Of a stretch of 64,000 bases of DNA, positions 1-64,000 are shown one piece after another. This DNA comes from Solirubrobacteraceae bacterium. GTDB lineage: Bacteria; Actinomycetota; Thermoleophilia; Solirubrobacterales; Solirubrobacteraceae. The stretch is taken from positions 1-64,000 of the forward strand of contig JADGPL010000001.1 in the NCBI GenBank assembly GCA_017882455.1. Reading direction: 5' to 3'. Both the position numbers and the translations under genes were made by a program. Positions within the stretch are counted from its first letter, which is position 1. The number at the start of each line of letters is the position of its first letter. The notes under the pieces were generated by a model. It ran no database searches and was not told the DNA's origin. It saw only the letters and a program-made list of their open reading frames with translations.

Positions 1-1
1 C

Positions 2-265
2 TACCGCGAGTTCGCCGCCGACCGCGGCTCGGCGGTGCTCACCGGACGCCCCAGCGCGCTCGCCTCGGCGCTGCTGAAGATCAGCGGCACGATGGAGCGG
101 GTGCCCAGCCAGGACCTGCGCAAGGCGGAGGCGATGAGCGCCTTCTTCATTCTGCCTGCACGCACCAAGAAGTCGCTGATGAACATCTTTGCCGACCATC
201 CGCCCCTGGAGCAGCGCCTGGCGGCGCTCGAGCGCCTCGAGTCTCAGCTCCAGAGCGCCGTCTGA
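2..265 (+). CDS. htpX: HtpX-like M48 zinc metalloprotease, C-terminal part (5' truncated)
   Basis: Only the last 87 residues lie in the window; the frame is open to its left edge. It begins YREFAADRGSAVLTGRP, which matches the segment of M48/HtpX proteases carrying the third zinc ligand (the Glu of REFAAD). It ends with the HPPLEQRLAALE motif typical of HtpX C-termini. HtpX is a membrane-bound protease that removes damaged membrane proteins. The HExxH motif and the membrane segments must lie upstream of the window. The next gene, 3 bp downstream, is a PspA-associated protein, a pairing known in actinobacteria and consistent with an envelope-stress role. Assignment rests on this short segment plus context. 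Confidence 0.85.
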   Translation, partial: YREFAADRGSAVLTGRPSALASALLKISGTMERVPSQDLRKAEAMSAFFILPARTKKSLMNIFADHPPLEQRLAALERLESQLQSAV

Positions 266-268
266 GAC

Positions 269-868
269 GTGGGCCTGCGCGACATCCTCACGGGCCGCCA
301 CGAGGTCAAGGGCCCCGCGCCCGACCGCCTCTTCGCGATCTCCACCGCCTACATAACGCTCGAGTCAGAGCACCAGATCGAGCCGGTGGGCACGGCCGCG
401 ATCGTCTTTCAGGCGCTCGCCACCAGCGAGTTCGAAGCCACCCTGCGCGAGATGGAGGAAGTCGTCACGGCCACGGGCGGCGAGAGCGGGACCAAGGTCT
501 CGACAGAGGACGACAGCTACGGCTACCGCTGGATGGTCCTGCACAACCCCGACGGAGCTCCGAGTGTCGAAGACCTCGCGGTCGGGATCAACGCCGTCTC
601 CAGCTCGATCGAGACGGCCGGCTACGGCGAGCGTCTGCTGTGCGCCGTGTTCGCCTTCAAGGACGCCCAGGCGCGGCGCATCTACTTCATCTACAACTAC
701 AAGCGGGGCTTCTGGTACCCGTTCGTCCCGGCGGGTGGGGGGGATTCAACTCAAGCTCAGGAGCGCTCCACCGAGCGCGAGCTGCAGATCAAGGCGCAGA
801 TGGCCTCCGAACTGCCGATCGAGCCCGAGCTCGAGCGCTGGTTCCCGCTGTGGGGGATACCGATCTGA
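269..868 (+). CDS. pspAB: PspA-associated protein PspAB
   Basis: A soluble 199-residue protein with a GTG start 3 bp after the htpX stop, so the two are almost certainly co-transcribed. Sequence and position match the PspAB family, which travels with HtpX and PspA in actinobacteria. It has no signal peptide or obvious membrane segment. Central stretches such as AVFAFKDAQARRIYFIYNYKRG suit a compact alpha/beta domain. Its molecular role is unknown; context says envelope or membrane stress. Its last 80 bp overlap the 3' end of the convergent wax ester synthase gene, an unusually long convergent overlap. The family call is from recognition of sequence and neighbourhood, not from a search. Confidence 0.8.
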   Translation: MGLRDILTGRHEVKGPAPDRLFAISTAYITLESEHQIEPVGTAAIVFQALATSEFEATLREMEEVVTATGGESGTKVSTEDDSYGYRWMVLHNPDGAPSVEDLAVGINAVSSSIETAGYGERLLCAVFAFKDAQARRIYFIYNYKRGFWYPFVPAGGGDSTQAQERSTERELQIKAQMASELPIEPELERWFPLWGIPI

Positions 869-2324
869 GGGCCGCCCGATAGGATCCAGGGACGCTCCGC
901 TGCTCCTGGAGCGAGGCTTCTGGAGCCGCGGGCAGCGCCTCCAGAAGCTCGGCGAAGCCATCCTCTATCCCGTCGGCGAGCACCTGCAGGTCCGACGTGG
1001 AGTCGCGATCGGCGCTCAGGCCGAGCACCACGGTGCCGTTGTAGGAGAAGATGGCGATGCCCACGGTGTGCTCGGCGGCGAGCGGGACCAGCGGATGGAT
1101 CTCGCGCAACCGCGCGCCGAGCGCGTAGAGGGGGACCTGCGGTCCCGGGACGTTGGTGATCGTGAGGTTGAACAGCCGTGTGGCGTAGAGCGAACGCGCC
1201 AAGAACGCGTGCAGCAGCGGCGGAGCCAGCGCGGCCAGGTCGATCATCGCGGTGGCCCCGAGCCCCGCTCCCGAGGATTTCAGGTGGCGGGTGTGCTTGA
1301 CGATCCGGCCCAGCCGCGCGATCGCGTCGACCTCCGCGACCGGAAGGTCGACGAACAGCGAGCTCACGCGGTTGCCAAGCGCGAGATCCTCGGCTCCGAC
1401 CCGGACGTTGATCGGCACCATCGCCCGCAGCCCGTCCTGTGGCGGCGCCTCCGCGCGTGAGACGAGCAGCCGGCTCAGACCGGCCGTGCACGCCGCGAGG
1501 ACGACGTCGTTGACAGAGCCCCCGAGAGCGCGACCGATCGCCTTGATCTCGGGAAGCGAGGCGCGCACGATCAGGAAGCGGCGCGTCGCGCCGATCGGCG
1601 CATTGAGGCTCGTGCGCGGCGCGGCGATCAGCTCGTCGCGGACGAGCAGCTCCGCCAGTCGGCGCGAGCGCTCGAGCATCTCGCGTGGATGCAGCGCCGC
1701 GTGCAGGCCGGCGCGCGCCGCCTGTGCCCCGGTCCTCGCCAGGCCGGCGAGGAGCTCGGGTGGGTTCGGCAGGAGCGCGCGGACCGGCTGCGGGGTCCCA
1801 TCGGGGTCCGCCACCGTCGCCTGCGGCGGTTCCGACGAGGGCTCGGCGTCGAGCAGCAGCTGCGCAACACCGACCGATCCAACCCCATCGACGAGGCAGT
1901 GATGGGTCTTGGTCACCAGCGCCCAGGCTCCGCCTTCGAGCCCTTCGACGAGCACCATCTCCCACAGCGGGCGCATCCTGTCGAGTCGGTGCGAGAAGTA
2001 GTCGGCAGCCCAGTCGCACAGCTCGACATCGCCACCCGGCTCGGGCAGCGCCGCACGACGGACGTGGTTGCGGATGTCGAATTGTGTGTCCTTCTCCCAC
2101 CGCGGCCACGCGAGGCCTCCGGTTCGCTGGGAGGAGAGCCGCTGCGAGTATCGCGGCAGCAATGTCAGGCGCGAGGCGATGCTGTCGCGAACCGCATCCA
2201 GCCCCGGGACGGCACCGTCCGGCAGGGGGTCGAAGACCATCACTCCCCCGATGTGCATGGTCGCGCCCTCGTCCGCCTGCTCCAGCTCGAGGAAGGTTGC
2301 GTCCAATGCGCTCAGACGGTCCAC
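789..2324 (-). CDS. Wax ester synthase / diacylglycerol acyltransferase (WS/DGAT)
   Basis: The 511-residue protein begins MDRLSALDATFLELE, the usual N-terminus of bacterial WS/DGATs. It carries the catalytic HHxxxDG motif as HHCLVDG (residues 141-147), preceded by the conserved RPLWEM segment near 118-123. These enzymes esterify an acyl-CoA with a fatty alcohol or diacylglycerol, making wax esters or triacylglycerol at the membrane face. The GTG start at 2324 is preceded by TAGCCT six bases upstream, suggesting a leaderless transcript. The C-terminal 40 residues are Ala/Arg/Ser-rich and run into the convergent pspAB gene. It sits between the two halves of the Psp module, which is unexpected for its function. 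Confidence 0.92.
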   Translation of the reverse strand: MDRLSALDATFLELEQADEGATMHIGGVMVFDPLPDGAVPGLDAVRDSIASRLTLLPRYSQRLSSQRTGGLAWPRWEKDTQFDIRNHVRRAALPEPGGDVELCDWAADYFSHRLDRMRPLWEMVLVEGLEGGAWALVTKTHHCLVDGVGSVGVAQLLLDAEPSSEPPQATVADPDGTPQPVRALLPNPPELLAGLARTGAQAARAGLHAALHPREMLERSRRLAELLVRDELIAAPRTSLNAPIGATRRFLIVRASLPEIKAIGRALGGSVNDVVLAACTAGLSRLLVSRAEAPPQDGLRAMVPINVRVGAEDLALGNRVSSLFVDLPVAEVDAIARLGRIVKHTRHLKSSGAGLGATAMIDLAALAPPLLHAFLARSLYATRLFNLTITNVPGPQVPLYALGARLREIHPLVPLAAEHTVGIAIFSYNGTVVLGLSADRDSTSDLQVLADGIEDGFAELLEALPAAPEASLQEQRSVPGSYRAALRSVSPTAGTSARARARSAVRRPSAP

Positions 2325-2330
2325 GACGGC

Positions 2331-2336
2331 AGGCTA
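2331..2336 (-). promoter_or_regulatory. -10 element of wax ester synthase gene (leaderless)
   Basis: The minus strand reads TAGCCT followed by six bases and the GTG start. The spacing puts the transcription start at or next to the start codon. Confidence 0.5.
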
Positions 2337-2420
2337 CGGTGCCCGGCCGCGCCCGTCATCGGCATCCAGGTGCAGCCCCATCCGTAGTTCGCCACAGAAA
2401 CACCAGCCCGGCGGCTGCTT

Positions 2421-2699
2421 CTAGTCCGGGATCAAACCCTCGCCGGTGAACTCGCGACCGGCCTCCTCGAAGGACATGTCAGCCGGGGGGATGATCACGT
2501 CGGAGCCCTCGAGGTCGTCGTCGGGAACCACCTGGCCGCGGCTGCGCACGTAGTCGAGCACCGCGCCGAAGGCATCGGCGTACTCGTCCTCGCGGCCGCC
2601 CTCGACAACGGCGACGACGGCGTTCTCGAGCTCGTTCAGACGCCCGGCGTCATCGTCGGAGAGCCGGTACTGCCCCTCGCCGGAGATGCGGACGATCAT
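2421..2699 (-). CDS. pspAA: PspA-associated protein PspAA
   Basis: This 92-residue protein begins MIVRISGEGQYRL and ends with PPADMSFEEAGREFTGEGLIP, both hallmarks of the PspAA family that partners PspA in actinobacteria. The middle is acidic and mostly helical. Its start overlaps the pspA stop by 4 bp (ATGA), so the two are translationally coupled and probably form a complex at the membrane. A small soluble regulatory or adaptor role for PspA is inferred from the pairing. It is of normal length for the family. No own promoter is visible. Confidence 0.88.
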   Translation of the reverse strand: MIVRISGEGQYRLSDDDAGRLNELENAVVAVVEGGREDEYADAFGAVLDYVRSRGQVVPDDDLEGSDVIIPPADMSFEEAGREFTGEGLIPD

Positions 2700-3466
2700 G
2701 CCTGGCCGCTCTCGCTCGGCTCGCCGGTCGAGATCTGCGGGGTCTCCGCGGGAGCCCCCTGTCCGAGTTCGCCCTTCATCTTCGCCAGCTCGTCATCGAC
2801 GGCCGGCTGGCTGGAGAGCTGCTTGAGCTGGCGGTCGATGTCGTCTTCGCCACCGCCGAGCTGGGTGATGTCGTCGAAGGTGCCGGCGGCTTCCAACTCG
2901 GACACAGCGTCGGCGCGGGCTTTCATGTTTTCGGTCTTGTCGACCGCCCGCTGCATGGCCAGCCCCACATCGGCCATCTGCTCGCCGACACCGGTGGCCG
3001 CCTCTGAGATCCGGACCTGGGCCTCGGCGGCGGAGTACTGCGCCTTGATGACCTCCTTCTTGGTGCGGAAGGCTTCGATCTTGGCGCGCAGTTTCTGCTC
3101 GGAGTCGGTCAGCTTCTGCTGCTGATCTTCCAGTTCGGTCACCTGGGTGTCGAGGCCCTGCAGCTCGGTCTGCGCGACGTTCTTGCGTTCGAGGGCCGTG
3201 CGGGCCAGATCCTCCTTGCCCGCCGCGAGCGCCTGGCGCGCCTGCGTGTCGAGCTTGACCACGCTCTGCTGCAGGGAGCTCTCCTGCATCTGCAGGCGCT
3301 TCTTGGCGGTCACCACGTCGGCGATGCCCTTCTTGACGTTCTGCAGCTGTTCGACCTGCTTCTGGTAGCTGTAGTCGAGCGTCTCGGCGGGGTCTTCAGC
3401 CCGATCCAGCAGCTTGGAGACCTTGGCCTTCACGACGGTAGACATGCGCCCGGTCAAGCCGGCCAT
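2696..3466 (-). CDS. pspA: Phage shock protein A (PspA/IM30 family)
   Basis: The 256-residue protein is almost entirely coiled coil. It contains the family landmarks LDRAEDPAETLDYSYQKQVEQ near residue 20 and long Gln/Glu-rich helices to about residue 190. PspA proteins bind stressed membranes, form ESCRT-III-like assemblies and limit proton leakage. The C-terminus (after about 215) is an extra low-complexity Gly/Pro/Glu-rich tail. The ATG start is preceded by AGGAGG at good spacing. It is the first gene of a pspA-pspAA pair. With htpX and pspAB upstream on the other strand, it completes an actinobacterial Psp module. Confidence 0.93.
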   Translation of the reverse strand: MAGLTGRMSTVVKAKVSKLLDRAEDPAETLDYSYQKQVEQLQNVKKGIADVVTAKKRLQMQESSLQQSVVKLDTQARQALAAGKEDLARTALERKNVAQTELQGLDTQVTELEDQQQKLTDSEQKLRAKIEAFRTKKEVIKAQYSAAEAQVRISEAATGVGEQMADVGLAMQRAVDKTENMKARADAVSELEAAGTFDDITQLGGGEDDIDRQLKQLSSQPAVDDELAKMKGELGQGAPAETPQISTGEPSESGQA

Positions 3467-3544
3467 CTGATCCTCCTATTGCGTTTCCTGGGGGCGGCCG
3501 ACGGGATCTCGGCCCACGACCTCAAGCGTAGCCGACCTGGGCGC

Positions 3545-4300
3545 TCAGAACCCCAGGGGGTGGCGGACCGTGAATTCGGCGTTGGCCGGCCGCAGCGGAC
3601 GCCAGCGCGGACCCTGCTGGCTTGAGGGATCGTCAGCGGAGCTAGTGTCCAGGCGCAGTCCTGCCACGGTCATGTAGGCGTGGCCCGCGTTGGAGAAGAT
3701 CGCGATCCAGCGGCCGGGCCCGTGGGAGCCCCACCCCATGTATTCCGATGAATCCATCGGCGTCGTGAGGAGGCTGGCGCCGTGCAGCGCGAAGGACACC
3801 GTTCCCGAGCAGTCATAGCCCGGCGAGCTGAACGAGGCGTGCCCACCTCCGTAGATGTAGGGGAGCCCGATGATCTGGTTGGCCGTCCAGATGATCTGCT
3901 GCACCGATTCAGGGGCGGACATGGGCGCAGCGGCAAGGCCTGCGATGTAGCGCGCGCGTGTGCCCGGCACGAGCAGCTCGGGCTTGGCTGCGGCGGTGAC
4001 CCCGACTGGGCTTCCGCCGGTCGCCCCGCCCGCCTGGCCGGCCGGAGCAAGCGGCTGGTAGGGAACGACCTGGCCCGTGACCGTCTTCTCGTAGACGGGG
4101 CCCGTGTAGGCGATGTTGGTCGAGTGCGACGTGATCGGCGACAGGTGGAGCGCCGGGGCGGCGGGTGCCGGAGCGCCCGTCGCGGGGGTGGTGGTGGCAC
4201 CGGCGGCTGCGCCTCCGGTGCTGGCGGCCAGGGCGCTCGGCGCTCCAACGGCCACGGCAATCAAGCTGCAGACAATCGAACTGAGGGTAGATACCCGCAA
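3545..4300 (-). CDS. Secreted NlpC/P60-family cell-wall hydrolase under c-di-AMP riboswitch control
   Basis: The 251-residue protein starts at a TTG preceded by AGAGG and has a Sec signal peptide ending near ALAAS (residue 27). A Thr/Pro/Ala-rich linker of about 100 residues follows. The C-terminal half is NlpC/P60-like: the nucleophile is probably Cys164 in YDCSGTVSF and the base His207 in NAGHAYM. Such enzymes cut peptide bonds in peptidoglycan stems outside the membrane. The 5' leader carries a ydaO-type riboswitch, and in actinobacteria this class commonly controls wall hydrolases. High c-di-AMP would be expected to lower expression. The third catalytic residue is not obvious. Function as a hydrolase is family-based. 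Confidence 0.85.
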   Translation of the reverse strand: MRVSTLSSIVCSLIAVAVGAPSALAASTGGAAAGATTTPATGAPAPAAPALHLSPITSHSTNIAYTGPVYEKTVTGQVVPYQPLAPAGQAGGATGGSPVGVTAAAKPELLVPGTRARYIAGLAAAPMSAPESVQQIIWTANQIIGLPYIYGGGHASFSSPGYDCSGTVSFALHGASLLTTPMDSSEYMGWGSHGPGRWIAIFSNAGHAYMTVAGLRLDTSSADDPSSQQGPRWRPLRPANAEFTVRHPLGF

Positions 4301-4317
4301 AACAACAACCTCTTTCG

Positions 4318-4442
4318 TCGGCCTGCGGGGTTAGCTGACGGGCTAGCGCTGAAAGAGCCTGCGCTTCCCACGGTTCTACGTGAGATTCGCCCCAACAACT
4401 TGGGTCCCCCGTTCCCTGACAACTGGTCAAGGACTCGGCGTT
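4318..4442 (-). promoter_or_regulatory. ydaO-yuaA (c-di-AMP) riboswitch
   Basis: Read on the minus strand, the leader of the NlpC/P60 gene contains the conserved blocks of the ydaO class in order: CGCCGAG (about 4440), GGGGGACCCA, TTGGGGCGAATC (about 4395-4384), GTGGGA, then CCCGTCAGCTAACCCCGCAGG (about 4343-4323). The last block is the most diagnostic. A candidate extended -10 (TGCTAGCGT, TAGCGT at 4457-4452) would start transcription just before the aptamer. The aptamer ends about 18 bases before the start codon, so control could be by terminator formation or by ribosome access. The class binds c-di-AMP and usually turns genes off. Exact ends are approximate. Confidence 0.87.
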
Positions 4443-4548
4443 CGGGACGGCACGCTAGCAAAGTGCAATGACGCTTGCACCGGTTGACAGCGTTTTCGCA
4501 GTTTCTCCCCGCAAACGCCGGGGTTTTCAGACACGCCCCGTTGACCGC

Positions 4549-4554
4549 TAGTGT
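4549..4554 (+). promoter_or_regulatory. -10 element of cell-wall-binding lipoprotein gene
   Basis: TAGTGT lies eight bases before the ATG at 4563, which suggests a near-leaderless transcript and supports that ATG over the GTG at 4551. Confidence 0.45.
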
Positions 4555-4562
4555 CCCGCCAC

Positions 4563-5780
4563 ATGCGCGCCGCCCGGCTCCGAACGCTGCTCGCGACGCT
4601 CCTCGCCTGCGGCGGCGTGCTCGCCGGCTGCGGGAAGGGTCCCGCCTCAGGCGCCGGACCCACCCCTAAGATCGCGCCCGTGACTCCTGCGGGGGCCGTC
4701 AGTGTCGTCACCCGCAACACGATCCGCCTCGGCGGAGCGGACGCTGCCACGGACGCCGCGGCGGTCGCTCGTGCCGTCTACCCGGGCCTGACGAGCGCGA
4801 CCCGCCCCCAGATCGTTGTCCTGGTGGACAGGCGCGAGTGGCCCGCCGCGCTCGCCTCATCCGAGCTCGCCGGGGCGCCGCTGAACGCACCGATCCTCTA
4901 CAGCAAAGGCGATGCGCTACCGACGGTCACTCTCGAAGCGCTCGAAGCGCTCGATCCCACAGGGGCGCCGGCGCTGGCCGGCACCCAGGTGCTGCGGATC
5001 GGGACCAGGGCGGCCGTGCCCAAGCAGTACCTCACCCGCTCTCTGCCGGCCGAAGCGGCCCCTGAGACAGCCGCGACCCTCGCGCAGCTGATGGGAAGCG
5101 CGGGGGCCCCAGATCGCCACCAGGTGATCATCGTGCCGGCCGGCGCAGCGCCAACCCTGCAGATGCCCGCCAGTGGCCTGGCCGCCGAGAGCGGTGCGCC
5201 GATCCTGTTCGCGACCTCCGGGCGGCTGCCCACGGCGACGGTGGCCGCCCTGACCTCGATGCACCATCCGGCGATCTACGTGCTCGACGCGGCCGCCGTG
5301 GGCGGTTTTGCGCTCCGGGAGCTGAGCCACCTGGGCACTGTGAGCGAGATCCCCGGCCCGGCCGCCGGCGAACAGTCGAATCCGAGCGCAAACTCGATCG
5401 CAGTGGCCCGCTTCACCGACGGGCGCTTCGGTTGGGGGGTCAAAGAACCCGGTCACGGCCTCGTGTTCGCGAGCGCCCTCAAACCCCTCGACGCCCCGGC
5501 TGCGGCGCTGCTCTCGGCCACGGCCGACTATGGGCCATTGCTCGTGCTCGAAGGCGCCCATGCGATTTCCGCCGCGCTCGCCGCCTATCTCGGCGACATC
5601 CAGCCGGCCTACAGCGAAGCGTTCGACTACCGACCGGTCAGGGGCGTCTACAATCACGGCTGGCTGATCGGCGACGCCAACGCGATCTCTGCCGTCACCC
5701 AGGCTGAAATCGACACGCTGCTCGAGATCAGCCCAAGTAGAGGGTCATCCTCGGAAGCATCGGCCTCGCAGGTCGAATAG
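4563..5780 (+). CDS. Lipoprotein with cell-wall-binding-repeat-2-like domains
   Basis: The 405-residue protein starts with a lipoprotein signal (MRAARLRTLLATLLACGGVLAGCGKG), with the lipobox Cys in LAGC near residue 22. The mature part holds about three alpha/beta repeats. In each, a hydrophobic strand is followed by a GAPILYSKGD or GAPILFATSG segment, the pattern of PF04122-type cell-wall-binding repeats. It is predicted to be anchored to the outer face of the membrane and to contact the wall. A GTG at 4551 in the same frame is an alternative start. Substrate or enzyme activity is not visible. Divergent from the riboswitch-controlled NlpC/P60 gene. Confidence 0.75.
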   Translation: MRAARLRTLLATLLACGGVLAGCGKGPASGAGPTPKIAPVTPAGAVSVVTRNTIRLGGADAATDAAAVARAVYPGLTSATRPQIVVLVDRREWPAALASSELAGAPLNAPILYSKGDALPTVTLEALEALDPTGAPALAGTQVLRIGTRAAVPKQYLTRSLPAEAAPETAATLAQLMGSAGAPDRHQVIIVPAGAAPTLQMPASGLAAESGAPILFATSGRLPTATVAALTSMHHPAIYVLDAAAVGGFALRELSHLGTVSEIPGPAAGEQSNPSANSIAVARFTDGRFGWGVKEPGHGLVFASALKPLDAPAAALLSATADYGPLLVLEGAHAISAALAAYLGDIQPAYSEAFDYRPVRGVYNHGWLIGDANAISAVTQAEIDTLLEISPSRGSSSEASASQVE

Positions 5781-5789
5781 GAGAAGCGA

Positions 5790-6083
5790 TTGAGCCAGGC
5801 AGAGGATCCCCGCCGCACGCAGAGCGCCCACGAGGTCACGCTGGAGGACGTGCGCCAGCTGATGGGCGCCTCCACCCCGCACTTCGCGCTGCAGCTGCGC
5901 AATCGCATCGTCAAGCTGATCGCCGATCTCCCGCCCGATCATCCCGCGCGCATGGAAGGCGAGCGCGAGATCGCACGGCTGGAGAGCCTCGGCTTCAGCG
6001 GCGAGACCCGTGGCGAGGGCGCTGCCGAGGGCGAGCGCCCGTTGCCCTCGCTCAGCTTTGCCCCCATCCGGCCCCCGGCCTGA
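5790..6083 (+). CDS. Conserved small soluble protein of unknown function
   Basis: A 97-residue protein, predicted start TTG at 5790 with AGGAG about 8 bases upstream, placed 9 bp after the lipoprotein gene. The first 65 residues look helical, with charged and leucine-rich segments such as LEDVRQLMGASTPHFALQLRN. The tail is Pro/Gly-rich. There is no signal peptide, membrane segment or recognised motif. The tight spacing suggests co-transcription with the lipoprotein gene. I do not recognise the family. Confidence 0.6.
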   Translation: MSQAEDPRRTQSAHEVTLEDVRQLMGASTPHFALQLRNRIVKLIADLPPDHPARMEGEREIARLESLGFSGETRGEGAAEGERPLPSLSFAPIRPPA

Positions 6084-6111
6084 GAGCCCTCGGCGCCGGC
6101 GGGGCGGGCCT

Positions 6112-6657
6112 TTAGCCCCCGCCCGAGAAGGTGCGCTCGCGCCGGGCGTCCAGGAAGCGCAGGCGCAGCAGTTTGAACAGGAAGGTCGCCAGCGCCCCGT
6201 CGATCAGCAGCAGCGGGATGTTGATCCAGCGGGGCACCTGCGTGAACGCAGCGAGCCCAAGGATCACGATCGAGTGAAACGCGATCGTGGGGAGCAGCGC
6301 CAGCAGCAGCGTGTGCGAGCGGTAGCCGCTGCGGTGCTCGCGCAAAGCGACCTCGATCGTGCCGATGGCCACGGCCACGAGGCCTGCGATCAGGGTGGGC
6401 CCACCACTCGAGAAGCCGCCTGAGCTGGCCCGTTTGAAGCCGATGATCGTGCCGATCGCGCCGACCAGGATCAGCAGCTCTGAGAGCGGCAGCGGATGCC
6501 AGGGCGCCCGCGGGCGCTCGCCCACTGACATCGGCGCCCGGTAGGCGCCGGGATCGCGCTGCGCCGGGCGGCTGCGGGCACGGGGCTCCTGCACGCTCGG
6601 CGAGTTGGATCGTCGCTTGCGCGAACGACCGTGCCGCCCCGTGTTGCGCTTGGCCAC
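6112..6657 (-). CDS. Four-helix integral membrane protein, unknown function
   Basis: The 181-residue protein has a very basic, Arg/Ser/Pro-rich N-terminus (residues 1-50). Four hydrophobic segments follow at about 58-78, 86-106, 117-140 and 145-165, giving a small membrane protein with both ends likely in the cytoplasm. It begins MAKRNTGRHG at a GTG. TAAGCT lies exactly six bases upstream of that GTG, indicating a leaderless transcript. It is convergent with the preceding small gene and divergent from xseA. No enzymatic motif is visible. Confidence 0.7.
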   Translation of the reverse strand: MAKRNTGRHGRSRKRRSNSPSVQEPRARSRPAQRDPGAYRAPMSVGERPRAPWHPLPLSELLILVGAIGTIIGFKRASSGGFSSGGPTLIAGLVAVAIGTIEVALREHRSGYRSHTLLLALLPTIAFHSIVILGLAAFTQVPRWINIPLLLIDGALATFLFKLLRLRFLDARRERTFSGGG

Positions 6658-6663
6658 GGCGGT

Positions 6664-6669
6664 AGCTTA
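6664..6669 (-). promoter_or_regulatory. -10 element (leaderless) of membrane protein gene
   Basis: The minus strand reads TAAGCT, six bases, then GTG at 6657. Confidence 0.5.
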
Positions 6670-6719
6670 GAAGCCGGGCCGGGCCTCAGCGCCCGCGGAT
6701 CGACGTCGATGCCAGCGCC

Positions 6720-6725
6720 TATCCT
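6720..6725 (+). promoter_or_regulatory. -10 element (leaderless) of xseA operon
   Basis: TATCCT is followed by six bases and the xseA ATG at 6732. Confidence 0.5.
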
Positions 6726-6731
6726 CTGGCC

Positions 6732-8060
6732 ATGCCCTCGCTCTCCTCCCCCGCCCGACCCGACGGCGGGGGCATCCCGGACAGCACGCTCGCGGGCCCC
6801 TTCCCCGTCGGCGAGTACGCGGCCGCCCTGCGCACCAAGCTGCGCTCGTTCGCGCGTGTGCAGCTGATGGGCGAGCTGGTCAACCTCAGACCCTCGCGGG
6901 CACGCGTCTACTTCGAGCTGCGCGACGCCTCGGGTGCGGTCCCGTGCAGCGCCTGGCTGAAGGACTGGGAGGCGATGAGCGCCCGCGCGGGGGGCGCTCC
7001 GTCCGAGGGCATGCAGGTGGTGGTGGCCGGCGGCTGCGACTACTACCCCGGGAGCGCCACCTCCTCGCCCGGGTTCTCCTTCTCGGTGAGCGATCTGCGA
7101 GTCGCCGGCGAGGGGGACCTGCTGGCGCGGATCGAGCGCCTGCGCCGCCAACTCGATGCCGAGGGCCTGCTGGCACCTCAGAAGGCGCTGTCCAGGCCGG
7201 TGCTGCCGCGGAGCATCGGCATCGTGACGGGCGAGAGCGGCAAGGCCCGCGACGACGTCCGTGCCGCGCTGGCCCGCCGCGGCTGGGCGGGGCGCCTGGT
7301 GTGGGCGTTCACCCCCGTGCAGGACCGCCACGCGGCGCCCGCGATCGTCCGTGCTCTCGGCGATCTGGCCGCGGTGGCAGAGGTCGAGGTGGTGATCGTG
7401 GCGCGCGGCGGCGGTTCGCTGGCCGACCTGTTGTGCTTCTGCGACGAGACCCTCTGCCGCACCGTGGCCCTGCTCGGCGTGCCGGTGATCGCCTCGGTCG
7501 GCCACCACACCGATCGCACGCTGCTGGACGACGTTGCGGCCGTCAGCTGCTCCACGCCCACCCACGCCGCCGAGGCGGCCGTGGGCGTGGACTGCCGCCG
7601 GGCGCGCGCCGATCAGAGCGCGGCGGCCGCGCGGCTGCGCGAGCACGGGCGGCGAGCGGTGCTCTCCCGGGCGCGCCACCTGGCGCTGCTCTCCCGCGCT
7701 CCGGCCGCCCACCTAGAGCGCCAGCGCGAGCGCCTGCACCAGCAGCTGCGCGAGATTCGCGCGGGCTCGCGCCGGCGCCTGGAGGCCGAGCAGCGGCTGA
7801 CCGAGCGACGCGCGGTCGTGCTCGCGCGCAAGTCCGACTCGGCGCTGGTCGACTGCCGCGAGCGCCGCCCGCGCGAGCTCGAGCGCCTGGCTCTCGCCCT
7901 GGCCGGGCACGACCCCCAGCGCACCCTCGAGCGCGGCTACGCGCTCGTGCAGACGGCTGCGGGGGAGGCCATCGCCACGGCCGCGGCCGCGCGCGACGCA
8001 CAGGAGCTGCGCCTGCGCTTCGCCGACGGGGTGCTCCCGGCGATGGTCCTCGAGCCATGA
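6732..8060 (+). CDS. xseA: Exodeoxyribonuclease VII large subunit
   Basis: The 442-residue protein has the N-terminal OB fold (about 30-130, with LMGELVNLRPSRARVYFELRD). The catalytic Exonuc_VII_L domain follows, including IGIVTGESGKARDDV, VIVARGGGSLADL and VIASVGHHTDRTLLDDVA, then a long helical C-terminal region (about 290-400). ExoVII degrades single-stranded DNA to short oligonucleotides from both ends in repair. The stop overlaps the xseB start by 4 bp (ATGA). Its own promoter appears leaderless. Length is normal. Confidence 0.96.
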   Translation: MPSLSSPARPDGGGIPDSTLAGPFPVGEYAAALRTKLRSFARVQLMGELVNLRPSRARVYFELRDASGAVPCSAWLKDWEAMSARAGGAPSEGMQVVVAGGCDYYPGSATSSPGFSFSVSDLRVAGEGDLLARIERLRRQLDAEGLLAPQKALSRPVLPRSIGIVTGESGKARDDVRAALARRGWAGRLVWAFTPVQDRHAAPAIVRALGDLAAVAEVEVVIVARGGGSLADLLCFCDETLCRTVALLGVPVIASVGHHTDRTLLDDVAAVSCSTPTHAAEAAVGVDCRRARADQSAAAARLREHGRRAVLSRARHLALLSRAPAAHLERQRERLHQQLREIRAGSRRRLEAEQRLTERRAVVLARKSDSALVDCRERRPRELERLALALAGHDPQRTLERGYALVQTAAGEAIATAAAARDAQELRLRFADGVLPAMVLEP

Positions 8061-8317
8061 GCCCGCCCGACGAGGAGACCACCGACGTCCCACCGGCGGC
8101 TCCCATGACCTATGAGGCAGCGGCAGCAAGGGTCGAGGAGATCATTCGCCGTCTGGATTCGGGCGAGGCCAGCCTCAACGAGACGCTCGAGCTCGTGAGC
8201 GAGGGCAAGACCCTGATCGAGCTGTGCGCGAGCGAGCTCACGGCGGTCGGGGACGCGCTCGAGGAGCTGCGCCTGGACGAGCTCGTGGCCCGCCTGGAAC
8301 GCGAGGCCGCTCCGTGA
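8057..8317 (+). CDS. xseB: Exodeoxyribonuclease VII small subunit
   Basis: The 86-residue protein contains TYEAAAARVEEIIRRLDSGEASLNETLELVSEGKTLIELC, the characteristic helical hairpin of the small subunit. The ATG overlaps the xseA stop, so subunit synthesis is coupled. The small subunits coat the helical arm of XseA in the holoenzyme. The stop is in turn overlapped by the GTG of the enolase-like gene (GTGA), so three genes are linked by 4-bp overlaps. Confidence 0.95.
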   Translation: MSPPDEETTDVPPAAPMTYEAAAARVEEIIRRLDSGEASLNETLELVSEGKTLIELCASELTAVGDALEELRLDELVARLEREAAP

Positions 8318-9363
8318 GCACCTGGCAGCGCCTCTCCGAGCTGCCCGTCGAGGTCGAGGACTACTCCCTCGAGCCGTTGCAGGCCACCGTCTCGAGCGAC
8401 TTCGAGCGCAAGAGCACCGTCATCCACCTGCGCGGCTGCGGCGAGGAGGGCATCGGCGAGGACGTCACCTACGACGCCGTCGACCACGAGATCCTGCAGG
8501 CCGCCGGGCCGGGCCTGGCGCTCGCGGGAAGCCACACGCTCGCGTCCTTCTGCGAGCTGCTGGGCGGTCTCGAGCTCTTTCCCGAGCCACCCCAGCGCGA
8601 GGTCTCGGCGCGCTACCGCACCTGGGCTTATGAGTCCGCCGCGCTCGACCTCGCGCTGCGCCAGGCGGGCACCTCGCTGCACGAGGCGCTCGGACGCGTG
8701 CCCCAGCCCGTGCGCTTCGTGGTCTCGCTGCGCCTCGGCGAGCCACCCTCGCTCGAGCCCCTGCGCCGGCGCCTGGATCTGTATCCCGGGCTGCGCTTCA
8801 AGCTCGACCCCACCAGCTCCTGGGACGAGCAGCTGATCGCCGAGCTGGTGGCCACCGGGGCGGTGGACTCGGTCGACTTCAAGGGCTACTACGTCGGCTC
8901 GATCGTCGACCAGCCCGCCGACCCGGTCCTCTACCGTCGGGTCGCCGAGGCGTTCCCGCAGGCCTGGATCGAGGACCCGGCCTTGACCGAGGAGACGGAT
9001 GCGGTGCTCGCCGCCCATCGCGAGCGCTTCTCCTGGGACGCGCCGATCCACTCGATCGAGGACATCCAGGCGCTGCCCTACCCGCCGCGCATGGTCAACA
9101 TCAAGCCCTCGCGACTCGGCGGCCTGCGCAATCTGCTCGATGCCTACGACTACTGCGCCGAGCGCTCCATCGGCAACTACGGCGGCGGGCAGTTCGAGTT
9201 GGGCGTGGGCCGCGGCCAGAACCAGTACCTGGCTTCCATCTTCCACGCAGACGCCCCCAACGACGTCGCCCCGACCGGCTTCAACCTGCCCTCCCCGCCC
9301 GCCGGCCTGCCTGTGAGCCCGCTGGCCCCCGAGCCGTCTGAGCTAGGATTTCGCTGGGGCTGA
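8314..9363 (+). CDS. Enolase-superfamily protein (muconate-lactonizing / OSBS-like), substrate unknown
   Basis: The 349-residue protein shows the C-terminal barrel signature of the enolase superfamily. It has RFKLDP near the second strand, VDFKGYY, WIEDP (a metal-ligand Glu strand), HSIEDIQ, and the general base segment VNIKPSRLGG. Members abstract a proton alpha to a carboxylate; known reactions include o-succinylbenzoate synthase, dipeptide epimerase and muconate cycloisomerase. The usual KxK of the second strand is reduced to a single Lys (FKLD), so the reaction cannot be named. The GTG start overlaps the xseB stop, giving an xseA-xseB-enolase operon. No menaquinone genes lie nearby to support OSBS. 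Confidence 0.75.
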   Translation: MSTWQRLSELPVEVEDYSLEPLQATVSSDFERKSTVIHLRGCGEEGIGEDVTYDAVDHEILQAAGPGLALAGSHTLASFCELLGGLELFPEPPQREVSARYRTWAYESAALDLALRQAGTSLHEALGRVPQPVRFVVSLRLGEPPSLEPLRRRLDLYPGLRFKLDPTSSWDEQLIAELVATGAVDSVDFKGYYVGSIVDQPADPVLYRRVAEAFPQAWIEDPALTEETDAVLAAHRERFSWDAPIHSIEDIQALPYPPRMVNIKPSRLGGLRNLLDAYDYCAERSIGNYGGGQFELGVGRGQNQYLASIFHADAPNDVAPTGFNLPSPPAGLPVSPLAPEPSELGFRWG

Positions 9364-9454
9364 GCGCTCGTCCGGGCGCAACTTCCATGCCGCTCCTACG
9401 TTTGCCCAAGCAGAGTCGGTAACGTCGGATTCCGCTGATCGGGCCGGAAATGGA

Positions 9455-9478
9455 CCCCGACGACCGCACGGCCGTCGG
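9455..9478 (+). promoter_or_regulatory. Hairpin in 5' leader of secreted glycosidase-like gene
   Basis: CCGACGACC and GGCCGTCGG flank a GCAC loop with one mismatch, 15 bases before the GTG start and just upstream of GAAGGGG. It could shape ribosome access or attenuate transcription. No known riboswitch class matches. Confidence 0.35.
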
Positions 9479-9493
9479 GCAGAAGGGGTTTTC

Positions 9494-11044
9494 GTGATCT
9501 TGGCGAGCGCAACCGCCCACAAGCGATCGAGTCTTCTCGCAGCAGCGCTGACCGCGCTGCTCGTGGTCGCGCTCGCCGCGCTCGGGACCCAGGCGCTCGC
9601 GGCGAGCCCCGGCGGCACCCAGGCGGCGGGATCGACCACCAGCGCGCCTACGAGCTCCTCACCCACCAGGACAACGAGCTCGCTGCATGTCACATCCGTG
9701 CACATCACGCGCGTGAGCTGCTCCCCCGCTGCGCGCTGCAGCGGCAATCCCCATCAGGTCTCCATCCACGGCACGCTCGTGTTGCAGGGACCTGGCCTGC
9801 GCAGCGGCATGGTCGTGGCCTTCCCGAAGGCGCCGGGCGCCCACATCAGCCGCGTCTCGCCCGCTGCGCACCTGCGCCAGACCGCCGCCGGGCTGATCGT
9901 GACCGTCCCCGCCAACGCCCACTCGGGGCACATCATGGTGCTGCTCAGCCACGGGCGCTACACGAGTTCCTACGGACCTATCTACATCTACAAGCACGCC
10001 CTGCACCCGCCTGTGGCCGCCGTGTCCGCCCCGGCGAGCGTGGGTGCCGTCAGCGGCACCGCCTTCGACGGTCAGGGCATGTGGATCTGGTACGTGAGCA
10101 AATCAAGCGGCGGCTCCGTCCCCGCGATCATCGCCCAGGCGCACGCCACGGGAGTCGGGACCGTGTTCGTCAAGAGCTCAGACGGATCGAGCAACTACTG
10201 GGGCCAATTCTCGGCGCAGCTGGTGGCCGAACTGCACGCCGCCGGCCTGAAGGTGTGTGCTTGGCAGTACGTCTACGGCACCAGCCCCGCAGGCGAGGCG
10301 AGCCTCGGCGCCGAGGCCGTGCAAAGCGGCGCGGACTGCCTGGTGATCGACGCGGAGGCGGAGTACGAAGGCCACTATGCGGCCGCCCAGACCTACATCA
10401 AGGATCTGCGCACCGCGATCGGCCCCAACTATCCGGTGGCGCTCGCCTCCTTCCCGTACGTGTCCTACCACCCCTCCTTCCCCTACTCGGTGTTCCTCGG
10501 GCCCGAAGGCGCCCAGTACAACGCGCCGCAGATGTACTGGAAGGACATCGGGGTGTCCGTGGACACCGTGTACGCCAACACCTACATCGCGAACCGCATG
10601 TACGGGCGCCCGATCTTCCCGCTCGGGCAGACCTACGGAGGGATCTCGAGCTCCGATCTCTTGCGCTTCCGCGAGGAGGCCGTCGACTACGGCGCCACCG
10701 GCTGGTCCTTCTGGGACTGGCAGGAAACCGGCTCCAGCGGCTGGAGCACGCTGGCCGCGCCGCTGGCGCCCCTCACGACCGTCGTGCCCAACACGACCTA
10801 CCCCGAACTCGCCAAGGGCGCCAAGGGCGATCAGGTGCTGTGGATGCAGGAGCACCTGGCAACGGCCGAGCCCACGCAGGAAACCACGGGCACCTTCGAC
10901 GCTCAGACCACCGCCGATCTCGAGGCCTTCCAGACCGCCCACGGGATCCCTGCGAGCGGGGTGACCGACGCCGCCACCTGGGCCGCGCTGCTCGCGCTGC
11001 CCCCCGTGGCGGTCGATTGGACGGGAAGCGGGCCCACCGGCTGA
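9494..11044 (+). CDS. Secreted glycosidase-like TIM-barrel protein with C-terminal peptidoglycan-binding domain
   Basis: The 516-residue protein has an N-terminal signal peptide (hydrophobic 16-35, cleavage near ALAAS). A Ser/Thr-rich linker and a small beta domain at about 60-150 follow. A barrel-like domain spans about 185-425, with GMWIWYVSKSSGG, CLVIDAEAEYEG, PVALASFPYVSYHP and GWSFWDWQET, resembling DUF1906/GH25-type hydrolase-like domains. The C-terminus (about 435-500) is a PG_binding_1 repeat with LAKGAKGDQVLWMQEHL and TFDAQTTADLEAFQ. DAEAEYE could supply acidic catalytic residues. It probably acts on or binds the wall. The GTG start follows a short hairpin. Activity is inferred. Confidence 0.78.
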   Translation: MILASATAHKRSSLLAAALTALLVVALAALGTQALAASPGGTQAAGSTTSAPTSSSPTRTTSSLHVTSVHITRVSCSPAARCSGNPHQVSIHGTLVLQGPGLRSGMVVAFPKAPGAHISRVSPAAHLRQTAAGLIVTVPANAHSGHIMVLLSHGRYTSSYGPIYIYKHALHPPVAAVSAPASVGAVSGTAFDGQGMWIWYVSKSSGGSVPAIIAQAHATGVGTVFVKSSDGSSNYWGQFSAQLVAELHAAGLKVCAWQYVYGTSPAGEASLGAEAVQSGADCLVIDAEAEYEGHYAAAQTYIKDLRTAIGPNYPVALASFPYVSYHPSFPYSVFLGPEGAQYNAPQMYWKDIGVSVDTVYANTYIANRMYGRPIFPLGQTYGGISSSDLLRFREEAVDYGATGWSFWDWQETGSSGWSTLAAPLAPLTTVVPNTTYPELAKGAKGDQVLWMQEHLATAEPTQETTGTFDAQTTADLEAFQTAHGIPASGVTDAATWAALLALPPVAVDWTGSGPTG

Positions 11045-11440
11045 TCGTCGCGATAGTTCCCTCGTCGCGAGTACATCCATGAGCTGATCGCCGAAACCTA
11101 CGCGCTGCTCATGCGCGAACGTATCGAGGGAAGGCCAGGACAGCCACCATGGCTACCAAACGAGATCCACCGGCTGATATCGAGGATCGGGATATAGCCC
11201 AAGGTACGCGCGGCTTCGCTCTGGGGCCCGGCGAAACCGCAGAGCAGTTTCTCGCCGTTCGCGAGGACCTGCTGCGAAGCGCAGGTATTGAGCCGCACTG
11301 GCCAGGCGCTGCCGAGATCAGACGCAAAATCGAGGCCGGCGAGCTGGGTACCAGTAGGAGCGAGTGGTCGCGGGACGCCCAAAGGTGCCGCCCCGCGACC
11401 CGCCTGCCGGCCCATCCAGGCCGGCCCCTGAATCAGCCGT
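11045..11440. other. 396-bp intergenic region of lower GC, possible remnant
   Basis: The stretch between the secreted glycosidase-like gene and the convergent thiolase gene is visibly poorer in GC than its neighbours. From about 11066 a plus-strand frame reads REYIHELIAETYALLMRER and stops near 11215. A second, overlapping frame opens at the ATG at 11149. Neither matches a family I recognise. The pattern suits a decayed or transferred small gene pair. A direct repeat TCGTCGCGA occurs at about 11045 and 11062. Confidence 0.4.
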
Positions 11441-11496
11441 TCAGACCCGCTGGATCAGCGTGCCCGTACCGAGGCCGCCGCCGCAGCACATGGTGA
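11149..11496 (+). CDS. Possible small protein, unknown function (low confidence)
   Basis: A 115-codon frame starts at an ATG preceded by GAGGGAAGG at about 20 bases. Its first 75 residues (FALGPGETAEQFLAVREDLL, GAAEIRRKIEAGELG) look protein-like and mildly acidic. The last 40 residues turn Arg/Pro-rich and overlap the thiolase 3' end on the other strand, which looks like non-coding translation. The gene may be real but frameshifted or truncated near 11380. No family recognised. Confidence 0.3.
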   Translation: MATKRDPPADIEDRDIAQGTRGFALGPGETAEQFLAVREDLLRSAGIEPHWPGAAEIRRKIEAGELGTSRSEWSRDAQRCRPATRLPAHPGRPLNQPFRPAGSACPYRGRRRSTW

Positions 11497-12613
11497 CGAG
11501 GCCGATCTCCTTGTCGGAGCGCTCGAGCTCGTGCAGGAGCGTCGTGATCAGCCGCGCGCCGGTCGAGCCGAGCGGGTGCCCCAGCGCCATCGCGCCGCCG
11601 TTGACGTTCACGCGATCCATGTCCGGGCTCAGCTCGCGCCGCCAGGCCGCCACGACCGGTGCGAACGCCTCGTTGATCTCGAACAGGTCGATGTCGTCGA
11701 TCGCCATCCCGTTGCGCTCGAGGATTTTCCGAGTCGCGGGAATCGGGCCCTCGAGCATTTTCACCGGGTCACAGCCGACGGTCGTCTGATCGACGATCCG
11801 CGCACGCGCGGTCAGCCCCAGCGCCTTGGCCTTGTCAGCCGACATCAGCAGCACCGCGGCCGCGCCGTCTGAGATCTGCGAGGCGTTGCCCGCCGTGATC
11901 TTGCCGTCGGGCTTGAACGCCGGCTTCAGCTGCGAGAGCGTCTCGAGGCTGGTTTCCGGGCGGATGCCCTGGTCGGTCACGTACTCCTGGCCGTCAACGC
12001 TCATCGGCACGATCTCGCGCTCGAAGCGACCCTCCTGGGTGGCCTGGTGGGCGAGGCGGTGAGAGCGCACGGCCAGCTCGTCGAGCTCTGAGCGGGAGAT
12101 CTCCCACTGGTCGGCGATCATCTCCGCGCCGAGGCCCTGGCCGACGATGTTGTGCTTGGCCATCAGCTCGGGGGTGAACGCGTAGCCGAAGTCTTCCTGG
12201 GTCTTCATTCCCGCCGCGAACGGCAGGTGACCCATGTGCTCCACGCCCGAGCCGATCATCGTGTCGTGCACGCCCGCCGCGATCAGGGCCGCGGCGAAGC
12301 CGACCGCCTGCTGGGCCGAGCCGCACTGGCGGTCGACGGTCGTGCCGGGCGTCTCGATCGGCAGCCCGGCCTGCAGCCAGGCGTTGCGCGCGATGTTGAA
12401 GCCCTGCTCGCCGAACTGCTGCACGCAGCCGGCGATCACGTCCTCGACCTCCGATGCCTCGATGCCGGCGCGCTCGATGACCTCCGTGTAGGTCTTCGCC
12501 AGGAGCGTGTTGGGGTGGGTGTCCTTGTAGTAGCCCTTCTCCTTGTGCCCGCGCCCGATCGGGGTGCGCACAGCCTCCACGATCACTACTTCGCGGCCCT
12601 CTGGTTGCCTCAT
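11441..12613 (-). CDS. Acetyl-CoA acyltransferase (thiolase)
   Basis: The 390-residue protein is a full-length thiolase. It has the acyl-enzyme Cys97 in DRQCGSAQQA, NEAFAP near residue 320, the catalytic His in GHPLGSTGAR and the base Cys in the C-terminal CCGGGLGTGT (Cys376/377). Thiolases cleave 3-ketoacyl-CoA to acetyl-CoA plus a shortened acyl-CoA, or condense two acetyl-CoA. A divergent 3-hydroxyacyl-CoA dehydrogenase lies 213 bp upstream, catalysing the neighbouring step in beta-oxidation or polyhydroxyalkanoate chemistry. A palindromic site between them suggests joint control. The start is an ATG with AGGAGG upstream. Chain-length preference cannot be read. Confidence 0.93.
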   Translation of the reverse strand: MRQPEGREVVIVEAVRTPIGRGHKEKGYYKDTHPNTLLAKTYTEVIERAGIEASEVEDVIAGCVQQFGEQGFNIARNAWLQAGLPIETPGTTVDRQCGSAQQAVGFAAALIAAGVHDTMIGSGVEHMGHLPFAAGMKTQEDFGYAFTPELMAKHNIVGQGLGAEMIADQWEISRSELDELAVRSHRLAHQATQEGRFEREIVPMSVDGQEYVTDQGIRPETSLETLSQLKPAFKPDGKITAGNASQISDGAAAVLLMSADKAKALGLTARARIVDQTTVGCDPVKMLEGPIPATRKILERNGMAIDDIDLFEINEAFAPVVAAWRRELSPDMDRVNVNGGAMALGHPLGSTGARLITTLLHELERSDKEIGLVTMCCGGGLGTGTLIQRV

Positions 12614-12768
12614 GTCAGGAGTCCTCCTACGGTCTGTAGCGCGGCGGAATATGGAAGAGACCAGCTTGCCCGCCCGGGTGGGCGGGACCCGATCAAATGC
12701 GATTTGGGCGCGTCTGAGAAGATGCCCGGACCCTGCACCCCGAACTTTACCGCGAAAGCGCCCCTAGA

Positions 12769-12784
12769 TTGACTGGTCAGTCAA
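12769..12784. promoter_or_regulatory. Palindromic operator between thiolase and 3-hydroxyacyl-CoA dehydrogenase genes
   Basis: TTGACTG and CAGTCAA form a 7-bp inverted repeat around GT. The shape and the TGACTG half-site are typical of TetR-family operators controlling fatty-acid genes. It lies 43 bp before the dehydrogenase GTG and about 155 bp before the thiolase ATG. No regulator gene is adjacent; the nearest TetR gene in the window is at 28820. Confidence 0.55.
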
Positions 12785-12826
12785 CCAGGGGCCGCTGAAC
12801 CCCCCACCGAGAGCAAGAGGAGCACA

Positions 12827-13621
12827 GTGAGCAAACGTCTCGCGGTCGCCGGCAGCGGCGCCATCGCATGCGGCCTGGCCGCAACGGCCGCACACCATGG
12901 ACCGGTGCTGCTGCTCGCCCGTTCTGACAGCTCGGCCGACCGCGCCCGCGCCACCGTCGAGAAGACCCTCAGCCGTCTCGGCGCCGAGGTCGACCCCGAG
13001 CATGTGGAGATCGTGACCGACCCCGAGGCGCTCGCCGAGGCCACCTTCGTGGTCGAGGCCGTGATCGAGGATCACGACGTCAAGGCGCGACTGCTCGGCG
13101 AGCTCGACGCCATCCTCGAGCCCGAGGCGATCCTCGCGAGCACCACCTCCTCGCTGTCCGTCGAGAGCCTGGCGCAGGCCAGCGGTCGCCCCGAGCGCTT
13201 CCTCGGCCTGCACGTCTTCAACCCGGTCACCAAGATGAAGCTCGTCGAGCTGATCTTCCCGACCACCGCCAGCGCCGAGACCCGCGAGCGCGCGCTCGCG
13301 CTGTGCGAGAAATTCGAGAAGACGCCCGTCGTGGTTCCCGACGTGCCCGGGTTCGTCGTCAACCGGCTGCTCTTCCCCTACCTGTTCAACGCCGTGCGCC
13401 TGGTCGAAGAGACGGGCATGGCCCCCGCCGACGTGGATACGTGCATGAAGCTTGGAGCGGGGCACCCGATGGGGCCGCTCGCGCTGCTCGACCTGGTTGG
13501 CCTGGATGTCTCCAAGGCGATCGGCGAGACGATCGGCGAGACGATCCCAGCGCGCCTGGAGGAGCTGATCGCCGAGGGGGCGCTGGGCCGCAAGAGCGGG
13601 CGCGGGCTGCACAGCTACTGA
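12827..13621 (+). CDS. 3-hydroxyacyl-CoA dehydrogenase (3-hydroxybutyryl-CoA dehydrogenase type)
   Basis: The 264-residue protein has an N-terminal Rossmann fold (GSGAIACGLAAT) and the catalytic segment GLHVFNPVTKMKLVELI. The C-terminal helical domain follows (PGFVVNRLLFPYLFNAVRL, GAGHPMGPLALLDLVGLD). It oxidises 3-hydroxyacyl-CoA to 3-ketoacyl-CoA with NAD(P), or runs in reverse. It is about 20 residues shorter than typical enzymes because the first Rossmann loop is compact. The start is a GTG with GAGGAG upstream. Divergent from the thiolase with a shared operator-like palindrome, so the two likely act on the same intermediates. Confidence 0.92.
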   Translation: MSKRLAVAGSGAIACGLAATAAHHGPVLLLARSDSSADRARATVEKTLSRLGAEVDPEHVEIVTDPEALAEATFVVEAVIEDHDVKARLLGELDAILEPEAILASTTSSLSVESLAQASGRPERFLGLHVFNPVTKMKLVELIFPTTASAETRERALALCEKFEKTPVVVPDVPGFVVNRLLFPYLFNAVRLVEETGMAPADVDTCMKLGAGHPMGPLALLDLVGLDVSKAIGETIGETIPARLEELIAEGALGRKSGRGLHSY

Positions 13622-13847
13622 AAGCCACGCACCCCTCCCCGGACGGCTCCCACGCAACATTTATCAAGCCTGAGCTGACTTTTAGCTGCGGTTCATCAAG
13701 CTGGCGATACTTGTTCATGCGACGTCAAAGTCGCATCGCACACCCGCCTCCTCCCAGTGCACACGATCCGGTCCGCTCCCCCCGCGGGCCGGACGTGTTT
13801 AACGGCCCGGCCGCCCCGGGCGGGACGCCGCGTCTCAGGCGCGCCGA

Positions 13848-15170
13848 TCACGACTCGGGCTCACGCTCCTCGCGCGGCACCTGGCGCCGCTCGCGGATCC
13901 GCACAGCCTCGATGCGATTGTCGCGCACCGACTCGACCCGGATCGAGAAGCCCTCCGCGTTGACAGTGTCGCCACGCCTGGGCAGGCGTCCGAGCTGGGC
14001 GAACACGAACCCGCCCACCGAGTTGTAGGCGTCGCTGTCCGCCGGCAGGTCGAGGCCGTAGTCGGCCAGGTCGGTCACCGCCACGTGCCCGCGCACGAAC
14101 CAGTCGCCATTGGCCAGCCTGCGAACCTCGCCGGTGCTCGGGTCGGTCTCGTCGGCGATCTCGCCCACGACCTCCTCGATGATGTCCTCCACCGTAACCA
14201 CGCCCACCACGCGCCCGTACTCGTCCACGACCACCGCCATCGAGGTGCGCTGTCGCTGCAGATCGGCGAGCAGGTCGTCCAGGGGCTTGGTCTCGGGGAC
14301 GATCAGCGCGTCGTGCACGATCGATTCGATCGACGATCCGGCCCCGTCCTGCATCAGCTGGCGCACGAGCTCTGAGACGTGGACGAGCCCGCGCACGCGG
14401 TCGCGGTCTTCCTCTTCGGTCACCAGCAGGCGCGTGTGGCCGCTGGAGACGCACAGCCGCAGGGCGGTCTCCACGCTCTGGGAGGCGTCGATCGTCACGA
14501 CCGCGGGGATCGGCGTCATCACCTGCCGCGCCTCCTGCTCGTGCAGGTGAAAGACGCCCGTGAGCATGCCCGCCTCGCCCGGGTCGATGTGCCCGCCCTG
14601 CTGGGACTCCGCGATCAGCCGCTTGAGCTCATCCGAGGAGCCGCCGCGGCGCTCGAGGCTCATGTCCACCCCGAGCACGCGCAGGATGCGGTCGGCCACC
14701 AGGGTCAACGCAAGGATGAAGGGACGGAACAGCGCGCTGAACGCCCCCAGCGGGCGAGCGACACGGCGTGCCACCGCCTCGGCGCGATCGATCGCATAGA
14801 ACTTGGGCACCATCTCGCCCGCCACCAGCTGCGCCGAGGCGATGATCACGAAGGCCACCACCACGGCCACGGCCACAGACACGCCGTGGCTGATCGTCGA
14901 GCCGAGGGCGCCCTTGAGGATGCCCGCGAGCGCGGGCTCGCCCAGCGCTCCGATCCCGATCGAGGTCATCGTGACCCCGATCTGGACGGCCGAGATGTAT
15001 TCGTTGACGTTGCTGAGCTGCTGCAGCGCGAGCGTCGCGCCTTTGGCGCCTTCGTCGCGCATCAATTCCAGGCGCGCCCGGCGCGAGCGCACCAGCGCGT
15101 ACTCGGCGATCACGAAGAATGCGTTGATGGCGACGAGCAGCGCCGCGAGAATGAGCTTGAGGCCGTTCAC
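13848..15170 (-). CDS. CorC/HlyC-type hemolysin-family membrane protein (DUF21-CBS-CorC)
   Basis: The 440-residue protein has an N-terminal DUF21/CNNM membrane domain (residues 1-190, about four hydrophobic segments, starting LKLILAALLVAINAFFVIAEYALV). A CBS pair follows at about 205-320 (VMTPIPAVVTIDAS, VVVDEYGRVVGVVTVEDIIEEVVG). The C-terminal CorC_HlyC domain is at about 340-430. The family includes magnesium/cobalt efflux proteins; despite the name these are probably not hemolysins. The GTG start overlaps the stop of a possible 38-codon ORF. It is convergent with the dehydrogenase gene. Confidence 0.9.
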   Translation of the reverse strand: MNGLKLILAALLVAINAFFVIAEYALVRSRRARLELMRDEGAKGATLALQQLSNVNEYISAVQIGVTMTSIGIGALGEPALAGILKGALGSTISHGVSVAVAVVVAFVIIASAQLVAGEMVPKFYAIDRAEAVARRVARPLGAFSALFRPFILALTLVADRILRVLGVDMSLERRGGSSDELKRLIAESQQGGHIDPGEAGMLTGVFHLHEQEARQVMTPIPAVVTIDASQSVETALRLCVSSGHTRLLVTEEEDRDRVRGLVHVSELVRQLMQDGAGSSIESIVHDALIVPETKPLDDLLADLQRQRTSMAVVVDEYGRVVGVVTVEDIIEEVVGEIADETDPSTGEVRRLANGDWFVRGHVAVTDLADYGLDLPADSDAYNSVGGFVFAQLGRLPRRGDTVNAEGFSIRVESVRDNRIEAVRIRERRQVPREEREPES

Positions 15171-15283
15171 GCCGGACCGGCGATCTCCGACGCACGCTGG
15201 CTGCTCAGACGGGCACGGCCATCACGTAGGCGGCCAATCGAGGCCACGCTACTTCGGGGGGGATCTTCTTCGTCGTCGTTCAT
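15167..15283 (-). CDS. Possible 38-residue leader peptide coupled to the CorC-type gene
   Basis: An ATG opens a 38-codon frame (MNDDEEDPPRSSVASIGRL at the start) whose TGA overlaps the GTG start of the downstream membrane-protein gene as GTGA. This overlap is the same coupling seen for true operon pairs in the window. The ribosome-binding site is weak and no family is recognised, so it may be a regulatory upstream ORF or chance. Confidence 0.3.
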   Translation of the reverse strand: MNDDEEDPPRSSVASIGRLRDGRARLSSQRASEIAGPA

Positions 15284-15348
15284 CGCGCCTGTCGAGCACC
15301 CAAAGGTAGCAAGGGCGATGGTCAGAATCCGGAGCGGGAGCGACTGGA

Positions 15349-15633
15349 TCAGGCGAGGCTATCGATCTGGCCGGCCAGGGCGAAGTCCGCATCGGTGAGG
15401 CCGTCCTGTGAATGCGTGGACAGCGTCAGCCGCACCCGGTTCCAGCCGTGCAGCAGGATGTCGGGGTGGTGGTTGGCCTCCTCGGCCAGCTCCGCCACAC
15501 GGTTGACGAATGCGACCGCATCGACGAAGTCCTCGAGCTTGTAGTCACGCGCAATCGAGGCATCGCCGGCGCGCTTCCAGTTGTGGACGCCAGCGAGCCG
15601 TTGCTCGATCTCCTCCTCGCTCAGCGCGCTCAT
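15349..15633 (-). CDS. 4a-hydroxytetrahydrobiopterin dehydratase (pterin-4a-carbinolamine dehydratase)
   Basis: The protein of about 94 residues shows the family motif EEANHHPDILLHGWNRV (the two His and the Pro-Asp are catalytic or structural) followed by LSTHSQDGLT. The enzyme dehydrates 4a-hydroxy-tetrahydropterin in pterin recycling, and in bacteria without aromatic hydroxylases may have other pterin roles. The ATG at 15633 is preceded by TAGGCT seven bases upstream. Divergent from the BtuF-like gene across only 43 bp. Length is normal. Confidence 0.92.
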   Translation of the reverse strand: MSALSEEEIEQRLAGVHNWKRAGDASIARDYKLEDFVDAVAFVNRVAELAEEANHHPDILLHGWNRVRLTLSTHSQDGLTDADFALAGQIDSLA

Positions 15634-15664
15634 CACCTCGAGCCTAGCTCGAACGCCGCCGCCC

Positions 15665-15670
15665 TACAGT
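15665..15670 (+). promoter_or_regulatory. -10 element (leaderless) of BtuF-like gene
   Basis: TACAGT is followed by six bases and the ATG at 15677. Confidence 0.5.
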
Positions 15671-15676
15671 TTGGAC

Positions 15677-16588
15677 ATGCGCATCGTCAGCCTCGTGCCC
15701 CACGCCACCGAGTTGCTGTTCGCGCTCGGCGCCGGCCCCGAGGTGGTGGCCGTCACGCACGAGTGCGACCATCCGCTGGAGGCGCTGGCGCTGCCCCGGG
15801 TCACCCGCGACGTGCTGCCGGGCGGCCTCAGCGCGGCCGAGATCGACCGAGCGGTGCGCGAGCGCACGCTGGAGGGGGAGGCCATCTACGAGCTCGACCG
15901 CGAGGCGCTCGCGGCACTCGAGCCCGACCTGATCGTCACACAGGCGCTGTGCCCGGTGTGCGCCGTCCCCTACGACGAGGTGGCCAAGCTGGCACGCAAG
16001 CTGCCTTCCAAGCCGCGCGTGATCGCCCTGGACCCCAAGACACTGGGCGAGACGCTCGGAGACGTGCGCACGCTGGCGCAGGCCACCGGGCGGCGGGAGG
16101 AGGGGGTGGAGCTGGTTGCAGGTGTGGCCGCGCGCGTGGACCGGGTCAGGCTCGCGGTGCGCGGGGCGGCGCGTCCGAGGGTCGCGGCGCTCGAGTGGCT
16201 CGACCCGGTGTTCGTGGCCGGTCACTGGACGCCCCAGCTGATCGAGCTCGCCGGCGGGATCGACGTACTCGGCCTGCCAGGCGAACCGTCGGAGAGCGTG
16301 CAGTGGGAGATGGTGGCCGCGGCCGAGCCAGAGGTCGTCGTGGTCATGCCCTGCGGCTACGACGCACCGCGGGCGCACGAGGAGGCCCGTGCCCACGCAC
16401 GCGAGCTGGCGGCGCTCGGCGCCGGGCGCGTGGTGGCGGTGAACGCTTCGGCCTACTTCTCGCGCCCGGGTCCACGGCTGGTGGAGGGCCTCGAGCTGTT
16501 GGCCCACATCCTGCATCCGCGGCTCGTGCCCGGCCTGCCTGCTGGCGCCGAGGCGTTGGCGGTGGCGCCGATGCCCGCCGCCAAGTGA
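15677..16588 (+). CDS. BtuF/TroA-like cobalamin-type binding protein without signal peptide
   Basis: The 303-residue protein has the two-lobed periplasmic-binding fold of BtuF-type proteins. It begins MRIVSLVPHATELLFALGA, with DLIVTQALCPVCAVPYDEV, ALEWLDPVFVAGHWTPQLIELAGG and the C-terminal lobe VVVMPCGYD. Related proteins capture vitamin B12 or haem. This one starts directly with the first strand, so there is no signal peptide or lipobox and no permease or ATPase gene nearby. It is therefore probably cytoplasmic, and ABC uptake is doubtful. The ATG is supported by a leaderless -10. Ligand is inferred only from family resemblance. Confidence 0.75.
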   Translation: MRIVSLVPHATELLFALGAGPEVVAVTHECDHPLEALALPRVTRDVLPGGLSAAEIDRAVRERTLEGEAIYELDREALAALEPDLIVTQALCPVCAVPYDEVAKLARKLPSKPRVIALDPKTLGETLGDVRTLAQATGRREEGVELVAGVAARVDRVRLAVRGAARPRVAALEWLDPVFVAGHWTPQLIELAGGIDVLGLPGEPSESVQWEMVAAAEPEVVVVMPCGYDAPRAHEEARAHARELAALGAGRVVAVNASAYFSRPGPRLVEGLELLAHILHPRLVPGLPAGAEALAVAPMPAAK

Positions 16589-16613
16589 GCGCCTGACGGG
16601 ATCTGAGCCGAGC

Positions 16614-17435
16614 TCAGGCGATGCCGCTGCCCGTGGCGCCGGCCGCGGCTATCCCCGCGAACACCGCGACAGCGCACAGCGCCAGACAGGCGATGAAGCC
16701 GAGCACCGGAATGCGGCGCTGATCGGCCGTGCGGACCGCAAGGCCAGCCAGGAAGCCACCGACCAGGCCACCGATGTGGGCCCCCACGGAGATGTTGGCG
16801 AAGGTGAAGCTGAAGATCAGGTTGATCACGATCAGCCCGCCGATCCCCGACTCCATCACGCTGACCTTGCGGGCTCTCAGCTCCACCACGGCCGCCCCCA
16901 TCAACCCGAACACCGCGCCAGAGGCGCCGAGGCTCGGCGACGCTGTGGCGAACAGCGCCCCGAAGGAGCCCGCGAGCAGCGCCGTGAAGTAGATCGCGGC
17001 GAACCTGGCCGAGCCGATCGCAGGCTCGAGCATCATCCCCAGCAGGTACAGCAGGTACATGTTGAAGCCGATGTGGATGAAGTTCTCGTGCAGGAAGCCG
17101 CTCGTGAGCAGGCGCCAGTACTGGTGGCTTTCGGCTATGGCTGGACGCCACAGCACCCCTTCTTCGATGACCTTGCCGTGGATGCCGCTGCCTGTCACCG
17201 AGAACTGCCCCTGCTCGGTCAGGAAGGCCACCACGTTGATCGCGATCAGCGCGTAGGTGACGCGCGGGATCGTGGCCATCTGGCGCATGCGCACCACTTT
17301 GGTGCGCTGCTGGGCGCAGTCCGGACAGCGCATGCCAACCGGCGTGGTGGTCATGCAATCGGGGCATATCGGCCGCCCGCAGTTCGAGCAGGAGACACCG
17401 GTCTCGCGGGAGGGGTGGCGGTAGCAGGTGGCCAT
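16614..17435 (-). CDS. Rhomboid-family intramembrane serine protease with N-terminal zinc-binding domain
   Basis: The 273-residue protein begins with a Cys/His cluster (CYRHPSRETGVSCSNCGRPICPDCM, then CPDC at about 38-41) that resembles a B-box-like zinc ribbon. Six or seven membrane helices follow. The rhomboid dyad is present as GASGAVFGLMG (Ser) and AHIGGLVGG (His), with HIGFNMYLLYLLG in an earlier helix. Rhomboids cleave substrate helices inside the membrane. An in-frame upstream ATG would add 17 residues of poor quality, so ATG 17435 is preferred. Substrates are unknown. Confidence 0.92.
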   Translation of the reverse strand: MATCYRHPSRETGVSCSNCGRPICPDCMTTTPVGMRCPDCAQQRTKVVRMRQMATIPRVTYALIAINVVAFLTEQGQFSVTGSGIHGKVIEEGVLWRPAIAESHQYWRLLTSGFLHENFIHIGFNMYLLYLLGMMLEPAIGSARFAAIYFTALLAGSFGALFATASPSLGASGAVFGLMGAAVVELRARKVSVMESGIGGLIVINLIFSFTFANISVGAHIGGLVGGFLAGLAVRTADQRRIPVLGFIACLALCAVAVFAGIAAAGATGSGIA

Positions 17436-17519
17436 GGACGGGAGAGAGAGCCTATCTCGATGCGCGTTGTCCCCGGGCACGCCCAAGGAAGAGCCGCCCG
17501 CTGAAAGGGTTGCCGCTGC

Positions 17520-17891
17520 TCAGCGCTCGCCGAAGAGCCTGCGCGTCTCGCGCCCGATCTCGCGCAGCGCCCGCTCGGCGCTCTCGCGCACGCCGTCCGC
17601 GCTCGCCCGCATGCTCTGAAGGTCGGGCGCCTGCGCACCTGTACGGCGACGGGCTCGCAGCAGCACGAGCGCCGCCCCGGCTGCGCTGCCAGCGACGACC
17701 GCGGCCGCCGGGCGAACCCAGTTGCGGGGATCGCGCATGGCCGAGAGCTCCCAGGCCTCGAGCTCGTCAGCAGCCATCGCGGTGATGCTCGTAAGGGTGC
17801 TCTCCAGCCTCTCGGCCAGGTCGGCAGGCGGCTCGACGGGCGCGAGCGCTTCGCGCAGCAGGCCCTCGAAGCTCTGCGCCGCCTCACTCAT
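17520..17891 (-). CDS. Single-pass membrane protein coupled to ECF sigma factor (possible anti-sigma)
   Basis: The 123-residue protein starts inside the sigma-factor gene (8-bp overlap), implying translational coupling. An acidic helical N-terminus (1-58) precedes one hydrophobic segment at about 61-79 (AAAVVAGSAAGAALVLL). A basic helical C-terminus follows. Position and topology suit a membrane partner or anti-sigma factor of the upstream ECF sigma, although no zinc-binding anti-sigma HxxxCxxC motif is present. No family recognised. Confidence 0.65.
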   Translation of the reverse strand: MSEAAQSFEGLLREALAPVEPPADLAERLESTLTSITAMAADELEAWELSAMRDPRNWVRPAAAVVAGSAAGAALVLLRARRRTGAQAPDLQSMRASADGVRESAERALREIGRETRRLFGER

Positions 17892-18501
17892 CGCTGGGCC
17901 CGCCCTCGAGCTTGGCAGCGGCTGCCGGGCGTCCGTTGGGCGAGGGCGCGGCGGCCTCGCCCTCGCCGCGATCGCCCACGATCTCCTCCAGCTGCTTGAT
18001 GGCGCGATGGATCAGCACCTTGGTGGCACCGTCGGAGCGTCCCATCGCACGTGCGATCTCGCGGTTGTCCATACCGAGCGCAAAGCGCATGATCAGCGCC
18101 TCGCGGCGATCGTCTGGGAGCATGCGCACCCCGTCGAGCACACGGCTGAGCTCGTCTCTGCCCTCGACCAGCTGCTCGGTCGTGTGCAGCGCTGTCAGCG
18201 TGGTGCTCTCGTCGATCGGCGAGGCCGGCCTGCGCGAGCGGTCGCGATAGAGGTTGGCGGCCAGGTTGTGGGCGATGCGGATCAGCCACGGGCGCAGCGG
18301 CCGTCCGTGCGATTCGCGCTGTGCGCGCTCGAAGTGCCTGTAGGCCTGCAGGAACGTCTGCTCGGTCAGGTCCTCGGCGTCGTGGTGATCGCCCACGCGG
18401 TAGTAGGCATAGCTGTAGACGTCGCGCAGATGCGCGCGGTAGAGGTCCGAGAACTCGGCATCGAGCTGTGCCTTTGGCTTCTGGGAGGGTTGCTCGGCCA
18501 C
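17884..18501 (-). CDS. ECF-type RNA polymerase sigma factor
   Basis: The 205-residue protein has region 2 at about 20-85 (LYRAHLRDVYSYAYYRVGD, DAEDLTEQTFLQAYRHFERA, RPWLIRIAHNLAANLYRDRSRR). Region 4 is at about 125-175 (LPDDRREALIMRFALGMDNREIARAMGRSDGATKV, LIHRAIKQLE). A low-complexity C-terminal tail of 30 residues is extra. It directs RNA polymerase to a small regulon. The GTG at 18501 sits seven bases after TAGTGT. The downstream overlapping membrane protein is the likely partner. Confidence 0.9.
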   Translation of the reverse strand: MAEQPSQKPKAQLDAEFSDLYRAHLRDVYSYAYYRVGDHHDAEDLTEQTFLQAYRHFERAQRESHGRPLRPWLIRIAHNLAANLYRDRSRRPASPIDESTTLTALHTTEQLVEGRDELSRVLDGVRMLPDDRREALIMRFALGMDNREIARAMGRSDGATKVLIHRAIKQLEEIVGDRGEGEAAAPSPNGRPAAAAKLEGGPSDE

Positions 18502-18536
18502 TCATTGCACACTACCCGCCACACCGCCGCGGCCAC

Positions 18537-19349
18537 TCAGGCCGCGCGCGAGATCTCGCGCGCCTCGGTCTCTCCGCTTGCCTGCTCGCGCGGTGCCTTG
18601 GCGCCACCGAGCCAGTCCCATTGCAGGCGCACGCACGCCCAGATCCGCTCGGTGACGGCCATCGCGAGCGAGGGCGAGGAACGCTTGACCGTGGGGAACA
18701 GGAGCGGGCGCCCGGCGCGAACGCGCACCTTGCGCGGGCGGATGCGCCAGCCCCTGCGTACCTCGTCGCTGCCGATCACCGCGATCGGGGCCACCGGCGC
18801 ACCCGTTTCGAGGGCCAGGCGCCCCACCCCGCGGCGCGGGTCGCCGAGCGGTCCCCGGCGCACACGCGTGCCCTCCGGGAAGACGACCACGCAGTCGCCG
18901 CGTTCGAGGATCGCGCGCGCCGTGGCCATCGCGTCGCTGTCGCCTGCCCCGCGGTCCACGGGGAAGGCTCCCAGGGCATTGAGGATCCAGGCCTGCCAGC
19001 GCCTCTCGAAGAGCTCCCGCTTGGCCATGTAGTAGACGGGGCGGCGCACCATCGTGCCGATCACGAACGGGTCGAGGAAGCTGCGGTGGTTCGAGGCGAG
19101 CAGCAGCGGGCCGCTGCGGGGCAGGTGCTCGCGGCCGATCCTCTCCATGCGCAGGTAGACGAGGAAGAACGGCACGAGCAGCGTGCGCAGGATCCTGTAG
19201 ACGATCGGGTTGACGCCCTTCTCGAGGGAGCGCTCGCGGAAGGCGTCGAGGCCGGCGCCCTGCTCGCGCTCGGCCGCCACCGCAGACCCGTCGGGATCGC
19301 GCCGGCGCTCGGGGACGGGCTGGGTGGGGCGAAGCTCCATGCCCTCCAT
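18537..19349 (-). CDS. 1-acyl-sn-glycerol-3-phosphate acyltransferase (PlsC family)
   Basis: The 270-residue protein contains the acyltransferase blocks NHRSFLD (catalytic His and Asp, about residues 87-93), GAFPVDRGAGDSDAM and VVFPEGTRVRRG. PIAVIGSDEV follows. PlsC-type enzymes transfer an acyl chain to the sn-2 position of lysophosphatidate at the membrane, making phosphatidate. A hydrophobic segment near 57-67 (LLVPFFLVYLR) may anchor it. An N-terminal 40-residue charged extension is additional. An in-frame ATG three codons later is an alternative start. Confidence 0.9.
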   Translation of the reverse strand: MEGMELRPTQPVPERRRDPDGSAVAAEREQGAGLDAFRERSLEKGVNPIVYRILRTLLVPFFLVYLRMERIGREHLPRSGPLLLASNHRSFLDPFVIGTMVRRPVYYMAKRELFERRWQAWILNALGAFPVDRGAGDSDAMATARAILERGDCVVVFPEGTRVRRGPLGDPRRGVGRLALETGAPVAPIAVIGSDEVRRGWRIRPRKVRVRAGRPLLFPTVKRSSPSLAMAVTERIWACVRLQWDWLGGAKAPREQASGETEAREISRAA

Positions 19350-19397
19350 ACACCGGCCAGGAGCACGCCGTTACAGTTGACCTCACGCCCCGAGCGT

Positions 19398-19470
19398 GCC
19401 GGAGTAGCTCAGCTGGTAGAGCACCTGTCTTGTAAACAGGAGGTCAGGGGTTCGAGACCCCTCTCCGGCT
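19398..19470 (+). tRNA. tRNA-Thr(UGU)
   Basis: A 73-nt cloverleaf: acceptor GCCGGAG pairs with CTCCGGC. The D arm is GCTC..GAGC. The anticodon stem CCTGT/ACAGG encloses the loop CTTGTAA with anticodon TGT, and the T arm is AGGGG TTCGAGA CCCCT. The discriminator is T and no CCA is encoded. The anticodon UGU reads ACA (and other ACN) threonine codons. Confidence 0.97.
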
Positions 19471-19505
19471 TGCAGTTCACGCTGCACCGTGGGCCCTCGA
19501 AGGGG

Positions 19506-19536
19506 TTGACAGTTCGGCGCGGGCTGCTGATAGGCT
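19506..19536 (+). promoter_or_regulatory. Promoter of FkbM methyltransferase gene
   Basis: TTGACA at 19506 and TAGGCT at 19531 are separated by 19 bp (a GATAGG reading gives 17). The ATG at 19545 is eight bases after TAGGCT. The promoter begins 36 bp after the tRNA gene. Confidence 0.55.
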
Positions 19537-19544
19537 GCCCGATC

Positions 19545-20363
19545 ATGGGCCTCGTTGAGCGTGTGCAGGCGCCGGCGATGCGGTGGCTCAGCAGGCAGCA
19601 GTTTCGTCCCGTGATCGGACCGGTGGCGAGATCCTCGAGCTCGTGGCTGCGTCATCGGCCCCGTGTCGTGGCCAAGGGCCGAGCGGCCGGAATGCGGATC
19701 GATCCCTCCGGCGCCGATGCAGGCTACGTGCTGGGCACGGCCGAGCCGCCGATCCAGGACGTGTGGGCCGAACATGTGCCAGCGGGCGGCGTGGTCTGGG
19801 ACATCGGCGCGAACATCGGCTTCTTCACGCTGATCGCAGCGCGGCTGGTGGGCGAGGGCAAGGTGGTTGCCTTCGAGCCCCTGCCGGCCAACCTGGAGGC
19901 GATCCGGCGCAACGTCGCCCTGAACGGGCTCGGCAATGTCGAGATCATCGATGTCGCGCTCAGCGACACCGAGGGCACCGCCGACCTTCAGCTGCACTCA
20001 CAGAAGACGTGGGCGAAGCTCGACACCAGCCCGGACACCGGCTTTCAGCAGGGGCTTCAGGCCACCGCGCATCTCGAGGTCCAGGTTTCCACGATCGACC
20101 GCCAGCTGCAGCGGCTCCCTGCTCCGGATCTCGTGAAGATCGACATCGAGGGTGCCGAGGTGGCGGCGCTGCGTGGTGCGACGGTGCTGCTCACCGAGCA
20201 CCGCCCGACGATCATCTGCGAGTTTCACGGAACCAACGAGGCTGTCAGCGAGCTGCTCGAATCACACGGTTACACCCTGCAGACTGTCGAGACTCCGGAC
20301 GTGCATCCGCGCGAGGCCAGATGGGACGCGCACGTGTTGGCCACTCCGAGCGCCGTCTCCTGA
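19545..20363 (+). CDS. FkbM-family SAM-dependent methyltransferase
   Basis: The 272-residue protein shows the SAM-binding motif DIGANIGFFTLIAARLVG (about 85-102), EPLPANLEAIRRNVALNGL, and LVKIDIEGAEVAALRGA, the FkbM-type catalytic block. The family methylates hydroxyl groups on sugars and small molecules. The N-terminal 75 residues are basic. Nothing around it reveals a substrate; there is no glycosyltransferase cluster. The ATG is supported by a nearby promoter. The next gene follows after 12 bp. Confidence 0.88.
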   Translation: MGLVERVQAPAMRWLSRQQFRPVIGPVARSSSSWLRHRPRVVAKGRAAGMRIDPSGADAGYVLGTAEPPIQDVWAEHVPAGGVVWDIGANIGFFTLIAARLVGEGKVVAFEPLPANLEAIRRNVALNGLGNVEIIDVALSDTEGTADLQLHSQKTWAKLDTSPDTGFQQGLQATAHLEVQVSTIDRQLQRLPAPDLVKIDIEGAEVAALRGATVLLTEHRPTIICEFHGTNEAVSELLESHGYTLQTVETPDVHPREARWDAHVLATPSAVS

Positions 20364-20375
20364 ACGGCAGCTCGC

Positions 20376-21068
20376 ATGCCCCGAGCCAGCAAGCCGATGC
20401 TCGCCTATAAGGGGAAGGCGAAGCTGAAGAAGCGGGTCCTCGCCAAGATTGCCGCGCAGCGCGAGGCCGGCCGGATCGCCAAGGGGCCCTCTGTGAGCAC
20501 CGGTCGGAGCACGACCTGGGGCGCCGTCGGGTGCCTGCTGGAAGATCCCGACGGCGGCCACAAGCGTTATGAGAGCGAGTTCGGGATCCCCGGCCAGCTT
20601 GCTCATCTCGAGGACACGATCTTCGAGTCGCTGCCCGACGAGCTGGCGCAGGCCTGGCCCGAGCGATTCATGGGAGCGATCGGCGTCGGAGCAGACCTCG
20701 AAGAGGTGTGGCCGTGCTTCGCCGTCTGGCTGATGGTCGACGAGCGCTGGGGCGTATTCGGCGCGACAGATGACGAGGAGGTGCGGGCGATCTGCCGGCG
20801 GGTTGCCGACGGCTACACCCGAACGCGCGATGGCGATCCGCCCTCGGACGAGGAAGCGGCGAGGCTCACCAAGGACGCATGGTCTGCATGGGAAGCACGT
20901 GCGACGGTGGCCACGGCCGATCAATGGGCTGCGCGCGCGGCGCGGGCAACCTGGGACGGGCGGGCGGCCGGAGCCGCCCCAGCCGCGTGGGCTGCGCGGA
21001 ACGAGTGGGATCAACACGTCCAGGCGTCCGCCGGCAAGCTCATCGAGCTGCTCGAAGAGGCCAACTGA
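20376..21068 (+). CDS. Conserved hypothetical soluble protein
   Basis: The 230-residue protein starts with a basic segment (MLAYKGKAKLKKRVLAKIAA). A folded core follows at about 45-150, rich in Trp and acidic residues (GAVGCLLEDPDGGHKRYE, IPVGADL-like IGVGADLEEVWPCFAVWLMVD). The C-terminal 60 residues are Ala/Trp-rich helices with repeated WxAR/WAAR units. I recall similar uncharacterised proteins in other bacteria but know no function. It has no signal peptide. Placed 12 bp after the methyltransferase gene, so probably co-transcribed. Confidence 0.65.
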   Translation: MPRASKPMLAYKGKAKLKKRVLAKIAAQREAGRIAKGPSVSTGRSTTWGAVGCLLEDPDGGHKRYESEFGIPGQLAHLEDTIFESLPDELAQAWPERFMGAIGVGADLEEVWPCFAVWLMVDERWGVFGATDDEEVRAICRRVADGYTRTRDGDPPSDEEAARLTKDAWSAWEARATVATADQWAARAARATWDGRAAGAAPAAWAARNEWDQHVQASAGKLIELLEEAN

Positions 21069-21109
21069 CACCTGCGCTCCGCTGAGGCGCTCTGCTGAGC
21101 GAACGAGGC

Positions 21110-21247
21110 TCAGGCGTGCTCGGCTTCGATGCCCAGCGCCCTCCGCAGCGACTCGCGTACGAACAGCCGATACGCCACATCGGTCACGGCCACGGCCGCG
21201 ATCACTCGACTGATGATCCGTCGCGCCTGCGCTCTCGACTCCCCCAT
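21110..21247 (-). CDS. Small 45-residue membrane protein, unknown function
   Basis: The ATG at 21247 is preceded by GGAAGGA at 6 bases, a strong ribosome-binding site. The peptide has a basic N-terminus (ESRAQARR) and one hydrophobic segment (IISRVIAAVAVTDVAYRLFV). A charged C-terminus follows, consistent with a single-pass or amphipathic small membrane protein. A longer in-frame start at 21310 would be poorly supported. No family recognised. Confidence 0.5.
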   Translation of the reverse strand: MGESRAQARRIISRVIAAVAVTDVAYRLFVRESLRRALGIEAEHA

Positions 21248-21464
21248 CTTCCGTCCTTCCTTGAACGTTGTGCGCCGGTGTATTCGGCTCCCTCGGCCAA
21301 CCGCGCCCAACAGACGCTAGGGACTGGAGCACGCGCCGTCAACGCGTGCATGCCCGCCCCCACGTTCGTCCAGTTTGCTTGGCGATCGGCCCCGGCGCTC
21401 CTACGCTCGCCTCATCGACGGCAAACCGTCGTCGTACACGATCTCAACCGGGGGAGTCGCGGGG

Positions 21465-22052
21465 GTGCATCGCCCAGGAAGACCCACACCGGCCGGCCTG
21501 ATCGCAATGCTGGCGCTGTTTCTGGCTCTCGGCGGGAGCGCCGTGGCGGCCGGCCACTATCTGATCACCAGCACGCGGCAGATCAAGCCGAGCGTGCTGC
21601 GCAAGCTCCGTGGCGCCACCGGGCCGCGAGGCGCAGCCGGACTGGCCGGTGCTTCCGGCCCTGAGGGCGCGCAGGGGCCGAGAGGAGAAGCCGGGCCGAG
21701 CCAGCTGAGCCAGCTCACGATCGTCCGCGCCGCCGACATCAAGGTGCCCAACGGCAAAGAAGCCACATCCGTGGCGAGTTGTCCGGCGGGCTCGCGCGCG
21801 GTGGCTGGTGGCGAGTATTCGGGCTTCGCGATCAGCAACGGCAGCGAAATGAGTGCCGACCACCAGAGCTGGATCGTGCTCGTGACGAACCTCTCCGGAG
21901 TGGAAACGAATCTCGAAGCGATCGCGTACTGCGCGAGCGCGGGACAGGCCGTCGCGGCGAGCGCGAGCGCGCCGAGCGCGGCACACGCACGGGCGCTCCG
22001 CCAGGCACAGGCGCTCCTCCAGAGATTGCGCCGCGAACGACACGCCGGCTGA
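21465..22052 (+). CDS. Secreted or membrane-anchored protein with short collagen-like Gly-X-Y segment
   Basis: The 195-residue protein starts at GTG 21465 after a GGGGGA ribosome-binding site. It has a signal/anchor ([20 protein letters not shown], about 10-30), then [17 protein letters not shown], then a [19 protein letters not shown] collagen-like run of about 12 triplets at 50-85. A globular domain with two cysteines follows ([24 protein letters not shown]). Proteins of this layout are abundant in Solirubrobacterales and are thought to be surface proteins. Function is unknown. Confidence 0.75.
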
Positions 22053-22165
22053 GGCGTCCGACTCCGGCGTCCGGCGCCCAACGGTCGAGGTCGGTACTTC
22101 TCCCCAGCTCGAGCGCGGGGAGACACCGATGTCCGCCGAGGCTGGCTGCGCGAGGGTGCTCGGCC

Positions 22166-22861
22166 ATGAGCTCCTCCGCCAGCTTCCCGGTCCGCGTCGA
22201 GGGACGGCTTGACCCTCCCCTCAGTCGCTGGCTGTGGCTGGTCAAGTGGCTGCTGGTGATCCCGCACCTGATCGTGCTCGCCTTCCTGTGGATCGCCTTC
22301 GTCGTCCTCAGCGCCGTCGCGCTGGTCTCGATCCTGTTCACCGAGCGCTACCCCCGCGGGATCTTCGACTTCAATCTCGGCGTCCTGCGCTGGAGCTGGC
22401 GGGTGGGGTTCTACTCCTACAGCGCGCTCGGTACCGACCGCTACCCGCCGTTCACGCTCGCAGAGGTGCCTGACTATCCGGCAACGCTCGAAATCGACTA
22501 TCCCGAGCGTCTCTCCCGCGGCCTGGTGCTCGTCAAGTGGTGGCTGCTGGCGATCCCGCACTACATCGTCATCGGGCTCTTCAGCGGCGGTTGGGGCCTT
22601 CACGCGTGGGGCCCCGGACTGATCGGAGCGCTGGTCCTCTTCGCGGGGGTGATGCTGGCGTGCTGCGACCGCTACCCACGCGACATGTTCGACTTCGTGA
22701 TGGGGATGAATCGCTGGGTCCTGCGCGTGACCGCATACGCGGCGCTGATGCGCGACGAGTACCCGCCGTTCCGCCTCGACATGGGCCCGACGGATCCCGC
22801 CGCGCACCCCCCGCTCCCGGCCCCCGAGCCCGCGCCCTCACAGCCGGGGGCCGTCTCGTGA
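22166..22861 (+). CDS. DUF4389-family membrane protein
   Basis: The 231-residue protein has two similar halves. Each has a membrane segment followed by the motif [19 protein letters not shown] or [19 protein letters not shown], then YPPF (DRYPPFTL and DEYPPFRL). This duplicated pattern defines DUF4389. Three to four membrane helices are predicted. The ATG follows AGGGTGCTCGG weakly. Its TGA overlaps the GTG of the CoA-binding protein gene. Function unknown; a Pro-rich C-terminal tail is extra. Confidence 0.85.
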
Positions 22862-23340
22862 TCGCCCTGCGGGAGGCAGCCGAGGAGTTCCTCGCCCAGA
22901 AGCGCATCGCGGTGGCGGGGGTCTCGCGCGACTCCAAGCAGCCGGCCAACCTCGTCTATCGCCGCCTGCGCGAGACCGGGCACGAGGTGTTCGCGGTCAA
23001 CCCCAACACAGACCAGGCCGAAGGCGATGAGTGCTTTGCACGCGTGAGCGACATCCCCGGGGGCGTCGATGGCGTGGTCGTGGTCACGACCCCGAGGGTC
23101 GCCGAGGACGTCGTCGCCGACTGCGCCACCGCCAATGTGCCGCGGGTCTGGCTGCATCGCGGCATCGGTCCCGGCAGCACCTCCGAGGCCGCCGTGGCCT
23201 ACTGCCGCGAGCACGCCATCAGGGTGATCCCCGGCGCATGCCCCAACATGTTCGGCGCCACCGCGGACGGCGGACACCGCTGCATGCGGGCGATGCTCCA
23301 GGTGACCGGCAAGATTCCCAGAGCCGTCTCGGACTACTAG
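22858..23340 (+). CDS. CoA-binding-domain protein (YccU family)
   Basis: The 160-residue protein is a single Rossmann-like CoA-binding domain. It has [35 protein letters not shown], then [36 protein letters not shown] and [10 protein letters not shown]. Such stand-alone domains bind CoA and may sense it or regulate acetylation; the role is not established. The GTG start overlaps the preceding stop (GTGA), implying coupling. An acyl-CoA synthetase gene is convergent 9 bp downstream. Confidence 0.88.
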
Positions 23341-23349
23341 CGGCGTCCG

Positions 23350-25167
23350 CTAGCCCGCGTACATCGCCTCGATCGCCGGCGTGTACTTCTCGGCGATCGG
23401 CTTGCGCTTGAGCTTCATCGTAGGGGTCAGCTCATCGCCACCTGGCAGCCAGTCGCCCTCGACGAGGGTGAACTTCTTGATCTGTTCGACGCGTGCCAGC
23501 TTGGCGTTGGCGGCCTCGACGCCCTTCTGCACCTCCGCGCGCACGCGCTCATCGGCTGCCAGCGACTCCAGCGAGGTCTCCTCGATCCCCTGCTTGACGG
23601 CCCACGCCGGCGCAAAGTCGGCGTCGAGGACGATCAGCGCGGTGTTGTAGGGACGCGCGTCGCCGATGCAGCAGGCCTGACCGATCAGCGGCGAGGCGGT
23701 CTTCAGCGTGGCCTCGATGTTGGCCGGTGACATGTTCTTGCCGGCAGCGCTGATGATCAGCTCCTTCTTGCGGTCCACGATCGTGAGGTAGCCGTCATCG
23801 TCGAAGGAGCCGATGTCCCCGGTGCGCAGCCAGCCGTCCCCGGTGAACGCCTCGTCGGTCTTCTCCGGGAGGTTGCGGTAGCCGAGCATCACGACCTCGG
23901 ATTTGACCAGCACCTCGCCGTCGGAGTCCAGCTTTATCTGCACCCCGGGCGCAGGCGGACCGACCGTCCCGATCTTGATCTTTCCGGGCGGGTTGACGCT
24001 TCCGGCGCCGCAGGTCTCGCTCATGCCCCAGAGCTCGGCCAGGGGCAGGCCGATGGCGTGGAAGAACTCGAGCACTTCCACCGGCGTGGGCGCCGCTCCG
24101 ACGTTGATCGCCTCGACCTGGTCGAGCCCGAGCATCGTCCTCACGCCCGAGAAGATCTCGGCGTCGGCCTTTGCCACCTGCTCCGCGAGCTCCGCCGGCA
24201 CCGGCTCGCCGGCCTGCTCGAGGCGCACCTTGCGGATGCTCGCCTCGATCGCCGCCTGCATCGCCTGGCCCTGCTCCTCAGGCTGGGCGGCGATCATCGT
24301 CTCGAGGCCCGCCTTCAGCTTCTCCCAGATGCGCGGAACCGCGAAGAACCAGCTCGGTTTCACTTCGGGCAGGTAGGAGAGCACTTGGCGCGGGTCATCA
24401 CAGCAGGTGATCTGCAGCCCGTAGACGATCGGCAGGTAGTGGTGAGCGTTGCGCTCGGCGACATGGGCGCTCGGAAGCCACGAGATCACGCGACCGTCGC
24501 GCGGAAACTGGATCAGGACGTCGAGACCCTCGACGGCAGCCAGCAGGTTGCGGTGGATCAGCTGAACGCCCTTCGGCGGCCCCGTGGTCCCGGAGGTGTA
24601 GATGAGCGTCAACACGTCGCTCGGCTGGATCTGCGCGACAGACCCCTCCACGTCGAAGTCGGGGTTGGACCCCTCGACCTCCGCGAGCGCGAGCACCCCT
24701 TCGGGCGCCTCGCCGTCGACCACGATCACATGGGCCAGCTCGGGAAGCGACTCGCGAGCCTCGAGGACCTGCGGAAGGTATTGCTGCTCGCAGATCAGCA
24801 CCCTGGCGTCTGCGTCCGCCACGAGGTAGCGGATCTGCTCGGCGGTGTAGGTGTTGTAGATCGAGAAGGGAGCCGCGCCCAGCATCATCCCGGCCAGGTC
24901 GCAGAGGTGGAACTCGGGGCGGTTGGAGAGCATCAGGGCGAGCGTGTCGCCACGCCCCACCCCGAGCTTGGCCAGACCTCCGGCGAGCGCGTCCACGCGG
25001 TCGCGCAGCTCTCCCCAGGTGATGGTGAACGCGTCTTCCTTGGTCCGGATCGCGACCTCGCTCTCGCGGTCGGCCGCGGTTACGCGGAAGGCCTCGGCGA
25101 GCGTCTTGGCCCGCGCGGCCGCCGGCGCCCCCCCGGACATCCTCTCTTCGCTCACTGCAGCGTCCAT
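23350..25167 (-). CDS. fadD: Long-chain fatty acid-CoA ligase (AMP-dependent synthetase)
   Basis: The 605-residue protein has the ATP/AMP signature TLIYTSGTTGPPKGVQLIHRN (about 185-205). LAELWGMSETCGAGSVNPPG, the hinge segment GWLRTGDIGSFDDDGYLTIVDRKKELIISAAGKNMSP and a C-terminal KRKPIAEKY segment follow. It activates long-chain fatty acids to acyl-CoA via an acyl-adenylate. The sequence resembles the FadD15-like long-chain group. GAGGAG precedes the ATG. It would supply the wax ester synthase and beta-oxidation enzymes elsewhere in the window. Confidence 0.93.
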   Translation of the reverse strand: MDAAVSEERMSGGAPAAARAKTLAEAFRVTAADRESEVAIRTKEDAFTITWGELRDRVDALAGGLAKLGVGRGDTLALMLSNRPEFHLCDLAGMMLGAAPFSIYNTYTAEQIRYLVADADARVLICEQQYLPQVLEARESLPELAHVIVVDGEAPEGVLALAEVEGSNPDFDVEGSVAQIQPSDVLTLIYTSGTTGPPKGVQLIHRNLLAAVEGLDVLIQFPRDGRVISWLPSAHVAERNAHHYLPIVYGLQITCCDDPRQVLSYLPEVKPSWFFAVPRIWEKLKAGLETMIAAQPEEQGQAMQAAIEASIRKVRLEQAGEPVPAELAEQVAKADAEIFSGVRTMLGLDQVEAINVGAAPTPVEVLEFFHAIGLPLAELWGMSETCGAGSVNPPGKIKIGTVGPPAPGVQIKLDSDGEVLVKSEVVMLGYRNLPEKTDEAFTGDGWLRTGDIGSFDDDGYLTIVDRKKELIISAAGKNMSPANIEATLKTASPLIGQACCIGDARPYNTALIVLDADFAPAWAVKQGIEETSLESLAADERVRAEVQKGVEAANAKLARVEQIKKFTLVEGDWLPGGDELTPTMKLKRKPIAEKYTPAIEAMYAG

Positions 25168-25256
25168 AGCCCGCTCCTCGACTCGCGATTCACCCCACTA
25201 CATGCCCGCGTTGCGCGCCGGGCCTCCGTGGCGATCATAGCCCCTCACCGGCAGGC

Positions 25257-25262
25257 TAGGCT
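25257..25262 (+). promoter_or_regulatory. -10 element (leaderless) of FAD oxidoreductase gene
   Basis: TAGGCT is followed by six bases and the ATG at 25269. Confidence 0.5.
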
Positions 25263-25268
25263 CGGGCG

Positions 25269-26645
25269 ATGCGAACGGGCGAGCTGGGTTTCTGGTGGCG
25301 TTCGCTGGGTGGAGCGCCGGGCCCCCGGGCGCCGCTTCCCGGCCCCACCGAAGCCGACGTGGCAATCGTGGGCGCCGGCTATACGGGGCTGTGGAGCGCC
25401 TACTACCTGAAGCGAGCGCAACCATCGCTGCGCGTGGTCGTGCTCGAGCGCGAGGTGGCGGGCTTCGGCGCCTCCGGGCGCAACGGCGGTTGGGTCTCGG
25501 GCTTCTTCTCGGGACCCTCCCGTGTCTATGAACGCCGCGGGGGACGCGACGGGTTCCTGGCGATGCAGCGGACGATGTTCGAGACGGTCGACGAGGTGGC
25601 ACGCGTGATCGCAGAGCACGGCATCGAGGCGGACCTCGTCAAGGACGGGCACCTGAGCGTCGCCCTGAACGGCGCCCAGCGCCAGCGCCAGCGCGAGGAG
25701 GTCTCGCATGCCCGCCGCCTGGGACTGGACGAGCACGACCTGCGCGAGCTCTCCGCCGAGCTGCTCGCCGCTCGCGTCCGCGTGGCCGGCGCGCGTGGCG
25801 CCACCTTCTCGCCGCACGTCGCCCGCGTGCACCCGGTGAAGCTGCTGCTTGGCCTGGCGGCCTTGGTGGAGGCGCTGGGTGTTCCCATCTACGAGGACAC
25901 GGCCGTGACCGAGATCGCTCCGCATCGGGCACTGACTCGGCGCGGCGCGGTGGCCGCGCGCTGGGTCGTGCGGGCCACCGAGGGCTACACGGCCGACCTG
26001 CGCGGCCTGAAGCGGGCGCTGGTCCCGATGAACAGCTCGATGATCATCACCGAGCCGCTCGCCCCGGCCGTGTGGGAGCAGATCGGCTGGTCGGGACGCG
26101 AGGTGCTCGGCGACGGGGCCCACGCCTACGTCTATCTGCAGCGCACGGAGGACGGACGCATCGCGATCGGCGGCCGCGGGGTGCCCTACCGCTTCGCCTC
26201 GCGCACGGACGGTCGTGGCGAGACCGCACCCGCAACAGTGGAGAGCCTGCGCGCAAAGCTCCACTCGATGTTTCCCGCCACCGCCGAAGTGGCTGTCGAG
26301 CACGCATGGTCGGGGGTGCTGGGAGTGCCCCGCGACTGGTGCATCTCCGTCGATGCCGACCCCGACCGGGGCATCGCATGGGCCGGCGGCTACGTCGGCG
26401 AGGGCGTGGCCGCGGCGAACCTCGCCGGCAGGACCATTCGCGACCTGATCATCGAGCAGCCCAGCCCGCTGACGCGGCTGCCGTGGGTGGGGCGTCACCC
26501 AGCGCGCTGGGAACCCGAGCCGCTGCGCTGGGCGGCCATCCACGGCGTGTACTCGCTGTATCGCCGCGCCGACCGCCGCGAGCAGCGCAGCGATCGACCC
26601 TCGCTCCTGGGCAGGCTCGTGGACGCGGCGTCCGGGCGCACCTGA
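25269..26645 (+). CDS. FAD-dependent oxidoreductase (DAO / glycine-oxidase-like family)
   Basis: The 458-residue protein has the dinucleotide-binding motif DVAIVGAGYTGLWSAYYL (about 34-51) and the second FAD-contact segment EVAGFGASGRNGGWVSG. A C-terminal GYVGEGVAAANLAGRTI segment closes the FAD site. This architecture matches amine or amino-acid oxidases of the DAO family, such as PuuB-like gamma-glutamylputrescine oxidoreductases. The substrate cannot be read. The leaderless promoter supports the ATG. A crotonase gene follows 38 bp downstream and is probably co-transcribed. Confidence 0.87.
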   Translation: MRTGELGFWWRSLGGAPGPRAPLPGPTEADVAIVGAGYTGLWSAYYLKRAQPSLRVVVLEREVAGFGASGRNGGWVSGFFSGPSRVYERRGGRDGFLAMQRTMFETVDEVARVIAEHGIEADLVKDGHLSVALNGAQRQRQREEVSHARRLGLDEHDLRELSAELLAARVRVAGARGATFSPHVARVHPVKLLLGLAALVEALGVPIYEDTAVTEIAPHRALTRRGAVAARWVVRATEGYTADLRGLKRALVPMNSSMIITEPLAPAVWEQIGWSGREVLGDGAHAYVYLQRTEDGRIAIGGRGVPYRFASRTDGRGETAPATVESLRAKLHSMFPATAEVAVEHAWSGVLGVPRDWCISVDADPDRGIAWAGGYVGEGVAAANLAGRTIRDLIIEQPSPLTRLPWVGRHPARWEPEPLRWAAIHGVYSLYRRADRREQRSDRPSLLGRLVDAASGRT

Positions 26646-26683
26646 TACTTCAGATCGACCCACCGACCCCCGAGGAGGTGCAG

Positions 26684-27592
26684 ATGCCCTACGAGACGCT
26701 GTTGTATGACGCCGCGGAGGCGGTGGCGACGATCACACTCAACAGGCCCGAGCGGCTCAACACGATCGTGCCGCCGATGCCCGAGGAGCTCGAGGCGGCC
26801 GTGCACCGCGCCACGGCGGACAGCGAGGTGAAGGTGATCGTGCTGCGCGGAGCCGGGCGCGCCTTCTGCGCGGGCTTCGACTTCGGCGAGGGCTTTCACC
26901 ACTGGGACGAGCAGCTCACCACCGATGGTTCCTGGGATCCCGGCAAGGACTTCACCTTCGCCACCTCCCAGAGCCTGGGCGCCGTCCCCCGGTTCATGAG
27001 CCTGTGGCGCACGCCCAAGCCGGTCATCGCCCAGGTGCACGGTTGGTGCGTGGGCGGGGGCAGCGACCTGGCCCTGTGCGCGGACCTGGTCGTCGCGAGC
27101 GAGGACGCGCGGATCGGCACCTCCTACTCGCGGATGTGGGGCTGCTACCTGACCGGGATGTGGCTGTATCGCCTGGGACTGACCAAGGCCAAGGAATACG
27201 CGCTCACCGGCCGTCCGCTCTCCGGCGTGGAGGCCGTGGAGGCGGGACTGATCAACGCCGCCGTGCCCTTTGCGCGCCTCGAGCGAGAGGTGCACGAGCG
27301 CGCCAGGCAGCTCGCCGGCATTCCCGCCTCGCAGCTGAGCGCGATGAAGCTGATCGTCAACCAGGCCTACGAGAACATGGGACTGGCCTCGACCCAGCTG
27401 CTCGGACCGGTGCTGGACGGGCTGATGCGCAACACGCCCGACGCCAGGCGCTTCATCGAGCTGGCCGAGCGAGAGGGCGTGGCCGGCGCCGTCGCAGAGC
27501 GCGACGGCGCCTTCGGTGACTACAGCCAGGCGCCCGCCTCGCAGCGCCCGGACCCCGGCAACGTGATCGACCCCGGCAAGCCCGGCGATTGA
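26684..27592 (+). CDS. Enoyl-CoA hydratase/isomerase family protein (crotonase)
   Basis: The 302-residue protein has crotonase signatures: ATITLNRPERLNTIVPPM, FCAGFDFGEGF (oxyanion-hole segment) and KPVIAQVHGWCVGGGSDLALCADLVVAS. An insertion at about 70-95 (HHWDEQLTTDGSWDPGKD) is not in typical hydratases. The usual catalytic Glu pair is not obvious, so it may catalyse another crotonase-type reaction. GAGGAGG precedes the ATG. Its stop overlaps a TTG start option for the MFS gene, so the three genes from 25269 likely form an operon. Confidence 0.88.
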   Translation: MPYETLLYDAAEAVATITLNRPERLNTIVPPMPEELEAAVHRATADSEVKVIVLRGAGRAFCAGFDFGEGFHHWDEQLTTDGSWDPGKDFTFATSQSLGAVPRFMSLWRTPKPVIAQVHGWCVGGGSDLALCADLVVASEDARIGTSYSRMWGCYLTGMWLYRLGLTKAKEYALTGRPLSGVEAVEAGLINAAVPFARLEREVHERARQLAGIPASQLSAMKLIVNQAYENMGLASTQLLGPVLDGLMRNTPDARRFIELAEREGVAGAVAERDGAFGDYSQAPASQRPDPGNVIDPGKPGD

Positions 27593-27597
27593 GTCAG

Positions 27598-28809
27598 ATG
27601 AACGGGCAGGGCGGCGCTTCGGAGCGACACGGCTGGCACGTGATCGTCGCCTACAGCCTGGTGTGCGCGGCTTCGCAGGTGCTGTGGCTCACCTACGCCC
27701 CGATCACCACCGGGTCTGCGCACTACTACGGCGTCACGGTCGGGGCGATCGGCTGGCTCGCCGAGATCTTTCCCCTGCTCTACGTGGCGCTGGCGATTCC
27801 GGCCGGGATCCTGCTGGACCGCTGGTTTCGCCCCTCGCTGGCCGTCTCCGGCGCACTCGTTGCAGCGGGCGGGCTGATGCGCCTCGGCGGGCAGAGCTTC
27901 GCCTGGGCGATGCTCGGGCAGGGCATGGTCGCGATCGCCCAGCCCGTGGTCCTGAGCGCCGTCACCAAGCTGGCTGGGCAGTACCTGCCGCTGCACCAGC
28001 GTGCGAGCGGGATCGCGGTCGGCTCGGCGGGAGGGTTCGTGGGCATGGTCCTGGCACTGCTGCTCGGCCCCACGCTCGGCGCCCACGGCCATATCCACAG
28101 GCTGCTGGAGGTCCAGGCGGCGATCGCGTTCGTGCCCGCGGTCGCGCTCGTGCTGGCGCTGCACAGAGCCGGCCACGAGAGCGCCGAGCACGCGGCTATC
28201 GAGGGCAGCGCAGCGCGCTCGCTGTGGCGGATGGGGGCGATGCGGAACCTGTGCGGGCTGGTGTTCGTCGGCTTCGGGATCTTCGTGGCGCTCGCGACAT
28301 GGCTGCAGCAGCTGCTCGAGCCCTCGGGGGTCTCTGAAACGCAGGCTGGCGTACTGCTCGTAGCGATGGTGATCGCGGGCATCATCGGCTGTGCTCTGCT
28401 ACCGCCCTTGATCGCGCGCCGCCACGGCGAGCGCTCCTTCATGCAGGCCGCCGTGCTGGTGGCATGCGGGGGGTGCGTCCTGCTCGGCGTGGCCCCGTGG
28501 CTCGGCGTGCGCGGCCTCGCGCTCGTGGCGATGGGCGCGGTGCTGCTTCCAGCGCTGCCGGTCATCCTCACGAGCACCGAGAGGCTTGCGGGCGCAGCCG
28601 CCGGCACCGCCGGGGCGATCGTCTGGATGGCGGGGAACCTCGGCGGCCTCGTGGTCGCCCTGATGGTGCAGATCCTCGTCCACCACCCGCTCCCGGCATT
28701 CCTGGCGATGGCCCTGGTCGCACTCGCCGGGCTGCCGCTCGCCGCCCGTCTCGCCTCGCCCGAGCATCGCGCCGTCGGCGAGGCGGACCCCGGGGTGATC
28801 GCCGGCTAG
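27598..28809 (+). CDS. Major facilitator superfamily permease
   Basis: The protein of about 403 residues has 12 predicted membrane helices and the MFS layout with a central cytoplasmic loop near 180-210. It begins near GWHVIVAYSLVCAASQVLWLTYAPI, and a loop motif ILLDRWFRP follows the second helix. A TTG at 27589, overlapping the crotonase stop (TTGA), is an alternative start. Substrate unknown. Co-transcription with the FAD oxidoreductase and crotonase suggests it moves a related metabolite. Confidence 0.88.
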   Translation: MNGQGGASERHGWHVIVAYSLVCAASQVLWLTYAPITTGSAHYYGVTVGAIGWLAEIFPLLYVALAIPAGILLDRWFRPSLAVSGALVAAGGLMRLGGQSFAWAMLGQGMVAIAQPVVLSAVTKLAGQYLPLHQRASGIAVGSAGGFVGMVLALLLGPTLGAHGHIHRLLEVQAAIAFVPAVALVLALHRAGHESAEHAAIEGSAARSLWRMGAMRNLCGLVFVGFGIFVALATWLQQLLEPSGVSETQAGVLLVAMVIAGIIGCALLPPLIARRHGERSFMQAAVLVACGGCVLLGVAPWLGVRGLALVAMGAVLLPALPVILTSTERLAGAAAGTAGAIVWMAGNLGGLVVALMVQILVHHPLPAFLAMALVALAGLPLAARLASPEHRAVGEADPGVIAG

Positions 28810-28819
28810 CAGCAGCCGG

Positions 28820-29419
28820 TCATGCGGCCGCGTGCGAGCCGCGAACGAAGTGCGCGGTGGCGTCGGCCACCAGCTCGTCGAGCTGCTCGGCGTCGACCAT
28901 GCCGCTGCTCACCAATGCTGCGATGCCCTGGATCGTGGCGAACAGGACGAGGCCGACGCGCTCGGGCTCGCCATGGTCGAGGATGCCCTCGGCCTGGCCC
29001 TGCTCGATCAGCTCGAGCATGACCGAGAAGGCACGGTCGGCAGCCTCATGCAGCGCCCCGGACTGCTTGCCGTGCTTGCTGGCGAACATCAGCTCGAGCA
29101 GTGCGGCGTCGCGGGTGGCGAAGCGCACATAGGCAGCCGCCGTTGCGTGCAGCCGAGCCTCGAACTCCTCGCCGGCTCCGTCTATGGCGATGCGCAGCTC
29201 TGCTCCGAGGCGCGCGAACCCGGCTTCGGCGAGCGCGTCGAGCAGCGCCTGGCGGTCGGGGAAGTGCCGCCGGGGCGCGCCGTGGCTGACGCCGACCTGG
29301 CGCGCGAGCTCGCGCAGCGACAGCTCCTGGACGCCGCGCTCGCGAACGGTGCGCTCGGCCTCGGCGAGCAGCGCCGTGCGCAGGTTGCCGTGGTGATACG
29401 GGCGATCAGTCACCGGCAT
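28820..29419 (-). CDS. TetR-family transcriptional regulator
   Basis: The 199-residue protein has an N-terminal helix-turn-helix (ALLAEAERTVRERGVQELSLRELARQVGVSHGAPRRHFPDRQ, about 14-55, with YHHGNLR before it) and a ligand-binding helical domain to the end. It is divergent from the SDR gene, whose promoter contains an inverted repeat and direct repeats that could be its binding sites, so it probably represses that gene and itself. Its stop is 10 bp from the MFS stop. Ligand unknown. Confidence 0.92.
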   Translation of the reverse strand: MPVTDRPYHHGNLRTALLAEAERTVRERGVQELSLRELARQVGVSHGAPRRHFPDRQALLDALAEAGFARLGAELRIAIDGAGEEFEARLHATAAAYVRFATRDAALLELMFASKHGKQSGALHEAADRAFSVMLELIEQGQAEGILDHGEPERVGLVLFATIQGIAALVSSGMVDAEQLDELVADATAHFVRGSHAAA

Positions 29420-29429
29420 GCACCCTATC

Positions 29430-29478
29430 CAACGAAGTTGTCGTTGACACCATTGTTGCCATAGTCTACATTGTTGCC
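29430..29478. promoter_or_regulatory. Promoter and operator-like repeats between TetR and SDR genes
   Basis: The plus strand has TTGACA (29444) and TACATT (29467) at the ideal 17-bp spacing, with the SDR ATG seven bases after the -10. CAACGA and TCGTTG form an inverted repeat with a 5-bp gap (29430-29446) overlapping the -35. CATTGTTGCC is repeated directly at 29451 and 29469, 18 bp apart, overlapping the -10. These suit a TetR operator that blocks polymerase. Confidence 0.6.
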
Positions 29479-29479
29479 C

Positions 29480-30376
29480 ATGGCTACTTCAAGCCCTTCC
29501 CAAATCCCTGACATGGCCGGCCGCAACGCGATCGTCACCGGCGCCAACAGCGGCATCGGCCGCGCGGCCGCGCGAGCGCTCGCGGGCGCCGGCGCCCACG
29601 TGGTGCTCGCGGTTCGCAACACCGACAAGGGCGAGGCCGCCGCTGCGGCCATGCCCGGTGAGACAGAGGTCCGCCGCCTCGACCTGGCAAGCCTTGCATC
29701 CGTGCGCGAGTTCGCCGCCGGGTGGGAGGGCGAGATCGACCTGTTGATCAACAACGCGGGCGTGATGGTGCCGCCGCTGTCCCGAACCGCCGAGGGCTTC
29801 GAGCTGCAGTTCGGCACCAACCACCTCGGTCATTTCGCGCTCACCAACCTGCTGCTCGATCGGGTGACCGGACGCGTCGTGACCGTGTCCTCGATGGGGC
29901 ACCGCTTCGGCAGCATCGACTTCGACGACCTCAACTGGGAGCGCAGGCCCTACAGGGCGTGGCGAGCCTACGGGCAGTCCAAGCTCGCCAACCTGCTGTT
30001 CACCTCCGAGCTGCAGCGCCGACTGAGCGCGGCGGGCTCGACGGTCCTCGCGACCGCCGCGCACCCAGGCTACGCGGCGACCAACCTGCAGTTCCACAGC
30101 GGGCGACGCCTGCTCGACCTCCTCAGCGTCGCCGGCAACCGCCTGCTCGCCCAGGACGAGGACGGCGGCGCGCTGCCAACGCTCTATGCCGCCGTGGCCG
30201 ACATCCCCGGCAACAGCTTCGCCGGACCCGGCGGCTTCATGGAGCAGCGCGGCCCGGCAAAGCTCGTGGGACGCTCCGCCGCCGCCGAGGACGCCGACGT
30301 GGCGCGACGCCTGTGGGATGTCTCGGAGGAGCTGACCGGTGTCCGTTTCCCGCTCGGGGCCCCGGCCGCCGCGTGA
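29480..30376 (+). CDS. Short-chain dehydrogenase/reductase (retinol-dehydrogenase-like)
   Basis: The 298-residue protein has the SDR cofactor motif TGANSGIG (about 18-25), INNAGVM, and the catalytic YGQSK (Tyr and Lys) followed by LANLLFTSELQRR. The long C-terminal part resembles the RDH12/WWOX-like SDR group. It would reduce or oxidise a carbonyl/alcohol using NAD(P)H; substrate unknown. The ATG at 29480 is favoured over the TTG at 29471 because the promoter -10 lies right before it. The stop overlaps the next gene's GTG. Confidence 0.9.
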   Translation: MATSSPSQIPDMAGRNAIVTGANSGIGRAAARALAGAGAHVVLAVRNTDKGEAAAAAMPGETEVRRLDLASLASVREFAAGWEGEIDLLINNAGVMVPPLSRTAEGFELQFGTNHLGHFALTNLLLDRVTGRVVTVSSMGHRFGSIDFDDLNWERRPYRAWRAYGQSKLANLLFTSELQRRLSAAGSTVLATAAHPGYAATNLQFHSGRRLLDLLSVAGNRLLAQDEDGGALPTLYAAVADIPGNSFAGPGGFMEQRGPAKLVGRSAAAEDADVARRLWDVSEELTGVRFPLGAPAAA

Positions 30377-31164
30377 GCGAGGGCTCGTCCAGTCACCGAG
30401 CGATCCGGGCGCGCGTCGCCGGGACCGTGCAGGGCGTTGGCTTTCGAGAGGCCACCCGACGCCAGGCGGGGAGGTTCGGCGTCCTGGGCTGGGTGTGCAA
30501 TGCAGAGGACGGCACCGTCGCGGTGCACGCGGAGGGCACACCCGCCGCGGTGGGATCGCTGATCGCCTTTCTGCGCGAGGGTCCGCCGGGAGCCGCCGTC
30601 CTCGAGGTGACCGTGGATGACATCCCGATCGAGGGCCACGAGCAGTTCGCGATCCGTGGCGTGAGCGCGGGCGCCTTCGTCGTCCAGGAGCACGCGGCCA
30701 CAACGCGGCACTTCGACCTTCGTCTCGAGGTCGATGGCGTCATGCGCTCATGGGCTGTGCCCAAGGGTCCGTCGTTGGACCCCTCCGTCAAGCGCCTGGC
30801 CGTCCAGGTCCCAGAGCACGACATCGACCACAATGCCTTCGAGGGCCAGACCGACCATGGGTGCGTGGTGATCTGGGACCGTGGCAGCTACGAGCAGGGA
30901 GGCAGGGTGCCATGGCCCGAGGCGCTGGACCGCGGCCACGCAGTCTTCGCCCTGCACGGCGAGAAGCTCCGCGGCGGCTTCGCACTGCAGCGCACGCGAC
31001 CGGGCCCCAAGCCACAGTGGCTGCTGCTCAAGCGCCGTGACGAGGAGGCTCGCCCAGGATCGGACATCGTCGCCACCCAACCGGCCTCGGTGCTGAGCGG
31101 ACGAACCCTTGACGAGCTGCTGGGCGAGGAGTCGCGTCAGCGGTCGAGCCGATCGGGTTCGTAG
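30373..31164 (+). CDS. Acylphosphatase fused to a LigD-type 3'-phosphoesterase domain
   Basis: The 263-residue protein joins two domains in one frame. Residues 11-96 are an acylphosphatase: GTVQGVGFREATRRQA with the catalytic Arg25, and WVCNAEDGTV with Asn43. Residues 102-220 match the LigD 3'-phosphoesterase. FVVQEHAATTRHFDLRLE carries the His107, His113, Asp115 and Arg117 positions, and RSWAVPKGPSLDP, VPEHDID (His149) and CVVIWDRGSYE follow. The usual PEGEYGAG loop is shortened to TDHG. The first domain hydrolyses acyl phosphates; the second trims 3' ends of DNA breaks in end joining. No ligase or polymerase domain is present. GTG start overlaps the SDR stop. Confidence 0.85.
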   Translation: MSEGSSSHRAIRARVAGTVQGVGFREATRRQAGRFGVLGWVCNAEDGTVAVHAEGTPAAVGSLIAFLREGPPGAAVLEVTVDDIPIEGHEQFAIRGVSAGAFVVQEHAATTRHFDLRLEVDGVMRSWAVPKGPSLDPSVKRLAVQVPEHDIDHNAFEGQTDHGCVVIWDRGSYEQGGRVPWPEALDRGHAVFALHGEKLRGGFALQRTRPGPKPQWLLLKRRDEEARPGSDIVATQPASVLSGRTLDELLGEESRQRSSRSGS

Positions 31165-31613
31165 TCGACCGCCGTGGACTCGACATCCGCCGGACACGGA
31201 CCTTGCCGGCGCGGAGCTTGCCGGCGCGGACCGAAGCGCTCGACCGCCGCAGCAAATCTGATCATGGGATCGGCGTAACGGCGGGATATCCAGCGGCTCG
31301 CGAGCGATCGGGTCGCCGGGAACAGAAGCAACCCGCCGAGAATGTCAGTGACGAACCCCGGGACCACGAGTAGCACGGCTCCGAGGAACCCGAGCGCCCC
31401 GTCGATCGTCGCGCGAGCCGACGCCCGACGCTCGGCGACCGCCAGGGAGACGCGTTCGATCGCCAAGCGCCGCTGGACGCGCAGGAGCCGCGTGCCGACG
31501 ACTGAGATCCCAAGCAGCAGGACCACCGCCAGAGGCCAGCCGACCGTCCGCCCGACCTCGACGAAGGCGAGCACCTCGACGACGGCCACCGCGATCAAGG
31601 CAGGCACAAACAT
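31137..31613 (-). CDS. FxsA-family membrane protein
   Basis: The 158-residue protein has three to four membrane segments in the first 105 residues. It shows the FxsA pattern: a first helix ALIAVAVVEVLAFVEVG, then GWPLAVVLLLGISVVGTRLLR, then GALGFLGAVLLVVPGFVTDILGGLLLFPATR. FxsA of E. coli suppresses phage T7 exclusion by F, but the native role is unknown. The C-terminal 50 residues are Arg/Pro-rich. The 3' end overlaps the convergent fusion gene by 28 bp. Confidence 0.88.
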   Translation of the reverse strand: MFVPALIAVAVVEVLAFVEVGRTVGWPLAVVLLLGISVVGTRLLRVQRRLAIERVSLAVAERRASARATIDGALGFLGAVLLVVPGFVTDILGGLLLFPATRSLASRWISRRYADPMIRFAAAVERFGPRRQAPRRQGPCPADVESTAVDYEPDRLDR

Positions 31614-31663
31614 CTCAACATGTTCCTACGTATCCGCACGCCCGGCGAGCGCGCGCGAGGTGA

Positions 31664-32143
31664 TCACCTCGCGCGGTCCAATACGTTGACCTGCCGGATC
31701 ACCCGGCCAGCCTCCAGCTCGGTGCTCTGCACGACCACATAGTCGAGCGCCTCACCGGTGGCGAGCGAGCGATGGCGCAGCCGGGCTCGACGCACGATGC
31801 GACCCGGCGATGCCTCCTCGAGGCTCAGGTTCTCGATCGTGTTCTCGTCGTAGGAGGCGAGGACACCTCGCCAGAAGCCCAACACCGCCGCTCGGCCGTG
31901 AAGCAGGCCGTCTGGGTGCAGAGGCGGCGGTGGGCCGTACTCGACGTCGGGGGCGAACAGCGCAAACACGACGTCGAGATCCGCTCGGTTGAACGCATCA
32001 CGGGCACGGTCGAATGCGGACTGCAGGACTCTCCGCCGCACAGGTCCCGGCAGGCGCCCGACGGCTCGTGCTCCGAGCGCAGCCAACCGCGGCGCTCCCA
32101 ACTCGAGGCGGTCTGCGAATGGTCGCCGGCGACGATCGGGCAC
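31664..32143 (-). CDS. SnoaL/NTF2-like domain protein
   Basis: The protein of about 159 residues begins at a GTG with TAGGAT eight bases upstream. It has a basic N-terminus, and residues 50-155 show the NTF2-like cone fold pattern: AFDRARDAFNRADLDVVFALFAPDVEYGPP, GRAAVLGFWRGVL and VVVQSTELEAGRVIRQV. Such domains bind or convert small hydrophobic molecules, and many are non-catalytic. No neighbour indicates a substrate. Longer in-frame starts would extend across the divergent gene and are unlikely. Confidence 0.75.
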   Translation of the reverse strand: MPDRRRRPFADRLELGAPRLAALGARAVGRLPGPVRRRVLQSAFDRARDAFNRADLDVVFALFAPDVEYGPPPPLHPDGLLHGRAAVLGFWRGVLASYDENTIENLSLEEASPGRIVRRARLRHRSLATGEALDYVVVQSTELEAGRVIRQVNVLDRAR

Positions 32144-32191
32144 CGGCGGGGATCCTACGGGGCCCGGCGCGGTGGGACTCGCCGACAGGCG

Positions 32192-32197
32192 TACGCT
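32192..32197 (+). promoter_or_regulatory. -10 element (leaderless) of DUF2007-like gene
   Basis: TACGCT is followed by six bases and the ATG at 32204. Confidence 0.5.
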
Positions 32198-32203
32198 CCA
32201 AGC

Positions 32204-32470
32204 ATGCTCCGATGGTTTCCGAGGCGCCGCGCCGCGAGGGATCCCGCGGTGTCGATCGGCGACCCGCGCCTCGATGGCTGGGAGACGGTCACCACATTCG
32301 AAGAGCAGACCACTGCGCTCGCCTGGCGCGACCAGCTGCAGGCCATGGGTCTCGACGCGCGATGCGCCGCCGATCACCCGCTCGATCGCTTCGGCCGCGG
32401 AGACATCTACCTCGTCGTGCCCCCCGATCAGTGGTCACGCGCGAACGAGATCATCGAGAACCTCGATTGA
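32204..32470 (+). CDS. Small DUF2007-like protein
   Basis: The 88-residue protein has a basic start (MLRWFPRRRAARDP). A compact alpha/beta segment follows: ETVTTFEEQTTALAWRDQLQAMGLDARCAADHP, then GDIYLVVPPDQWSRANEIIEN. The pattern of a helix that scans 'which of two inputs' and a closing strand-helix resembles DUF2007 proteins, sometimes called putative signal-transducing proteins. Function is unknown. The leaderless -10 fixes the start. Confidence 0.65.
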   Translation: MLRWFPRRRAARDPAVSIGDPRLDGWETVTTFEEQTTALAWRDQLQAMGLDARCAADHPLDRFGRGDIYLVVPPDQWSRANEIIENLD

Positions 32471-32547
32471 TCTGAGCCGGCGGCTCCGGCTGGAACCGGC
32501 GGAGGACTACGGAAGCGGCGGCGCAGCATGGGCGGAATGCTCAGACA

Positions 32548-34281
32548 ATGTGGACTCGTAGCCTCTTGCTCGCGTGTGGATTCTGGGCCGCGTCGCTCCC
32601 CGCCGCTGGGCCGTCCCTCGCCGCAAGCTCATCGCCGAGCAGGCTATGGCGCGCGGAAGTGCAGTCGGCGCCCGGCCGTGAGGTGCTGCCCATGCGTCCG
32701 CAACAGACCATCCCCGACATGGTCGGGCTCGGCAACGGGAACGTCGTGGTGGCCGGCACGGCCGGTGCCAAGGGCACGGTCAACGGGGGGCACCTGGCAG
32801 TCGCCGAGCTGCTTCCCGACGGGCGCCTCGATCCGGGCTTCGGCGATGGCGGCGTCGAGCTCTCGACGGTCAGGCTGCAGCCGTGGCAGCTGCTGGCGCT
32901 GCCCGACGGGAAGCTGCTGATTCTCGGACCGAACCGCTCCCCGGGCTCCCAGGAGCCGGTGGTCACGCGATTCCCCGACTGGCAGCTGCTGCGGCTGCTC
33001 CCCGACGGCAGGCCGGATCCGAGCTTTGGTCACAACGGGCTCCTGGACGTGTCCGGCGTTCCCGTCGCCAGCGAGGGTCCTGCACACACGATCGCGCCCG
33101 AGCTGGCACCGAACGGAGACATCGTCCTGCCGACGGTCCTCGGGCGCCTCTTCTCGCCCACGATGAGCGCCGGCCTGGTGCGACTCAACCCGGACGGCGC
33201 GCGCGATATGAGCTTCGGGAGCGCGGGCCTCGTTCAGCTCCCCGCCTCTCTCGGTGCGCTCTCCGTCGGCGCGGACGGGTCGATGGTCGCCGCGATGACC
33301 GGGCGCTCGGGGGTGGCGCTCCTGCGCCTCACCTCGGGCGGCAGCCCCGATACGACCTTCAACGGGGGCTCCCCGCTTCAACTCCCGGCCTACGGCCTCG
33401 ACAGCCTGATGGTCGAAGCCGATGGCGCGATCGAGTTGCACGGCTATCCCTCCCCCAACAGCCTCATCGACGGCAAGGTCTGGCGTTACACGCGGTCGGG
33501 CGCGCCCGACGCGAGCTGGGGCAGCGACGGCGCGACCGACCTGGGCGCGAGCTACGGGTATGTCAACCAGCTGCTCTCAGCGGGCGGCGGCGGGTCGCTG
33601 CTGGTCACGATGGGCGTGCTGACACCGATGGGCTCCGAAGCCGGCAGCGTGCGCATCCTGCGCCTCGGTCCGACCGGGCAGATCGATTCCACGGTGGGTG
33701 GCTCGGGCGGACTGCTCACGATGCTGCCGTTCGGCGGCGGATCCTATGCGCCCGGCTCGATCGCGAACCTGCGCCAGAACAGCTTCACCCCGACCGGCGT
33801 CATCCAGCGAGCGGCAGGAACGCTCCTGTTCAACGGGTGGGTCGGGGCGGCCGAGCAGCTCCCGACTGAGGGCGGCTACGAACTGATCGCCGGAACCTCC
33901 GGGTTCGCGCTCGCCGCGCTCGACGACTCCTACCGGCTCGAACCCGCATTCACCGGCGCAACCCGATTGCGGGTTGCCGCGCGCGTAGCGAGCACCCGCC
34001 TGAGCTCGAGCGGCATCGCTGTCCGGCTTCGTTCATCGGCTGCGGCGCTGTCGGTGGTGACCGTGACCTCGGCGGGGCAGATCATCGCCAGGGGAAGCGT
34101 GGCGTTCTTCAAGCTCGAAAAGACCGTCGGCCTGCGAACTGCACGGATCCCGCTGACAGCCGTCGGGCGGCGCCTGCTGCGCCGCCATCGACGGGTCGTG
34201 ACCGTCAGGGTCAGTGTCTCCGCCGCGGACCTCGCAGCGAACCACACGACGGCGCACGCCTCGGCGACCCTCGTCGGCTAG
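32548..34281 (+). CDS. Secreted delta-60-repeat (beta-propeller-like) protein
   Basis: The 577-residue protein has a signal peptide (MWTRSLLLACGFWAASLPAA, cleavage near SLAAS). At least five repeats follow of the type LLPDGRLDPGFGDGGVELS, LLPDGRPDPSFGHNGLLDV, LNPDGARDMSFGSAGLVQL and LTSGGSPDTTFNGGSPLQL. These are delta-60 repeats (DUF5122), predicted to form a beta-propeller. The C-terminal 120 residues form an Ig-like strand-rich domain ending RRLLRRHRRVVTVRVSVSA, common in secreted proteins of this group. An adhesive or structural surface role is inferred. No enzyme motif. Confidence 0.8.
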   Translation: MWTRSLLLACGFWAASLPAAGPSLAASSSPSRLWRAEVQSAPGREVLPMRPQQTIPDMVGLGNGNVVVAGTAGAKGTVNGGHLAVAELLPDGRLDPGFGDGGVELSTVRLQPWQLLALPDGKLLILGPNRSPGSQEPVVTRFPDWQLLRLLPDGRPDPSFGHNGLLDVSGVPVASEGPAHTIAPELAPNGDIVLPTVLGRLFSPTMSAGLVRLNPDGARDMSFGSAGLVQLPASLGALSVGADGSMVAAMTGRSGVALLRLTSGGSPDTTFNGGSPLQLPAYGLDSLMVEADGAIELHGYPSPNSLIDGKVWRYTRSGAPDASWGSDGATDLGASYGYVNQLLSAGGGGSLLVTMGVLTPMGSEAGSVRILRLGPTGQIDSTVGGSGGLLTMLPFGGGSYAPGSIANLRQNSFTPTGVIQRAAGTLLFNGWVGAAEQLPTEGGYELIAGTSGFALAALDDSYRLEPAFTGATRLRVAARVASTRLSSSGIAVRLRSSAAALSVVTVTSAGQIIARGSVAFFKLEKTVGLRTARIPLTAVGRRLLRRHRRVVTVRVSVSAADLAANHTTAHASATLVG

Positions 34282-34287
34282 CTTCGC

Positions 34288-35490
34288 TCAACCCCCGCCC
34301 AGCAGGCGCTCGGCCTCGAGGTCTCCACGCAGGCGCAGACCGAGTGCGGGGAACACCAGCGTGGAGAGGACCGCAGCCCCCACGAGCGCGGCGGCGGTCG
34401 AGGCGCGCATGTGGCCGCCACTCATCGCAAGCGTCGTGATTGCCAGCACCAGCGGCAGCTGGGTGGAGCTCAGCAGCGCCAGGGCGACCCGTTCGCGCAG
34501 GTCCAGGACGCGGCGGTAGAGCAGCAGAGCGGGCGTCCCGCGCACGAGGAGGAAGAGCAGGAAGAAGCCCAGCATCTTCAGCACGCCGGAGGCCGATGCG
34601 AACAGGGCATCCAGGTCCAGCTTCATCCCGCTGGTCACGAAGAAGAACGGCACGAACACTCCGAAGGCGACCGCCGAGAGCTTGGAGTCGAACGTCGGCA
34701 TCTCATGCCTGCGCAGCACCTGGCGCGTGATCACGCCGGCCGCGAAACCGCCGAGCAGCAGGTCGAGGCCCAATTCGAACGCGAGCAGGGCGAGTGCGAA
34801 GACGAGCACGATGATCCATCTGACCGCCAGCTGGGAGCTGCTCTCGAGTGTTCGCTCGAGCAACGGCATGGTCCGCTCGGAGGAGCGCACGGCGAGCACG
34901 GCCACGGCGACCGCCAGGACGATGAAGGCGATCAGGATCAACGCGTTGTGGACGGTGCTCTGACTCGAGAGGATCAGCGTGATCAGCAGGATCGGTCCGA
35001 ACTCGCCCACGGCCCCGGCCGCCAGCAGGTAGCCGCCGAAACGGGTGCGCAGATCGCCGGTGTCCGAGAGAACGGGGATGAGGGTGCCGATCGCGGTGGT
35101 CGCGAGCGCCGAGCCTGTGTACAGGAGCGAGAGCACCACCCCCGCCTCGGCGAGGATGCCGCCGATGGCGTAGGCGAGCAGGAGCGACACGCCCCATCCG
35201 GCCAGGGCCAGCCGGAGAGGTCGCCCGGCGATGCGGCGCACGTCGATCTCATAGCCGGCGAAGAAGAACAGCAGGCCGAGACCGAGATCGGAGAAGAAGC
35301 CCACGAGCACGGTCACATGCAGGCCGAGCACCCACGGCCCGAGCAGGATCCCGAGCAGCAGCTCGAGGACCACCACCGGCAGCAGCAGCCCGCGCCCCAC
35401 GGCAAGCGCGGCTGTCGTCCCGGCGAGCGCCGAGGCGGCCACGATCGCCAGAAACGTGCCCGGCGCGAGGCTGGCGGCGACGGCGAGCAC
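34288..35490 (-). CDS. CPA2-family cation:proton antiporter
   Basis: The 400-residue protein has about 12 hydrophobic helices in the KefB/CPA2 layout. It includes FFSDLGLGLLFFFAGYEIDVRRI, the charged transport segment LAAGAVGEFGPILLITL and PFFFVTSGMKLDLDALF. It lacks the C-terminal TrkA-N/RCK domain of KefB, ending after the membrane part. It probably exchanges Na+ or K+ for H+. The GTG start follows GAAGGGGG. Convergent with the secreted beta-propeller gene, separated by 6 bp. Confidence 0.9.
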   Translation of the reverse strand: MLAVAASLAPGTFLAIVAASALAGTTAALAVGRGLLLPVVVLELLLGILLGPWVLGLHVTVLVGFFSDLGLGLLFFFAGYEIDVRRIAGRPLRLALAGWGVSLLLAYAIGGILAEAGVVLSLLYTGSALATTAIGTLIPVLSDTGDLRTRFGGYLLAAGAVGEFGPILLITLILSSQSTVHNALILIAFIVLAVAVAVLAVRSSERTMPLLERTLESSSQLAVRWIIVLVFALALLAFELGLDLLLGGFAAGVITRQVLRRHEMPTFDSKLSAVAFGVFVPFFFVTSGMKLDLDALFASASGVLKMLGFFLLFLLVRGTPALLLYRRVLDLRERVALALLSSTQLPLVLAITTLAMSGGHMRASTAAALVGAAVLSTLVFPALGLRLRGDLEAERLLGGG

Positions 35491-35671
35491 TTTTCACGGC
35501 CCCCTTCGAGTGCTCTCTGCGCACATCGGCGAAGGCTCTCACACGCTTCACCCGCGACGCAACGCGAGGCGCAAACCGCATCAAACCGGGTCGCGGCGGG
35601 TTAGAGCAGCCGGGTGGCAGTGCTCCCCGAGGCTCGCCGCAGACGACCAGCACTTCCAAGGAGAGGCACAC
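35491..35671. other. 181-bp divergent intergenic region with long 5' leader
   Basis: The region lies between the antiporter (minus) and the secreted Ig-like protein (plus). It contains short GC-rich inverted segments (AACCGGG, GCCGGGT, CTCCCCGAGG) but no riboswitch consensus I can fit. Its end carries a good AAGGAGAGG ribosome-binding site for the plus-strand gene. Confidence 0.4.
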
Positions 35672-37006
35672 ATGCGTTCAACCAAGTTGACGGTCATCGC
35701 GGCCGCCGCCGCGACGCTGGCGCTCGCTCCCACAGGAGCCTCCGCCGCCGGCGCCCACAAGCGCCCCAAAGAACGGAAGCCCGCGAACGCCGTCGGCCAC
35801 TGCCGTCTCAGCGTCTTCGCCGAACCCCACCAGATCACCGCGGGCGAAACGGTCCAGGTCTTCGGGCGGCTCGCCTGCCTGGGCAGCGCCGCGACGATCG
35901 CCCAGCCGGTGACCGTCTACGAGCGTACGGCCGGAGGCTCTCAGGTCCTCGGCACAGCCACGACCGGAGCCGGCGGGTACTACTCGCTCCTGGCCCCGCC
36001 GGTCAACGCGGACAGCCGCTTCTATGTCAGCGCCGCGGGCGCGCGCAGCGCCGAGCGGATCGTGAAGGTGGCGCCCCAGGTGACCCTGAAAGGCCCGCCC
36101 GAGAACACCCAGCTGTTCACCGGCGCTCGCGGCGCGGTCCTGTTCAGCGGCACGGTCACCCCGACCGACGCCGGAGCACAGGTGATCCTGCAGCGCGAGG
36201 CCGCAACGAGCAGCGAAGAATGGCATGTGATCCAGCGCGGCCGGGTGAGCTCCAACGGCGAATACGCGATCACGCACAGGTTCGTGGTCCCGGGCGCCGC
36301 GAACCTCCGCGTGATCGTGCGCGCGCAGCCGAGGCTCTCCACGCGCGGGATCTCCAACACCCTCTTCTATGACATCTCACAGCGGGAGAACTCGAAGCTG
36401 ACGATCAACACGTCGGCCGATCCGATCTCCTACGGCCAGACGGTCACGCTGAGCGGCACGGTCGCCCAGGGCGCCAACCAGCCCGTCACGTTGCTCGCGC
36501 GCGGTCGCGGAGCGTCGTTTGCTCCGGCGGGGACCACCACGGCCAACTCGAAGGGTGAATACACGTTCGTGCAGATGCCGGCCCAGAGCACCTTCTACCG
36601 GGTCACCGCTGCCGCGGGCACGAGCTCGACCGTGCTGTTCGAGGGCGTCAAATACGTGCTCACCGCGGGAGTCTCGGGGAGCTCGGTCCAGTCAGGGCAG
36701 GCGCTCGTCTTCTCTGGCACGGTCACCCCCGGCCAGGAAGGTCACCCGGTGTACCTGGAGCGCCAGAACGCCGCCGGCAACGGCTACCACGTCGTGGACG
36801 TGGGCACGGTGGCGAAGGACTCGACCTACTCGATCTCGCACCACATCTACGGCTCGGGCAAGGAGACCTTCCGGGTGACCGTGCCCGGAGACCCCGCCGA
36901 CATGGACGTCTCGAGCTCGCCGTTCACGATCGAAGTGACGCCCTCGGCGGCCTCGGCTCTCAAGCCCGTGCCGCCGAGCCAACTGCCGGCCGAAGGCCAG
37001 GTCTAG
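35672..37006 (+). CDS. Secreted Ig-like repeat protein
   Basis: The 444-residue protein has a signal peptide (MRSTKLTVIAAAAATLALAP, cleavage near ASAAG). Four to five beta-sandwich-like repeats of about 95 residues follow. Recurring strand patterns are TAGETVQVFGRLACLG, GAVLFSGTVTPTDAGAQVILQR, YGQTVTLSGTVAQGANQPVTLL and SGQALVFSGTVTPGQEGHPVYLER. Each repeat begins with a 'SGTV' strand. This is a typical extracellular structural or adhesion protein; no enzymatic or anchor motif is seen. AAGGAGAGG precedes the ATG. Function beyond surface location is unknown. Confidence 0.78.
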   Translation: MRSTKLTVIAAAAATLALAPTGASAAGAHKRPKERKPANAVGHCRLSVFAEPHQITAGETVQVFGRLACLGSAATIAQPVTVYERTAGGSQVLGTATTGAGGYYSLLAPPVNADSRFYVSAAGARSAERIVKVAPQVTLKGPPENTQLFTGARGAVLFSGTVTPTDAGAQVILQREAATSSEEWHVIQRGRVSSNGEYAITHRFVVPGAANLRVIVRAQPRLSTRGISNTLFYDISQRENSKLTINTSADPISYGQTVTLSGTVAQGANQPVTLLARGRGASFAPAGTTTANSKGEYTFVQMPAQSTFYRVTAAAGTSSTVLFEGVKYVLTAGVSGSSVQSGQALVFSGTVTPGQEGHPVYLERQNAAGNGYHVVDVGTVAKDSTYSISHHIYGSGKETFRVTVPGDPADMDVSSSPFTIEVTPSAASALKPVPPSQLPAEGQV

Positions 37007-37029
37007 CTCGGGGGACGACGCCATCACGC

Positions 37030-37059
37030 TCTGCGGCCATCGTGAGGGATGGCCGCAGA
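37030..37059. terminator. Bidirectional hairpin terminator
   Basis: TCTGCGGCCAT and ATGGCCGCAGA form a perfect 11-bp stem with an 8-nt loop. It lies 23 bp after the stop of the secreted Ig-like gene and 28 bp after the stop of the convergent sigma-factor gene. There is no long T tract. Confidence 0.65.
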
Positions 37060-37087
37060 TGCGTGGATCAGATGCTCGCGCCGCGGC

Positions 37088-37735
37088 TCACGCGGCCACG
37101 GCGCGCGACTGCAGATGCGCACCGACCTTGCGCTTGACCCTCTGCAGGGCGTTGTCAACGGTCTTGGTGTCGCAGGTCAGCCGCTCGCCGACCTGCTCGT
37201 AGGAGTAGCCGTCGAGGTACAGCGACAGAACCCGGCTCTCGAGCTCTGAGAGGGCCGTGGAGAGGCAGCCCACGAGCGAGCGAAGCTCCTCGGAGGAGAT
37301 CACCTGGTTGACGGGGTCGTGCACGGTGGGACCGGGGAGCATCTGATCGAGCGTAGGCACGTCATCGCCGCTGCCGGCGGGCGTGGATGAGAACGACACG
37401 TACTGGTTCAGCGGCGTGTGCTTGTTGCGCGTGGCGGTCTTGACGGCCGTGATGATCTGCCGCGTGATGCAGAGCTCGGCGAAGTTGCGGAAGCTCGACT
37501 CGCGATCGGTGCGAAAGTCCCTGATCGCCTTGTAGAGACCGACCAGCCCCTCCTGGATCAGGTCGTCGGCGTCGCCGCCGGCGAGGAAGTAAGAGGACGC
37601 CTTCAGGCGCACGAAGCCGTGATAGCGACGGACGAGGCGGTCGTAGGCGTTGCGATCACCCTGCTTGGCCAGAGCGATCAGGAATTGATCCTCGACCTTA
37701 GGTTCAGAGTTAGGGTTATGGGAGATTCGGGCCAC
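37088..37735 (-). CDS. SigH-like RNA polymerase sigma-70 factor
   Basis: The 215-residue protein resembles SigH of Gram-positives. Region 2 is at about 20-85 (AYDRLVRRYHGFVRLKASSYFLAGGDADDLIQEGLVGLYKAIRDF, FAELCITRQIITAVKTATR). Region 4 is at about 155-205 (LSELESRVLSLYLDGYSYEQVGERL, KTVDNALQRVKRKVG). The GTG at 37735 has AAAGGA at 8 bases upstream and is preferred over an in-frame upstream GTG. It lies upstream of no other gene on its strand. The regulon is unknown; in spore formers the family controls stationary-phase genes. Confidence 0.88.
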   Translation of the reverse strand: MARISHNPNSEPKVEDQFLIALAKQGDRNAYDRLVRRYHGFVRLKASSYFLAGGDADDLIQEGLVGLYKAIRDFRTDRESSFRNFAELCITRQIITAVKTATRNKHTPLNQYVSFSSTPAGSGDDVPTLDQMLPGPTVHDPVNQVISSEELRSLVGCLSTALSELESRVLSLYLDGYSYEQVGERLTCDTKTVDNALQRVKRKVGAHLQSRAVAA

Positions 37736-37836
37736 GAGCAGATCCTTTCTCGGAACCGCCTCCTGGCAGGCCCCGAATTGCTCAGTGGCGCACTCCTCCC
37801 CTGGCGCCAAAGCTATTCAATTCCCAAGGTTTCTCA

Positions 37837-37849
37837 ACCTTAGGTTCAG
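37837..37849. repeat. Direct repeat shared by the sigma-factor leader and its coding start
   Basis: ACCTTAGGTTCAG occurs here in the leader and again at 37695-37707 inside the gene. On the minus strand the match extends to CTGAACCTAAGGTyGAG with one mismatch. A hairpin AAGGTT-TCTC-AACCTT (37827-37842) overlaps the leader copy. Confidence 0.5.
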
Positions 37850-37889
37850 CGTTATGTCGGCGCCAGCCTCGCACAGTTATGAACCGTTG

Positions 37890-38612
37890 TCAAGCACCCC
37901 GGCTGCGATTCTGCAAGATCTCGTACAACAGCGCCGCGGCCGCCGCGCTCACCCCCAGCGACTCGATGCGTCCGAGCAGCGGCAGCGAGATCAGCTCATC
38001 GCACGCGCCGGCCACGCGCGGGCGCAGGCCGCCGCCCTCGCTGCCGAGCACGAGCACCACCCCCGTGCCGCGGTAGTCGGGCTTGTCGTAGGCCACCGAA
38101 GCGCGCTCCCCGGTCCCGTCCGCGGCGCTGGCCCCGTAGCACCAGCAGCCCGCGCGGCGAGCCTCCGCGAGGAAGTCGGCGAGGTTGCGAACGCGCGCCA
38201 CCGCCAGATGCTCGACCGCTCCGGCGGAGGCCTTGCACACCGCGGGCGTGACCTCGACGGCTCGGCGCTCGGGGATCACGACCCCCGCTGCCCCCGCGCA
38301 CTCGGCTGTGCGGCAGATCGAGCCGAGGTTCTGGGGGTCCTGGATCTGGTCGAGGGCCACGATCAGGGGCGCCTGCACGGCGAGCAGCTCCTCGGCGCTC
38401 GCATAGCGGTAGGGGCCGGCATCGGCGCAGACCCCCTGGTGGGCGCTCGAGCCGCAGCGGCGCTCGATCTCCTCGGAGCCGACCGTGCGCACGGTCACGC
38501 CCTTCAGCCACGGCTCGCGCGCGGCTCCGCCGCTCGCCCACACCTCGCCCACGTTCGCCGCGCGGCGACCACGCAACGCCTCCCTGACGGGATTGCGCCC
38601 GTAGACGATCAC
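37890..38612 (-). CDS. rlmB: 23S rRNA (guanosine-2'-O)-methyltransferase-like SPOUT protein (RlmB/TrmH family)
   Basis: The 240-residue protein has an N-terminal substrate-binding domain (VIVYGRNPVREALRGRRA). The C-terminal SPOUT domain carries LDQIQDPQNLGSICRTAECAGA, VLVLGSEGGGLRP and LPLLGRIESLGVSAAAAALLYE. It methylates a ribose in 23S rRNA using SAM. In motif 3 the usual Asn of SLNVS is Gly here (SLGVS), a notable substitution that might affect activity. The GTG overlaps the cysS stop by 4 bp. The order ispD-ispF-cysS-rlmB is standard in actinobacteria. Confidence 0.9.
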   Translation of the reverse strand: MIVYGRNPVREALRGRRAANVGEVWASGGAAREPWLKGVTVRTVGSEEIERRCGSSAHQGVCADAGPYRYASAEELLAVQAPLIVALDQIQDPQNLGSICRTAECAGAAGVVIPERRAVEVTPAVCKASAGAVEHLAVARVRNLADFLAEARRAGCWCYGASAADGTGERASVAYDKPDYRGTGVVLVLGSEGGGLRPRVAGACDELISLPLLGRIESLGVSAAAAALLYEILQNRSRGA

Positions 38613-39991
38613 GGTGTCTGTGCGGGAACCAGCTCCGGGCCCTCGGGGCTGTCGCGGATGTCCCAGCCGCGGCCGCGCAGCTCCTCGCGGATGCGGTCGG
38701 CCTCCTCGAAGTCCCGGGCGCCCCGAGCCTGTTGGCGGCGCTCCAACAGCGCCACGGCCTCCGGATCTGTTGCGGCCACGTCGCCCACGGCCTCGAGCGG
38801 CGTCAGCTCGCCCAGACCGAGGACGGCGAGCATCTCGCGCAGATCCGCATCTCCGACCCCGCCGCCGCGGCGGTTGGCCTCGCGCACCCACTCGAACAGG
38901 CTCGCGAGCGCGGCCGGCGTGTTGAAGTCGTTGGCCAGCGCATCGAAGAAGGCGTCTCTGTGATGGACCATGTCGGGCGGGCTCGGAGCGCCGGGCTGCA
39001 GGCGGCGCAGCGCGTCGCGGATGCGGCTCACACGCCGCTCGGCGTCGGCCAGCTCCGACGGCGAGAAGGCAAGCGGCTGGCGATAGTGACCGGAGGCGAG
39101 GTACATGACGACGGCCTGGGGCCCGTTGGCCGCGATCACCTCGTGCAGGAGCGCGATGTTGCCCACGGACTTGGCCATCTTCTCGCCGGTGAACTGGATC
39201 ATCCCGTTGTGCATCCACAGCCTCGCCAGCTCGCTCCCGCGGGCCGCCCGTGTCTGGGCGGCCTCGTTCTCGTGGTGGGGAAAGATGAGATCTGAGCCGC
39301 CGCCGTGGATGTCGAAGCCGACGCCCAGCAGCTGCTCGGCCATCGCCGAGCACTCGATGTGCCAGCCGGGCCGGCCCTCGCCCCACGGCGCCGGCCAGCA
39401 GGTGTCCTCGCCCTCCTTGTGGGCCTTCCACAGGGCGAAGTCGAGCGGGTCCTCCTTGCGATCCGGGTGGGCGGGACTCAGTGCACCCTCTCCCTGATCC
39501 ATGTTCTCCAGGCGCCTGTGGGAGAGGCTGCCGTAGCGCCCGTCGGAGCGCACGCGGAAGTAGACGTCGCCGTCGACCGCATAGGCGTGCCCGCGCTCGA
39601 TCAGCGTGGCGATGTAGTCGACGATCGGGCCGATCGTCTCGGAGGCCAGCGGCTCGTGGTCGGGGCGCCCGAGGCCCAGCTCGTCCGTGTCGGCCCTGTA
39701 CAGCGCCGCCATCTCCGCCGCCAGCTCGGCGCTGGGACGCCCCTGGGCACGCGCGGCGTCGTAGATCTTGTCGTTGACGTCGGTCACGTTGACCACGAGG
39801 TTCACCGCGTAGCCCTCGCGCTCGAGGAAGCGCTTGAGCAGGCTGAAGACCACGAACGGGCGCGCGTTGCCGACGTGGATGCGGCTGTACACGGTCGGAC
39901 CGCAGGCATACACGCCGACCTGTCCCGGGTCGCGCGGGCGCAGGGGCTGGAGCTTGCCGCTCAACGTGTCGTGCAGGAGGACCTCGCGCAT
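38609..39991 (-). CDS. cysS: Cysteinyl-tRNA synthetase
   Basis: The 460-residue protein has the class I HIGH equivalent IHVGNARPF and the zinc-site Cys in ACGPTVY near residue 30. GWHIECSAM, FPHHENE (zinc ligands) and the KMSKS equivalent EKMAKSVGN follow. It charges tRNA-Cys. Length is normal. It lies in a tight operon: 12 bp after ispF and overlapping rlmB by 4 bp. The start is an ATG. Confidence 0.96.
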   Translation of the reverse strand: MREVLLHDTLSGKLQPLRPRDPGQVGVYACGPTVYSRIHVGNARPFVVFSLLKRFLEREGYAVNLVVNVTDVNDKIYDAARAQGRPSAELAAEMAALYRADTDELGLGRPDHEPLASETIGPIVDYIATLIERGHAYAVDGDVYFRVRSDGRYGSLSHRRLENMDQGEGALSPAHPDRKEDPLDFALWKAHKEGEDTCWPAPWGEGRPGWHIECSAMAEQLLGVGFDIHGGGSDLIFPHHENEAAQTRAARGSELARLWMHNGMIQFTGEKMAKSVGNIALLHEVIAANGPQAVVMYLASGHYRQPLAFSPSELADAERRVSRIRDALRRLQPGAPSPPDMVHHRDAFFDALANDFNTPAALASLFEWVREANRRGGGVGDADLREMLAVLGLGELTPLEAVGDVAATDPEAVALLERRQQARGARDFEEADRIREELRGRGWDIRDSPEGPELVPAQTP

Positions 39992-40003
39992 CGCCGGGCA
40001 ACC

Positions 40004-40477
40004 CTAGCCGTCGAGGCTGGCGGTGGCGAGCGCCGCGACGCCCTCGCCACGGCCCACGAAGCCCATCCGCTCACCGGTGCTCGCCTTGACGTTCACGCGC
40101 TTGATCTCCAAGGCGAGCACGCCGGCGAGGCGCTCGCGGATCCGCTGGCGATGGGGCGCGAGCTTGGGCGCCTCCATGATCACGGTGCAGTCGACGTTGA
40201 CGATCTCGAGGCCCTCCGCGCGCACCATTCCCACCACCGCCTCCAGCAGCACGATCGAGTCGGCGTCGCGCCAGCGCTCGTCAGTGTCGGGAAAGTGCGT
40301 GCCGATGTCATCCAGACCGGCCGCGCCAAGCAGCGCGTCGATGATGGCGTGGACGAGCACATCGGAGTCTGAGTGCCCGTCCAGGCCGCGCTCGTGAGGG
40401 ATCTCGACCCCGCCGATCACCAGCCTGCGCCCCTCGGCCAGGCGGTGGGAGTCATAGCCGATCCCCACGAGCGTCAT
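40004..40477 (-). CDS. ispF: 2-C-methyl-D-erythritol 2,4-cyclodiphosphate synthase
   Basis: The 157-residue protein has the metal-binding GIGYDSHRL (Asp and His) and GHSDSDVLVHAIIDALLGAAG (third ligand His), plus DIGTHFPDTD and KASTGERMGFVGRGEG. It converts CDP-methylerythritol 2-phosphate to the cyclodiphosphate in the MEP isoprenoid pathway. The ATG overlaps the stop of the PHP phosphatase gene (ATGA). With ispD 0.9 kb upstream in the same operon, two MEP steps are encoded together. Confidence 0.96.
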   Translation of the reverse strand: MTLVGIGYDSHRLAEGRRLVIGGVEIPHERGLDGHSDSDVLVHAIIDALLGAAGLDDIGTHFPDTDERWRDADSIVLLEAVVGMVRAEGLEIVNVDCTVIMEAPKLAPHRQRIRERLAGVLALEIKRVNVKASTGERMGFVGRGEGVAALATASLDG

Positions 40478-41328
40478 CGGCTCGCCTCGCTGCGCTCGCC
40501 GGCGCCGATCGGCTCCAGGCGCCGGATGCGGCCCTCGAACACGCTCAGCTCGCGCACCCCCACCTCGGCCAGCAGCTCGAGCGCGCGGTCGTAGTCGGCG
40601 CCGACGTCCTCGGGCCGGTGGGCGTCGCTCGAGAGCGCCACGGGCACGCCCGCCTCGACGCACATCTCGAGGAAGGCACGCGCCGGATATATCTCGCCGG
40701 CGGGCTTGCGCAGCCCGGCGGTCGACACCTCCACGGCCACGCCCGCTTCGGCGATGCCTTCCACGGCGGGCTCGTAGTAGCGGCGCAGATCCCCCTCGGG
40801 CCTACGGTTGGCGTCCCCCCAATACTTCACCAGGTCGGGATGGGCGACGATGTCGAACAGGCCGCAGCGCGCGGTCTCGCCGATCGCCTGGAAGTAGCGC
40901 CGCCATATGTCCTCGGTGCTGTGGCCGGAGCCCCACACGCTGTAGTCGTCCATGTCCACCGCGCCGTCGCGCAGGAAGTGCACCGATCCGAGCACGTAGT
41001 CGAAGTCCCGCGCCTGCAGCAGGTTGGCCATCCGATCCTCGCCGCCGGGGATGAAGTCGGCCTCGATCCCCAGGCGCAGGTCGGTCTGCTCGCGCACGAA
41101 CGAGCAGTACTCGTCGATGTCGTCGCGCGCGAAGCTCTGCCACAGCGGGTGCTGCCAGACCTCCAGGGCCTGGGTGAAGCGGTAGACGTGCTCGGAGACG
41201 CCGAGCTCGGCGATCCCGCGCTCGCTGGCCGCCTCGCGGTAGCGCTCGGCGTTGGCGGTCGTGAAGCATCGCTCGGGTGTCGCCTCGATGTCATCGGGGC
41301 GGAGGTGGAGGTGATAGTCGCTCAGCAT
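40474..41328 (-). CDS. PHP-domain phosphoesterase (histidinol-phosphatase-like)
   Basis: The 284-residue protein has the PHP metal motifs: DYHLHLRPDD (HxH), GVSEHVYRF, GIEADFIPG, GSVHFLRDG, VAHPDLVKYWG and SSDAHRPEDVG. It resembles HisK-type histidinol-phosphatases, which give histidinol from histidinol phosphate. No histidine genes lie nearby, so another phosphate ester substrate is possible. It is inserted between ispD and ispF, with a 4-bp overlap to ispF, so it is co-expressed with isoprenoid genes. Confidence 0.85.
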   Translation of the reverse strand: MLSDYHLHLRPDDIEATPERCFTTANAERYREAASERGIAELGVSEHVYRFTQALEVWQHPLWQSFARDDIDEYCSFVREQTDLRLGIEADFIPGGEDRMANLLQARDFDYVLGSVHFLRDGAVDMDDYSVWGSGHSTEDIWRRYFQAIGETARCGLFDIVAHPDLVKYWGDANRRPEGDLRRYYEPAVEGIAEAGVAVEVSTAGLRKPAGEIYPARAFLEMCVEAGVPVALSSDAHRPEDVGADYDRALELLAEVGVRELSVFEGRIRRLEPIGAGERSEASR

Positions 41329-41352
41329 TCCGGGGTGCGATTCAAGCAGGAT

Positions 41353-42021
41353 TCAGGGCCGCTGCCGGAGGCGCGCCTGGATGAGCAGCTCAGCCATGCG
41401 CAGGTCCATGGGAGTGGTCACCTTGAGGTTCTCATCGCTGGCCGGGACCACGATCACGCGTCCCCCGGCGCGCTCCACCAGCCAGGCGTCGTCGGTCGCC
41501 TGCGCGAGCTGCTCCGGGTCGACCGCCAGCGCCCGCTCGAGGGCCGAGCGGCGGAAGACCTGGGGTGTCTGCACGGCCCACAGCCGGCTGCGATCGAGTG
41601 TCTCTGAGACCGCGCCCAGGACATCGACGGCCTTGATCGTGTCGGTCACGGGCACGGCCGCGATCGCCGCGTCGGCCTCCGCGTCGGCTTCGAGCGCCGC
41701 GATCACGGCGCCGGCCAGCTCAGGCGTGAGCAGCGGGCGAGCGGCGTCCTGTACGAGCACGAGCTCACAGGCGCCCGCGGCTGCCAGCGCCCGACGCACC
41801 GAGTCCGAGCGCACGGCTCCGCCCTCGACCGCGGTGACGCCAGCGGGCGCGGGAACGCCCGGGGGCAGCGCGACCACGATCCGCTCGAGGGAATCGAGCG
41901 CCTGGAGTGCATCGATGCTCCACTGCACGAGCGGGCGCCCGGCCAGCTCGACGAGCGCCTTGGGCTGTCCTGCTCGGAGGCGCTCGCCGCTGCCGGCGGC
42001 CACGATCAGGGCGACGGTCAT
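41353..42021 (-). CDS. ispD: 2-C-methyl-D-erythritol 4-phosphate cytidylyltransferase
   Basis: The 222-residue protein has the nucleotidyltransferase loop ALIVAAGSGERLRAGQPKAL at the N-terminus. LVQDAARPLL, VTDTIKAV and WAVQTPQVFR follow, ending with DENLKVTTPMDLRMAE. It transfers CMP to methylerythritol 4-phosphate in the MEP pathway. The ATG at 42021 is in a normal position. CarD lies 70 bp upstream, as in other actinobacteria. Confidence 0.95.
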   Translation of the reverse strand: MTVALIVAAGSGERLRAGQPKALVELAGRPLVQWSIDALQALDSLERIVVALPPGVPAPAGVTAVEGGAVRSDSVRRALAAAGACELVLVQDAARPLLTPELAGAVIAALEADAEADAAIAAVPVTDTIKAVDVLGAVSETLDRSRLWAVQTPQVFRRSALERALAVDPEQLAQATDDAWLVERAGGRVIVVPASDENLKVTTPMDLRMAELLIQARLRQRP

Positions 42022-42091
42022 GACATCTTGGGGCTGTCGCGCACGCGGCAATTCAGCCGCGCTGGACGCTGCCGCGTGCGCGAGAGCCTCG

Positions 42092-42679
42092 CTACTTTGC
42101 GCCGGCCAGTGCCATCTGGCTGTGGGCCGAGTCGGCGAGCAGCTCGTCGAGGTAGCTCTCGGCCTCCTCCTCGTCCTTGTCGAGCGCATACATCAGCTCG
42201 GACGCGAGGATCTTCTTGGTGCGGGTGAACATCTGCTTCTCGCCGGTGGACAGCCCCTTCTCGCTCTCGCGGAGAGAGAGGTTGCGCACCACCTCGGCCA
42301 GCTCATAGATGTCGCCCGTCTTGATCTTGTCGCGGTTGTGCTTGAACCGACGGTTCCAGTTCTTGGGCATCTCCGAGACCTCGTCGCGCAGCACGTCGAG
42401 GACCTTCTTGACGGTCTCCTCGTCGATGACTCTGCGCAGGCCCGCCAGGGCCGCGTTCTCGGTGGGTACCCGAACGGTCATGTCGTTGTGGAGGATCTTG
42501 ATGGTGAGGTACTCCCGGCGTTCGCCGAGGATCTCCATCTCCTCCTTCTTGAGCACCTTCCCCGCGCCATGATGGGGATAGACGACGTGGTCGCCGAGCT
42601 CGAACTCGATGTACTCGACCTCGCGGGTGACCTCGAGGTCCTCTGTCAGCGTGTCTTCTTCAGTTGCTTGTGCGGGAAT
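42092..42679 (-). CDS. carD: CarD-family transcription regulator with apparent AUU start codon
   Basis: The 195-codon frame encodes the CarD RNA-polymerase-interaction domain (IEFELGDHVVYPHHGAGKV, then the EILGERREYLTIKILHNDMTVRVP Tudor-like part) and a helical C-terminal DNA-binding domain (LRRVIDEETVKKVLDVLRD, MPKNWNRRFKHNRDKI, LASELMYALDKDEEEAESYL). CarD stabilises open promoter complexes at rRNA and other promoters. No ATG, GTG or TTG exists in frame before this domain. An ATT at 42679 has a perfect AAGGAGG seven bases upstream and is the best start; a CTG at about codon 12 is the alternative. Without these the domain would be truncated. Confidence 0.93.
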   Translation of the reverse strand: MPAQATEEDTLTEDLEVTREVEYIEFELGDHVVYPHHGAGKVLKKEEMEILGERREYLTIKILHNDMTVRVPTENAALAGLRRVIDEETVKKVLDVLRDEVSEMPKNWNRRFKHNRDKIKTGDIYELAEVVRNLSLRESEKGLSTGEKQMFTRTKKILASELMYALDKDEEEAESYLDELLADSAHSQMALAGAK

Positions 42680-42686
42680 GGGTGTT

Positions 42687-42693
42687 CCTCCTT
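42687..42693 (-). promoter_or_regulatory. Ribosome-binding site defining the AUU start of carD
   Basis: The minus strand reads AAGGAGG, then seven bases (AACACCC), then ATT. It is the strongest Shine-Dalgarno in the region and has no other start codon at usable distance. Confidence 0.75.
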
Positions 42694-42724
42694 CGTTGCG
42701 AGAGACCGTGTGGCGGCCCTTGAT

Positions 42725-43834
42725 TCAAGTCTGTAGGTAGCGATCCACGAGGTTGAGCTCCTGCAGCCTGCGCAGGCCCTCGCGGATGTCCTTGGCGCGG
42801 ATCTCGCCCACGCCCTCCACCCCCTCGAGCTCCGCGTCGCTCGCCGCCAGCAGCTCTTCGAGGCCGCCGAATTCGGCGACGATGTGCGATACGACGAGCC
42901 GTGGGAGCCGCGGGATGCGTCCGAGGACGCGGAATCCGCGCGGCGAGACGGGGTAGTCGAGCGTGTTGAGCTTGCGGTCGTAGCCGAGCAGCTCCGCCAG
43001 TCGCCCGAAGTCGAGCAGGTCCTGGTGGGCGAGGCGTCCGACCTCCTCGAGCGCGGCCGCGAAGGCTTCGTCGGAGTAGCTGGAGAGGTAGTCGCGCACG
43101 AGCGCCGACTTCTCGGCGGCGGCACCGACCATGGTCTCCTCGAGCTGCATCTCGATCAGGCGGCCCTCGCTGCCCAGCTCGACGATGTAGCGCTCGATCT
43201 CCACGGCCATGCGCGTCACGAGCTCGGAGCGCTGGAGCACTGTGAGCACGTCGTGGAGGGTCGTGCCGCCCTCGAACTCGAGGGCGGTCAAGCGCGTGGA
43301 CACCTGGTCGAGGCGGGTGCGGAACTTGTCGAGCGTGGCCAGCGCCTGGTTGGCCTTGGCCAGCACGATCGGGATGTCCTCGAGGATGTACTTGACGCCG
43401 TCCACGTACACCGAGACGACCTCGCGGCGCTGGGAGATGGCGATCACGAGCGCGTCGGTCTGCTTGGAGACGCGCTCGGCGGTCCTGTGCCTGGTGCCTG
43501 TCTCGTGCGAGAGGATCGTGGGGTCGGGCATCAGCTGCACGTTGGCCATCGTGATCTTGGTGGCGTTGGCGTTGAGGATGATCGCCCCGTCCATCTTTGC
43601 GATCTGGTAGAGGAACGCGGGGGTGTAGTCGATGTCGAGCTTGATCCCACCCGAGTTCAGGAAGCTGAGGTCTTCGGGCTCGCCGATCACGATCAGTCCG
43701 CCGGTGCGGGCGTGAAGGATGCTCTCGATGCCCTCCCGCAGCGCGGTGCCCGGCGCGATCATCTCCAGGGCCCGCATGAGACCGGGATCCGGGCGTACTT
43801 CGTTGTCTACATCTTCGCCGGATCGTGGTGCCAC
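42725..43834 (-). CDS. disA: DNA integrity scanning diadenylate cyclase DisA
   Basis: The protein of about 369 residues has the N-terminal diadenylate cyclase domain with DGAIILNANATKI (DGA motif) and GTRHRTAERVSKQTDAL (RHR motif). A helical spine and C-terminal helix-hairpin-helix DNA-binding domain follow (DAELEGVEGVGEIRAKDIREGLRRL). It makes c-di-AMP from two ATP and pauses at branched DNA. A TAGAAT -10 overlaps an in-frame TTG at 43843, so the GTG at 43834 is the better start. The radA neighbour is conserved. Its product should act on the riboswitch at 4318. Confidence 0.94.
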   Translation of the reverse strand: MAPRSGEDVDNEVRPDPGLMRALEMIAPGTALREGIESILHARTGGLIVIGEPEDLSFLNSGGIKLDIDYTPAFLYQIAKMDGAIILNANATKITMANVQLMPDPTILSHETGTRHRTAERVSKQTDALVIAISQRREVVSVYVDGVKYILEDIPIVLAKANQALATLDKFRTRLDQVSTRLTALEFEGGTTLHDVLTVLQRSELVTRMAVEIERYIVELGSEGRLIEMQLEETMVGAAAEKSALVRDYLSSYSDEAFAAALEEVGRLAHQDLLDFGRLAELLGYDRKLNTLDYPVSPRGFRVLGRIPRLPRLVVSHIVAEFGGLEELLAASDAELEGVEGVGEIRAKDIREGLRRLQELNLVDRYLQT

Positions 43835-43842
43835 AATCCCCA

Positions 43843-43848
43843 ATTCTA
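43843..43848 (-). promoter_or_regulatory. -10 element of disA
   Basis: TAGAAT on the minus strand is followed by eight bases and the GTG at 43834. No clear -35 is visible. Confidence 0.4.
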
Positions 43849-43894
43849 GGGCATTTAACGATCCGTTAGCTGTTCCTATCCGGCCGCAGAGCTG

Positions 43895-45469
43895 CTATGG
43901 GGCGTTCGTATCGTCCCGCTCCTCGCCAGCGGCGACGAGTTGTGCGCGCTCACGCGCCCCCGGCTCGGGAGCCGGGCGCAGGATCCGCGGGGCGAGAGCG
44001 CCCTCTGACTCGCCCACCAGCGCCACCGGAGAGCCACCGCGATCGGCCGTCGGACGCGCCCTGGCGACAGAAGGGCCACCGGGCAGCGCCGCCGCGAGGG
44101 CCTGGCGCAGCGTGGTCACCTCGCAGGCCGTCGCGCCGCTCTCGGGCGGCGCTATGACCCCGTGCAGGCCGTGCTTGGCCGCCTCTTCCAGGCGCCGCTC
44201 GGGATGACCCACCCAGCGCAGCTCGCCCGTCAGCCCGAGCTCGCCGAAGCATGCTCTGGGCGTGCCTTTGAGCGGGACCCCGCGGCTCGCGCTGGCCACG
44301 GCCAGCGCTACGGCCAGATCGCAGCCCGGCTCATCCACGCGCACCCCGCCCACGACGTTCACGAACACATCCGAGCTACCCGTGCGGATCTTGCCGTGGC
44401 GGCCGAGGATGGCGAGCACCAAAGCCAGACGATTGCGGTCGAGGCCCGAGACGACCCTGCGGGGCTGCTCGAGCTCCGAGGGCGCAACCAGCGCCTGCAC
44501 CTCGACGAGCAGCGGCCGGGAGCCCTCCATCGCAGCCAGCACCACGCTGCCGGGGGCGCGTGTGGCCTCGGCCACGAAGCGCGCCGAGGCGTCGAGCACC
44601 TCGACCAGCCCGCCCTGTCGCATCTCGAACAGGCCCGCCTCGTTGGTGGAGCCGAAGCGGTTCTTGAGCGCGCGCAGCTCGCGATAGGGACGCTCGCGCT
44701 CGCCCTCGAACTGCAGCACGCAGTCGACCAGATGCTCGAGCACGCGCGGCCCCGCGAGCGCTCCGTCCTTGGTGACGTGGCCCACGAGGATCACCGCCAC
44801 GCCCTGGGCCTTGGCGAGGTTCATGATCCGCGCGGCCACCTCGCGCACCTGTCCGACCGATCCCGGAGCACCGGAGAGCTCGGCGGCGCCGAGCGTCTGC
44901 ACCGAATCGATCACGCACGCATCCGGGGCCTCGGCCGCGAGCGTGTCGAGCACCGCATCCAGGTCGGTCTCGGCGAGGATCGGCACGTGGAGCGCTGGGC
45001 GGGCGGGACCTAGATTGAGGCGTTCGGCGCGCAGCCTGACCTGCTCGGCGGACTCCTCACCGCTGACATAGAGGGTCTTGCGACCCGCGGCCTGAAGGTG
45101 TCCGAGCACCATGTTGGTGAGCGTCGACTTGCCGATCCCCGGGGACCCGCCCAGCAGCACGAGCGAGCCCGGCACCAACCCCCCGCCGAGCACCCGGTCG
45201 AGCTCGCCGATCCCGGTGGACATCCGCTTTACCGCCGAGGCGCCCACCTCGTGCAGCGGCCTCGGCCCGATCCTGGGCGCGCCGGGCCGCCCAGCGCCAC
45301 CGCGTGGGCTCCCAGCAGCCGACCCGCGCGCCCGCGCGCCCGCGCGGGTCGGCGTTTTCAAGGACTCCTCCACGAGCGTGTTCCAGGCCTCACAGCCCGG
45401 GCACTGCCCGTGCCACTTGGCCGACTGGAAGCCGCACTCGGAGCACACGTGGACGGTGGTTCGCGCCAT
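43895..45469 (-). CDS. radA: DNA repair protein RadA
   Basis: The 524-residue protein has the N-terminal C4 zinc finger (CSECG and CPGC, residues 9-28). An Arg/Gly-rich linker and a RecA-like ATPase follow, with Walker A GGSPGIGKST and the RadA motif KNRFGSTNE. A C-terminal Lon-like domain (about 340-480) ends the conserved part. RadA promotes branch migration of recombination intermediates. It has about 40 extra low-complexity residues at each of the linker and the C-terminus. The ATG sits six bases after TAGTCT. Confidence 0.95.
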   Translation of the reverse strand: MARTTVHVCSECGFQSAKWHGQCPGCEAWNTLVEESLKTPTRAGARARGSAAGSPRGGAGRPGAPRIGPRPLHEVGASAVKRMSTGIGELDRVLGGGLVPGSLVLLGGSPGIGKSTLTNMVLGHLQAAGRKTLYVSGEESAEQVRLRAERLNLGPARPALHVPILAETDLDAVLDTLAAEAPDACVIDSVQTLGAAELSGAPGSVGQVREVAARIMNLAKAQGVAVILVGHVTKDGALAGPRVLEHLVDCVLQFEGERERPYRELRALKNRFGSTNEAGLFEMRQGGLVEVLDASARFVAEATRAPGSVVLAAMEGSRPLLVEVQALVAPSELEQPRRVVSGLDRNRLALVLAILGRHGKIRTGSSDVFVNVVGGVRVDEPGCDLAVALAVASASRGVPLKGTPRACFGELGLTGELRWVGHPERRLEEAAKHGLHGVIAPPESGATACEVTTLRQALAAALPGGPSVARARPTADRGGSPVALVGESEGALAPRILRPAPEPGARERAQLVAAGEERDDTNAP

Positions 45470-45475
45470 CCAGCC

Positions 45476-45481
45476 AGACTA
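45476..45481 (-). promoter_or_regulatory. -10 element (leaderless) of radA
   Basis: The minus strand reads TAGTCT, six bases, then the ATG at 45469. Confidence 0.5.
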
Positions 45482-45499
45482 CGTCCCGTCGAGGACGGC

Positions 45500-46018
45500 T
45501 CAGTCGGCGCCGATGACGGTGCTGCGGCGCTCGTACAGCAGCACGTCGCGCCAGCGCCCGTCGGGCATCTGCCCGATCCGCTCGCGCACGCCCACGAGCC
45601 TGAAGCCTGCGCTCTGGTGCAGGGCGATGGAGGCTGCGTTCTCGGGAAATATCCCGGCCTCGAGCGTCCAGAACCCGGCACTCTCGGCGCTCTCGGCGAG
45701 ACCGTCGAGCAGCACGCGTCCGATGCCACGGCGCGCGTGCGCGGGATCCACGTAGACGCTCACGGCCCCCACTCCGCGGTAGACGGCCCTGGGTGAGACG
45801 GGGGTGAGGGCGGCCCAGCCGAGCACCTCTCCTCCCTCGCCACGGGCCAGCACGGCCGGATACCCGGCCCGCTTGTCCGACCAGTCCGCCCAGCCCGGGG
45901 CGCTCGGCTCGAACGTGGCGTTGCCGCCGGCGATGCCCGCCTCATAGATGCGGGCAGCCGCCGGCCAGTCCCCCGAGGTCAGAGGAGCCAGCAGGACCCG
46001 GTCGATCTGTGCGCTCAG
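45500..46018 (-). CDS. GNAT-family N-acetyltransferase (phosphinothricin-acetyltransferase-like), start uncertain
   Basis: About 172 residues match the PAT/YwnH-like GNAT group: AARIYEAGIAGGNATFEPSAPGW, WAALTPVSPRAVYRGVGAVSVYVDPAHARRGIGRVLLDGL (the acetyl-CoA loop RRGIGR), and SAGFRLVGVRERIG. Such enzymes acetylate amino groups, some giving resistance to phosphinothricin or methionine sulfoximine. No ATG, GTG or TTG precedes the domain outside the clpC gene, so a CTG at 46018 or an internal start is likely. It lies 10 bp after clpC, so it may be translated by coupling. Confidence 0.75.
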   Translation of the reverse strand: MSAQIDRVLLAPLTSGDWPAAARIYEAGIAGGNATFEPSAPGWADWSDKRAGYPAVLARGEGGEVLGWAALTPVSPRAVYRGVGAVSVYVDPAHARRGIGRVLLDGLAESAESAGFWTLEAGIFPENAASIALHQSAGFRLVGVRERIGQMPDGRWRDVLLYERRSTVIGAD

Positions 46019-46028
46019 CTGCGTGCGC

Positions 46029-48629
<2,601 letters not shown>

Positions 48630-48814
48630 TGTGTGATCCCTTCCTACCTAGGACGGTGCCTCAAAAGCTTTGTGGTCCGGATGACGCCTCTGGAGTCAGT
48701 CTACCAATCGACCCCCCTGCTCTATCGGGGTCATCGGCAGCGCGGGGGTGGGCCTTGACCATCGGGTGTCGGGTGTGCCGATCGGCGCATGCAACACGCC
48801 AGGCTGACGGTGTG

Positions 48815-48908
48815 CTGGTCGGCGCATGCGCCGACCAGAGGACCCGCGCATGCGCGGGTCCAAGCAGGGTCGCATGCGACCCTGCCGGCCTCGCCGCATG
48901 CGGCGAGG
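48815..48908. repeat. Array of four perfect palindromes with CGCATGCG centres, 24-bp period
   Basis: Palindromes of 24, 22, 22 and 20 bp occupy 48815-48838, 48840-48861, 48864-48885 and 48889-48908. All share the central CGCATGCG, but the arms differ: CTGGTCGG, GGACCCG, GCAGGGT and CCTCGC, each matched exactly by its own reverse complement on the other side. Centres are at 48826.5, 48850.5, 48874.5 and 48898.5, exactly 24 bp apart. Each unit can form a hairpin in RNA from either strand or a cruciform in DNA. Confidence 0.9.
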
Positions 48909-48928
48909 ACCAACTACACATCGCGGCA

Positions 48929-48972
48929 GGGGCGACTCGCGCGCCCACGCGCACACGCGCGCAAGTCGCCCC
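48929..48972. terminator. Long GC-rich stem-loop next to the palindrome array, probable lysS terminator
   Basis: GGGGCGACT pairs with AGTCGCCCC; inside, after one mismatch, GCGCGC pairs with GCGCGC. The loop is about 12 nt and there is no T tract. It lies 31 bp after the lysS stop on the minus strand. Confidence 0.5.
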
Positions 48973-49003
48973 GAGATGAAACACCCTGCGGCCAGCGCAC
49001 CCC

Positions 49004-50500
49004 TCAGTCGCGCATGGCCGGGAACAGCACGACCTCGCGGATCGAGTCGGCTCCGGTGAGCAGCATCACGAGCCGGTCGATGCCGAGCCCGACGCCGCCG
49101 GAGGGCGGCATTCCCTGCTCGAGCGCTTCCACGAACAGCTCGTCATAGGGCTGTGACTCCTCGGCGCCGAGTGTCTCCAGCCGCTGCTGAGCCACGAACC
49201 GCTCACGCTGGGCATCCGCGTCGATCAGCTCACTGAAGGCGTTGGCTATCTCCATCCCCCCGGCAAACGCCTCCCAGCGCTCGACCAGCCCCTCCTCGGA
49301 GCGATGCTCGCGGGCGAGCGGCGAGAGCTCGACCGGGTAGTCGAACACGAAGGTGGGCTGCTGCAGCGAGGGCTCGACGTGCTTGGAGAGCAGATCGTCT
49401 GCGAGCTGCGGCCAGGCGAGCCCCTCTGTCTGCATCGCGAGGCCGGCCGCGACGATGGCCGCGCGCAGGGACTCGGCGTCGCGGTTGGCCATCACGTCGA
49501 TTCCGGTCGCCTCCTCGATCGAGCCGGCGAAGCTCACCCTTTGCCACGGCGAGGAGAAGTCGAGCTCGCCGGAGTATCCGACCGCCTGCGCGGCCGCTCG
49601 GACCGCCTCTTCCAGGCGTCGGGCCTCCTCCTCGTAGTCAGCGTAGGCCTCATACCACTCGACCATCGTGAACTCCGGGTTGTGCTTGTGGGAGATGCCC
49701 TCGTTGCGAAAGTCCTTGCCGAGCTCATATACGCGCTCGAGCCCTCCGACGATGCAGCGCTTGAGATACAGCTCGGTGGCGATGCGCAGGTACAGGTCCC
49801 GATCGAGGGCGTTGTGGTGGGTGGTGAACGGGCGCGCCAGGGCTCCCCCGTAGAGGGGCTGCAGGACCGGGGTCTCAACCTCGATGAACCCCTGCCCGTC
49901 CAGATATGAGCGCACCGCGGAGATGAGCTTGGCGCGATCGGCGAAGCGCCTGCGCGTGTCCTCGTTGGCGATCAGGTCGAGCTCCCGTCTGCGGTGGCGC
50001 GTCTCCACGTCGCTGAGGCCGTGGTGCTTGTCGGGCGGAGGACGCAGCGCCTTGGCGAGGATCCGGAAGGCGTCCACCCGCAGCGTGAGCTCTCCGTGGC
50101 GGCTGCGCAGCACCGCCCCGTCCACGCCCAGCAGGTCGCCGAGATCGAGCGAGGTGAGCCGCTCGAAGGCCTCCTTGCCGAGCACGTCCACACGCGCGTG
50201 CAGCTGGATCTTGCCGCTGCGATCGACCAGGTCGAGGAAGGCCGCCCGTCCGGCGCCGCGGCGGGCGGCGATGCGCCCGGCGACCCGATGGCGATCCTCG
50301 GTCTCCTCGCCGTCGGCGAGATGGGCGTAGGCGTCGAGGATCGTCGAGATCGGCTCGACGTCGGGATAGGCGTAGGGGAACGCCTCGGGGTCGCTCGCGG
50401 CGAGACGCTGCGCCTTGGCGCGACGCTCGGCGATCAGCTCCGCCAGCCCGTGCCGCGAGGACTCGCCGGCCGGACCGCCCTCCTGCTCGGACCCGCCCAT
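49004..50500 (-). CDS. lysS: Lysyl-tRNA synthetase (class II)
   Basis: The 498-residue protein has the OB-fold anticodon-binding domain (about 70-160) and class II motifs. YELGKDFRNEGISHKHNPEF is motif 2 and GVGLGIDRLVMLLTGADSIREVVLFP is motif 3, with EVETPVLQPLYGGALARPF before them. It charges tRNA-Lys. An N-terminal charged extension of about 15 residues is additional. It lies 12 bp downstream of greA, so the two form an operon. A leaderless or internal promoter is not evident. Confidence 0.96.
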   Translation of the reverse strand: MGGSEQEGGPAGESSRHGLAELIAERRAKAQRLAASDPEAFPYAYPDVEPISTILDAYAHLADGEETEDRHRVAGRIAARRGAGRAAFLDLVDRSGKIQLHARVDVLGKEAFERLTSLDLGDLLGVDGAVLRSRHGELTLRVDAFRILAKALRPPPDKHHGLSDVETRHRRRELDLIANEDTRRRFADRAKLISAVRSYLDGQGFIEVETPVLQPLYGGALARPFTTHHNALDRDLYLRIATELYLKRCIVGGLERVYELGKDFRNEGISHKHNPEFTMVEWYEAYADYEEEARRLEEAVRAAAQAVGYSGELDFSSPWQRVSFAGSIEEATGIDVMANRDAESLRAAIVAAGLAMQTEGLAWPQLADDLLSKHVEPSLQQPTFVFDYPVELSPLAREHRSEEGLVERWEAFAGGMEIANAFSELIDADAQRERFVAQQRLETLGAEESQPYDELFVEALEQGMPPSGGVGLGIDRLVMLLTGADSIREVVLFPAMRD

Positions 50501-50512
50501 CTCCGGCTGAGC

Positions 50513-50998
50513 CTACTCGAGGCCGACGTCGATCTTGGTGATCTTGAGCTTGCGCGCCGGACCGCGCGGGACCTTCACGGCGACCGTGTCGTTGCGCTTG
50601 TGGCCGAGCAGGGCCCGCCCCACGGGCGACTCGTTGGAGAGCTTGTGCTCGTCCGGCTTGGCCTCGGCCGAGCCCACGATCGTGTACTTCACCGACTTGC
50701 CCGTCTTTTCGTCCTTGACGTGCACCACCGAGCCAACCTGAACCACGTCGGTGGAGAGATCCTTGGCCTCGATGACCGTGGCCATGCGGAGCTTCTCCTG
50801 GAGCTGGGCGATCCTGCTCTCGACCATCGCCTGCTCGTTCTTGGCGTCGTCGTACTCGGAGTTCTCTGCGATGTCGCCGAACTCCCGTGCCTCCTTGATG
50901 CGCTGGGCGACCTCCCGGCGCTTCTCGGTCGAGAGCAGCTCGAGCTCGTCGTTGAGCTTCTTCAGACCTTCTGGAGTGAGGATGACGTCCTTCGGCAT
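50513..50998 (-). CDS. greA: Transcription elongation factor GreA
   Basis: The 161-residue protein has the N-terminal coiled coil with the catalytic tip (REFGDIAENSEYDDAKNEQ). The C-terminal FKBP-like domain follows (VGSAEAKPDEHKLSNESPVGRALLGHKRNDTVAVKVP). It stimulates RNA cleavage in backtracked RNA polymerase. The ATG at 50998 has GAGGGT upstream and fits MPKDVILTPEG, better than a longer in-frame start. It heads the greA-lysS pair. Confidence 0.95.
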   Translation of the reverse strand: MPKDVILTPEGLKKLNDELELLSTEKRREVAQRIKEAREFGDIAENSEYDDAKNEQAMVESRIAQLQEKLRMATVIEAKDLSTDVVQVGSVVHVKDEKTGKSVKYTIVGSAEAKPDEHKLSNESPVGRALLGHKRNDTVAVKVPRGPARKLKITKIDVGLE

Positions 50999-51040
50999 GT
51001 GACCCTCGATTGCGGGTTGGTGGTCCGGTCGCACGACACA

Positions 51041-51062
51041 CAAAACCCCGCTCTTAGCGGGG
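51041..51062 (-). terminator. Rho-independent terminator after dus
   Basis: On the minus strand CCCCGCT-AAG-AGCGGGG forms a 7-bp stem with a 3-nt loop, followed by TTTTG. It lies 68 bp after the dus stop and 43 bp before the greA ATG, so it separates the two transcription units. Confidence 0.8.
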
Positions 51063-51129
51063 ACGTCGCGACCGAAGGGCTGCAGCGAGCGCAGCAGTAT
51101 AGCGGGGCTTCTCGCGCCTGTTGCAAGAC

Positions 51130-52161
51130 TCAGGCGGATTGGGCGACGGCCTGACGATCGAGGCCGAGTAGACCGCGCGCCCGGGCCAACGTGTCGGCCC
51201 TCTGCAGCGACTCCTGCAGCTGCCTCGCCGCTGCGGGCTCGAGCCGCAGGCGGACCACGTACCAGGGGTAGAACTTGCGCAGGTAGCGGGTCGCACGGGG
51301 CTCGCCCAGGTGCTCGACCGCGCAGTCGATCGTCCAGTCGAGCTCGTTCAGCACCTCCTCACGCGTGGGCTCGCTGACGCGACCGTGCAGTAGCTCGGCG
51401 AACAGCCACGGGTTCCCCAGCGCGCCGCGGGCGAGCATCACGGCGGCCGCGCCCGTGGCGGCGAACGCCTCGCGCACGTGCTCGGCGTCGCTCAGACCCC
51501 CCGTCAGGATCACCGGCGCCGGCAGCGACTCCACCAGGCGCCCGGCGAGCTGATAGTCGGGCGTGCCCTTGTGGTGCACGGCCGCCGAGCGCGGGTGAAA
51601 CGCGATCGCCGCCACCCCCGCCTCGGCCACCAGGCGGTGCGCCAGATCGAACCCGCTCTCATCCCCCGCGCGCAGGCCCGAGCGCAGCTTCACGGTGACC
51701 GGAGCCGGAACCCGTCGGTCCTCGCCCGCGCCCTCGACTGCGGCGCGAGCCACCGCGACCGCCCGATCGGGGTCGGCGAGCAGCGCGGCGCCCGCTCCGG
51801 TCTTCTGCACCTTGGGCACCGGGCAGCCCATGTTGATGTCGATCACGTCCGCTCCGGCCGCCGCCACGTGGGCTGCAGCCGAGCGCATCTTCTCGGGGTC
51901 TTCGCCGAAGAGCTGGATCGAGACGGGACCGTAACGACGCTCGCGCGGGTCGATTCGCAGCATCTCGTTGCAGGTCTTCTCGTTGCCGTAGTGGATGGCG
52001 TGGGAGGAGACCATCTCCGAGACGGCCATGCCGGCGCCGTAGCGCTTGGCCTGCAGGCGCACGAACCAGTTGCCCACGCCCGCGAGCGGGGCGAGCATCA
52101 CGCGGTTGGGAACCCGCAGCGAGCCGAGCATCCATGGGTCGGTGAGAGCGGCCGCCGTCAT
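51130..52161 (-). CDS. dus: tRNA-dihydrouridine synthase
   Basis: The 343-residue protein has the Dus signatures MLAPLAGVGNWFVRLQAKRYG and PVSIQLFGEDPEKM. The catalytic Cys lies in DINMGCPVPKVQKTGAGAALL, and AFHPRSAAVHHKGTPDY and TGGLSDAEHVREAFAATGAAAVMLARGALGNPW follow. It reduces uridines in tRNA to dihydrouridine using FMN and NADPH. Sequence is closest to the DusB type. The ATG is preceded by CATAAT at six bases. A tandem repeat lies upstream. Confidence 0.94.
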   Translation of the reverse strand: MTAAALTDPWMLGSLRVPNRVMLAPLAGVGNWFVRLQAKRYGAGMAVSEMVSSHAIHYGNEKTCNEMLRIDPRERRYGPVSIQLFGEDPEKMRSAAAHVAAAGADVIDINMGCPVPKVQKTGAGAALLADPDRAVAVARAAVEGAGEDRRVPAPVTVKLRSGLRAGDESGFDLAHRLVAEAGVAAIAFHPRSAAVHHKGTPDYQLAGRLVESLPAPVILTGGLSDAEHVREAFAATGAAAVMLARGALGNPWLFAELLHGRVSEPTREEVLNELDWTIDCAVEHLGEPRATRYLRKFYPWYVVRLRLEPAAARQLQESLQRADTLARARGLLGLDRQAVAQSA

Positions 52162-52167
52162 GTACTC

Positions 52168-52173
52168 ATTATG
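52168..52173 (-). promoter_or_regulatory. -10 element (leaderless) of dus, with upstream inverted repeat
   Basis: The minus strand reads CATAAT, six bases, then the ATG at 52161. GTATA and TATAC with an 8-bp gap (52190-52207) lie just upstream and could be an operator. Confidence 0.5.
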
Positions 52174-52229
52174 TCCCGTGCGCAGCGGTGTATAGCAATG
52201 GTTATACGGGCGGCTCTTGGTTGATTCCT

Positions 52230-52270
52230 CCCGCTCGGAGCTCGTCCCGCTCGGAGCTCGGCCCGCTTGG
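52230..52270. repeat. 16-bp tandem repeat, about 2.6 copies
   Basis: CCCGCTCGGAGCTCG plus one base (T, then G) occurs at 52230 and 52246, then a partial copy CCCGCTTGG at 52262. It lies between the coaX stop and the dus promoter. Each copy contains GAGCTC. Confidence 0.75.
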
Positions 52271-52293
52271 AACGCCCGACGAGAGACGCTTTT

Positions 52294-53058
52294 TCAGCTG
52301 TTGCGCTCGTGCAGCAGGCGCAACCCGGTGAGGGTGAGCAGGTCGTCGACCTCCTCGATCTCCTCGGTGTAGGGCACCACCAGCCGCGCCAGCCCGCCGG
52401 TGGCGATCACCGATGTGCGCTCTCCGAGCTCGTCGTAGAGGCGGCGCAGGATCGCGTCGATGGCGCCTGCGTAGCCGTAGACCACCCCCGAGCGGATCGC
52501 GTCGATCGTGTTCTTCCCGATCACGCTGCGGGGCGGGGCGAGGTCGACCTTGGGCAGCCGGGCGCCCCGCTCGGAGAGCGCTTCGAGCGAGATCTCGATT
52601 CCGGTCATGAGCGACCCGCCGAGATACTCGCCGTCGCGAGAGACCACGTCGAAGGTGGTTGCGGTCCCGAAGTCCACGCACACCACCGGCCCGCCGAAGC
52701 GCTCGCGGATGGCCACGGCGTTGACGAGCCTGTCGGCGCCGATCTCGCGCGGGTTGTCGTAGCGGATGGCCATCCCCGTCTTGGTCCCGGGTCCGACCGC
52801 CAGCATCTCGTGGCCCAGGTAGCGCGCTGCCATGGCCATCCACTCGGGCTCCAGCTGCGGGACGGTCGAGGAGACGATCGAGGAGTCGAGGTCGGCGAAG
52901 CCGTAGCCGCGCAGCTCGAGCAGGTTGTGCAGCGCCGCCCCCAGCTCGTCGGCGGTGGACTGGCGCACGGTGGCAAAGCGCCAGTGCTCGAGCAGCTCCT
53001 CGCCGCGGTAGGCACCGAAGTGGGTCTGCGTGTTCCCGACATCCACGGCGAGCAGCAT
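52294..53058 (-). CDS. coaX: Type III pantothenate kinase
   Basis: The 254-residue protein has the CoaX motifs LLAVDVGNTQTHFGAYRG at the N-terminus, EIGADRLVNAVA, CVDFGTATTFDVVSRDGEYLGGSLMTGI and SVIGKNTIDAIRSGVVYG. It phosphorylates pantothenate, the first step to coenzyme A. Length and motifs are normal. The ATG lies eight bases after CATAAT. It is divergent from the GST-like gene across a short shared promoter. Confidence 0.95.
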   Translation of the reverse strand: MLLAVDVGNTQTHFGAYRGEELLEHWRFATVRQSTADELGAALHNLLELRGYGFADLDSSIVSSTVPQLEPEWMAMAARYLGHEMLAVGPGTKTGMAIRYDNPREIGADRLVNAVAIRERFGGPVVCVDFGTATTFDVVSRDGEYLGGSLMTGIEISLEALSERGARLPKVDLAPPRSVIGKNTIDAIRSGVVYGYAGAIDAILRRLYDELGERTSVIATGGLARLVVPYTEEIEEVDDLLTLTGLRLLHERNS

Positions 53059-53084
53059 CGGCGACCATTATGCTCGGCGGCGCA

Positions 53085-53837
53085 ATGGCCGCGAGTCCCC
53101 CCAAGCTGTACGTGCTCCCCGGCTCGCATCCCTGCGCCGCCGTGGAAGCCGCGCTGAGGCTCAAGGGCATCGCCTTCCGGCGCGTGGACCTGCTGCCGAT
53201 GGTCCCGGTGATCGTCGGCCCGATCCTCTACGGCGGAACCACGGTGCCGGGCATGCGCCTGGACGGCGAGCGCCTGGTGGGATCCAGGCCGATAATGCGC
53301 CGGCTCGACGCCCTGGTCAGCGACCCGCCGCTGCTGCCGGCGCCCGGAGACCCCGAGTACGCACGGGTGCTCGAGGCGGAGCGCTGGGGCGATGAGGTCC
53401 TGCAGAGCGTCCCGCGGCGGATCATCGACGCCGCCTTCCTGCGCTGTCCCGCGGCGATCGAGAGCTATGCGGCAGATGCCAAGCTGCCGCTGCCACGTGC
53501 GCTCTTGCGTCCGGCGCTGCCGATGACGGCGAAGGTGATGGCGATGAAGAACAAGGCACGCGACGAGAACGCACGTGCGGACCTGGCGGCGCTCCCGCGC
53601 CAGCTGGAGCGAATCGACGGCTGGATCGCCGACGGGCTGCTCGGCGGCGAGCAGCCCAACGCCGCCGACCTGCAGATCGGCAGCTCGATCCGCCTGCTGA
53701 TGAGCATCGGCGACCTCCGGCCGTTGATCGAGGGTCGCCCGGCGGCGGCGCTCACGCGCTTCTTCGCGCCGATGGTCGGCGAGGTTCCGTCCGGTGCGCT
53801 CCCGGCGGAGTGGCTGACCGCCACGGCCATCGCCTAG
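53085..53837 (+). CDS. Glutathione S-transferase-like protein
   Basis: The 250-residue protein has a thioredoxin-like N-terminal domain (KLYVLPGSHPCAAVEAALRLKGIAFRRVDLLPM, then TTVPGMRLDGERLVGS). A helical C-terminal domain follows with GEQPNAADLQIGSSIRLL, the GST_C pattern. Actinobacteria use mycothiol rather than glutathione, so the thiol partner is uncertain. The ATG at 53070 is an alternative start in the same frame. TATGCT ten bases upstream is a candidate -10. Confidence 0.8.
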   Translation: MAASPPKLYVLPGSHPCAAVEAALRLKGIAFRRVDLLPMVPVIVGPILYGGTTVPGMRLDGERLVGSRPIMRRLDALVSDPPLLPAPGDPEYARVLEAERWGDEVLQSVPRRIIDAAFLRCPAAIESYAADAKLPLPRALLRPALPMTAKVMAMKNKARDENARADLAALPRQLERIDGWIADGLLGGEQPNAADLQIGSSIRLLMSIGDLRPLIEGRPAAALTRFFAPMVGEVPSGALPAEWLTATAIA

Positions 53838-53840
53838 CCG

Positions 53841-53950
53841 TCAGAGACGCAACACCAAAGCACGAACAACCGTCACGGCTGCGCCCTGCGGCGGGGTCAC
53901 GACCAGCTTCACGCTCACGACAAGACGCCGATGACGCTCGAGGGCGCTCT
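53841..53950 (-). pseudogene. Possible remnant of a secreted repeat protein C-terminus
   Basis: The minus strand encodes an open segment ending LERHRRLVVSVKLVVTPPQ then GAAVTVVRALVLRL and a TGA at 53841. This is the characteristic end of secreted Ig-like or delta-60 proteins of this group (compare RRLLRRHRRVVTVRVSVSA at the end of the 32548 gene). No signal peptide or longer matching frame is found upstream, where the ECF sigma promoter lies. It looks like the 3' scrap of a deleted gene. Confidence 0.4.
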
Positions 53951-54011
53951 TGGCTCTGGGCGCTCGTCGATCCTTCCCGGCGCTACAGTCGCCTGGCGGG
54001 GCCACGCGCGG

Positions 54012-54614
54012 ATGAGCGTGGGATTCTCCGCAGACGCCATGCGCACACTCGATCCGCAGTCCCTGAGCAAGCACGTGGACCGCCTCTACCGCGCCGCGTG
54101 GGCGCTGTGCGGCTCGCGCGAGGACGCCGAGGATCTCGTCCAGGAGACCTTCGCCAGGGTGCTCTCGCGTCCCCGGGTGATCCGGGGCGAGGACGAGGTC
54201 TACTACCTGATGCGCGTGCTGCGCAACACGTTCCTGACGAGCCTGCGCACGGCTTCGCGACGGCCGGTCACCGTCGCCACGCTCGAGGACGTGGTCACGG
54301 CCGATCCCAAGCCGATGGGCCGGCCCGAGCGGGCGCTCGAGGTCCAGGAGCTCTATGCGACGATCGCCGAGCTGCCGGAGGACTTCCGCCTTGCACTGGT
54401 GGCGGTGGACGTGCTCGGGCTGTCATACCGCGAGGCATCGCGGGCCCTGCGCGTGCGCGAGTCCACGCTCACCACTCGCCTGTTCCGCGCGCGCAAGCAG
54501 GTGGCGGCGCGCCTCACGCCCGAGCCCGAGCCGCCGTCCGAGGCGAAGACGATCTCTCCGCCACAGCGGCAAGAGACGGACCCCAGCGGAGTCCTATGGG
54601 GTAGAGGCACCTGA
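54012..54614 (+). CDS. ECF-type RNA polymerase sigma factor
   Basis: The 200-residue protein has region 2 (DRLYRAAWALCGSREDAEDLVQETFARVL, VYYLMRVLRNTFLTSLRTASRR). Region 4 follows (LPEDFRLALVAVDVLGLSYREASRALRVRESTLTTRLFRARKQV). The ATG at 54012 is preferred; an ATG at 54039 is possible. TACAGT about 20 bases upstream is a candidate -10. The stop overlaps the next gene's ATG by one base (TGATG). The downstream membrane protein and COG4315 protein likely belong to its stimulon. Confidence 0.92.
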   Translation: MSVGFSADAMRTLDPQSLSKHVDRLYRAAWALCGSREDAEDLVQETFARVLSRPRVIRGEDEVYYLMRVLRNTFLTSLRTASRRPVTVATLEDVVTADPKPMGRPERALEVQELYATIAELPEDFRLALVAVDVLGLSYREASRALRVRESTLTTRLFRARKQVAARLTPEPEPPSEAKTISPPQRQETDPSGVLWGRGT

Positions 54615-55300
54615 TGAGCCCACGACGCCCCGACGACGAAACCGAGCTGATCGAGCTGATCCGCTCGATCGACGTGCGCGCCCCCGAGGCGCTTCACCGC
54701 CGCACCGAGGCCCTCATAGCCGAGCACGCCGCGGGCGCGCGCGGGCCCACGTGGACGGCCCGTCCCCGCATGACCCTGCGCGTCGGCGGCTCGCTCGCGC
54801 TCGTGGCCGCCGTCGCGATCGCCCTCGCGCTGATCCTCGGCGGCGGAGGCTCTTCCCGGCTGCAGGTCCGCGAGGCGGCTGCCCTGACGTTGCGCGCGGC
54901 GACCGCAAGCGCTCCGGGCGAGAGCCCGAGCACGCGCGCACAGCTCGCGGCAGCGGTCGACGGCGTCGCCTTCCCCTATTGGGAAGAGCGCTTCGGCTGG
55001 CGCGCAAGCGGCTCGCGCAGCGACCGTATGGGCGGGCGTTCGGTGCGCACCGTCTTCTACACCGACGGTCGCGGGCGGCGGGTCGGCTATGCGATCGTGG
55101 CGGGCACGCCCGCGCCGAGCGTGGCGGGCGGAGTGATTCGCCGTCGCGGCGGCACCCAGTATCGGCTGCTCGTCGAGAACGGCAGTCGTGTGGTCGTGTG
55201 GCTCCGTGACGGGCACCTGTGCATCGTGGGGGGCCGGGGCGTGAGCGACGCCACGCTGCTGCGCCTGGCGAGCTGGGACGCCGGCGCCACCGTCGCCTGA
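54614..55300 (+). CDS. Membrane-anchored putative anti-sigma factor
   Basis: The 228-residue protein has a cytoplasmic N-terminus of about 52 residues (helical, acidic: DDETELIELIRSIDVRAPEAL) and one membrane segment at about 55-75 (GGSLALVAAVAIALALILGGG). An extracellular C-terminal domain of about 150 residues follows. Coupling to the sigma gene and topology suggest an anti-sigma factor that senses an external signal. There is no zinc HxxxCxxC motif. The outer domain ends with VVVWLRDGHLCIVGG and is not recognised. Confidence 0.75.
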   Translation: MSPRRPDDETELIELIRSIDVRAPEALHRRTEALIAEHAAGARGPTWTARPRMTLRVGGSLALVAAVAIALALILGGGGSSRLQVREAAALTLRAATASAPGESPSTRAQLAAAVDGVAFPYWEERFGWRASGSRSDRMGGRSVRTVFYTDGRGRRVGYAIVAGTPAPSVAGGVIRRRGGTQYRLLVENGSRVVVWLRDGHLCIVGGRGVSDATLLRLASWDAGATVA

Positions 55301-55413
55301 GCGAGGCCCGGGAAGATCGCCGCCGTGGCGGCGTCTTTGGTTGTGAAGCGGGTCAAGAGCCGCTCGACGGGTGCGATCGTGCCCGTCCAACCACCACCTT
55401 CGGAGGAACCTCC

Positions 55414-55881
55414 ATGAAGCGAATCCACCTCATCCTGGCCGGCGTCCTGACCCTCGCCACGAGCGCCGCGACGGTCGCAAGCGCCCAGCAGCGGGTCGCG
55501 CCGGCGCACGCGAGCCGGGCGGCGATGGTCTCGCAGCGTCAGACCGGGCTGGGCAAGATCCTCGTCAGCGCCTCCGGACGCACCCTGTACGAGTTCACCA
55601 GGGATCGCGCCAACAGGGACACGTGCGCGTCGATCAGCGGATGCCCGGAAGCGTGGCCGCCGCTGCAGAGCTCCGGCAGGCCGCTCGCCGGCTCGGGCGT
55701 GCGCTCCTCGCTGCTGTCCACGATCACCCTTCGCGGGGGGATCAAACAGGTCACCTACGCCGGCCACCCCCTCTACCTCTACAGCGGCGACAGCGGCCCC
55801 GGCGAAACCTCCTACGTCGGAGAACGGGCCTTCGGCGGCAACTGGTACGCGATCAACTCATCCGGACGCACGGTGAAGTAG
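55414..55881 (+). CDS. Secreted COG4315/PF03640-type repeat protein
   Basis: The 155-residue protein has a signal peptide (MKRIHLILAGVLTLATSAAT, cleavage near ASAQQ) and two tandem repeats. They are GKILVSASGRTLYEFTRDR with CASISGCPEAWPPLQ, and VTYAGHPLYLYSGDSGPGE with GGNWYAIN. This is the YxLYxF..D and CxxxCxxxWPP pattern of the family. Function is unknown, although members are linked to stress and envelope regulons. GGAGGAAC precedes the ATG. It probably belongs to the regulon of the ECF sigma factor upstream. Confidence 0.85.
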   Translation: MKRIHLILAGVLTLATSAATVASAQQRVAPAHASRAAMVSQRQTGLGKILVSASGRTLYEFTRDRANRDTCASISGCPEAWPPLQSSGRPLAGSGVRSSLLSTITLRGGIKQVTYAGHPLYLYSGDSGPGETSYVGERAFGGNWYAINSSGRTVK

Positions 55882-55926
55882 CCGCCATCGGGCAGCTACT
55901 TCGATCGGAGTCGCACTGCCCAGGGC

Positions 55927-56430
55927 TCAGCCGCTGGGCAGGTCCAGGGGCGGGCCTGCCCAGCGCACCCCCTCCTGCAGGGGCAGCGCCGCGAGCGCGT
56001 CGGCGAGGCGTCTGCCGTCGGGCGCGCTCAGCTCGAAGTCGAGCTCGAGCGCCGGGATCAGGACGAAGCGGCGGCTGAGCAGCTGCTCGTGCGGCAGCTT
56101 CATGCGCTCGTGCTCCAGCACCTGCGTCCCGAGCAGCAGGATGTCGATGTCGATCGCGCGGGGGCCATGGCGGAGCCCGTCCTGCGCGCGGCCCAGCTCG
56201 CGCTCGATCCGCTTGACCACGTCGAGCAGCTCGAGCGGCCCGAGGGCGCTGCGGACGCGAACGCAGGCGTTGAGGAAGCTCGGCTGGTCGAGCACCTCGC
56301 CGACGGGATCGGTGTCGTAGACCGAGGATGAGGCCAGCACCTCGACGCCCGCGACCGCCAGAGCGTCGACGGCCCCCTGCAGATGAGCGCGTCGCTCGCC
56401 CACGTTCGAGCCGAGGCCGAGCAGCCCCAC
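55927..56430 (-). CDS. folK: 2-amino-4-hydroxy-6-hydroxymethyldihydropteridine pyrophosphokinase
   Basis: The 167-residue protein has LLGLGSNVGERRAHLQGAV at the N-terminus, SSSVYDTDPVGEVLDQPSFLNACVRV and the signature LRHGPRAIDIDILLLG, followed by LPHEQLLSRRFVLIPALEL. It adds pyrophosphate to the pterin in folate synthesis. The GTG start is close to the core. folP and folB lie about 2.6 kb upstream, separated by an MMPL transporter and a SnoaL-like gene on the same strand. Confidence 0.95.
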   Translation of the reverse strand: MGLLGLGSNVGERRAHLQGAVDALAVAGVEVLASSSVYDTDPVGEVLDQPSFLNACVRVRSALGPLELLDVVKRIERELGRAQDGLRHGPRAIDIDILLLGTQVLEHERMKLPHEQLLSRRFVLIPALELDFELSAPDGRRLADALAALPLQEGVRWAGPPLDLPSG

Positions 56431-56434
56431 GTCG

Positions 56435-56830
56435 TCAGGAGCGCGTGGTCTGCAGGCCGGCCGCTGCCGCCTTCTCGCCCATCGCCTGTGCGAAGGGGAT
56501 CAGGCCGGAGAGCGGGCGCACCATCACGGTGAAGTCGGCGATCAGCCCATCCTCGTCGAGGCGCAGCAGGTCGATCCCCTCGAGCTCCTTGCCCTCGACG
56601 CTCGCGCGGAAGATGAGCGCGTGCGCGCCGTCGGTGAAGAGCTCGTCGGTGTATCGAAAGTCCTCGAAGGTCTGCGCCACGAGCTCGAGCAGGCGCGTGA
56701 CGGTCTCGCGGCCGATGAACGGATGGAAGGTCACGGGACTGTGAAAGACGATGTCGGGCGCGAGCAGCGCACTGACGGCGTCGAGATCCTGACGCTCCAC
56801 CGCAGCGCGGAAGTCGCCGGCCGCGCTCAT
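56435..56830 (-). CDS. SnoaL/NTF2-like small protein
   Basis: The 131-residue protein has the cone-fold pattern: DFRAAVERQDLDAVSALLAPDIVFHSPVTFHPFIGRETV, LVAQTFEDFRYTDELFTDG, GIDLLRLDEDGLIADFTVMVRPL. Members bind or transform small hydrophobic molecules. The ATG overlaps the MMPL stop by 4 bp (ATGA), so the pair is coupled. folK follows 4 bp downstream. The role in a folate cluster is not evident. Confidence 0.82.
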   Translation of the reverse strand: MSAAGDFRAAVERQDLDAVSALLAPDIVFHSPVTFHPFIGRETVTRLLELVAQTFEDFRYTDELFTDGAHALIFRASVEGKELEGIDLLRLDEDGLIADFTVMVRPLSGLIPFAQAMGEKAAAAGLQTTRS

Positions 56831-59007
56831 GCGGCCGCCTCGCTGAGGCCGACTCGGGCGTGGAGCCGGCGCAGTGGCTTTGGCGCCCACCACGAGCGCT
56901 CGCCCAGGCGCCCCATCAGGGCAGGCACCAGCAGCGCGCGCACGACACTCGCGTCGATGGCCACCGCGAGCGCTGCACCGACGCCGAGCTGCTTGATGAA
57001 GAAGACATGCGACGTGGCGAATGCACCGATCGCAACACAGAACAACAGCGCCGCAGCCGTGACCAGGCGGCCGGTGCGCTCCAATCCGTGTGCGACCGCT
57101 GCGCGCGTAGAGCGACCCTCGTCATGCGCCTCCTTGATCCGCGAGAACAGGAACACACCGTAGTCGGTCGAGAGCGCGAACGCGACCACGAACAGCAGGA
57201 CGAGATTGGACTCCTCCAAGCCCCCGATGGGAGCGAAGCCGAGCAACGAGGAGAGGTTGCCTTCCTGGAAGATCAGCACGAGCAGCCCGGCGCCGACGGC
57301 GACCGTCAGCAGGTTCATGGCCAGCGCGACGCACGGCAACACCAGCGAGCCGGTCATCAGGAACAGGAACCCGCCGGTGACGAGCGCGAGGATGACGATC
57401 GCGAGCGGCACGTGCGCTGCGATCGCGGCCTTCTGGTCGACGAACCACGCCGTCGGCCCGCCGACGAGCAGCGTCGGGGGACCGGCAAGCGCTCGCAGGC
57501 GCTTGATCAGACTCTGGTTGGCGGGGGCGCCCTCGGCGCCCCGTGGCAGGAGTTCGATATCCCAGACCCCGCGGCCGAGGTAGCGCGGTGGTCGAACGCC
57601 TGCCTGTCCGGCGGCGGTGCGCCGCGCCCGCTGTTCGAGCGTGGCGAGGCTCCCACCAGTACCGCCCGTGAGCGCGCGGCCGCCAGGCGCCCGCACGACC
57701 ATCGTGATCGCCTGCGAGCCGTTGATCGGGAAGTCGTGAGTGAGCGCTTCGGCGACCTCGCGCGGCTGTGAGGAGGCGGGCAGCACATGGGCGTCGGCGG
57801 GCGCGAGCTCGAGGTGCAATGCCGGCAGGGCGATCACCACGAGCGCGCCGCCGGTGAGGAGCGCAACCAGGCCGGGCCTCCGCATCACTGCGCGCGCCAG
57901 CGTCGACCAGGCGCCGTGCTCGCTCGCATCAGCGGTCGAAGATCCGTTGGCGCGTGCCTGGGTGCGCTGAAACCGAGCCGGTGCGAGCGCGTCGATCCGG
58001 GGACCGAGCCCGACGAGCACCGCCGGAAGCACGATCAGTGCGACGCCGCCCGCGCAGAGCGCCACGAGCGCGCCTCCGATCCCCATCGAGTAGAGGAACC
58101 GCAGCGGGAACACCAGCAGGCACGAGAGGGCTCCGGCAACCGTCAGCGAGCTGTAGAGCACCGTGCGCCCGGCGGTCTGCAGCGTGCGCGCAATCGCGGC
58201 GCGCCTGGCGTCCCTCGACGTATCCGAGCCGGCGGCCAGCTCTTCGCGATAGCGCGACACCACGAACAGGCTGTAGTCGATCCCCAGCCCCAGGCCCATG
58301 CCGGTGACGAGGTTGACCGCGAAGATCGACAGCCCCAGGAACTGATCGATCAGGCGCAGGAGCAGGAAAGTGACGACGATCGCGAAGCCACCGACGAGGA
58401 GCGGCAGCGCGGCGGCGACGAGACCGCGGAAGACCCAGAAGGACAGCAACAGCAGGATCGGGAACGCAAACGTCTCGGCACGCCTCAGGTCCGAGGTCGT
58501 GCGAGCGTTGATTTCGCTGAAGGCGACATCGTTGCCCCCCAGCAGGACGTGGCTGCCGGCGAGCTGGGGGCGCACGCGTTCCACGGCGGCGGCCGAACGT
58601 GCACGCGTGGCGAACGCGGCGAGCACGACCGTATGGCGTCCGTCTCGCGAGACCAGCTCCGGCAGGGGTGTCGCCGGATAATCGAGCACGCGCTGGAAGC
58701 CGGGCTGAGCGGCGAGCAACGCCGCAACGTGCGCGGCCTCGCTCGCAGCGGCCGGGTCTCCGCGGACGTCTCGGCTGGATGGCACGAGTGCCGCCACACC
58801 GAGCTCCGCAGACTGCCCGGTGGCCCGTTCGATCACGCGCAGGAGTTGCTGGTTCTGAGCGGCGGGGTCCTGGAAGTCGGACGACTCGCTCTTGAGGAGC
58901 CCGACCACAGGCGCTCCCAGGGCGGCCGCGAGGACGAAGGCGACTCCAGCGCCGATGAGCACCCGGCGCGTGCGGCTCGCCGCCAGCTCGACCAGGCGGG
59001 CGATCAC
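56827..59007 (-). CDS. MMPL-family RND transporter
   Basis: The 726-residue protein has two RND halves. The first helix is at 15-38, an external loop of about 130 residues precedes helices 2-6 (170-345), and a second half repeats this (375-715). The MMPL motifs are MGLGLGIDYSLFVVSRYREE and STDYGVFLFSRIKEAHDEG, each with the Asp-Tyr pair used in proton coupling. MmpL proteins export lipids or drugs. It interrupts the folate cluster and is coupled to a SnoaL-like gene; its own ATG is 7 bp after the folB stop. Confidence 0.9.
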   Translation of the reverse strand: MIARLVELAASRTRRVLIGAGVAFVLAAALGAPVVGLLKSESSDFQDPAAQNQQLLRVIERATGQSAELGVAALVPSSRDVRGDPAAASEAAHVAALLAAQPGFQRVLDYPATPLPELVSRDGRHTVVLAAFATRARSAAAVERVRPQLAGSHVLLGGNDVAFSEINARTTSDLRRAETFAFPILLLLSFWVFRGLVAAALPLLVGGFAIVVTFLLLRLIDQFLGLSIFAVNLVTGMGLGLGIDYSLFVVSRYREELAAGSDTSRDARRAAIARTLQTAGRTVLYSSLTVAGALSCLLVFPLRFLYSMGIGGALVALCAGGVALIVLPAVLVGLGPRIDALAPARFQRTQARANGSSTADASEHGAWSTLARAVMRRPGLVALLTGGALVVIALPALHLELAPADAHVLPASSQPREVAEALTHDFPINGSQAITMVVRAPGGRALTGGTGGSLATLEQRARRTAAGQAGVRPPRYLGRGVWDIELLPRGAEGAPANQSLIKRLRALAGPPTLLVGGPTAWFVDQKAAIAAHVPLAIVILALVTGGFLFLMTGSLVLPCVALAMNLLTVAVGAGLLVLIFQEGNLSSLLGFAPIGGLEESNLVLLFVVAFALSTDYGVFLFSRIKEAHDEGRSTRAAVAHGLERTGRLVTAAALLFCVAIGAFATSHVFFIKQLGVGAALAVAIDASVVRALLVPALMGRLGERSWWAPKPLRRLHARVGLSEAAA

Positions 59008-59014
59008 CGACTGA

Positions 59015-59467
59015 TCACTCGGCTTCTCGCCAGACCTCGACCGATACCTCGTCCACGCTCAGCGCGATCGGGGGCTCGGGCTTGGCGGCCTTGACCCACA
59101 CGCCCTCGAGCTCGTAGTCGGCGAGCAGGCGGTCGGCGATCGTGCTGCACAGGCGCTCGAGCGTCTTGTGCGATCGCTGCTGGGCGATCAGGGCCACGAG
59201 CTGGCAGACCTCGGCATAGTCGACCGTGTCCTCGATCGAGTCGGTGACCGTGGCGTCGGTCTCGCCGATGTCCAATCTCAGGTCCAGCACCAGGCGCTGT
59301 CCGACCTCGCGCTCGGCCTCGCTGACGCCGTGGTGGGTGTAGAGCGAGAGCCCGCTGATCTCGACGGTTACCGACTCGGCTGCGCCCTCCCGATCGTCGT
59401 CGAGATCGCTCCCGTCGTCATCGTCGTCTAGCTCGTCTGGTTCGTCCCCTCGCTCCTCGCCGTCCAT
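59015..59467 (-). CDS. folB: Dihydroneopterin aldolase with acidic N-terminal extension
   Basis: The 150-residue protein has the FolB core ISGLSLYTHHGVSEAEREVGQ, DTVDYAEVCQLV, LERLCSTIADRLLADY and VWVKAAKPEPPIALSVDEVSV. It cleaves dihydroneopterin in folate synthesis. The first 33 residues are highly acidic (DELDDDDDGSDLDDDREG) and absent from typical enzymes. No in-frame ATG, GTG or TTG separates them from the core, so the extension is probably translated. Its start overlaps folP by 40 bp. Confidence 0.92.
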   Translation of the reverse strand: MDGEERGDEPDELDDDDDGSDLDDDREGAAESVTVEISGLSLYTHHGVSEAEREVGQRLVLDLRLDIGETDATVTDSIEDTVDYAEVCQLVALIAQQRSHKTLERLCSTIADRLLADYELEGVWVKAAKPEPPIALSVDEVSVEVWREAE

Positions 59468-60315
59468 CGCTGCCCCAAGGTAGCAGCAGCCACGGTGAGC
59501 GCCTCGCGCACCGGCGCGACGTCGTGAACCCGAAAGACGCTTGCCCCCCGCTCGAGGGCAAGGACATTCGAGGCGATCGTCGCGGCCAGCCGGCCGGCCG
59601 GCTCCACCGGCTCGCCGCGCCCGCTCTCCTCAGCCAGGATTCGGCCCAGAAAGCTCTTGCGCGAGGTGCCGATGAGCAGCGGTCGCCCGAGCGTGGTGAG
59701 CTCGTGCAGGCGGCGCAGGAGCGTGAGGTTGTGCTCGATCGTCTTGCCGAAGCCGATCCCGGGGTCGAGCATGATGCGCTCCTCGGCGATCCCCGCGTCC
59801 ACGGCGAAGCGCAGCCGCTGCTCGAGGAACGCCCGCACGTCGTCGACCACGTCCTCGTAGTGCGGTTCGTGCTGCATCGTGCGCGGCTCCCCGAGCATGT
59901 GCATCAGGCAGCAGTCAGCCCCGCTCTCGACCAGCAGCTCGACCATTCCGGAGTCGCCTCGCAGGGCGCTGACGTCATTGACGATCCCCGCTCCAGCGGC
60001 GATCGCCGCGCGCGCCACTGCCGCCTTTGAGGTGTCGATCGAGACCTGTGGCCGCGCGTGGCCGACGGACGTCCAGTCGAGCGCGGCGATGCCCTCGAGC
60101 ACCGGCAGCACACGCCCCATCTCCTCCTCGGCGCTCACCGGCTCAGCGCCCGGCCGCGTGGACTCACCGCCCACGTCGAGGATGTCCGCGCCCTCGCCCA
60201 CGAGCTCGCGCGCGTGGGCGATCGCAGCGGAGGCCTCCAGATAGACACCCCCATCGGAGAACGAATCAGGGGTCACGTTGACGACCCCCATCAGGCGAAA
60301 CGGCGCGGTGCTCAC
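59428..60315 (-). CDS. folP: Dihydropteroate synthase
   Basis: The 295-residue protein has the DHPS motifs MGVVNVTPDSFSDGGVY, ADILDVGGESTRPGAEPVSAEEEM, VSIDTSKAAVARAAIAAGAGIVNDVSAL and DPGIGFGKTIEHNLTLLRRL. It condenses the pterin diphosphate with p-aminobenzoate. Length and motifs are normal. The GTG lies seven bases after TAGGTT, suggesting its own leaderless promoter despite the ftsH gene 84 bp upstream. It overlaps folB. Confidence 0.96.
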   Translation of the reverse strand: MSTAPFRLMGVVNVTPDSFSDGGVYLEASAAIAHARELVGEGADILDVGGESTRPGAEPVSAEEEMGRVLPVLEGIAALDWTSVGHARPQVSIDTSKAAVARAAIAAGAGIVNDVSALRGDSGMVELLVESGADCCLMHMLGEPRTMQHEPHYEDVVDDVRAFLEQRLRFAVDAGIAEERIMLDPGIGFGKTIEHNLTLLRRLHELTTLGRPLLIGTSRKSFLGRILAEESGRGEPVEPAGRLAATIASNVLALERGASVFRVHDVAPVREALTVAAATLGQRWTARSEGTNQTS

Positions 60316-60399
60316 GCGGGCAAACCTACCGAGGAGGACACCCGGCGCAGCTGCGGCTCAACGCGACCGAGGGCACAGCCAGGGGCGCCGAGACGCCCG

Positions 60400-62373
60400 T
60401 CAGACAGGCTCGGGGCGCTCTTTGTCCGTTGCTCTGAGCTCGGCGGCGCCCCCGGCGAGACCGGGACGCGGAAGCGTGCGCGGCGCTTCGCGCTCGGCGC
60501 GATCGACGGCCGTGGGGGGCGCGGGCAGCTCGGGCTTTGACTCCTCCTCGATGCCGAACACCTCCTCCTCGCTCTTGCCAGCGAGCAGGGCCAGGAACTC
60601 TTCCTTCTCGATCGTCTCGCGTTTGACGAGGATCTCGGACATGTTGGAGAGGTCGTGCTGGTGTTCGGTGAGGATGCTCGTGGCGCGCTTGTGGGCGGAC
60701 TCGATGATGCGCCGGACCTCATCGTCGATCTCGCGGGCGATCTCGTCGGAGTAGTCGGGCTCGGTCGAGAACTCGCGACCGAGGAACGGCTGGCCGTGGT
60801 CGTGGCCGAACACGCGCGGCCCGAGCTTCTCGCTCATGCCGAAGCGCATCACCATCTGCTTGGCCGTGGCCGTCACCTTCTCGATGTCGTTCGACGCGCC
60901 CGTGGTGATCTCGCCGAAGACGATCTCCTCGGCGGCGCGACCGCCAAGGGTCATCGCCATCGTGTCCTCGAGCTCGGCGCGCGTGGTCAGGAAGCGGTCC
61001 TCCTGGGGCATCGAGATCGTGTAGCCGAGGGCCTGCCCGCGGGAGATGACAGAGATCTTGTGAACAGGATCGGAGTGCTCCAGGAAATGGCCCACGAGCG
61101 CGTGGCCCATCTCGTGGTAGGCGGTGATCAGGCGCTCTTTCTCGCTCATCACGCGGGTCTTCTTCTCGGGGCCGGCGATCACGCGCATGATCCCCTCCTC
61201 GAGCTCTTCCTGGCCGATCTCGCGCTTGCCCGTGCGAGCCGACAGGAGGGCGGCCTCGTTGATCAGGTTGGAGAGATCGGCGCCGGTGAAGCCCGGGGTC
61301 TGCCCGGCGAGGGCGTCGATGTCGATGACCTTGGCCAGCGGCTTGCCGCGCGTGTGCACCTCGAGGATCTTCGCCCGGCCCTTGCGGTCGGGACGATCGA
61401 CGGCGATCTGGCGGTCGAAGCGACCGGGTCGCAGCAGCGCCGGGTCGAGGATGTCGGGCCGGTTGGTGGCGGCGATCATGATGATGTTGTCCTTGGCCTC
61501 GAAGCCATCCATCTCGACCAGCAGCTGGTTGAGGGTCTGCTCGCGCTCGTCGTGGCCGCCGCCGAGGCCGGCGCCGCGGTGGCGTCCGACGGCGTCGATC
61601 TCGTCCATGAAGATGATGCAGGGGCTGTTCTGCTTGGCCTGCTCGAAGAGGTCACGCACGCGCGAGGCGCCCACGCCCACGAACATCTCGACGAAGTCCG
61701 AGCCCGAGATCGAGAAGAACGGCACGCCCGCCTCGCCGGCTACGGCACGAGCGAGCAGGGTCTTGCCGGTGCCCGGCGGCCCGTAGAGCAGGACCCCGGT
61801 CGGGATCCTCGCCCCGAGCGCCTGGAACTTCTTGGGGTTCTCCAGGAATTCCTTGATCTCGTGGAGCTCCTCCACGGCCTCGTCGACCCCGGCGACGTCG
61901 CGGAAGGTGATCTTGGGCGAGTCGGCCGACATGCGCTTCGCGCGCGACTTGCCGAAGGACATCACTTTGGAGCCGCCGCCCTGGACCTGATTCATGAGGA
62001 AGATCCAGAACCCGAAGAAGAGGACGAACGGGATGATGTAGGTCAGCAGGCTGAGGAGCGCACTGCTCTTTTCCGATTCGATGTTGAACGGCACGGCCGA
62101 CTTTTCGAGCTGGGAGATCAGCTGCGGGGTGGCCTGTTCGATGAAACCTATTTCGTAGGTTTCTTTGTCCTTGAGCTTGACTTCGAGGGCCTTGCCCTTG
62201 TTCTTCAGCTCGACGGATTTGACTTCGCCGCCGGGGATCTCTTTGGCCACCAGTGTCTGATAGCTGTGCGAGCGATGGTTGCTCGGGCCGGGATTGACCA
62301 GTTTGACCGCGAGGAACGCCAACACCACGACGATGAGGATCGGGAATGCGGCGCTCTTGAAGAAACGGCTCAT
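60400..62373 (-). CDS. ftsH: ATP-dependent zinc metalloprotease FtsH
   Basis: The 657-residue protein has two N-terminal membrane segments (about 8-26 and 108-130) around an extracytoplasmic domain. The AAA+ module has Walker [18 protein letters not shown] and [22 protein letters not shown]. The zinc protease site is HEMGH, with the [12 protein letters not shown] segment downstream. It degrades membrane and regulatory proteins. The C-terminal 60 residues are low-complexity. The hpt neighbour and position (tilS-hpt-ftsH-fol) are conserved in Gram-positive bacteria. Confidence 0.96.
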
Positions 62374-62496
62374 GGCAAGATCCTGGCGGTCCTGGCACCG
62401 TGTGAAATCGTGCCCACCGGTCCCCTAGCGTACCATGGCGGCCCCGTCTTTCCGCCGATTGCGGGCTTGCGAGGACCGACGCGAAAGGACTTGATT

Positions 62497-63063
62497 TCAG
62501 CGCACCAGGGCTGCCACGAAAGGCAGGTTGCGGTGGCGCTCGGCGTAGTCGAGGCCGTAGCCGACCACGAAACGATCGGCGATCTCGAAGCCCACGTAGC
62601 GCGTGGGCAGGTCGACCTTGCGGCGCTCGGGCTTTGTGAGCAGCGCGCAGACCTCGAGCGTGCGCGGGTTGCGCGAGCCGAGATTGCGCATCAGGTACTG
62701 CAGCGTCAGACCGGAGTCGACGATGTCCTCGACGATCAGCACGTCGCGGCCTTCGATCGACGCGTCGAGATCCTTGAGGATCCGCACCACCCCCGAGGAG
62801 TCCGTGGCGGAGCCGTAGGAGGCGACGGCCATGAAGTCGACCTCGACGGGGATGTCGATGAAGCGCATCAGATCGCTCAGGAAGAACACTGCGCCCTTGA
62901 GGACGCCGATCAGCAGCAGCGACCTGCCGGCATAGTCGCTCGAGATCTGCCGGCCGAGCTCCTCGACCCGACGCTGCAGATCCTCGGCGCTCACCAACAC
63001 CTCGCCCAGGCCTGGCTCGCTGGAGACGCGCGCGGGGGTGGCCACGCCAGGGAGTCTAGTCAT
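62497..63063 (-). CDS. hpt: Hypoxanthine phosphoribosyltransferase
   Basis: The 188-residue protein has the PRPP loop VLIVEDIVDSGLTLQYL. It also has SLLLIGVLKGAVFFLSDLMR, VDFMAVASYGSATDSSG and the C-terminal purine-binding VGFEIADRFVVGYGLDYAERHRNLP. It salvages hypoxanthine or guanine. The ATG at 63063 overlaps the tilS stop by 8 bp; a GTG at 63042 is also possible. Standard in the tilS-hpt-ftsH cluster. Confidence 0.95.
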   Translation of the reverse strand: MTRLPGVATPARVSSEPGLGEVLVSAEDLQRRVEELGRQISSDYAGRSLLLIGVLKGAVFFLSDLMRFIDIPVEVDFMAVASYGSATDSSGVVRILKDLDASIEGRDVLIVEDIVDSGLTLQYLMRNLGSRNPRTLEVCALLTKPERRKVDLPTRYVGFEIADRFVVGYGLDYAERHRNLPFVAALVR

Positions 63064-64000
63064 CGCACGGCGGCACGCCGGGATCCTCCGGCGGCACGCC
63101 GGGATCGCGCGGCGGGAGCCTGACCATCTCGAGCATGCCACCGGAGATCACGGCGCCCGCCCTGCCTCCCACGTGCAGCTCCGCCCGCCCACCGCGGCGG
63201 TCGAGCGCCAGGATCTCCGCGACGCGTCCTCCCGCCTGGGGAACATAGGTCCCGGCGGCGTCCTCGGCGAGGCGCACGACCACGAGGCGAGCGAGCGCGG
63301 CCGGCATCTCGCGCAGGCGTGCGAGCGCGATGCGTCTGGTCCCGGCCAGCTCACGGGCAACGAGCTCGTCCAGCAGCTCCGTCTCCTCGCGCAGCAGGAA
63401 GGCGGTCCGCAGGACGTTGGCCTCGGCGGCCGGGTGCACCGCGCGCAGCGCCGGAAGCAGCCCATGGCGCACGCGCGGGCGGGCGTAGCGCTCGTCCGCA
63501 TTGCTCTCGTCTTCGCACCAGCTCAGGCCGCGGGCTTCGCAGTAGGCGGCCGTCTGATCGCGTGTCAGCCCCAACAGCGGGCGGATCAGCCGTCCCTCGG
63601 CGGCGGGCATCCCGAGTAGCGCGCGCCGGCCGGGAGAGGCCGCCAGCCGGTAGAGGATGGTCTCGACCTGGTCGCTGGCCGTGTGCCCGGCGGCGATCAG
63701 CGCGTCGCGCTGCTCGGCCAGGCGCTGCGCGGCGGCGTAGCGCAGCTCGCGCGCCCACGCCTGCAAGTTGCCCACCGCGCGCTCTCCGGCGCCCTCCCCG
63801 ACGGGCGCGTCCGCGGGCGAGGGTCGCTCGGCATGCACGACGGCGAGCTCGACCCCGAGCTGCGAGCACAGCGCCCGGCAGTGCAGCTCCTCGGCGTCGG
63901 CCCGCGCGCGCAGGCCGTAGTTGACGTGGAGCGCGCTCACGGCCGCCGCCCCCCGCAGCGCGACGGCCACGTCGAGCAGGCAGGTCGAGTCGCGCCCACC
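63056..64000 (-). CDS. tilS: tRNA(Ile)-lysidine synthase, N-terminus truncated by window edge
   Basis: About 314 residues are present. At the window edge the frame reads GGRDSTCLLD, which is the end of the PP-loop SGGxDS motif that binds ATP. NYGLRARADAEELHC, AGHTASDQVETILYRLAASPGRRALLGMP and RPLLGLTRDQTAAYC follow. The enzyme converts the wobble C of tRNA-Ile(CAU) to lysidine. The C-terminal domain is present to the stop; the end contains a short DPGVPP duplication. The start codon lies beyond the window. Confidence 0.94.
   Translation of the reverse strand, partial: GGRDSTCLLDVAVALRGAAAVSALHVNYGLRARADAEELHCRALCSQLGVELAVVHAERPSPADAPVGEGAGERAVGNLQAWARELRYAAAQRLAEQRDALIAAGHTASDQVETILYRLAASPGRRALLGMPAAEGRLIRPLLGLTRDQTAAYCEARGLSWCEDESNADERYARPRVRHGLLPALRAVHPAAEANVLRTAFLLREETELLDELVARELAGTRRIALARLREMPAALARLVVVRLAEDAAGTYVPQAGGRVAEILALDRRGGRAELHVGGRAGAVISGGMLEMVRLPPRDPGVPPEDPGVPPCDD

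What the first reader, a model, noticed from the sequence alone, without database searches (positions are those of the whole stretch)
48815..48908. Four different perfect palindromes in register, sharing only their centre
Palindromes of 24, 22, 22 and 20 bp have centres exactly 24 bp apart (48826.5, 48850.5, 48874.5, 48898.5). All have the same central CGCATGCG. The arms (CTGGTCGG, GGACCCG, GCAGGGT, CCTCGC) are unrelated to each other, yet each is mirrored perfectly. Simple tandem duplication would keep the arms identical. Arms that differ yet stay self-complementary suggest that pairing within each unit is maintained, or that the units form by a fold-back copying process. The array lies downstream of lysS and upstream of clpC on the same strand. 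It could be a multi-hairpin terminator/RNA-stability element, a multi-site binding platform for a protein recognising GCATGC, or a chromosome-structuring element. None of these is proven.
Basis: seen in the sequence. Interest (0 to 1): 0.85.

Follow-up and report, generated by a model that had tools for sequence, protein, structure and literature searches.

The report
Dispersed arrays of perfect 24-bp palindromes
Some uncultured soil bacteria carry scattered clusters of short mirror-image DNA units whose centre letters never change while their arms change freely, always in matched pairs, which points to a little-studied process or constraint that keeps DNA hairpins perfect.

Summary
The four palindromes are one copy of a dispersed family: arrays of mostly three 24-bp perfect palindromes (10-bp stem, CATG loop), tiled every 24 bp. 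The window's genome holds about 21 arrays. They occur in 29 of 232 genomes of the order, in 4 of 54 genera. In a set selected only on the cores, the arms pair at 98.4% (chance about 35%) with all four pair types, yet G·U is 0.12%. Elsewhere in bacteria the same core pattern gives non-palindromic repeats. Orthologous arrays between species show paired arm changes, half of them transversion-type, and almost no one-sided changes. The arrays sit just behind stop codons (median 13 nt), favour convergent gene pairs, and are sometimes in frame inside genes (Uup-like ABC-F, LeuRS). A conserved AACAGC-like end marks a discrete element. The lysS-clpC copy is absent from 15 congeners.

Best reading: a REP-like dispersed DNA element whose hairpins stay perfect at DNA level, most likely through arm-templated correction. 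Spread and correction are inferred, not shown. It is not a canonical GTAG or CGTC REP: no tag was found and no Y1 transposase in this genome. Nearest kind: REP/RPE-type repeats; a new variant.

The parts
48815..48838 (.). palindromic unit 1 (type A), 24 bp perfect, CTGGTCGGCGCATGCGCCGACCAG
48840..48861 (.). palindromic unit 2 (type B), 22 bp perfect
48864..48885 (.). palindromic unit 3, 22 bp perfect; GCAGGGTCGCATGCGACCCTGC also occurs in the C17 and C44 arrays of the same genome
48889..48908 (.). palindromic unit 4, 20 bp perfect
48773..48792 (.). unpaired relic half-unit GTGTGCCGATCGGCGCATGC, a direct repeat (18/20, read by eye) of 48810-48829 (flank plus left arm and core of unit 1)
   Evidence: similar half-unit relics in L090 and G018
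48929..48972 (-). separate strong hairpin behind lysS (terminator-like), not part of the array
   Evidence: fold
49004..50500 (-). lysS (upstream gene; the array lies about 93 bp behind its stop codon)
46029..48629 (-). clpC (downstream gene)
48697..48742 (-). block upstream of clpC conserved in several congeners (CCGATGACCCCGATAGAGCAGG...TTGGTAGACTG), outside the array

Best explanation
This is one copy of a dispersed, non-autonomous, REP-like DNA element. Shown: the element is a row of usually three 24-bp units. Each unit is a perfect palindrome able to form a 10-bp stem with a CATG loop, R before and Y after the loop. A short conserved end (AACAGC-like) lies on one side and a weak GGA on the other. 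Copies lie mostly just behind stop codons, in both orientations, and some are found at the same site across species. Arms change in matched pairs while loops stay fixed. Inferred: copies spread as DNA by an unidentified mobiliser. The perfect pairing is kept at DNA level, chiefly because a mutation in one arm is copied into the other when the strand folds back (template switching or hairpin-directed repair). The CATG core is fixed because the spreading or processing factor reads it.
For: Family and taxon limits. Set selected only on cores: 98.4% Watson-Crick in pairs 2-8 against 28-44% when the partner is slid by 1-3; G·U 0.12%; four pair types at nearly every pair; 40 non-Solirubrobacterales loci with the same core pattern show 30% pairing and none palindromic. 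ABC-F site in six species: 13-33% of stem pairs changed on both arms, one-sided changes near zero outside the decayed G014, against 34-45% divergence at four-fold sites. Half of the paired changes are transversion-type, which cannot pass through G·U. Closest pair G000/G002 at the acyl-CoA dehydrogenase site: unit C identical, B one paired change, A five. Discrete ends: orientation-fit score 403 against 299-323 for flanks 60-120 bp away. Convergent gaps odds ratio 3.8 (p=9e-6), divergent 0.29 (p=2e-4), median 13 nt from a stop codon. Insertion or loss at lysS-clpC: 15 congeners lack it. Template switching is reported to create and maintain hairpins (PMC8794818) and to homogenise inverted-repeat arms in coding genes (PMC8604942).
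Against: No mobiliser was found and no clean empty site or target duplication was seen. Template switching alone explains neither the invariant CATG loop, nor the fixed 24-bp length, nor the tiling. Strong selection on the hairpin could give the same paired pattern. Orthologous arrays are often no more similar than random arrays (0.60-0.63 baseline), so some paired changes may be unit replacement from other arrays rather than arm correction. The pairwise comparisons share branches of one tree and are not independent counts. The conserved end motif is present in only part of the arrays (AACA at the oriented edge in 37 of 113).
Confidence: 0.52

Rival explanations
1. Selection rather than correction: a protein or nuclease recognises the extruded or single-stranded DNA hairpin by its RCATGY loop and a 10-bp stem of any sequence (as integron integrase reads folded attC sites), and mismatched stems are purged.
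For: Loop fixed (about 7 altered loops among roughly 390 units) while stems vary; stem length capped at 24 bp; mismatches rare on both strands.
Against: Strong selection should slow paired change well below the neutral rate, but pairs change at roughly half of the four-fold-site divergence. Arrays are absent from sister species at the same gene, so no general need is visible. No candidate protein was found.
Confidence: 0.25
2. RNA element: a tandem-hairpin intrinsic terminator or 3'-end stabiliser made from the transcript.
For: Position just behind stop codons and between convergent genes; strong predicted folding; clusters of hairpins are claimed as terminators (PMC8355165).
Against: G·U pairs 0.12% while A-T pairs are common; in sense orientation G·U 2, A·C 2, other mismatches 21. 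Transversion-type paired changes. Arrays inside open frames of ABC-F and LeuRS genes. No T-run in the sequences read; lysS has its own hairpin next to the array. Only about 21 arrays in a 3.3-Mb genome.
Confidence: 0.12
3. Multi-site double-stranded DNA binding platform for a protein that reads RCATGY; the palindromic arms are a by-product.
For: Invariant YRCATGYR core in register every 24 bp.
Against: A core reader does not require perfect variable arms. A 24-bp period is not a whole number of helical turns, so neighbouring sites face different sides.
Confidence: 0.07
4. Chance, plain tandem duplication or assembly artefact.
For: Palindromes are hard to assemble and all carriers identified here by name are metagenome-assembled genomes.
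Against: Control patterns give about zero. Orthologous arrays recur in many separately deposited assemblies. Neighbouring units differ.
Confidence: 0.01

Closest known systems
REP / BIME (GTAG- and CGTC-tagged repetitive extragenic palindromes; PMC3733652, PMC8266576)
   Same: Short stem-loops of 20-40 bp, short loops, dispersed, mostly between co-directional or convergent genes, sometimes inside genes; a conserved unpaired tag at one end
   Different: No GTAG or CGTC enrichment at the ends (AACAGC-like instead); conserved loop and free arms, whereas REP families are defined by their stem and loop sequences; tiling of perfect 24-bp units; no Y1 transposase (TnpA_REP family) in this genome
Rickettsia palindromic elements (RPE; mostly from memory, mentioned in PMC3733652)
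   Same: Palindromic dispersed elements tolerated in frame inside protein genes
   Different: RPEs are single longer palindromes with a family consensus; here 8-codon units with free arms and fixed AHA/AHV-coding centres
Mobile hairpin elements of mitochondria (double-hairpin elements; repetitive hairpin-forming elements of sponges, PMC2800124, title and abstract only)
   Same: Small hairpin-forming elements dispersed in intergenic DNA
   Different: Organelle genomes; an invariant CATG loop and exact 24-bp tiling were not seen in what was read here
Template-switch-maintained inverted repeats (PMC8794818, PMC8604942) and coding palindromes of Nematomorpha (PMC6649704)
   Same: Perfect arms with paired multi-base changes, also in coding DNA
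   Different: Those are not a dispersed family with a shared core, fixed length and tiling

Membership tests
REP (GTAG or CGTC type) | GTAG or CGTC tag at one end of the stem-loop | tested here: not met
   GTAG near an edge in 16 of 113 arrays (control 10 of 108); CGTC 16 of 113 (control 39 of 108)
REP (GTAG type / REPtron) | RAYT (Y1 transposase, PF01797) in the genome, flanked by REPs | tested here: not met
   no PF01797 in G000 nor in the array-bearing genus members, except G006
REP | intergenic, mostly uni- or convergent gene pairs, short-loop hairpin | tested here: met
REP | conserved stem sequence within a family | tested here: not met
   233 distinct sequences among 300 perfect units; three to four pair types at each pair
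MITE | terminal inverted repeats and target-site duplication | tested here: inconclusive
   the two ends differ and are not inverted repeats; duplications could not be resolved
intrinsic terminator | G+C hairpin followed by a T-run, placed behind genes | tested here: not met
   no T-run at array ends; the position behind genes is met
structured RNA family (Rfam) | match above the gathering score | tested here: not met
   three weak matches, all far below gathering scores
conserved RNA structure | covariation with tolerated G·U pairs | tested here: not met
   covariation present, G·U 0.12%
DNA element kept by template switching | one-arm mutations copied to the other arm at measurable rate | not testable with these tools
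   needs strain-level or experimental data

The most novel reading that the evidence does not exclude
A structure-recognised DNA element: a cellular or selfish enzyme acts on single-stranded or cruciform hairpins defined by a CATG loop and a 10-bp stem of any sequence, both spreading the units and rewriting their arms, so that sequence is free but self-complementarity is enforced. This would be a class of prokaryotic mobile or processed DNA without a known enzyme.
Probability: 0.25. Interest if true: 0.9.

Novelty: new variant of a known kind. Interest (0 to 1): 0.72.

Why it matters
Hundreds of perfect palindromes with fixed loops and free arms, several at orthologous sites with neighbouring genes as molecular clocks, form a natural experiment on how inverted repeats stay perfect. 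They separate RNA-level from DNA-level causes (G·U absent, transversions paired). They make arm-to-arm templated correction measurable in bacteria. They also point to an unidentified factor that reads CATG-loop hairpins or spreads them.

Tried and rejected
Y1 transposase partner (PF01797): absent from this genome. GTAG or CGTC tag: no enrichment. Rfam: nothing above gathering. Viral contigs: 7 pattern hits, none an array of perfect palindromes. Literature for GCATGC palindrome repeats or Solirubrobacter palindromes: nothing relevant found in the held library. RepRanger paper: no mention of Solirubrobacter, Thermoleophilia or CATG. Positional conservation of the lysS-clpC array: rejected in congeners; L179, in another genome, has an array directly abutting the lysS stop codon, whereas here it starts about 93 bp behind it, so probably an independent gain. 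Recent dispersal tested by within-genome unit similarity: within 0.502, between 0.497, not decisive. One search repeated and gave nothing new.

Full report
Observation. Searches confirm four perfect palindromes of 24, 22, 22 and 20 bp with centres exactly 24 bp apart. They lie in a 374-bp gap between lysS (49004-50500, minus) and clpC (46029-48629, minus). DNA folding gives four neat 4-nt-loop hairpins (z = -8.7).

A genome-wide family. The genome (3.3 Mb, 51 contigs) has 57 pairs of neighbouring YRCATGYR-type cores at 24-bp-like spacing against 3 for the reversed pattern, in about 21 arrays. In the sampled 443 kb, perfect palindromes of 20 bp or more are centred on GCATGC (39) or ACATGT (11) far more than on any other hexamer (the sample was chosen around arrays). 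Across 232 genomes of the order, 29 carry arrays, in 4 of 54 genera, patchily. Viral contigs have none.

Anatomy. Of 401 units collected, 300 are perfect over 24 bp with 233 distinct sequences. Spacing is 24 in most cases, otherwise mainly 23 or 25 (the 4-12-bp spacings there come from non-family simple repeats). Position -4 is always C or T and -3 always G or A in perfect units. Unit types recur as A, B and C, most often in that order. An orientation fit on the flanks finds a conserved A-side end (AACAGC-like) and a weak GGA on the other side. The signal fades after about 7 nt and exceeds flanks taken 60-120 bp away (403 against 299-323). This argues for a discrete element. Half-unit relics beside arrays (window 48773-48792 against 48810-48829; L090; G018) show past rearrangement at the core.

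Pairing. In 237 units chosen only by their cores, pairs 2-8 are 98.4% Watson-Crick against 28-44% when the partner is slid by one to three positions. Three to four pair types occur at each pair, and G·U is 0.12% although A-T pairs are common. Internal mismatches are rare and not biased to G·U in sense orientation. Altered loops are rare single changes (about 7 of roughly 390 units). So the stem is constrained to be self-complementary but not in sequence, the loop is constrained in sequence, and the constraint acts on DNA, or on both strands, not on one RNA.

Evolution at fixed sites. A Uup-like ABC-F gene carries an in-frame array in its linker in six congeners and none in about ten others. 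There, 13-33% of stem pairs differ between species on both arms, with almost no one-sided differences except in G014, whose array is decaying. Four-fold sites of the gene differ by 34-45%. At the acyl-CoA dehydrogenase 3' site, seven species have arrays or their start and the others do not. Between the closest pair (96% protein identity) unit C is identical, B has one paired change and A five. About half of all paired changes are transversion-type. Such changes cannot go through a G·U intermediate, so either both arms change together or mismatched intermediates are very short-lived. These pairwise counts share branches and should not be read as independent events. Many arrays share sites between species, but beyond about 15-20% flank divergence their units are often no more alike than random arrays. 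The lysS-clpC spacer of 15 congeners has no array.

Context. Of 111 arrays, 28 lie in convergent, 50 in co-directional and 10 in divergent gaps, 14 inside predicted genes and 9 at contig edges. Background gaps are 34 convergent, 180 co-directional and 96 divergent; Fisher p = 9e-6 for convergent enrichment and 2e-4 for divergent depletion. The median distance to the stop codon is 13 nt. Gene calls are my own codon-usage calls. At least one 'inside' case (L162) looks like an antisense call and L130 like an over-extended one. The ABC-F and LeuRS (L047, L138, L166) cases are clear.

Mechanism. A 3'-end preference plus a defined end looks like REP elements (PMC3733652), but the GTAG and CGTC tags are not enriched and the Y1 transposase is absent from this genome. 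I therefore call it REP-like and do not file it as REP. The paired, transversion-rich changes at roughly half of the neutral rate fit arm-templated correction. Unbiased correction would give a rate close to the per-site neutral rate; strong selection should give a much lower one (my own reasoning, not a fitted model). Template switching is described as a process that repairs and creates inverted repeats (PMC8794818, PMC8604942). It does not explain the fixed CATG loop, the 24-bp length or the tiling, which suggests an additional sequence-reading factor. Ectopic replacement of whole units by copies from other arrays is also possible and not excluded.

Status of steps. Shown: family, pairing statistics, DNA-level character, site sharing, presence and absence at sites, context, ends. 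Inferred: mobility, arm-templated correction, a loop-reading factor. All carriers identified here by name are metagenome-assembled genomes, so an isolate with long reads is wanted.

Noticed in passing
window 48929-48972: A very strong hairpin (GGGGCGACTTGCGCGC...GCGCGAGTCGCCCC) follows lysS, separate from the array; a likely lysS terminator.
   Followed up: partly
window 48697-48742: A block upstream of clpC (CCGATGACCCCGATAGAGCAGG...TTGGTAGACTG) is conserved in several congeners and looks like the clpC promoter or operator.
   Followed up: no
L047, L138, L166: Leucyl-tRNA synthetase genes carry the palindrome array in frame ahead of the segment LMRKAHWAIEKV, encoding AHA-rich peptides.
   Followed up: partly
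window 31652-31675: A lone 24-bp perfect palindrome CGCGCGAGGTGATCACCTCGCGCG, unrelated to the family.
   Followed up: no
G158, G159 (genus g39): Species with 23 and 35 array core pairs, richer than the window's genome, beside congeners with none; good material for a gene-content comparison.
   Followed up: no
G000:C48:102291-103760: A second lysyl-tRNA synthetase-like gene (47% identical to the window's lysS); most congeners also have one.
   Followed up: no
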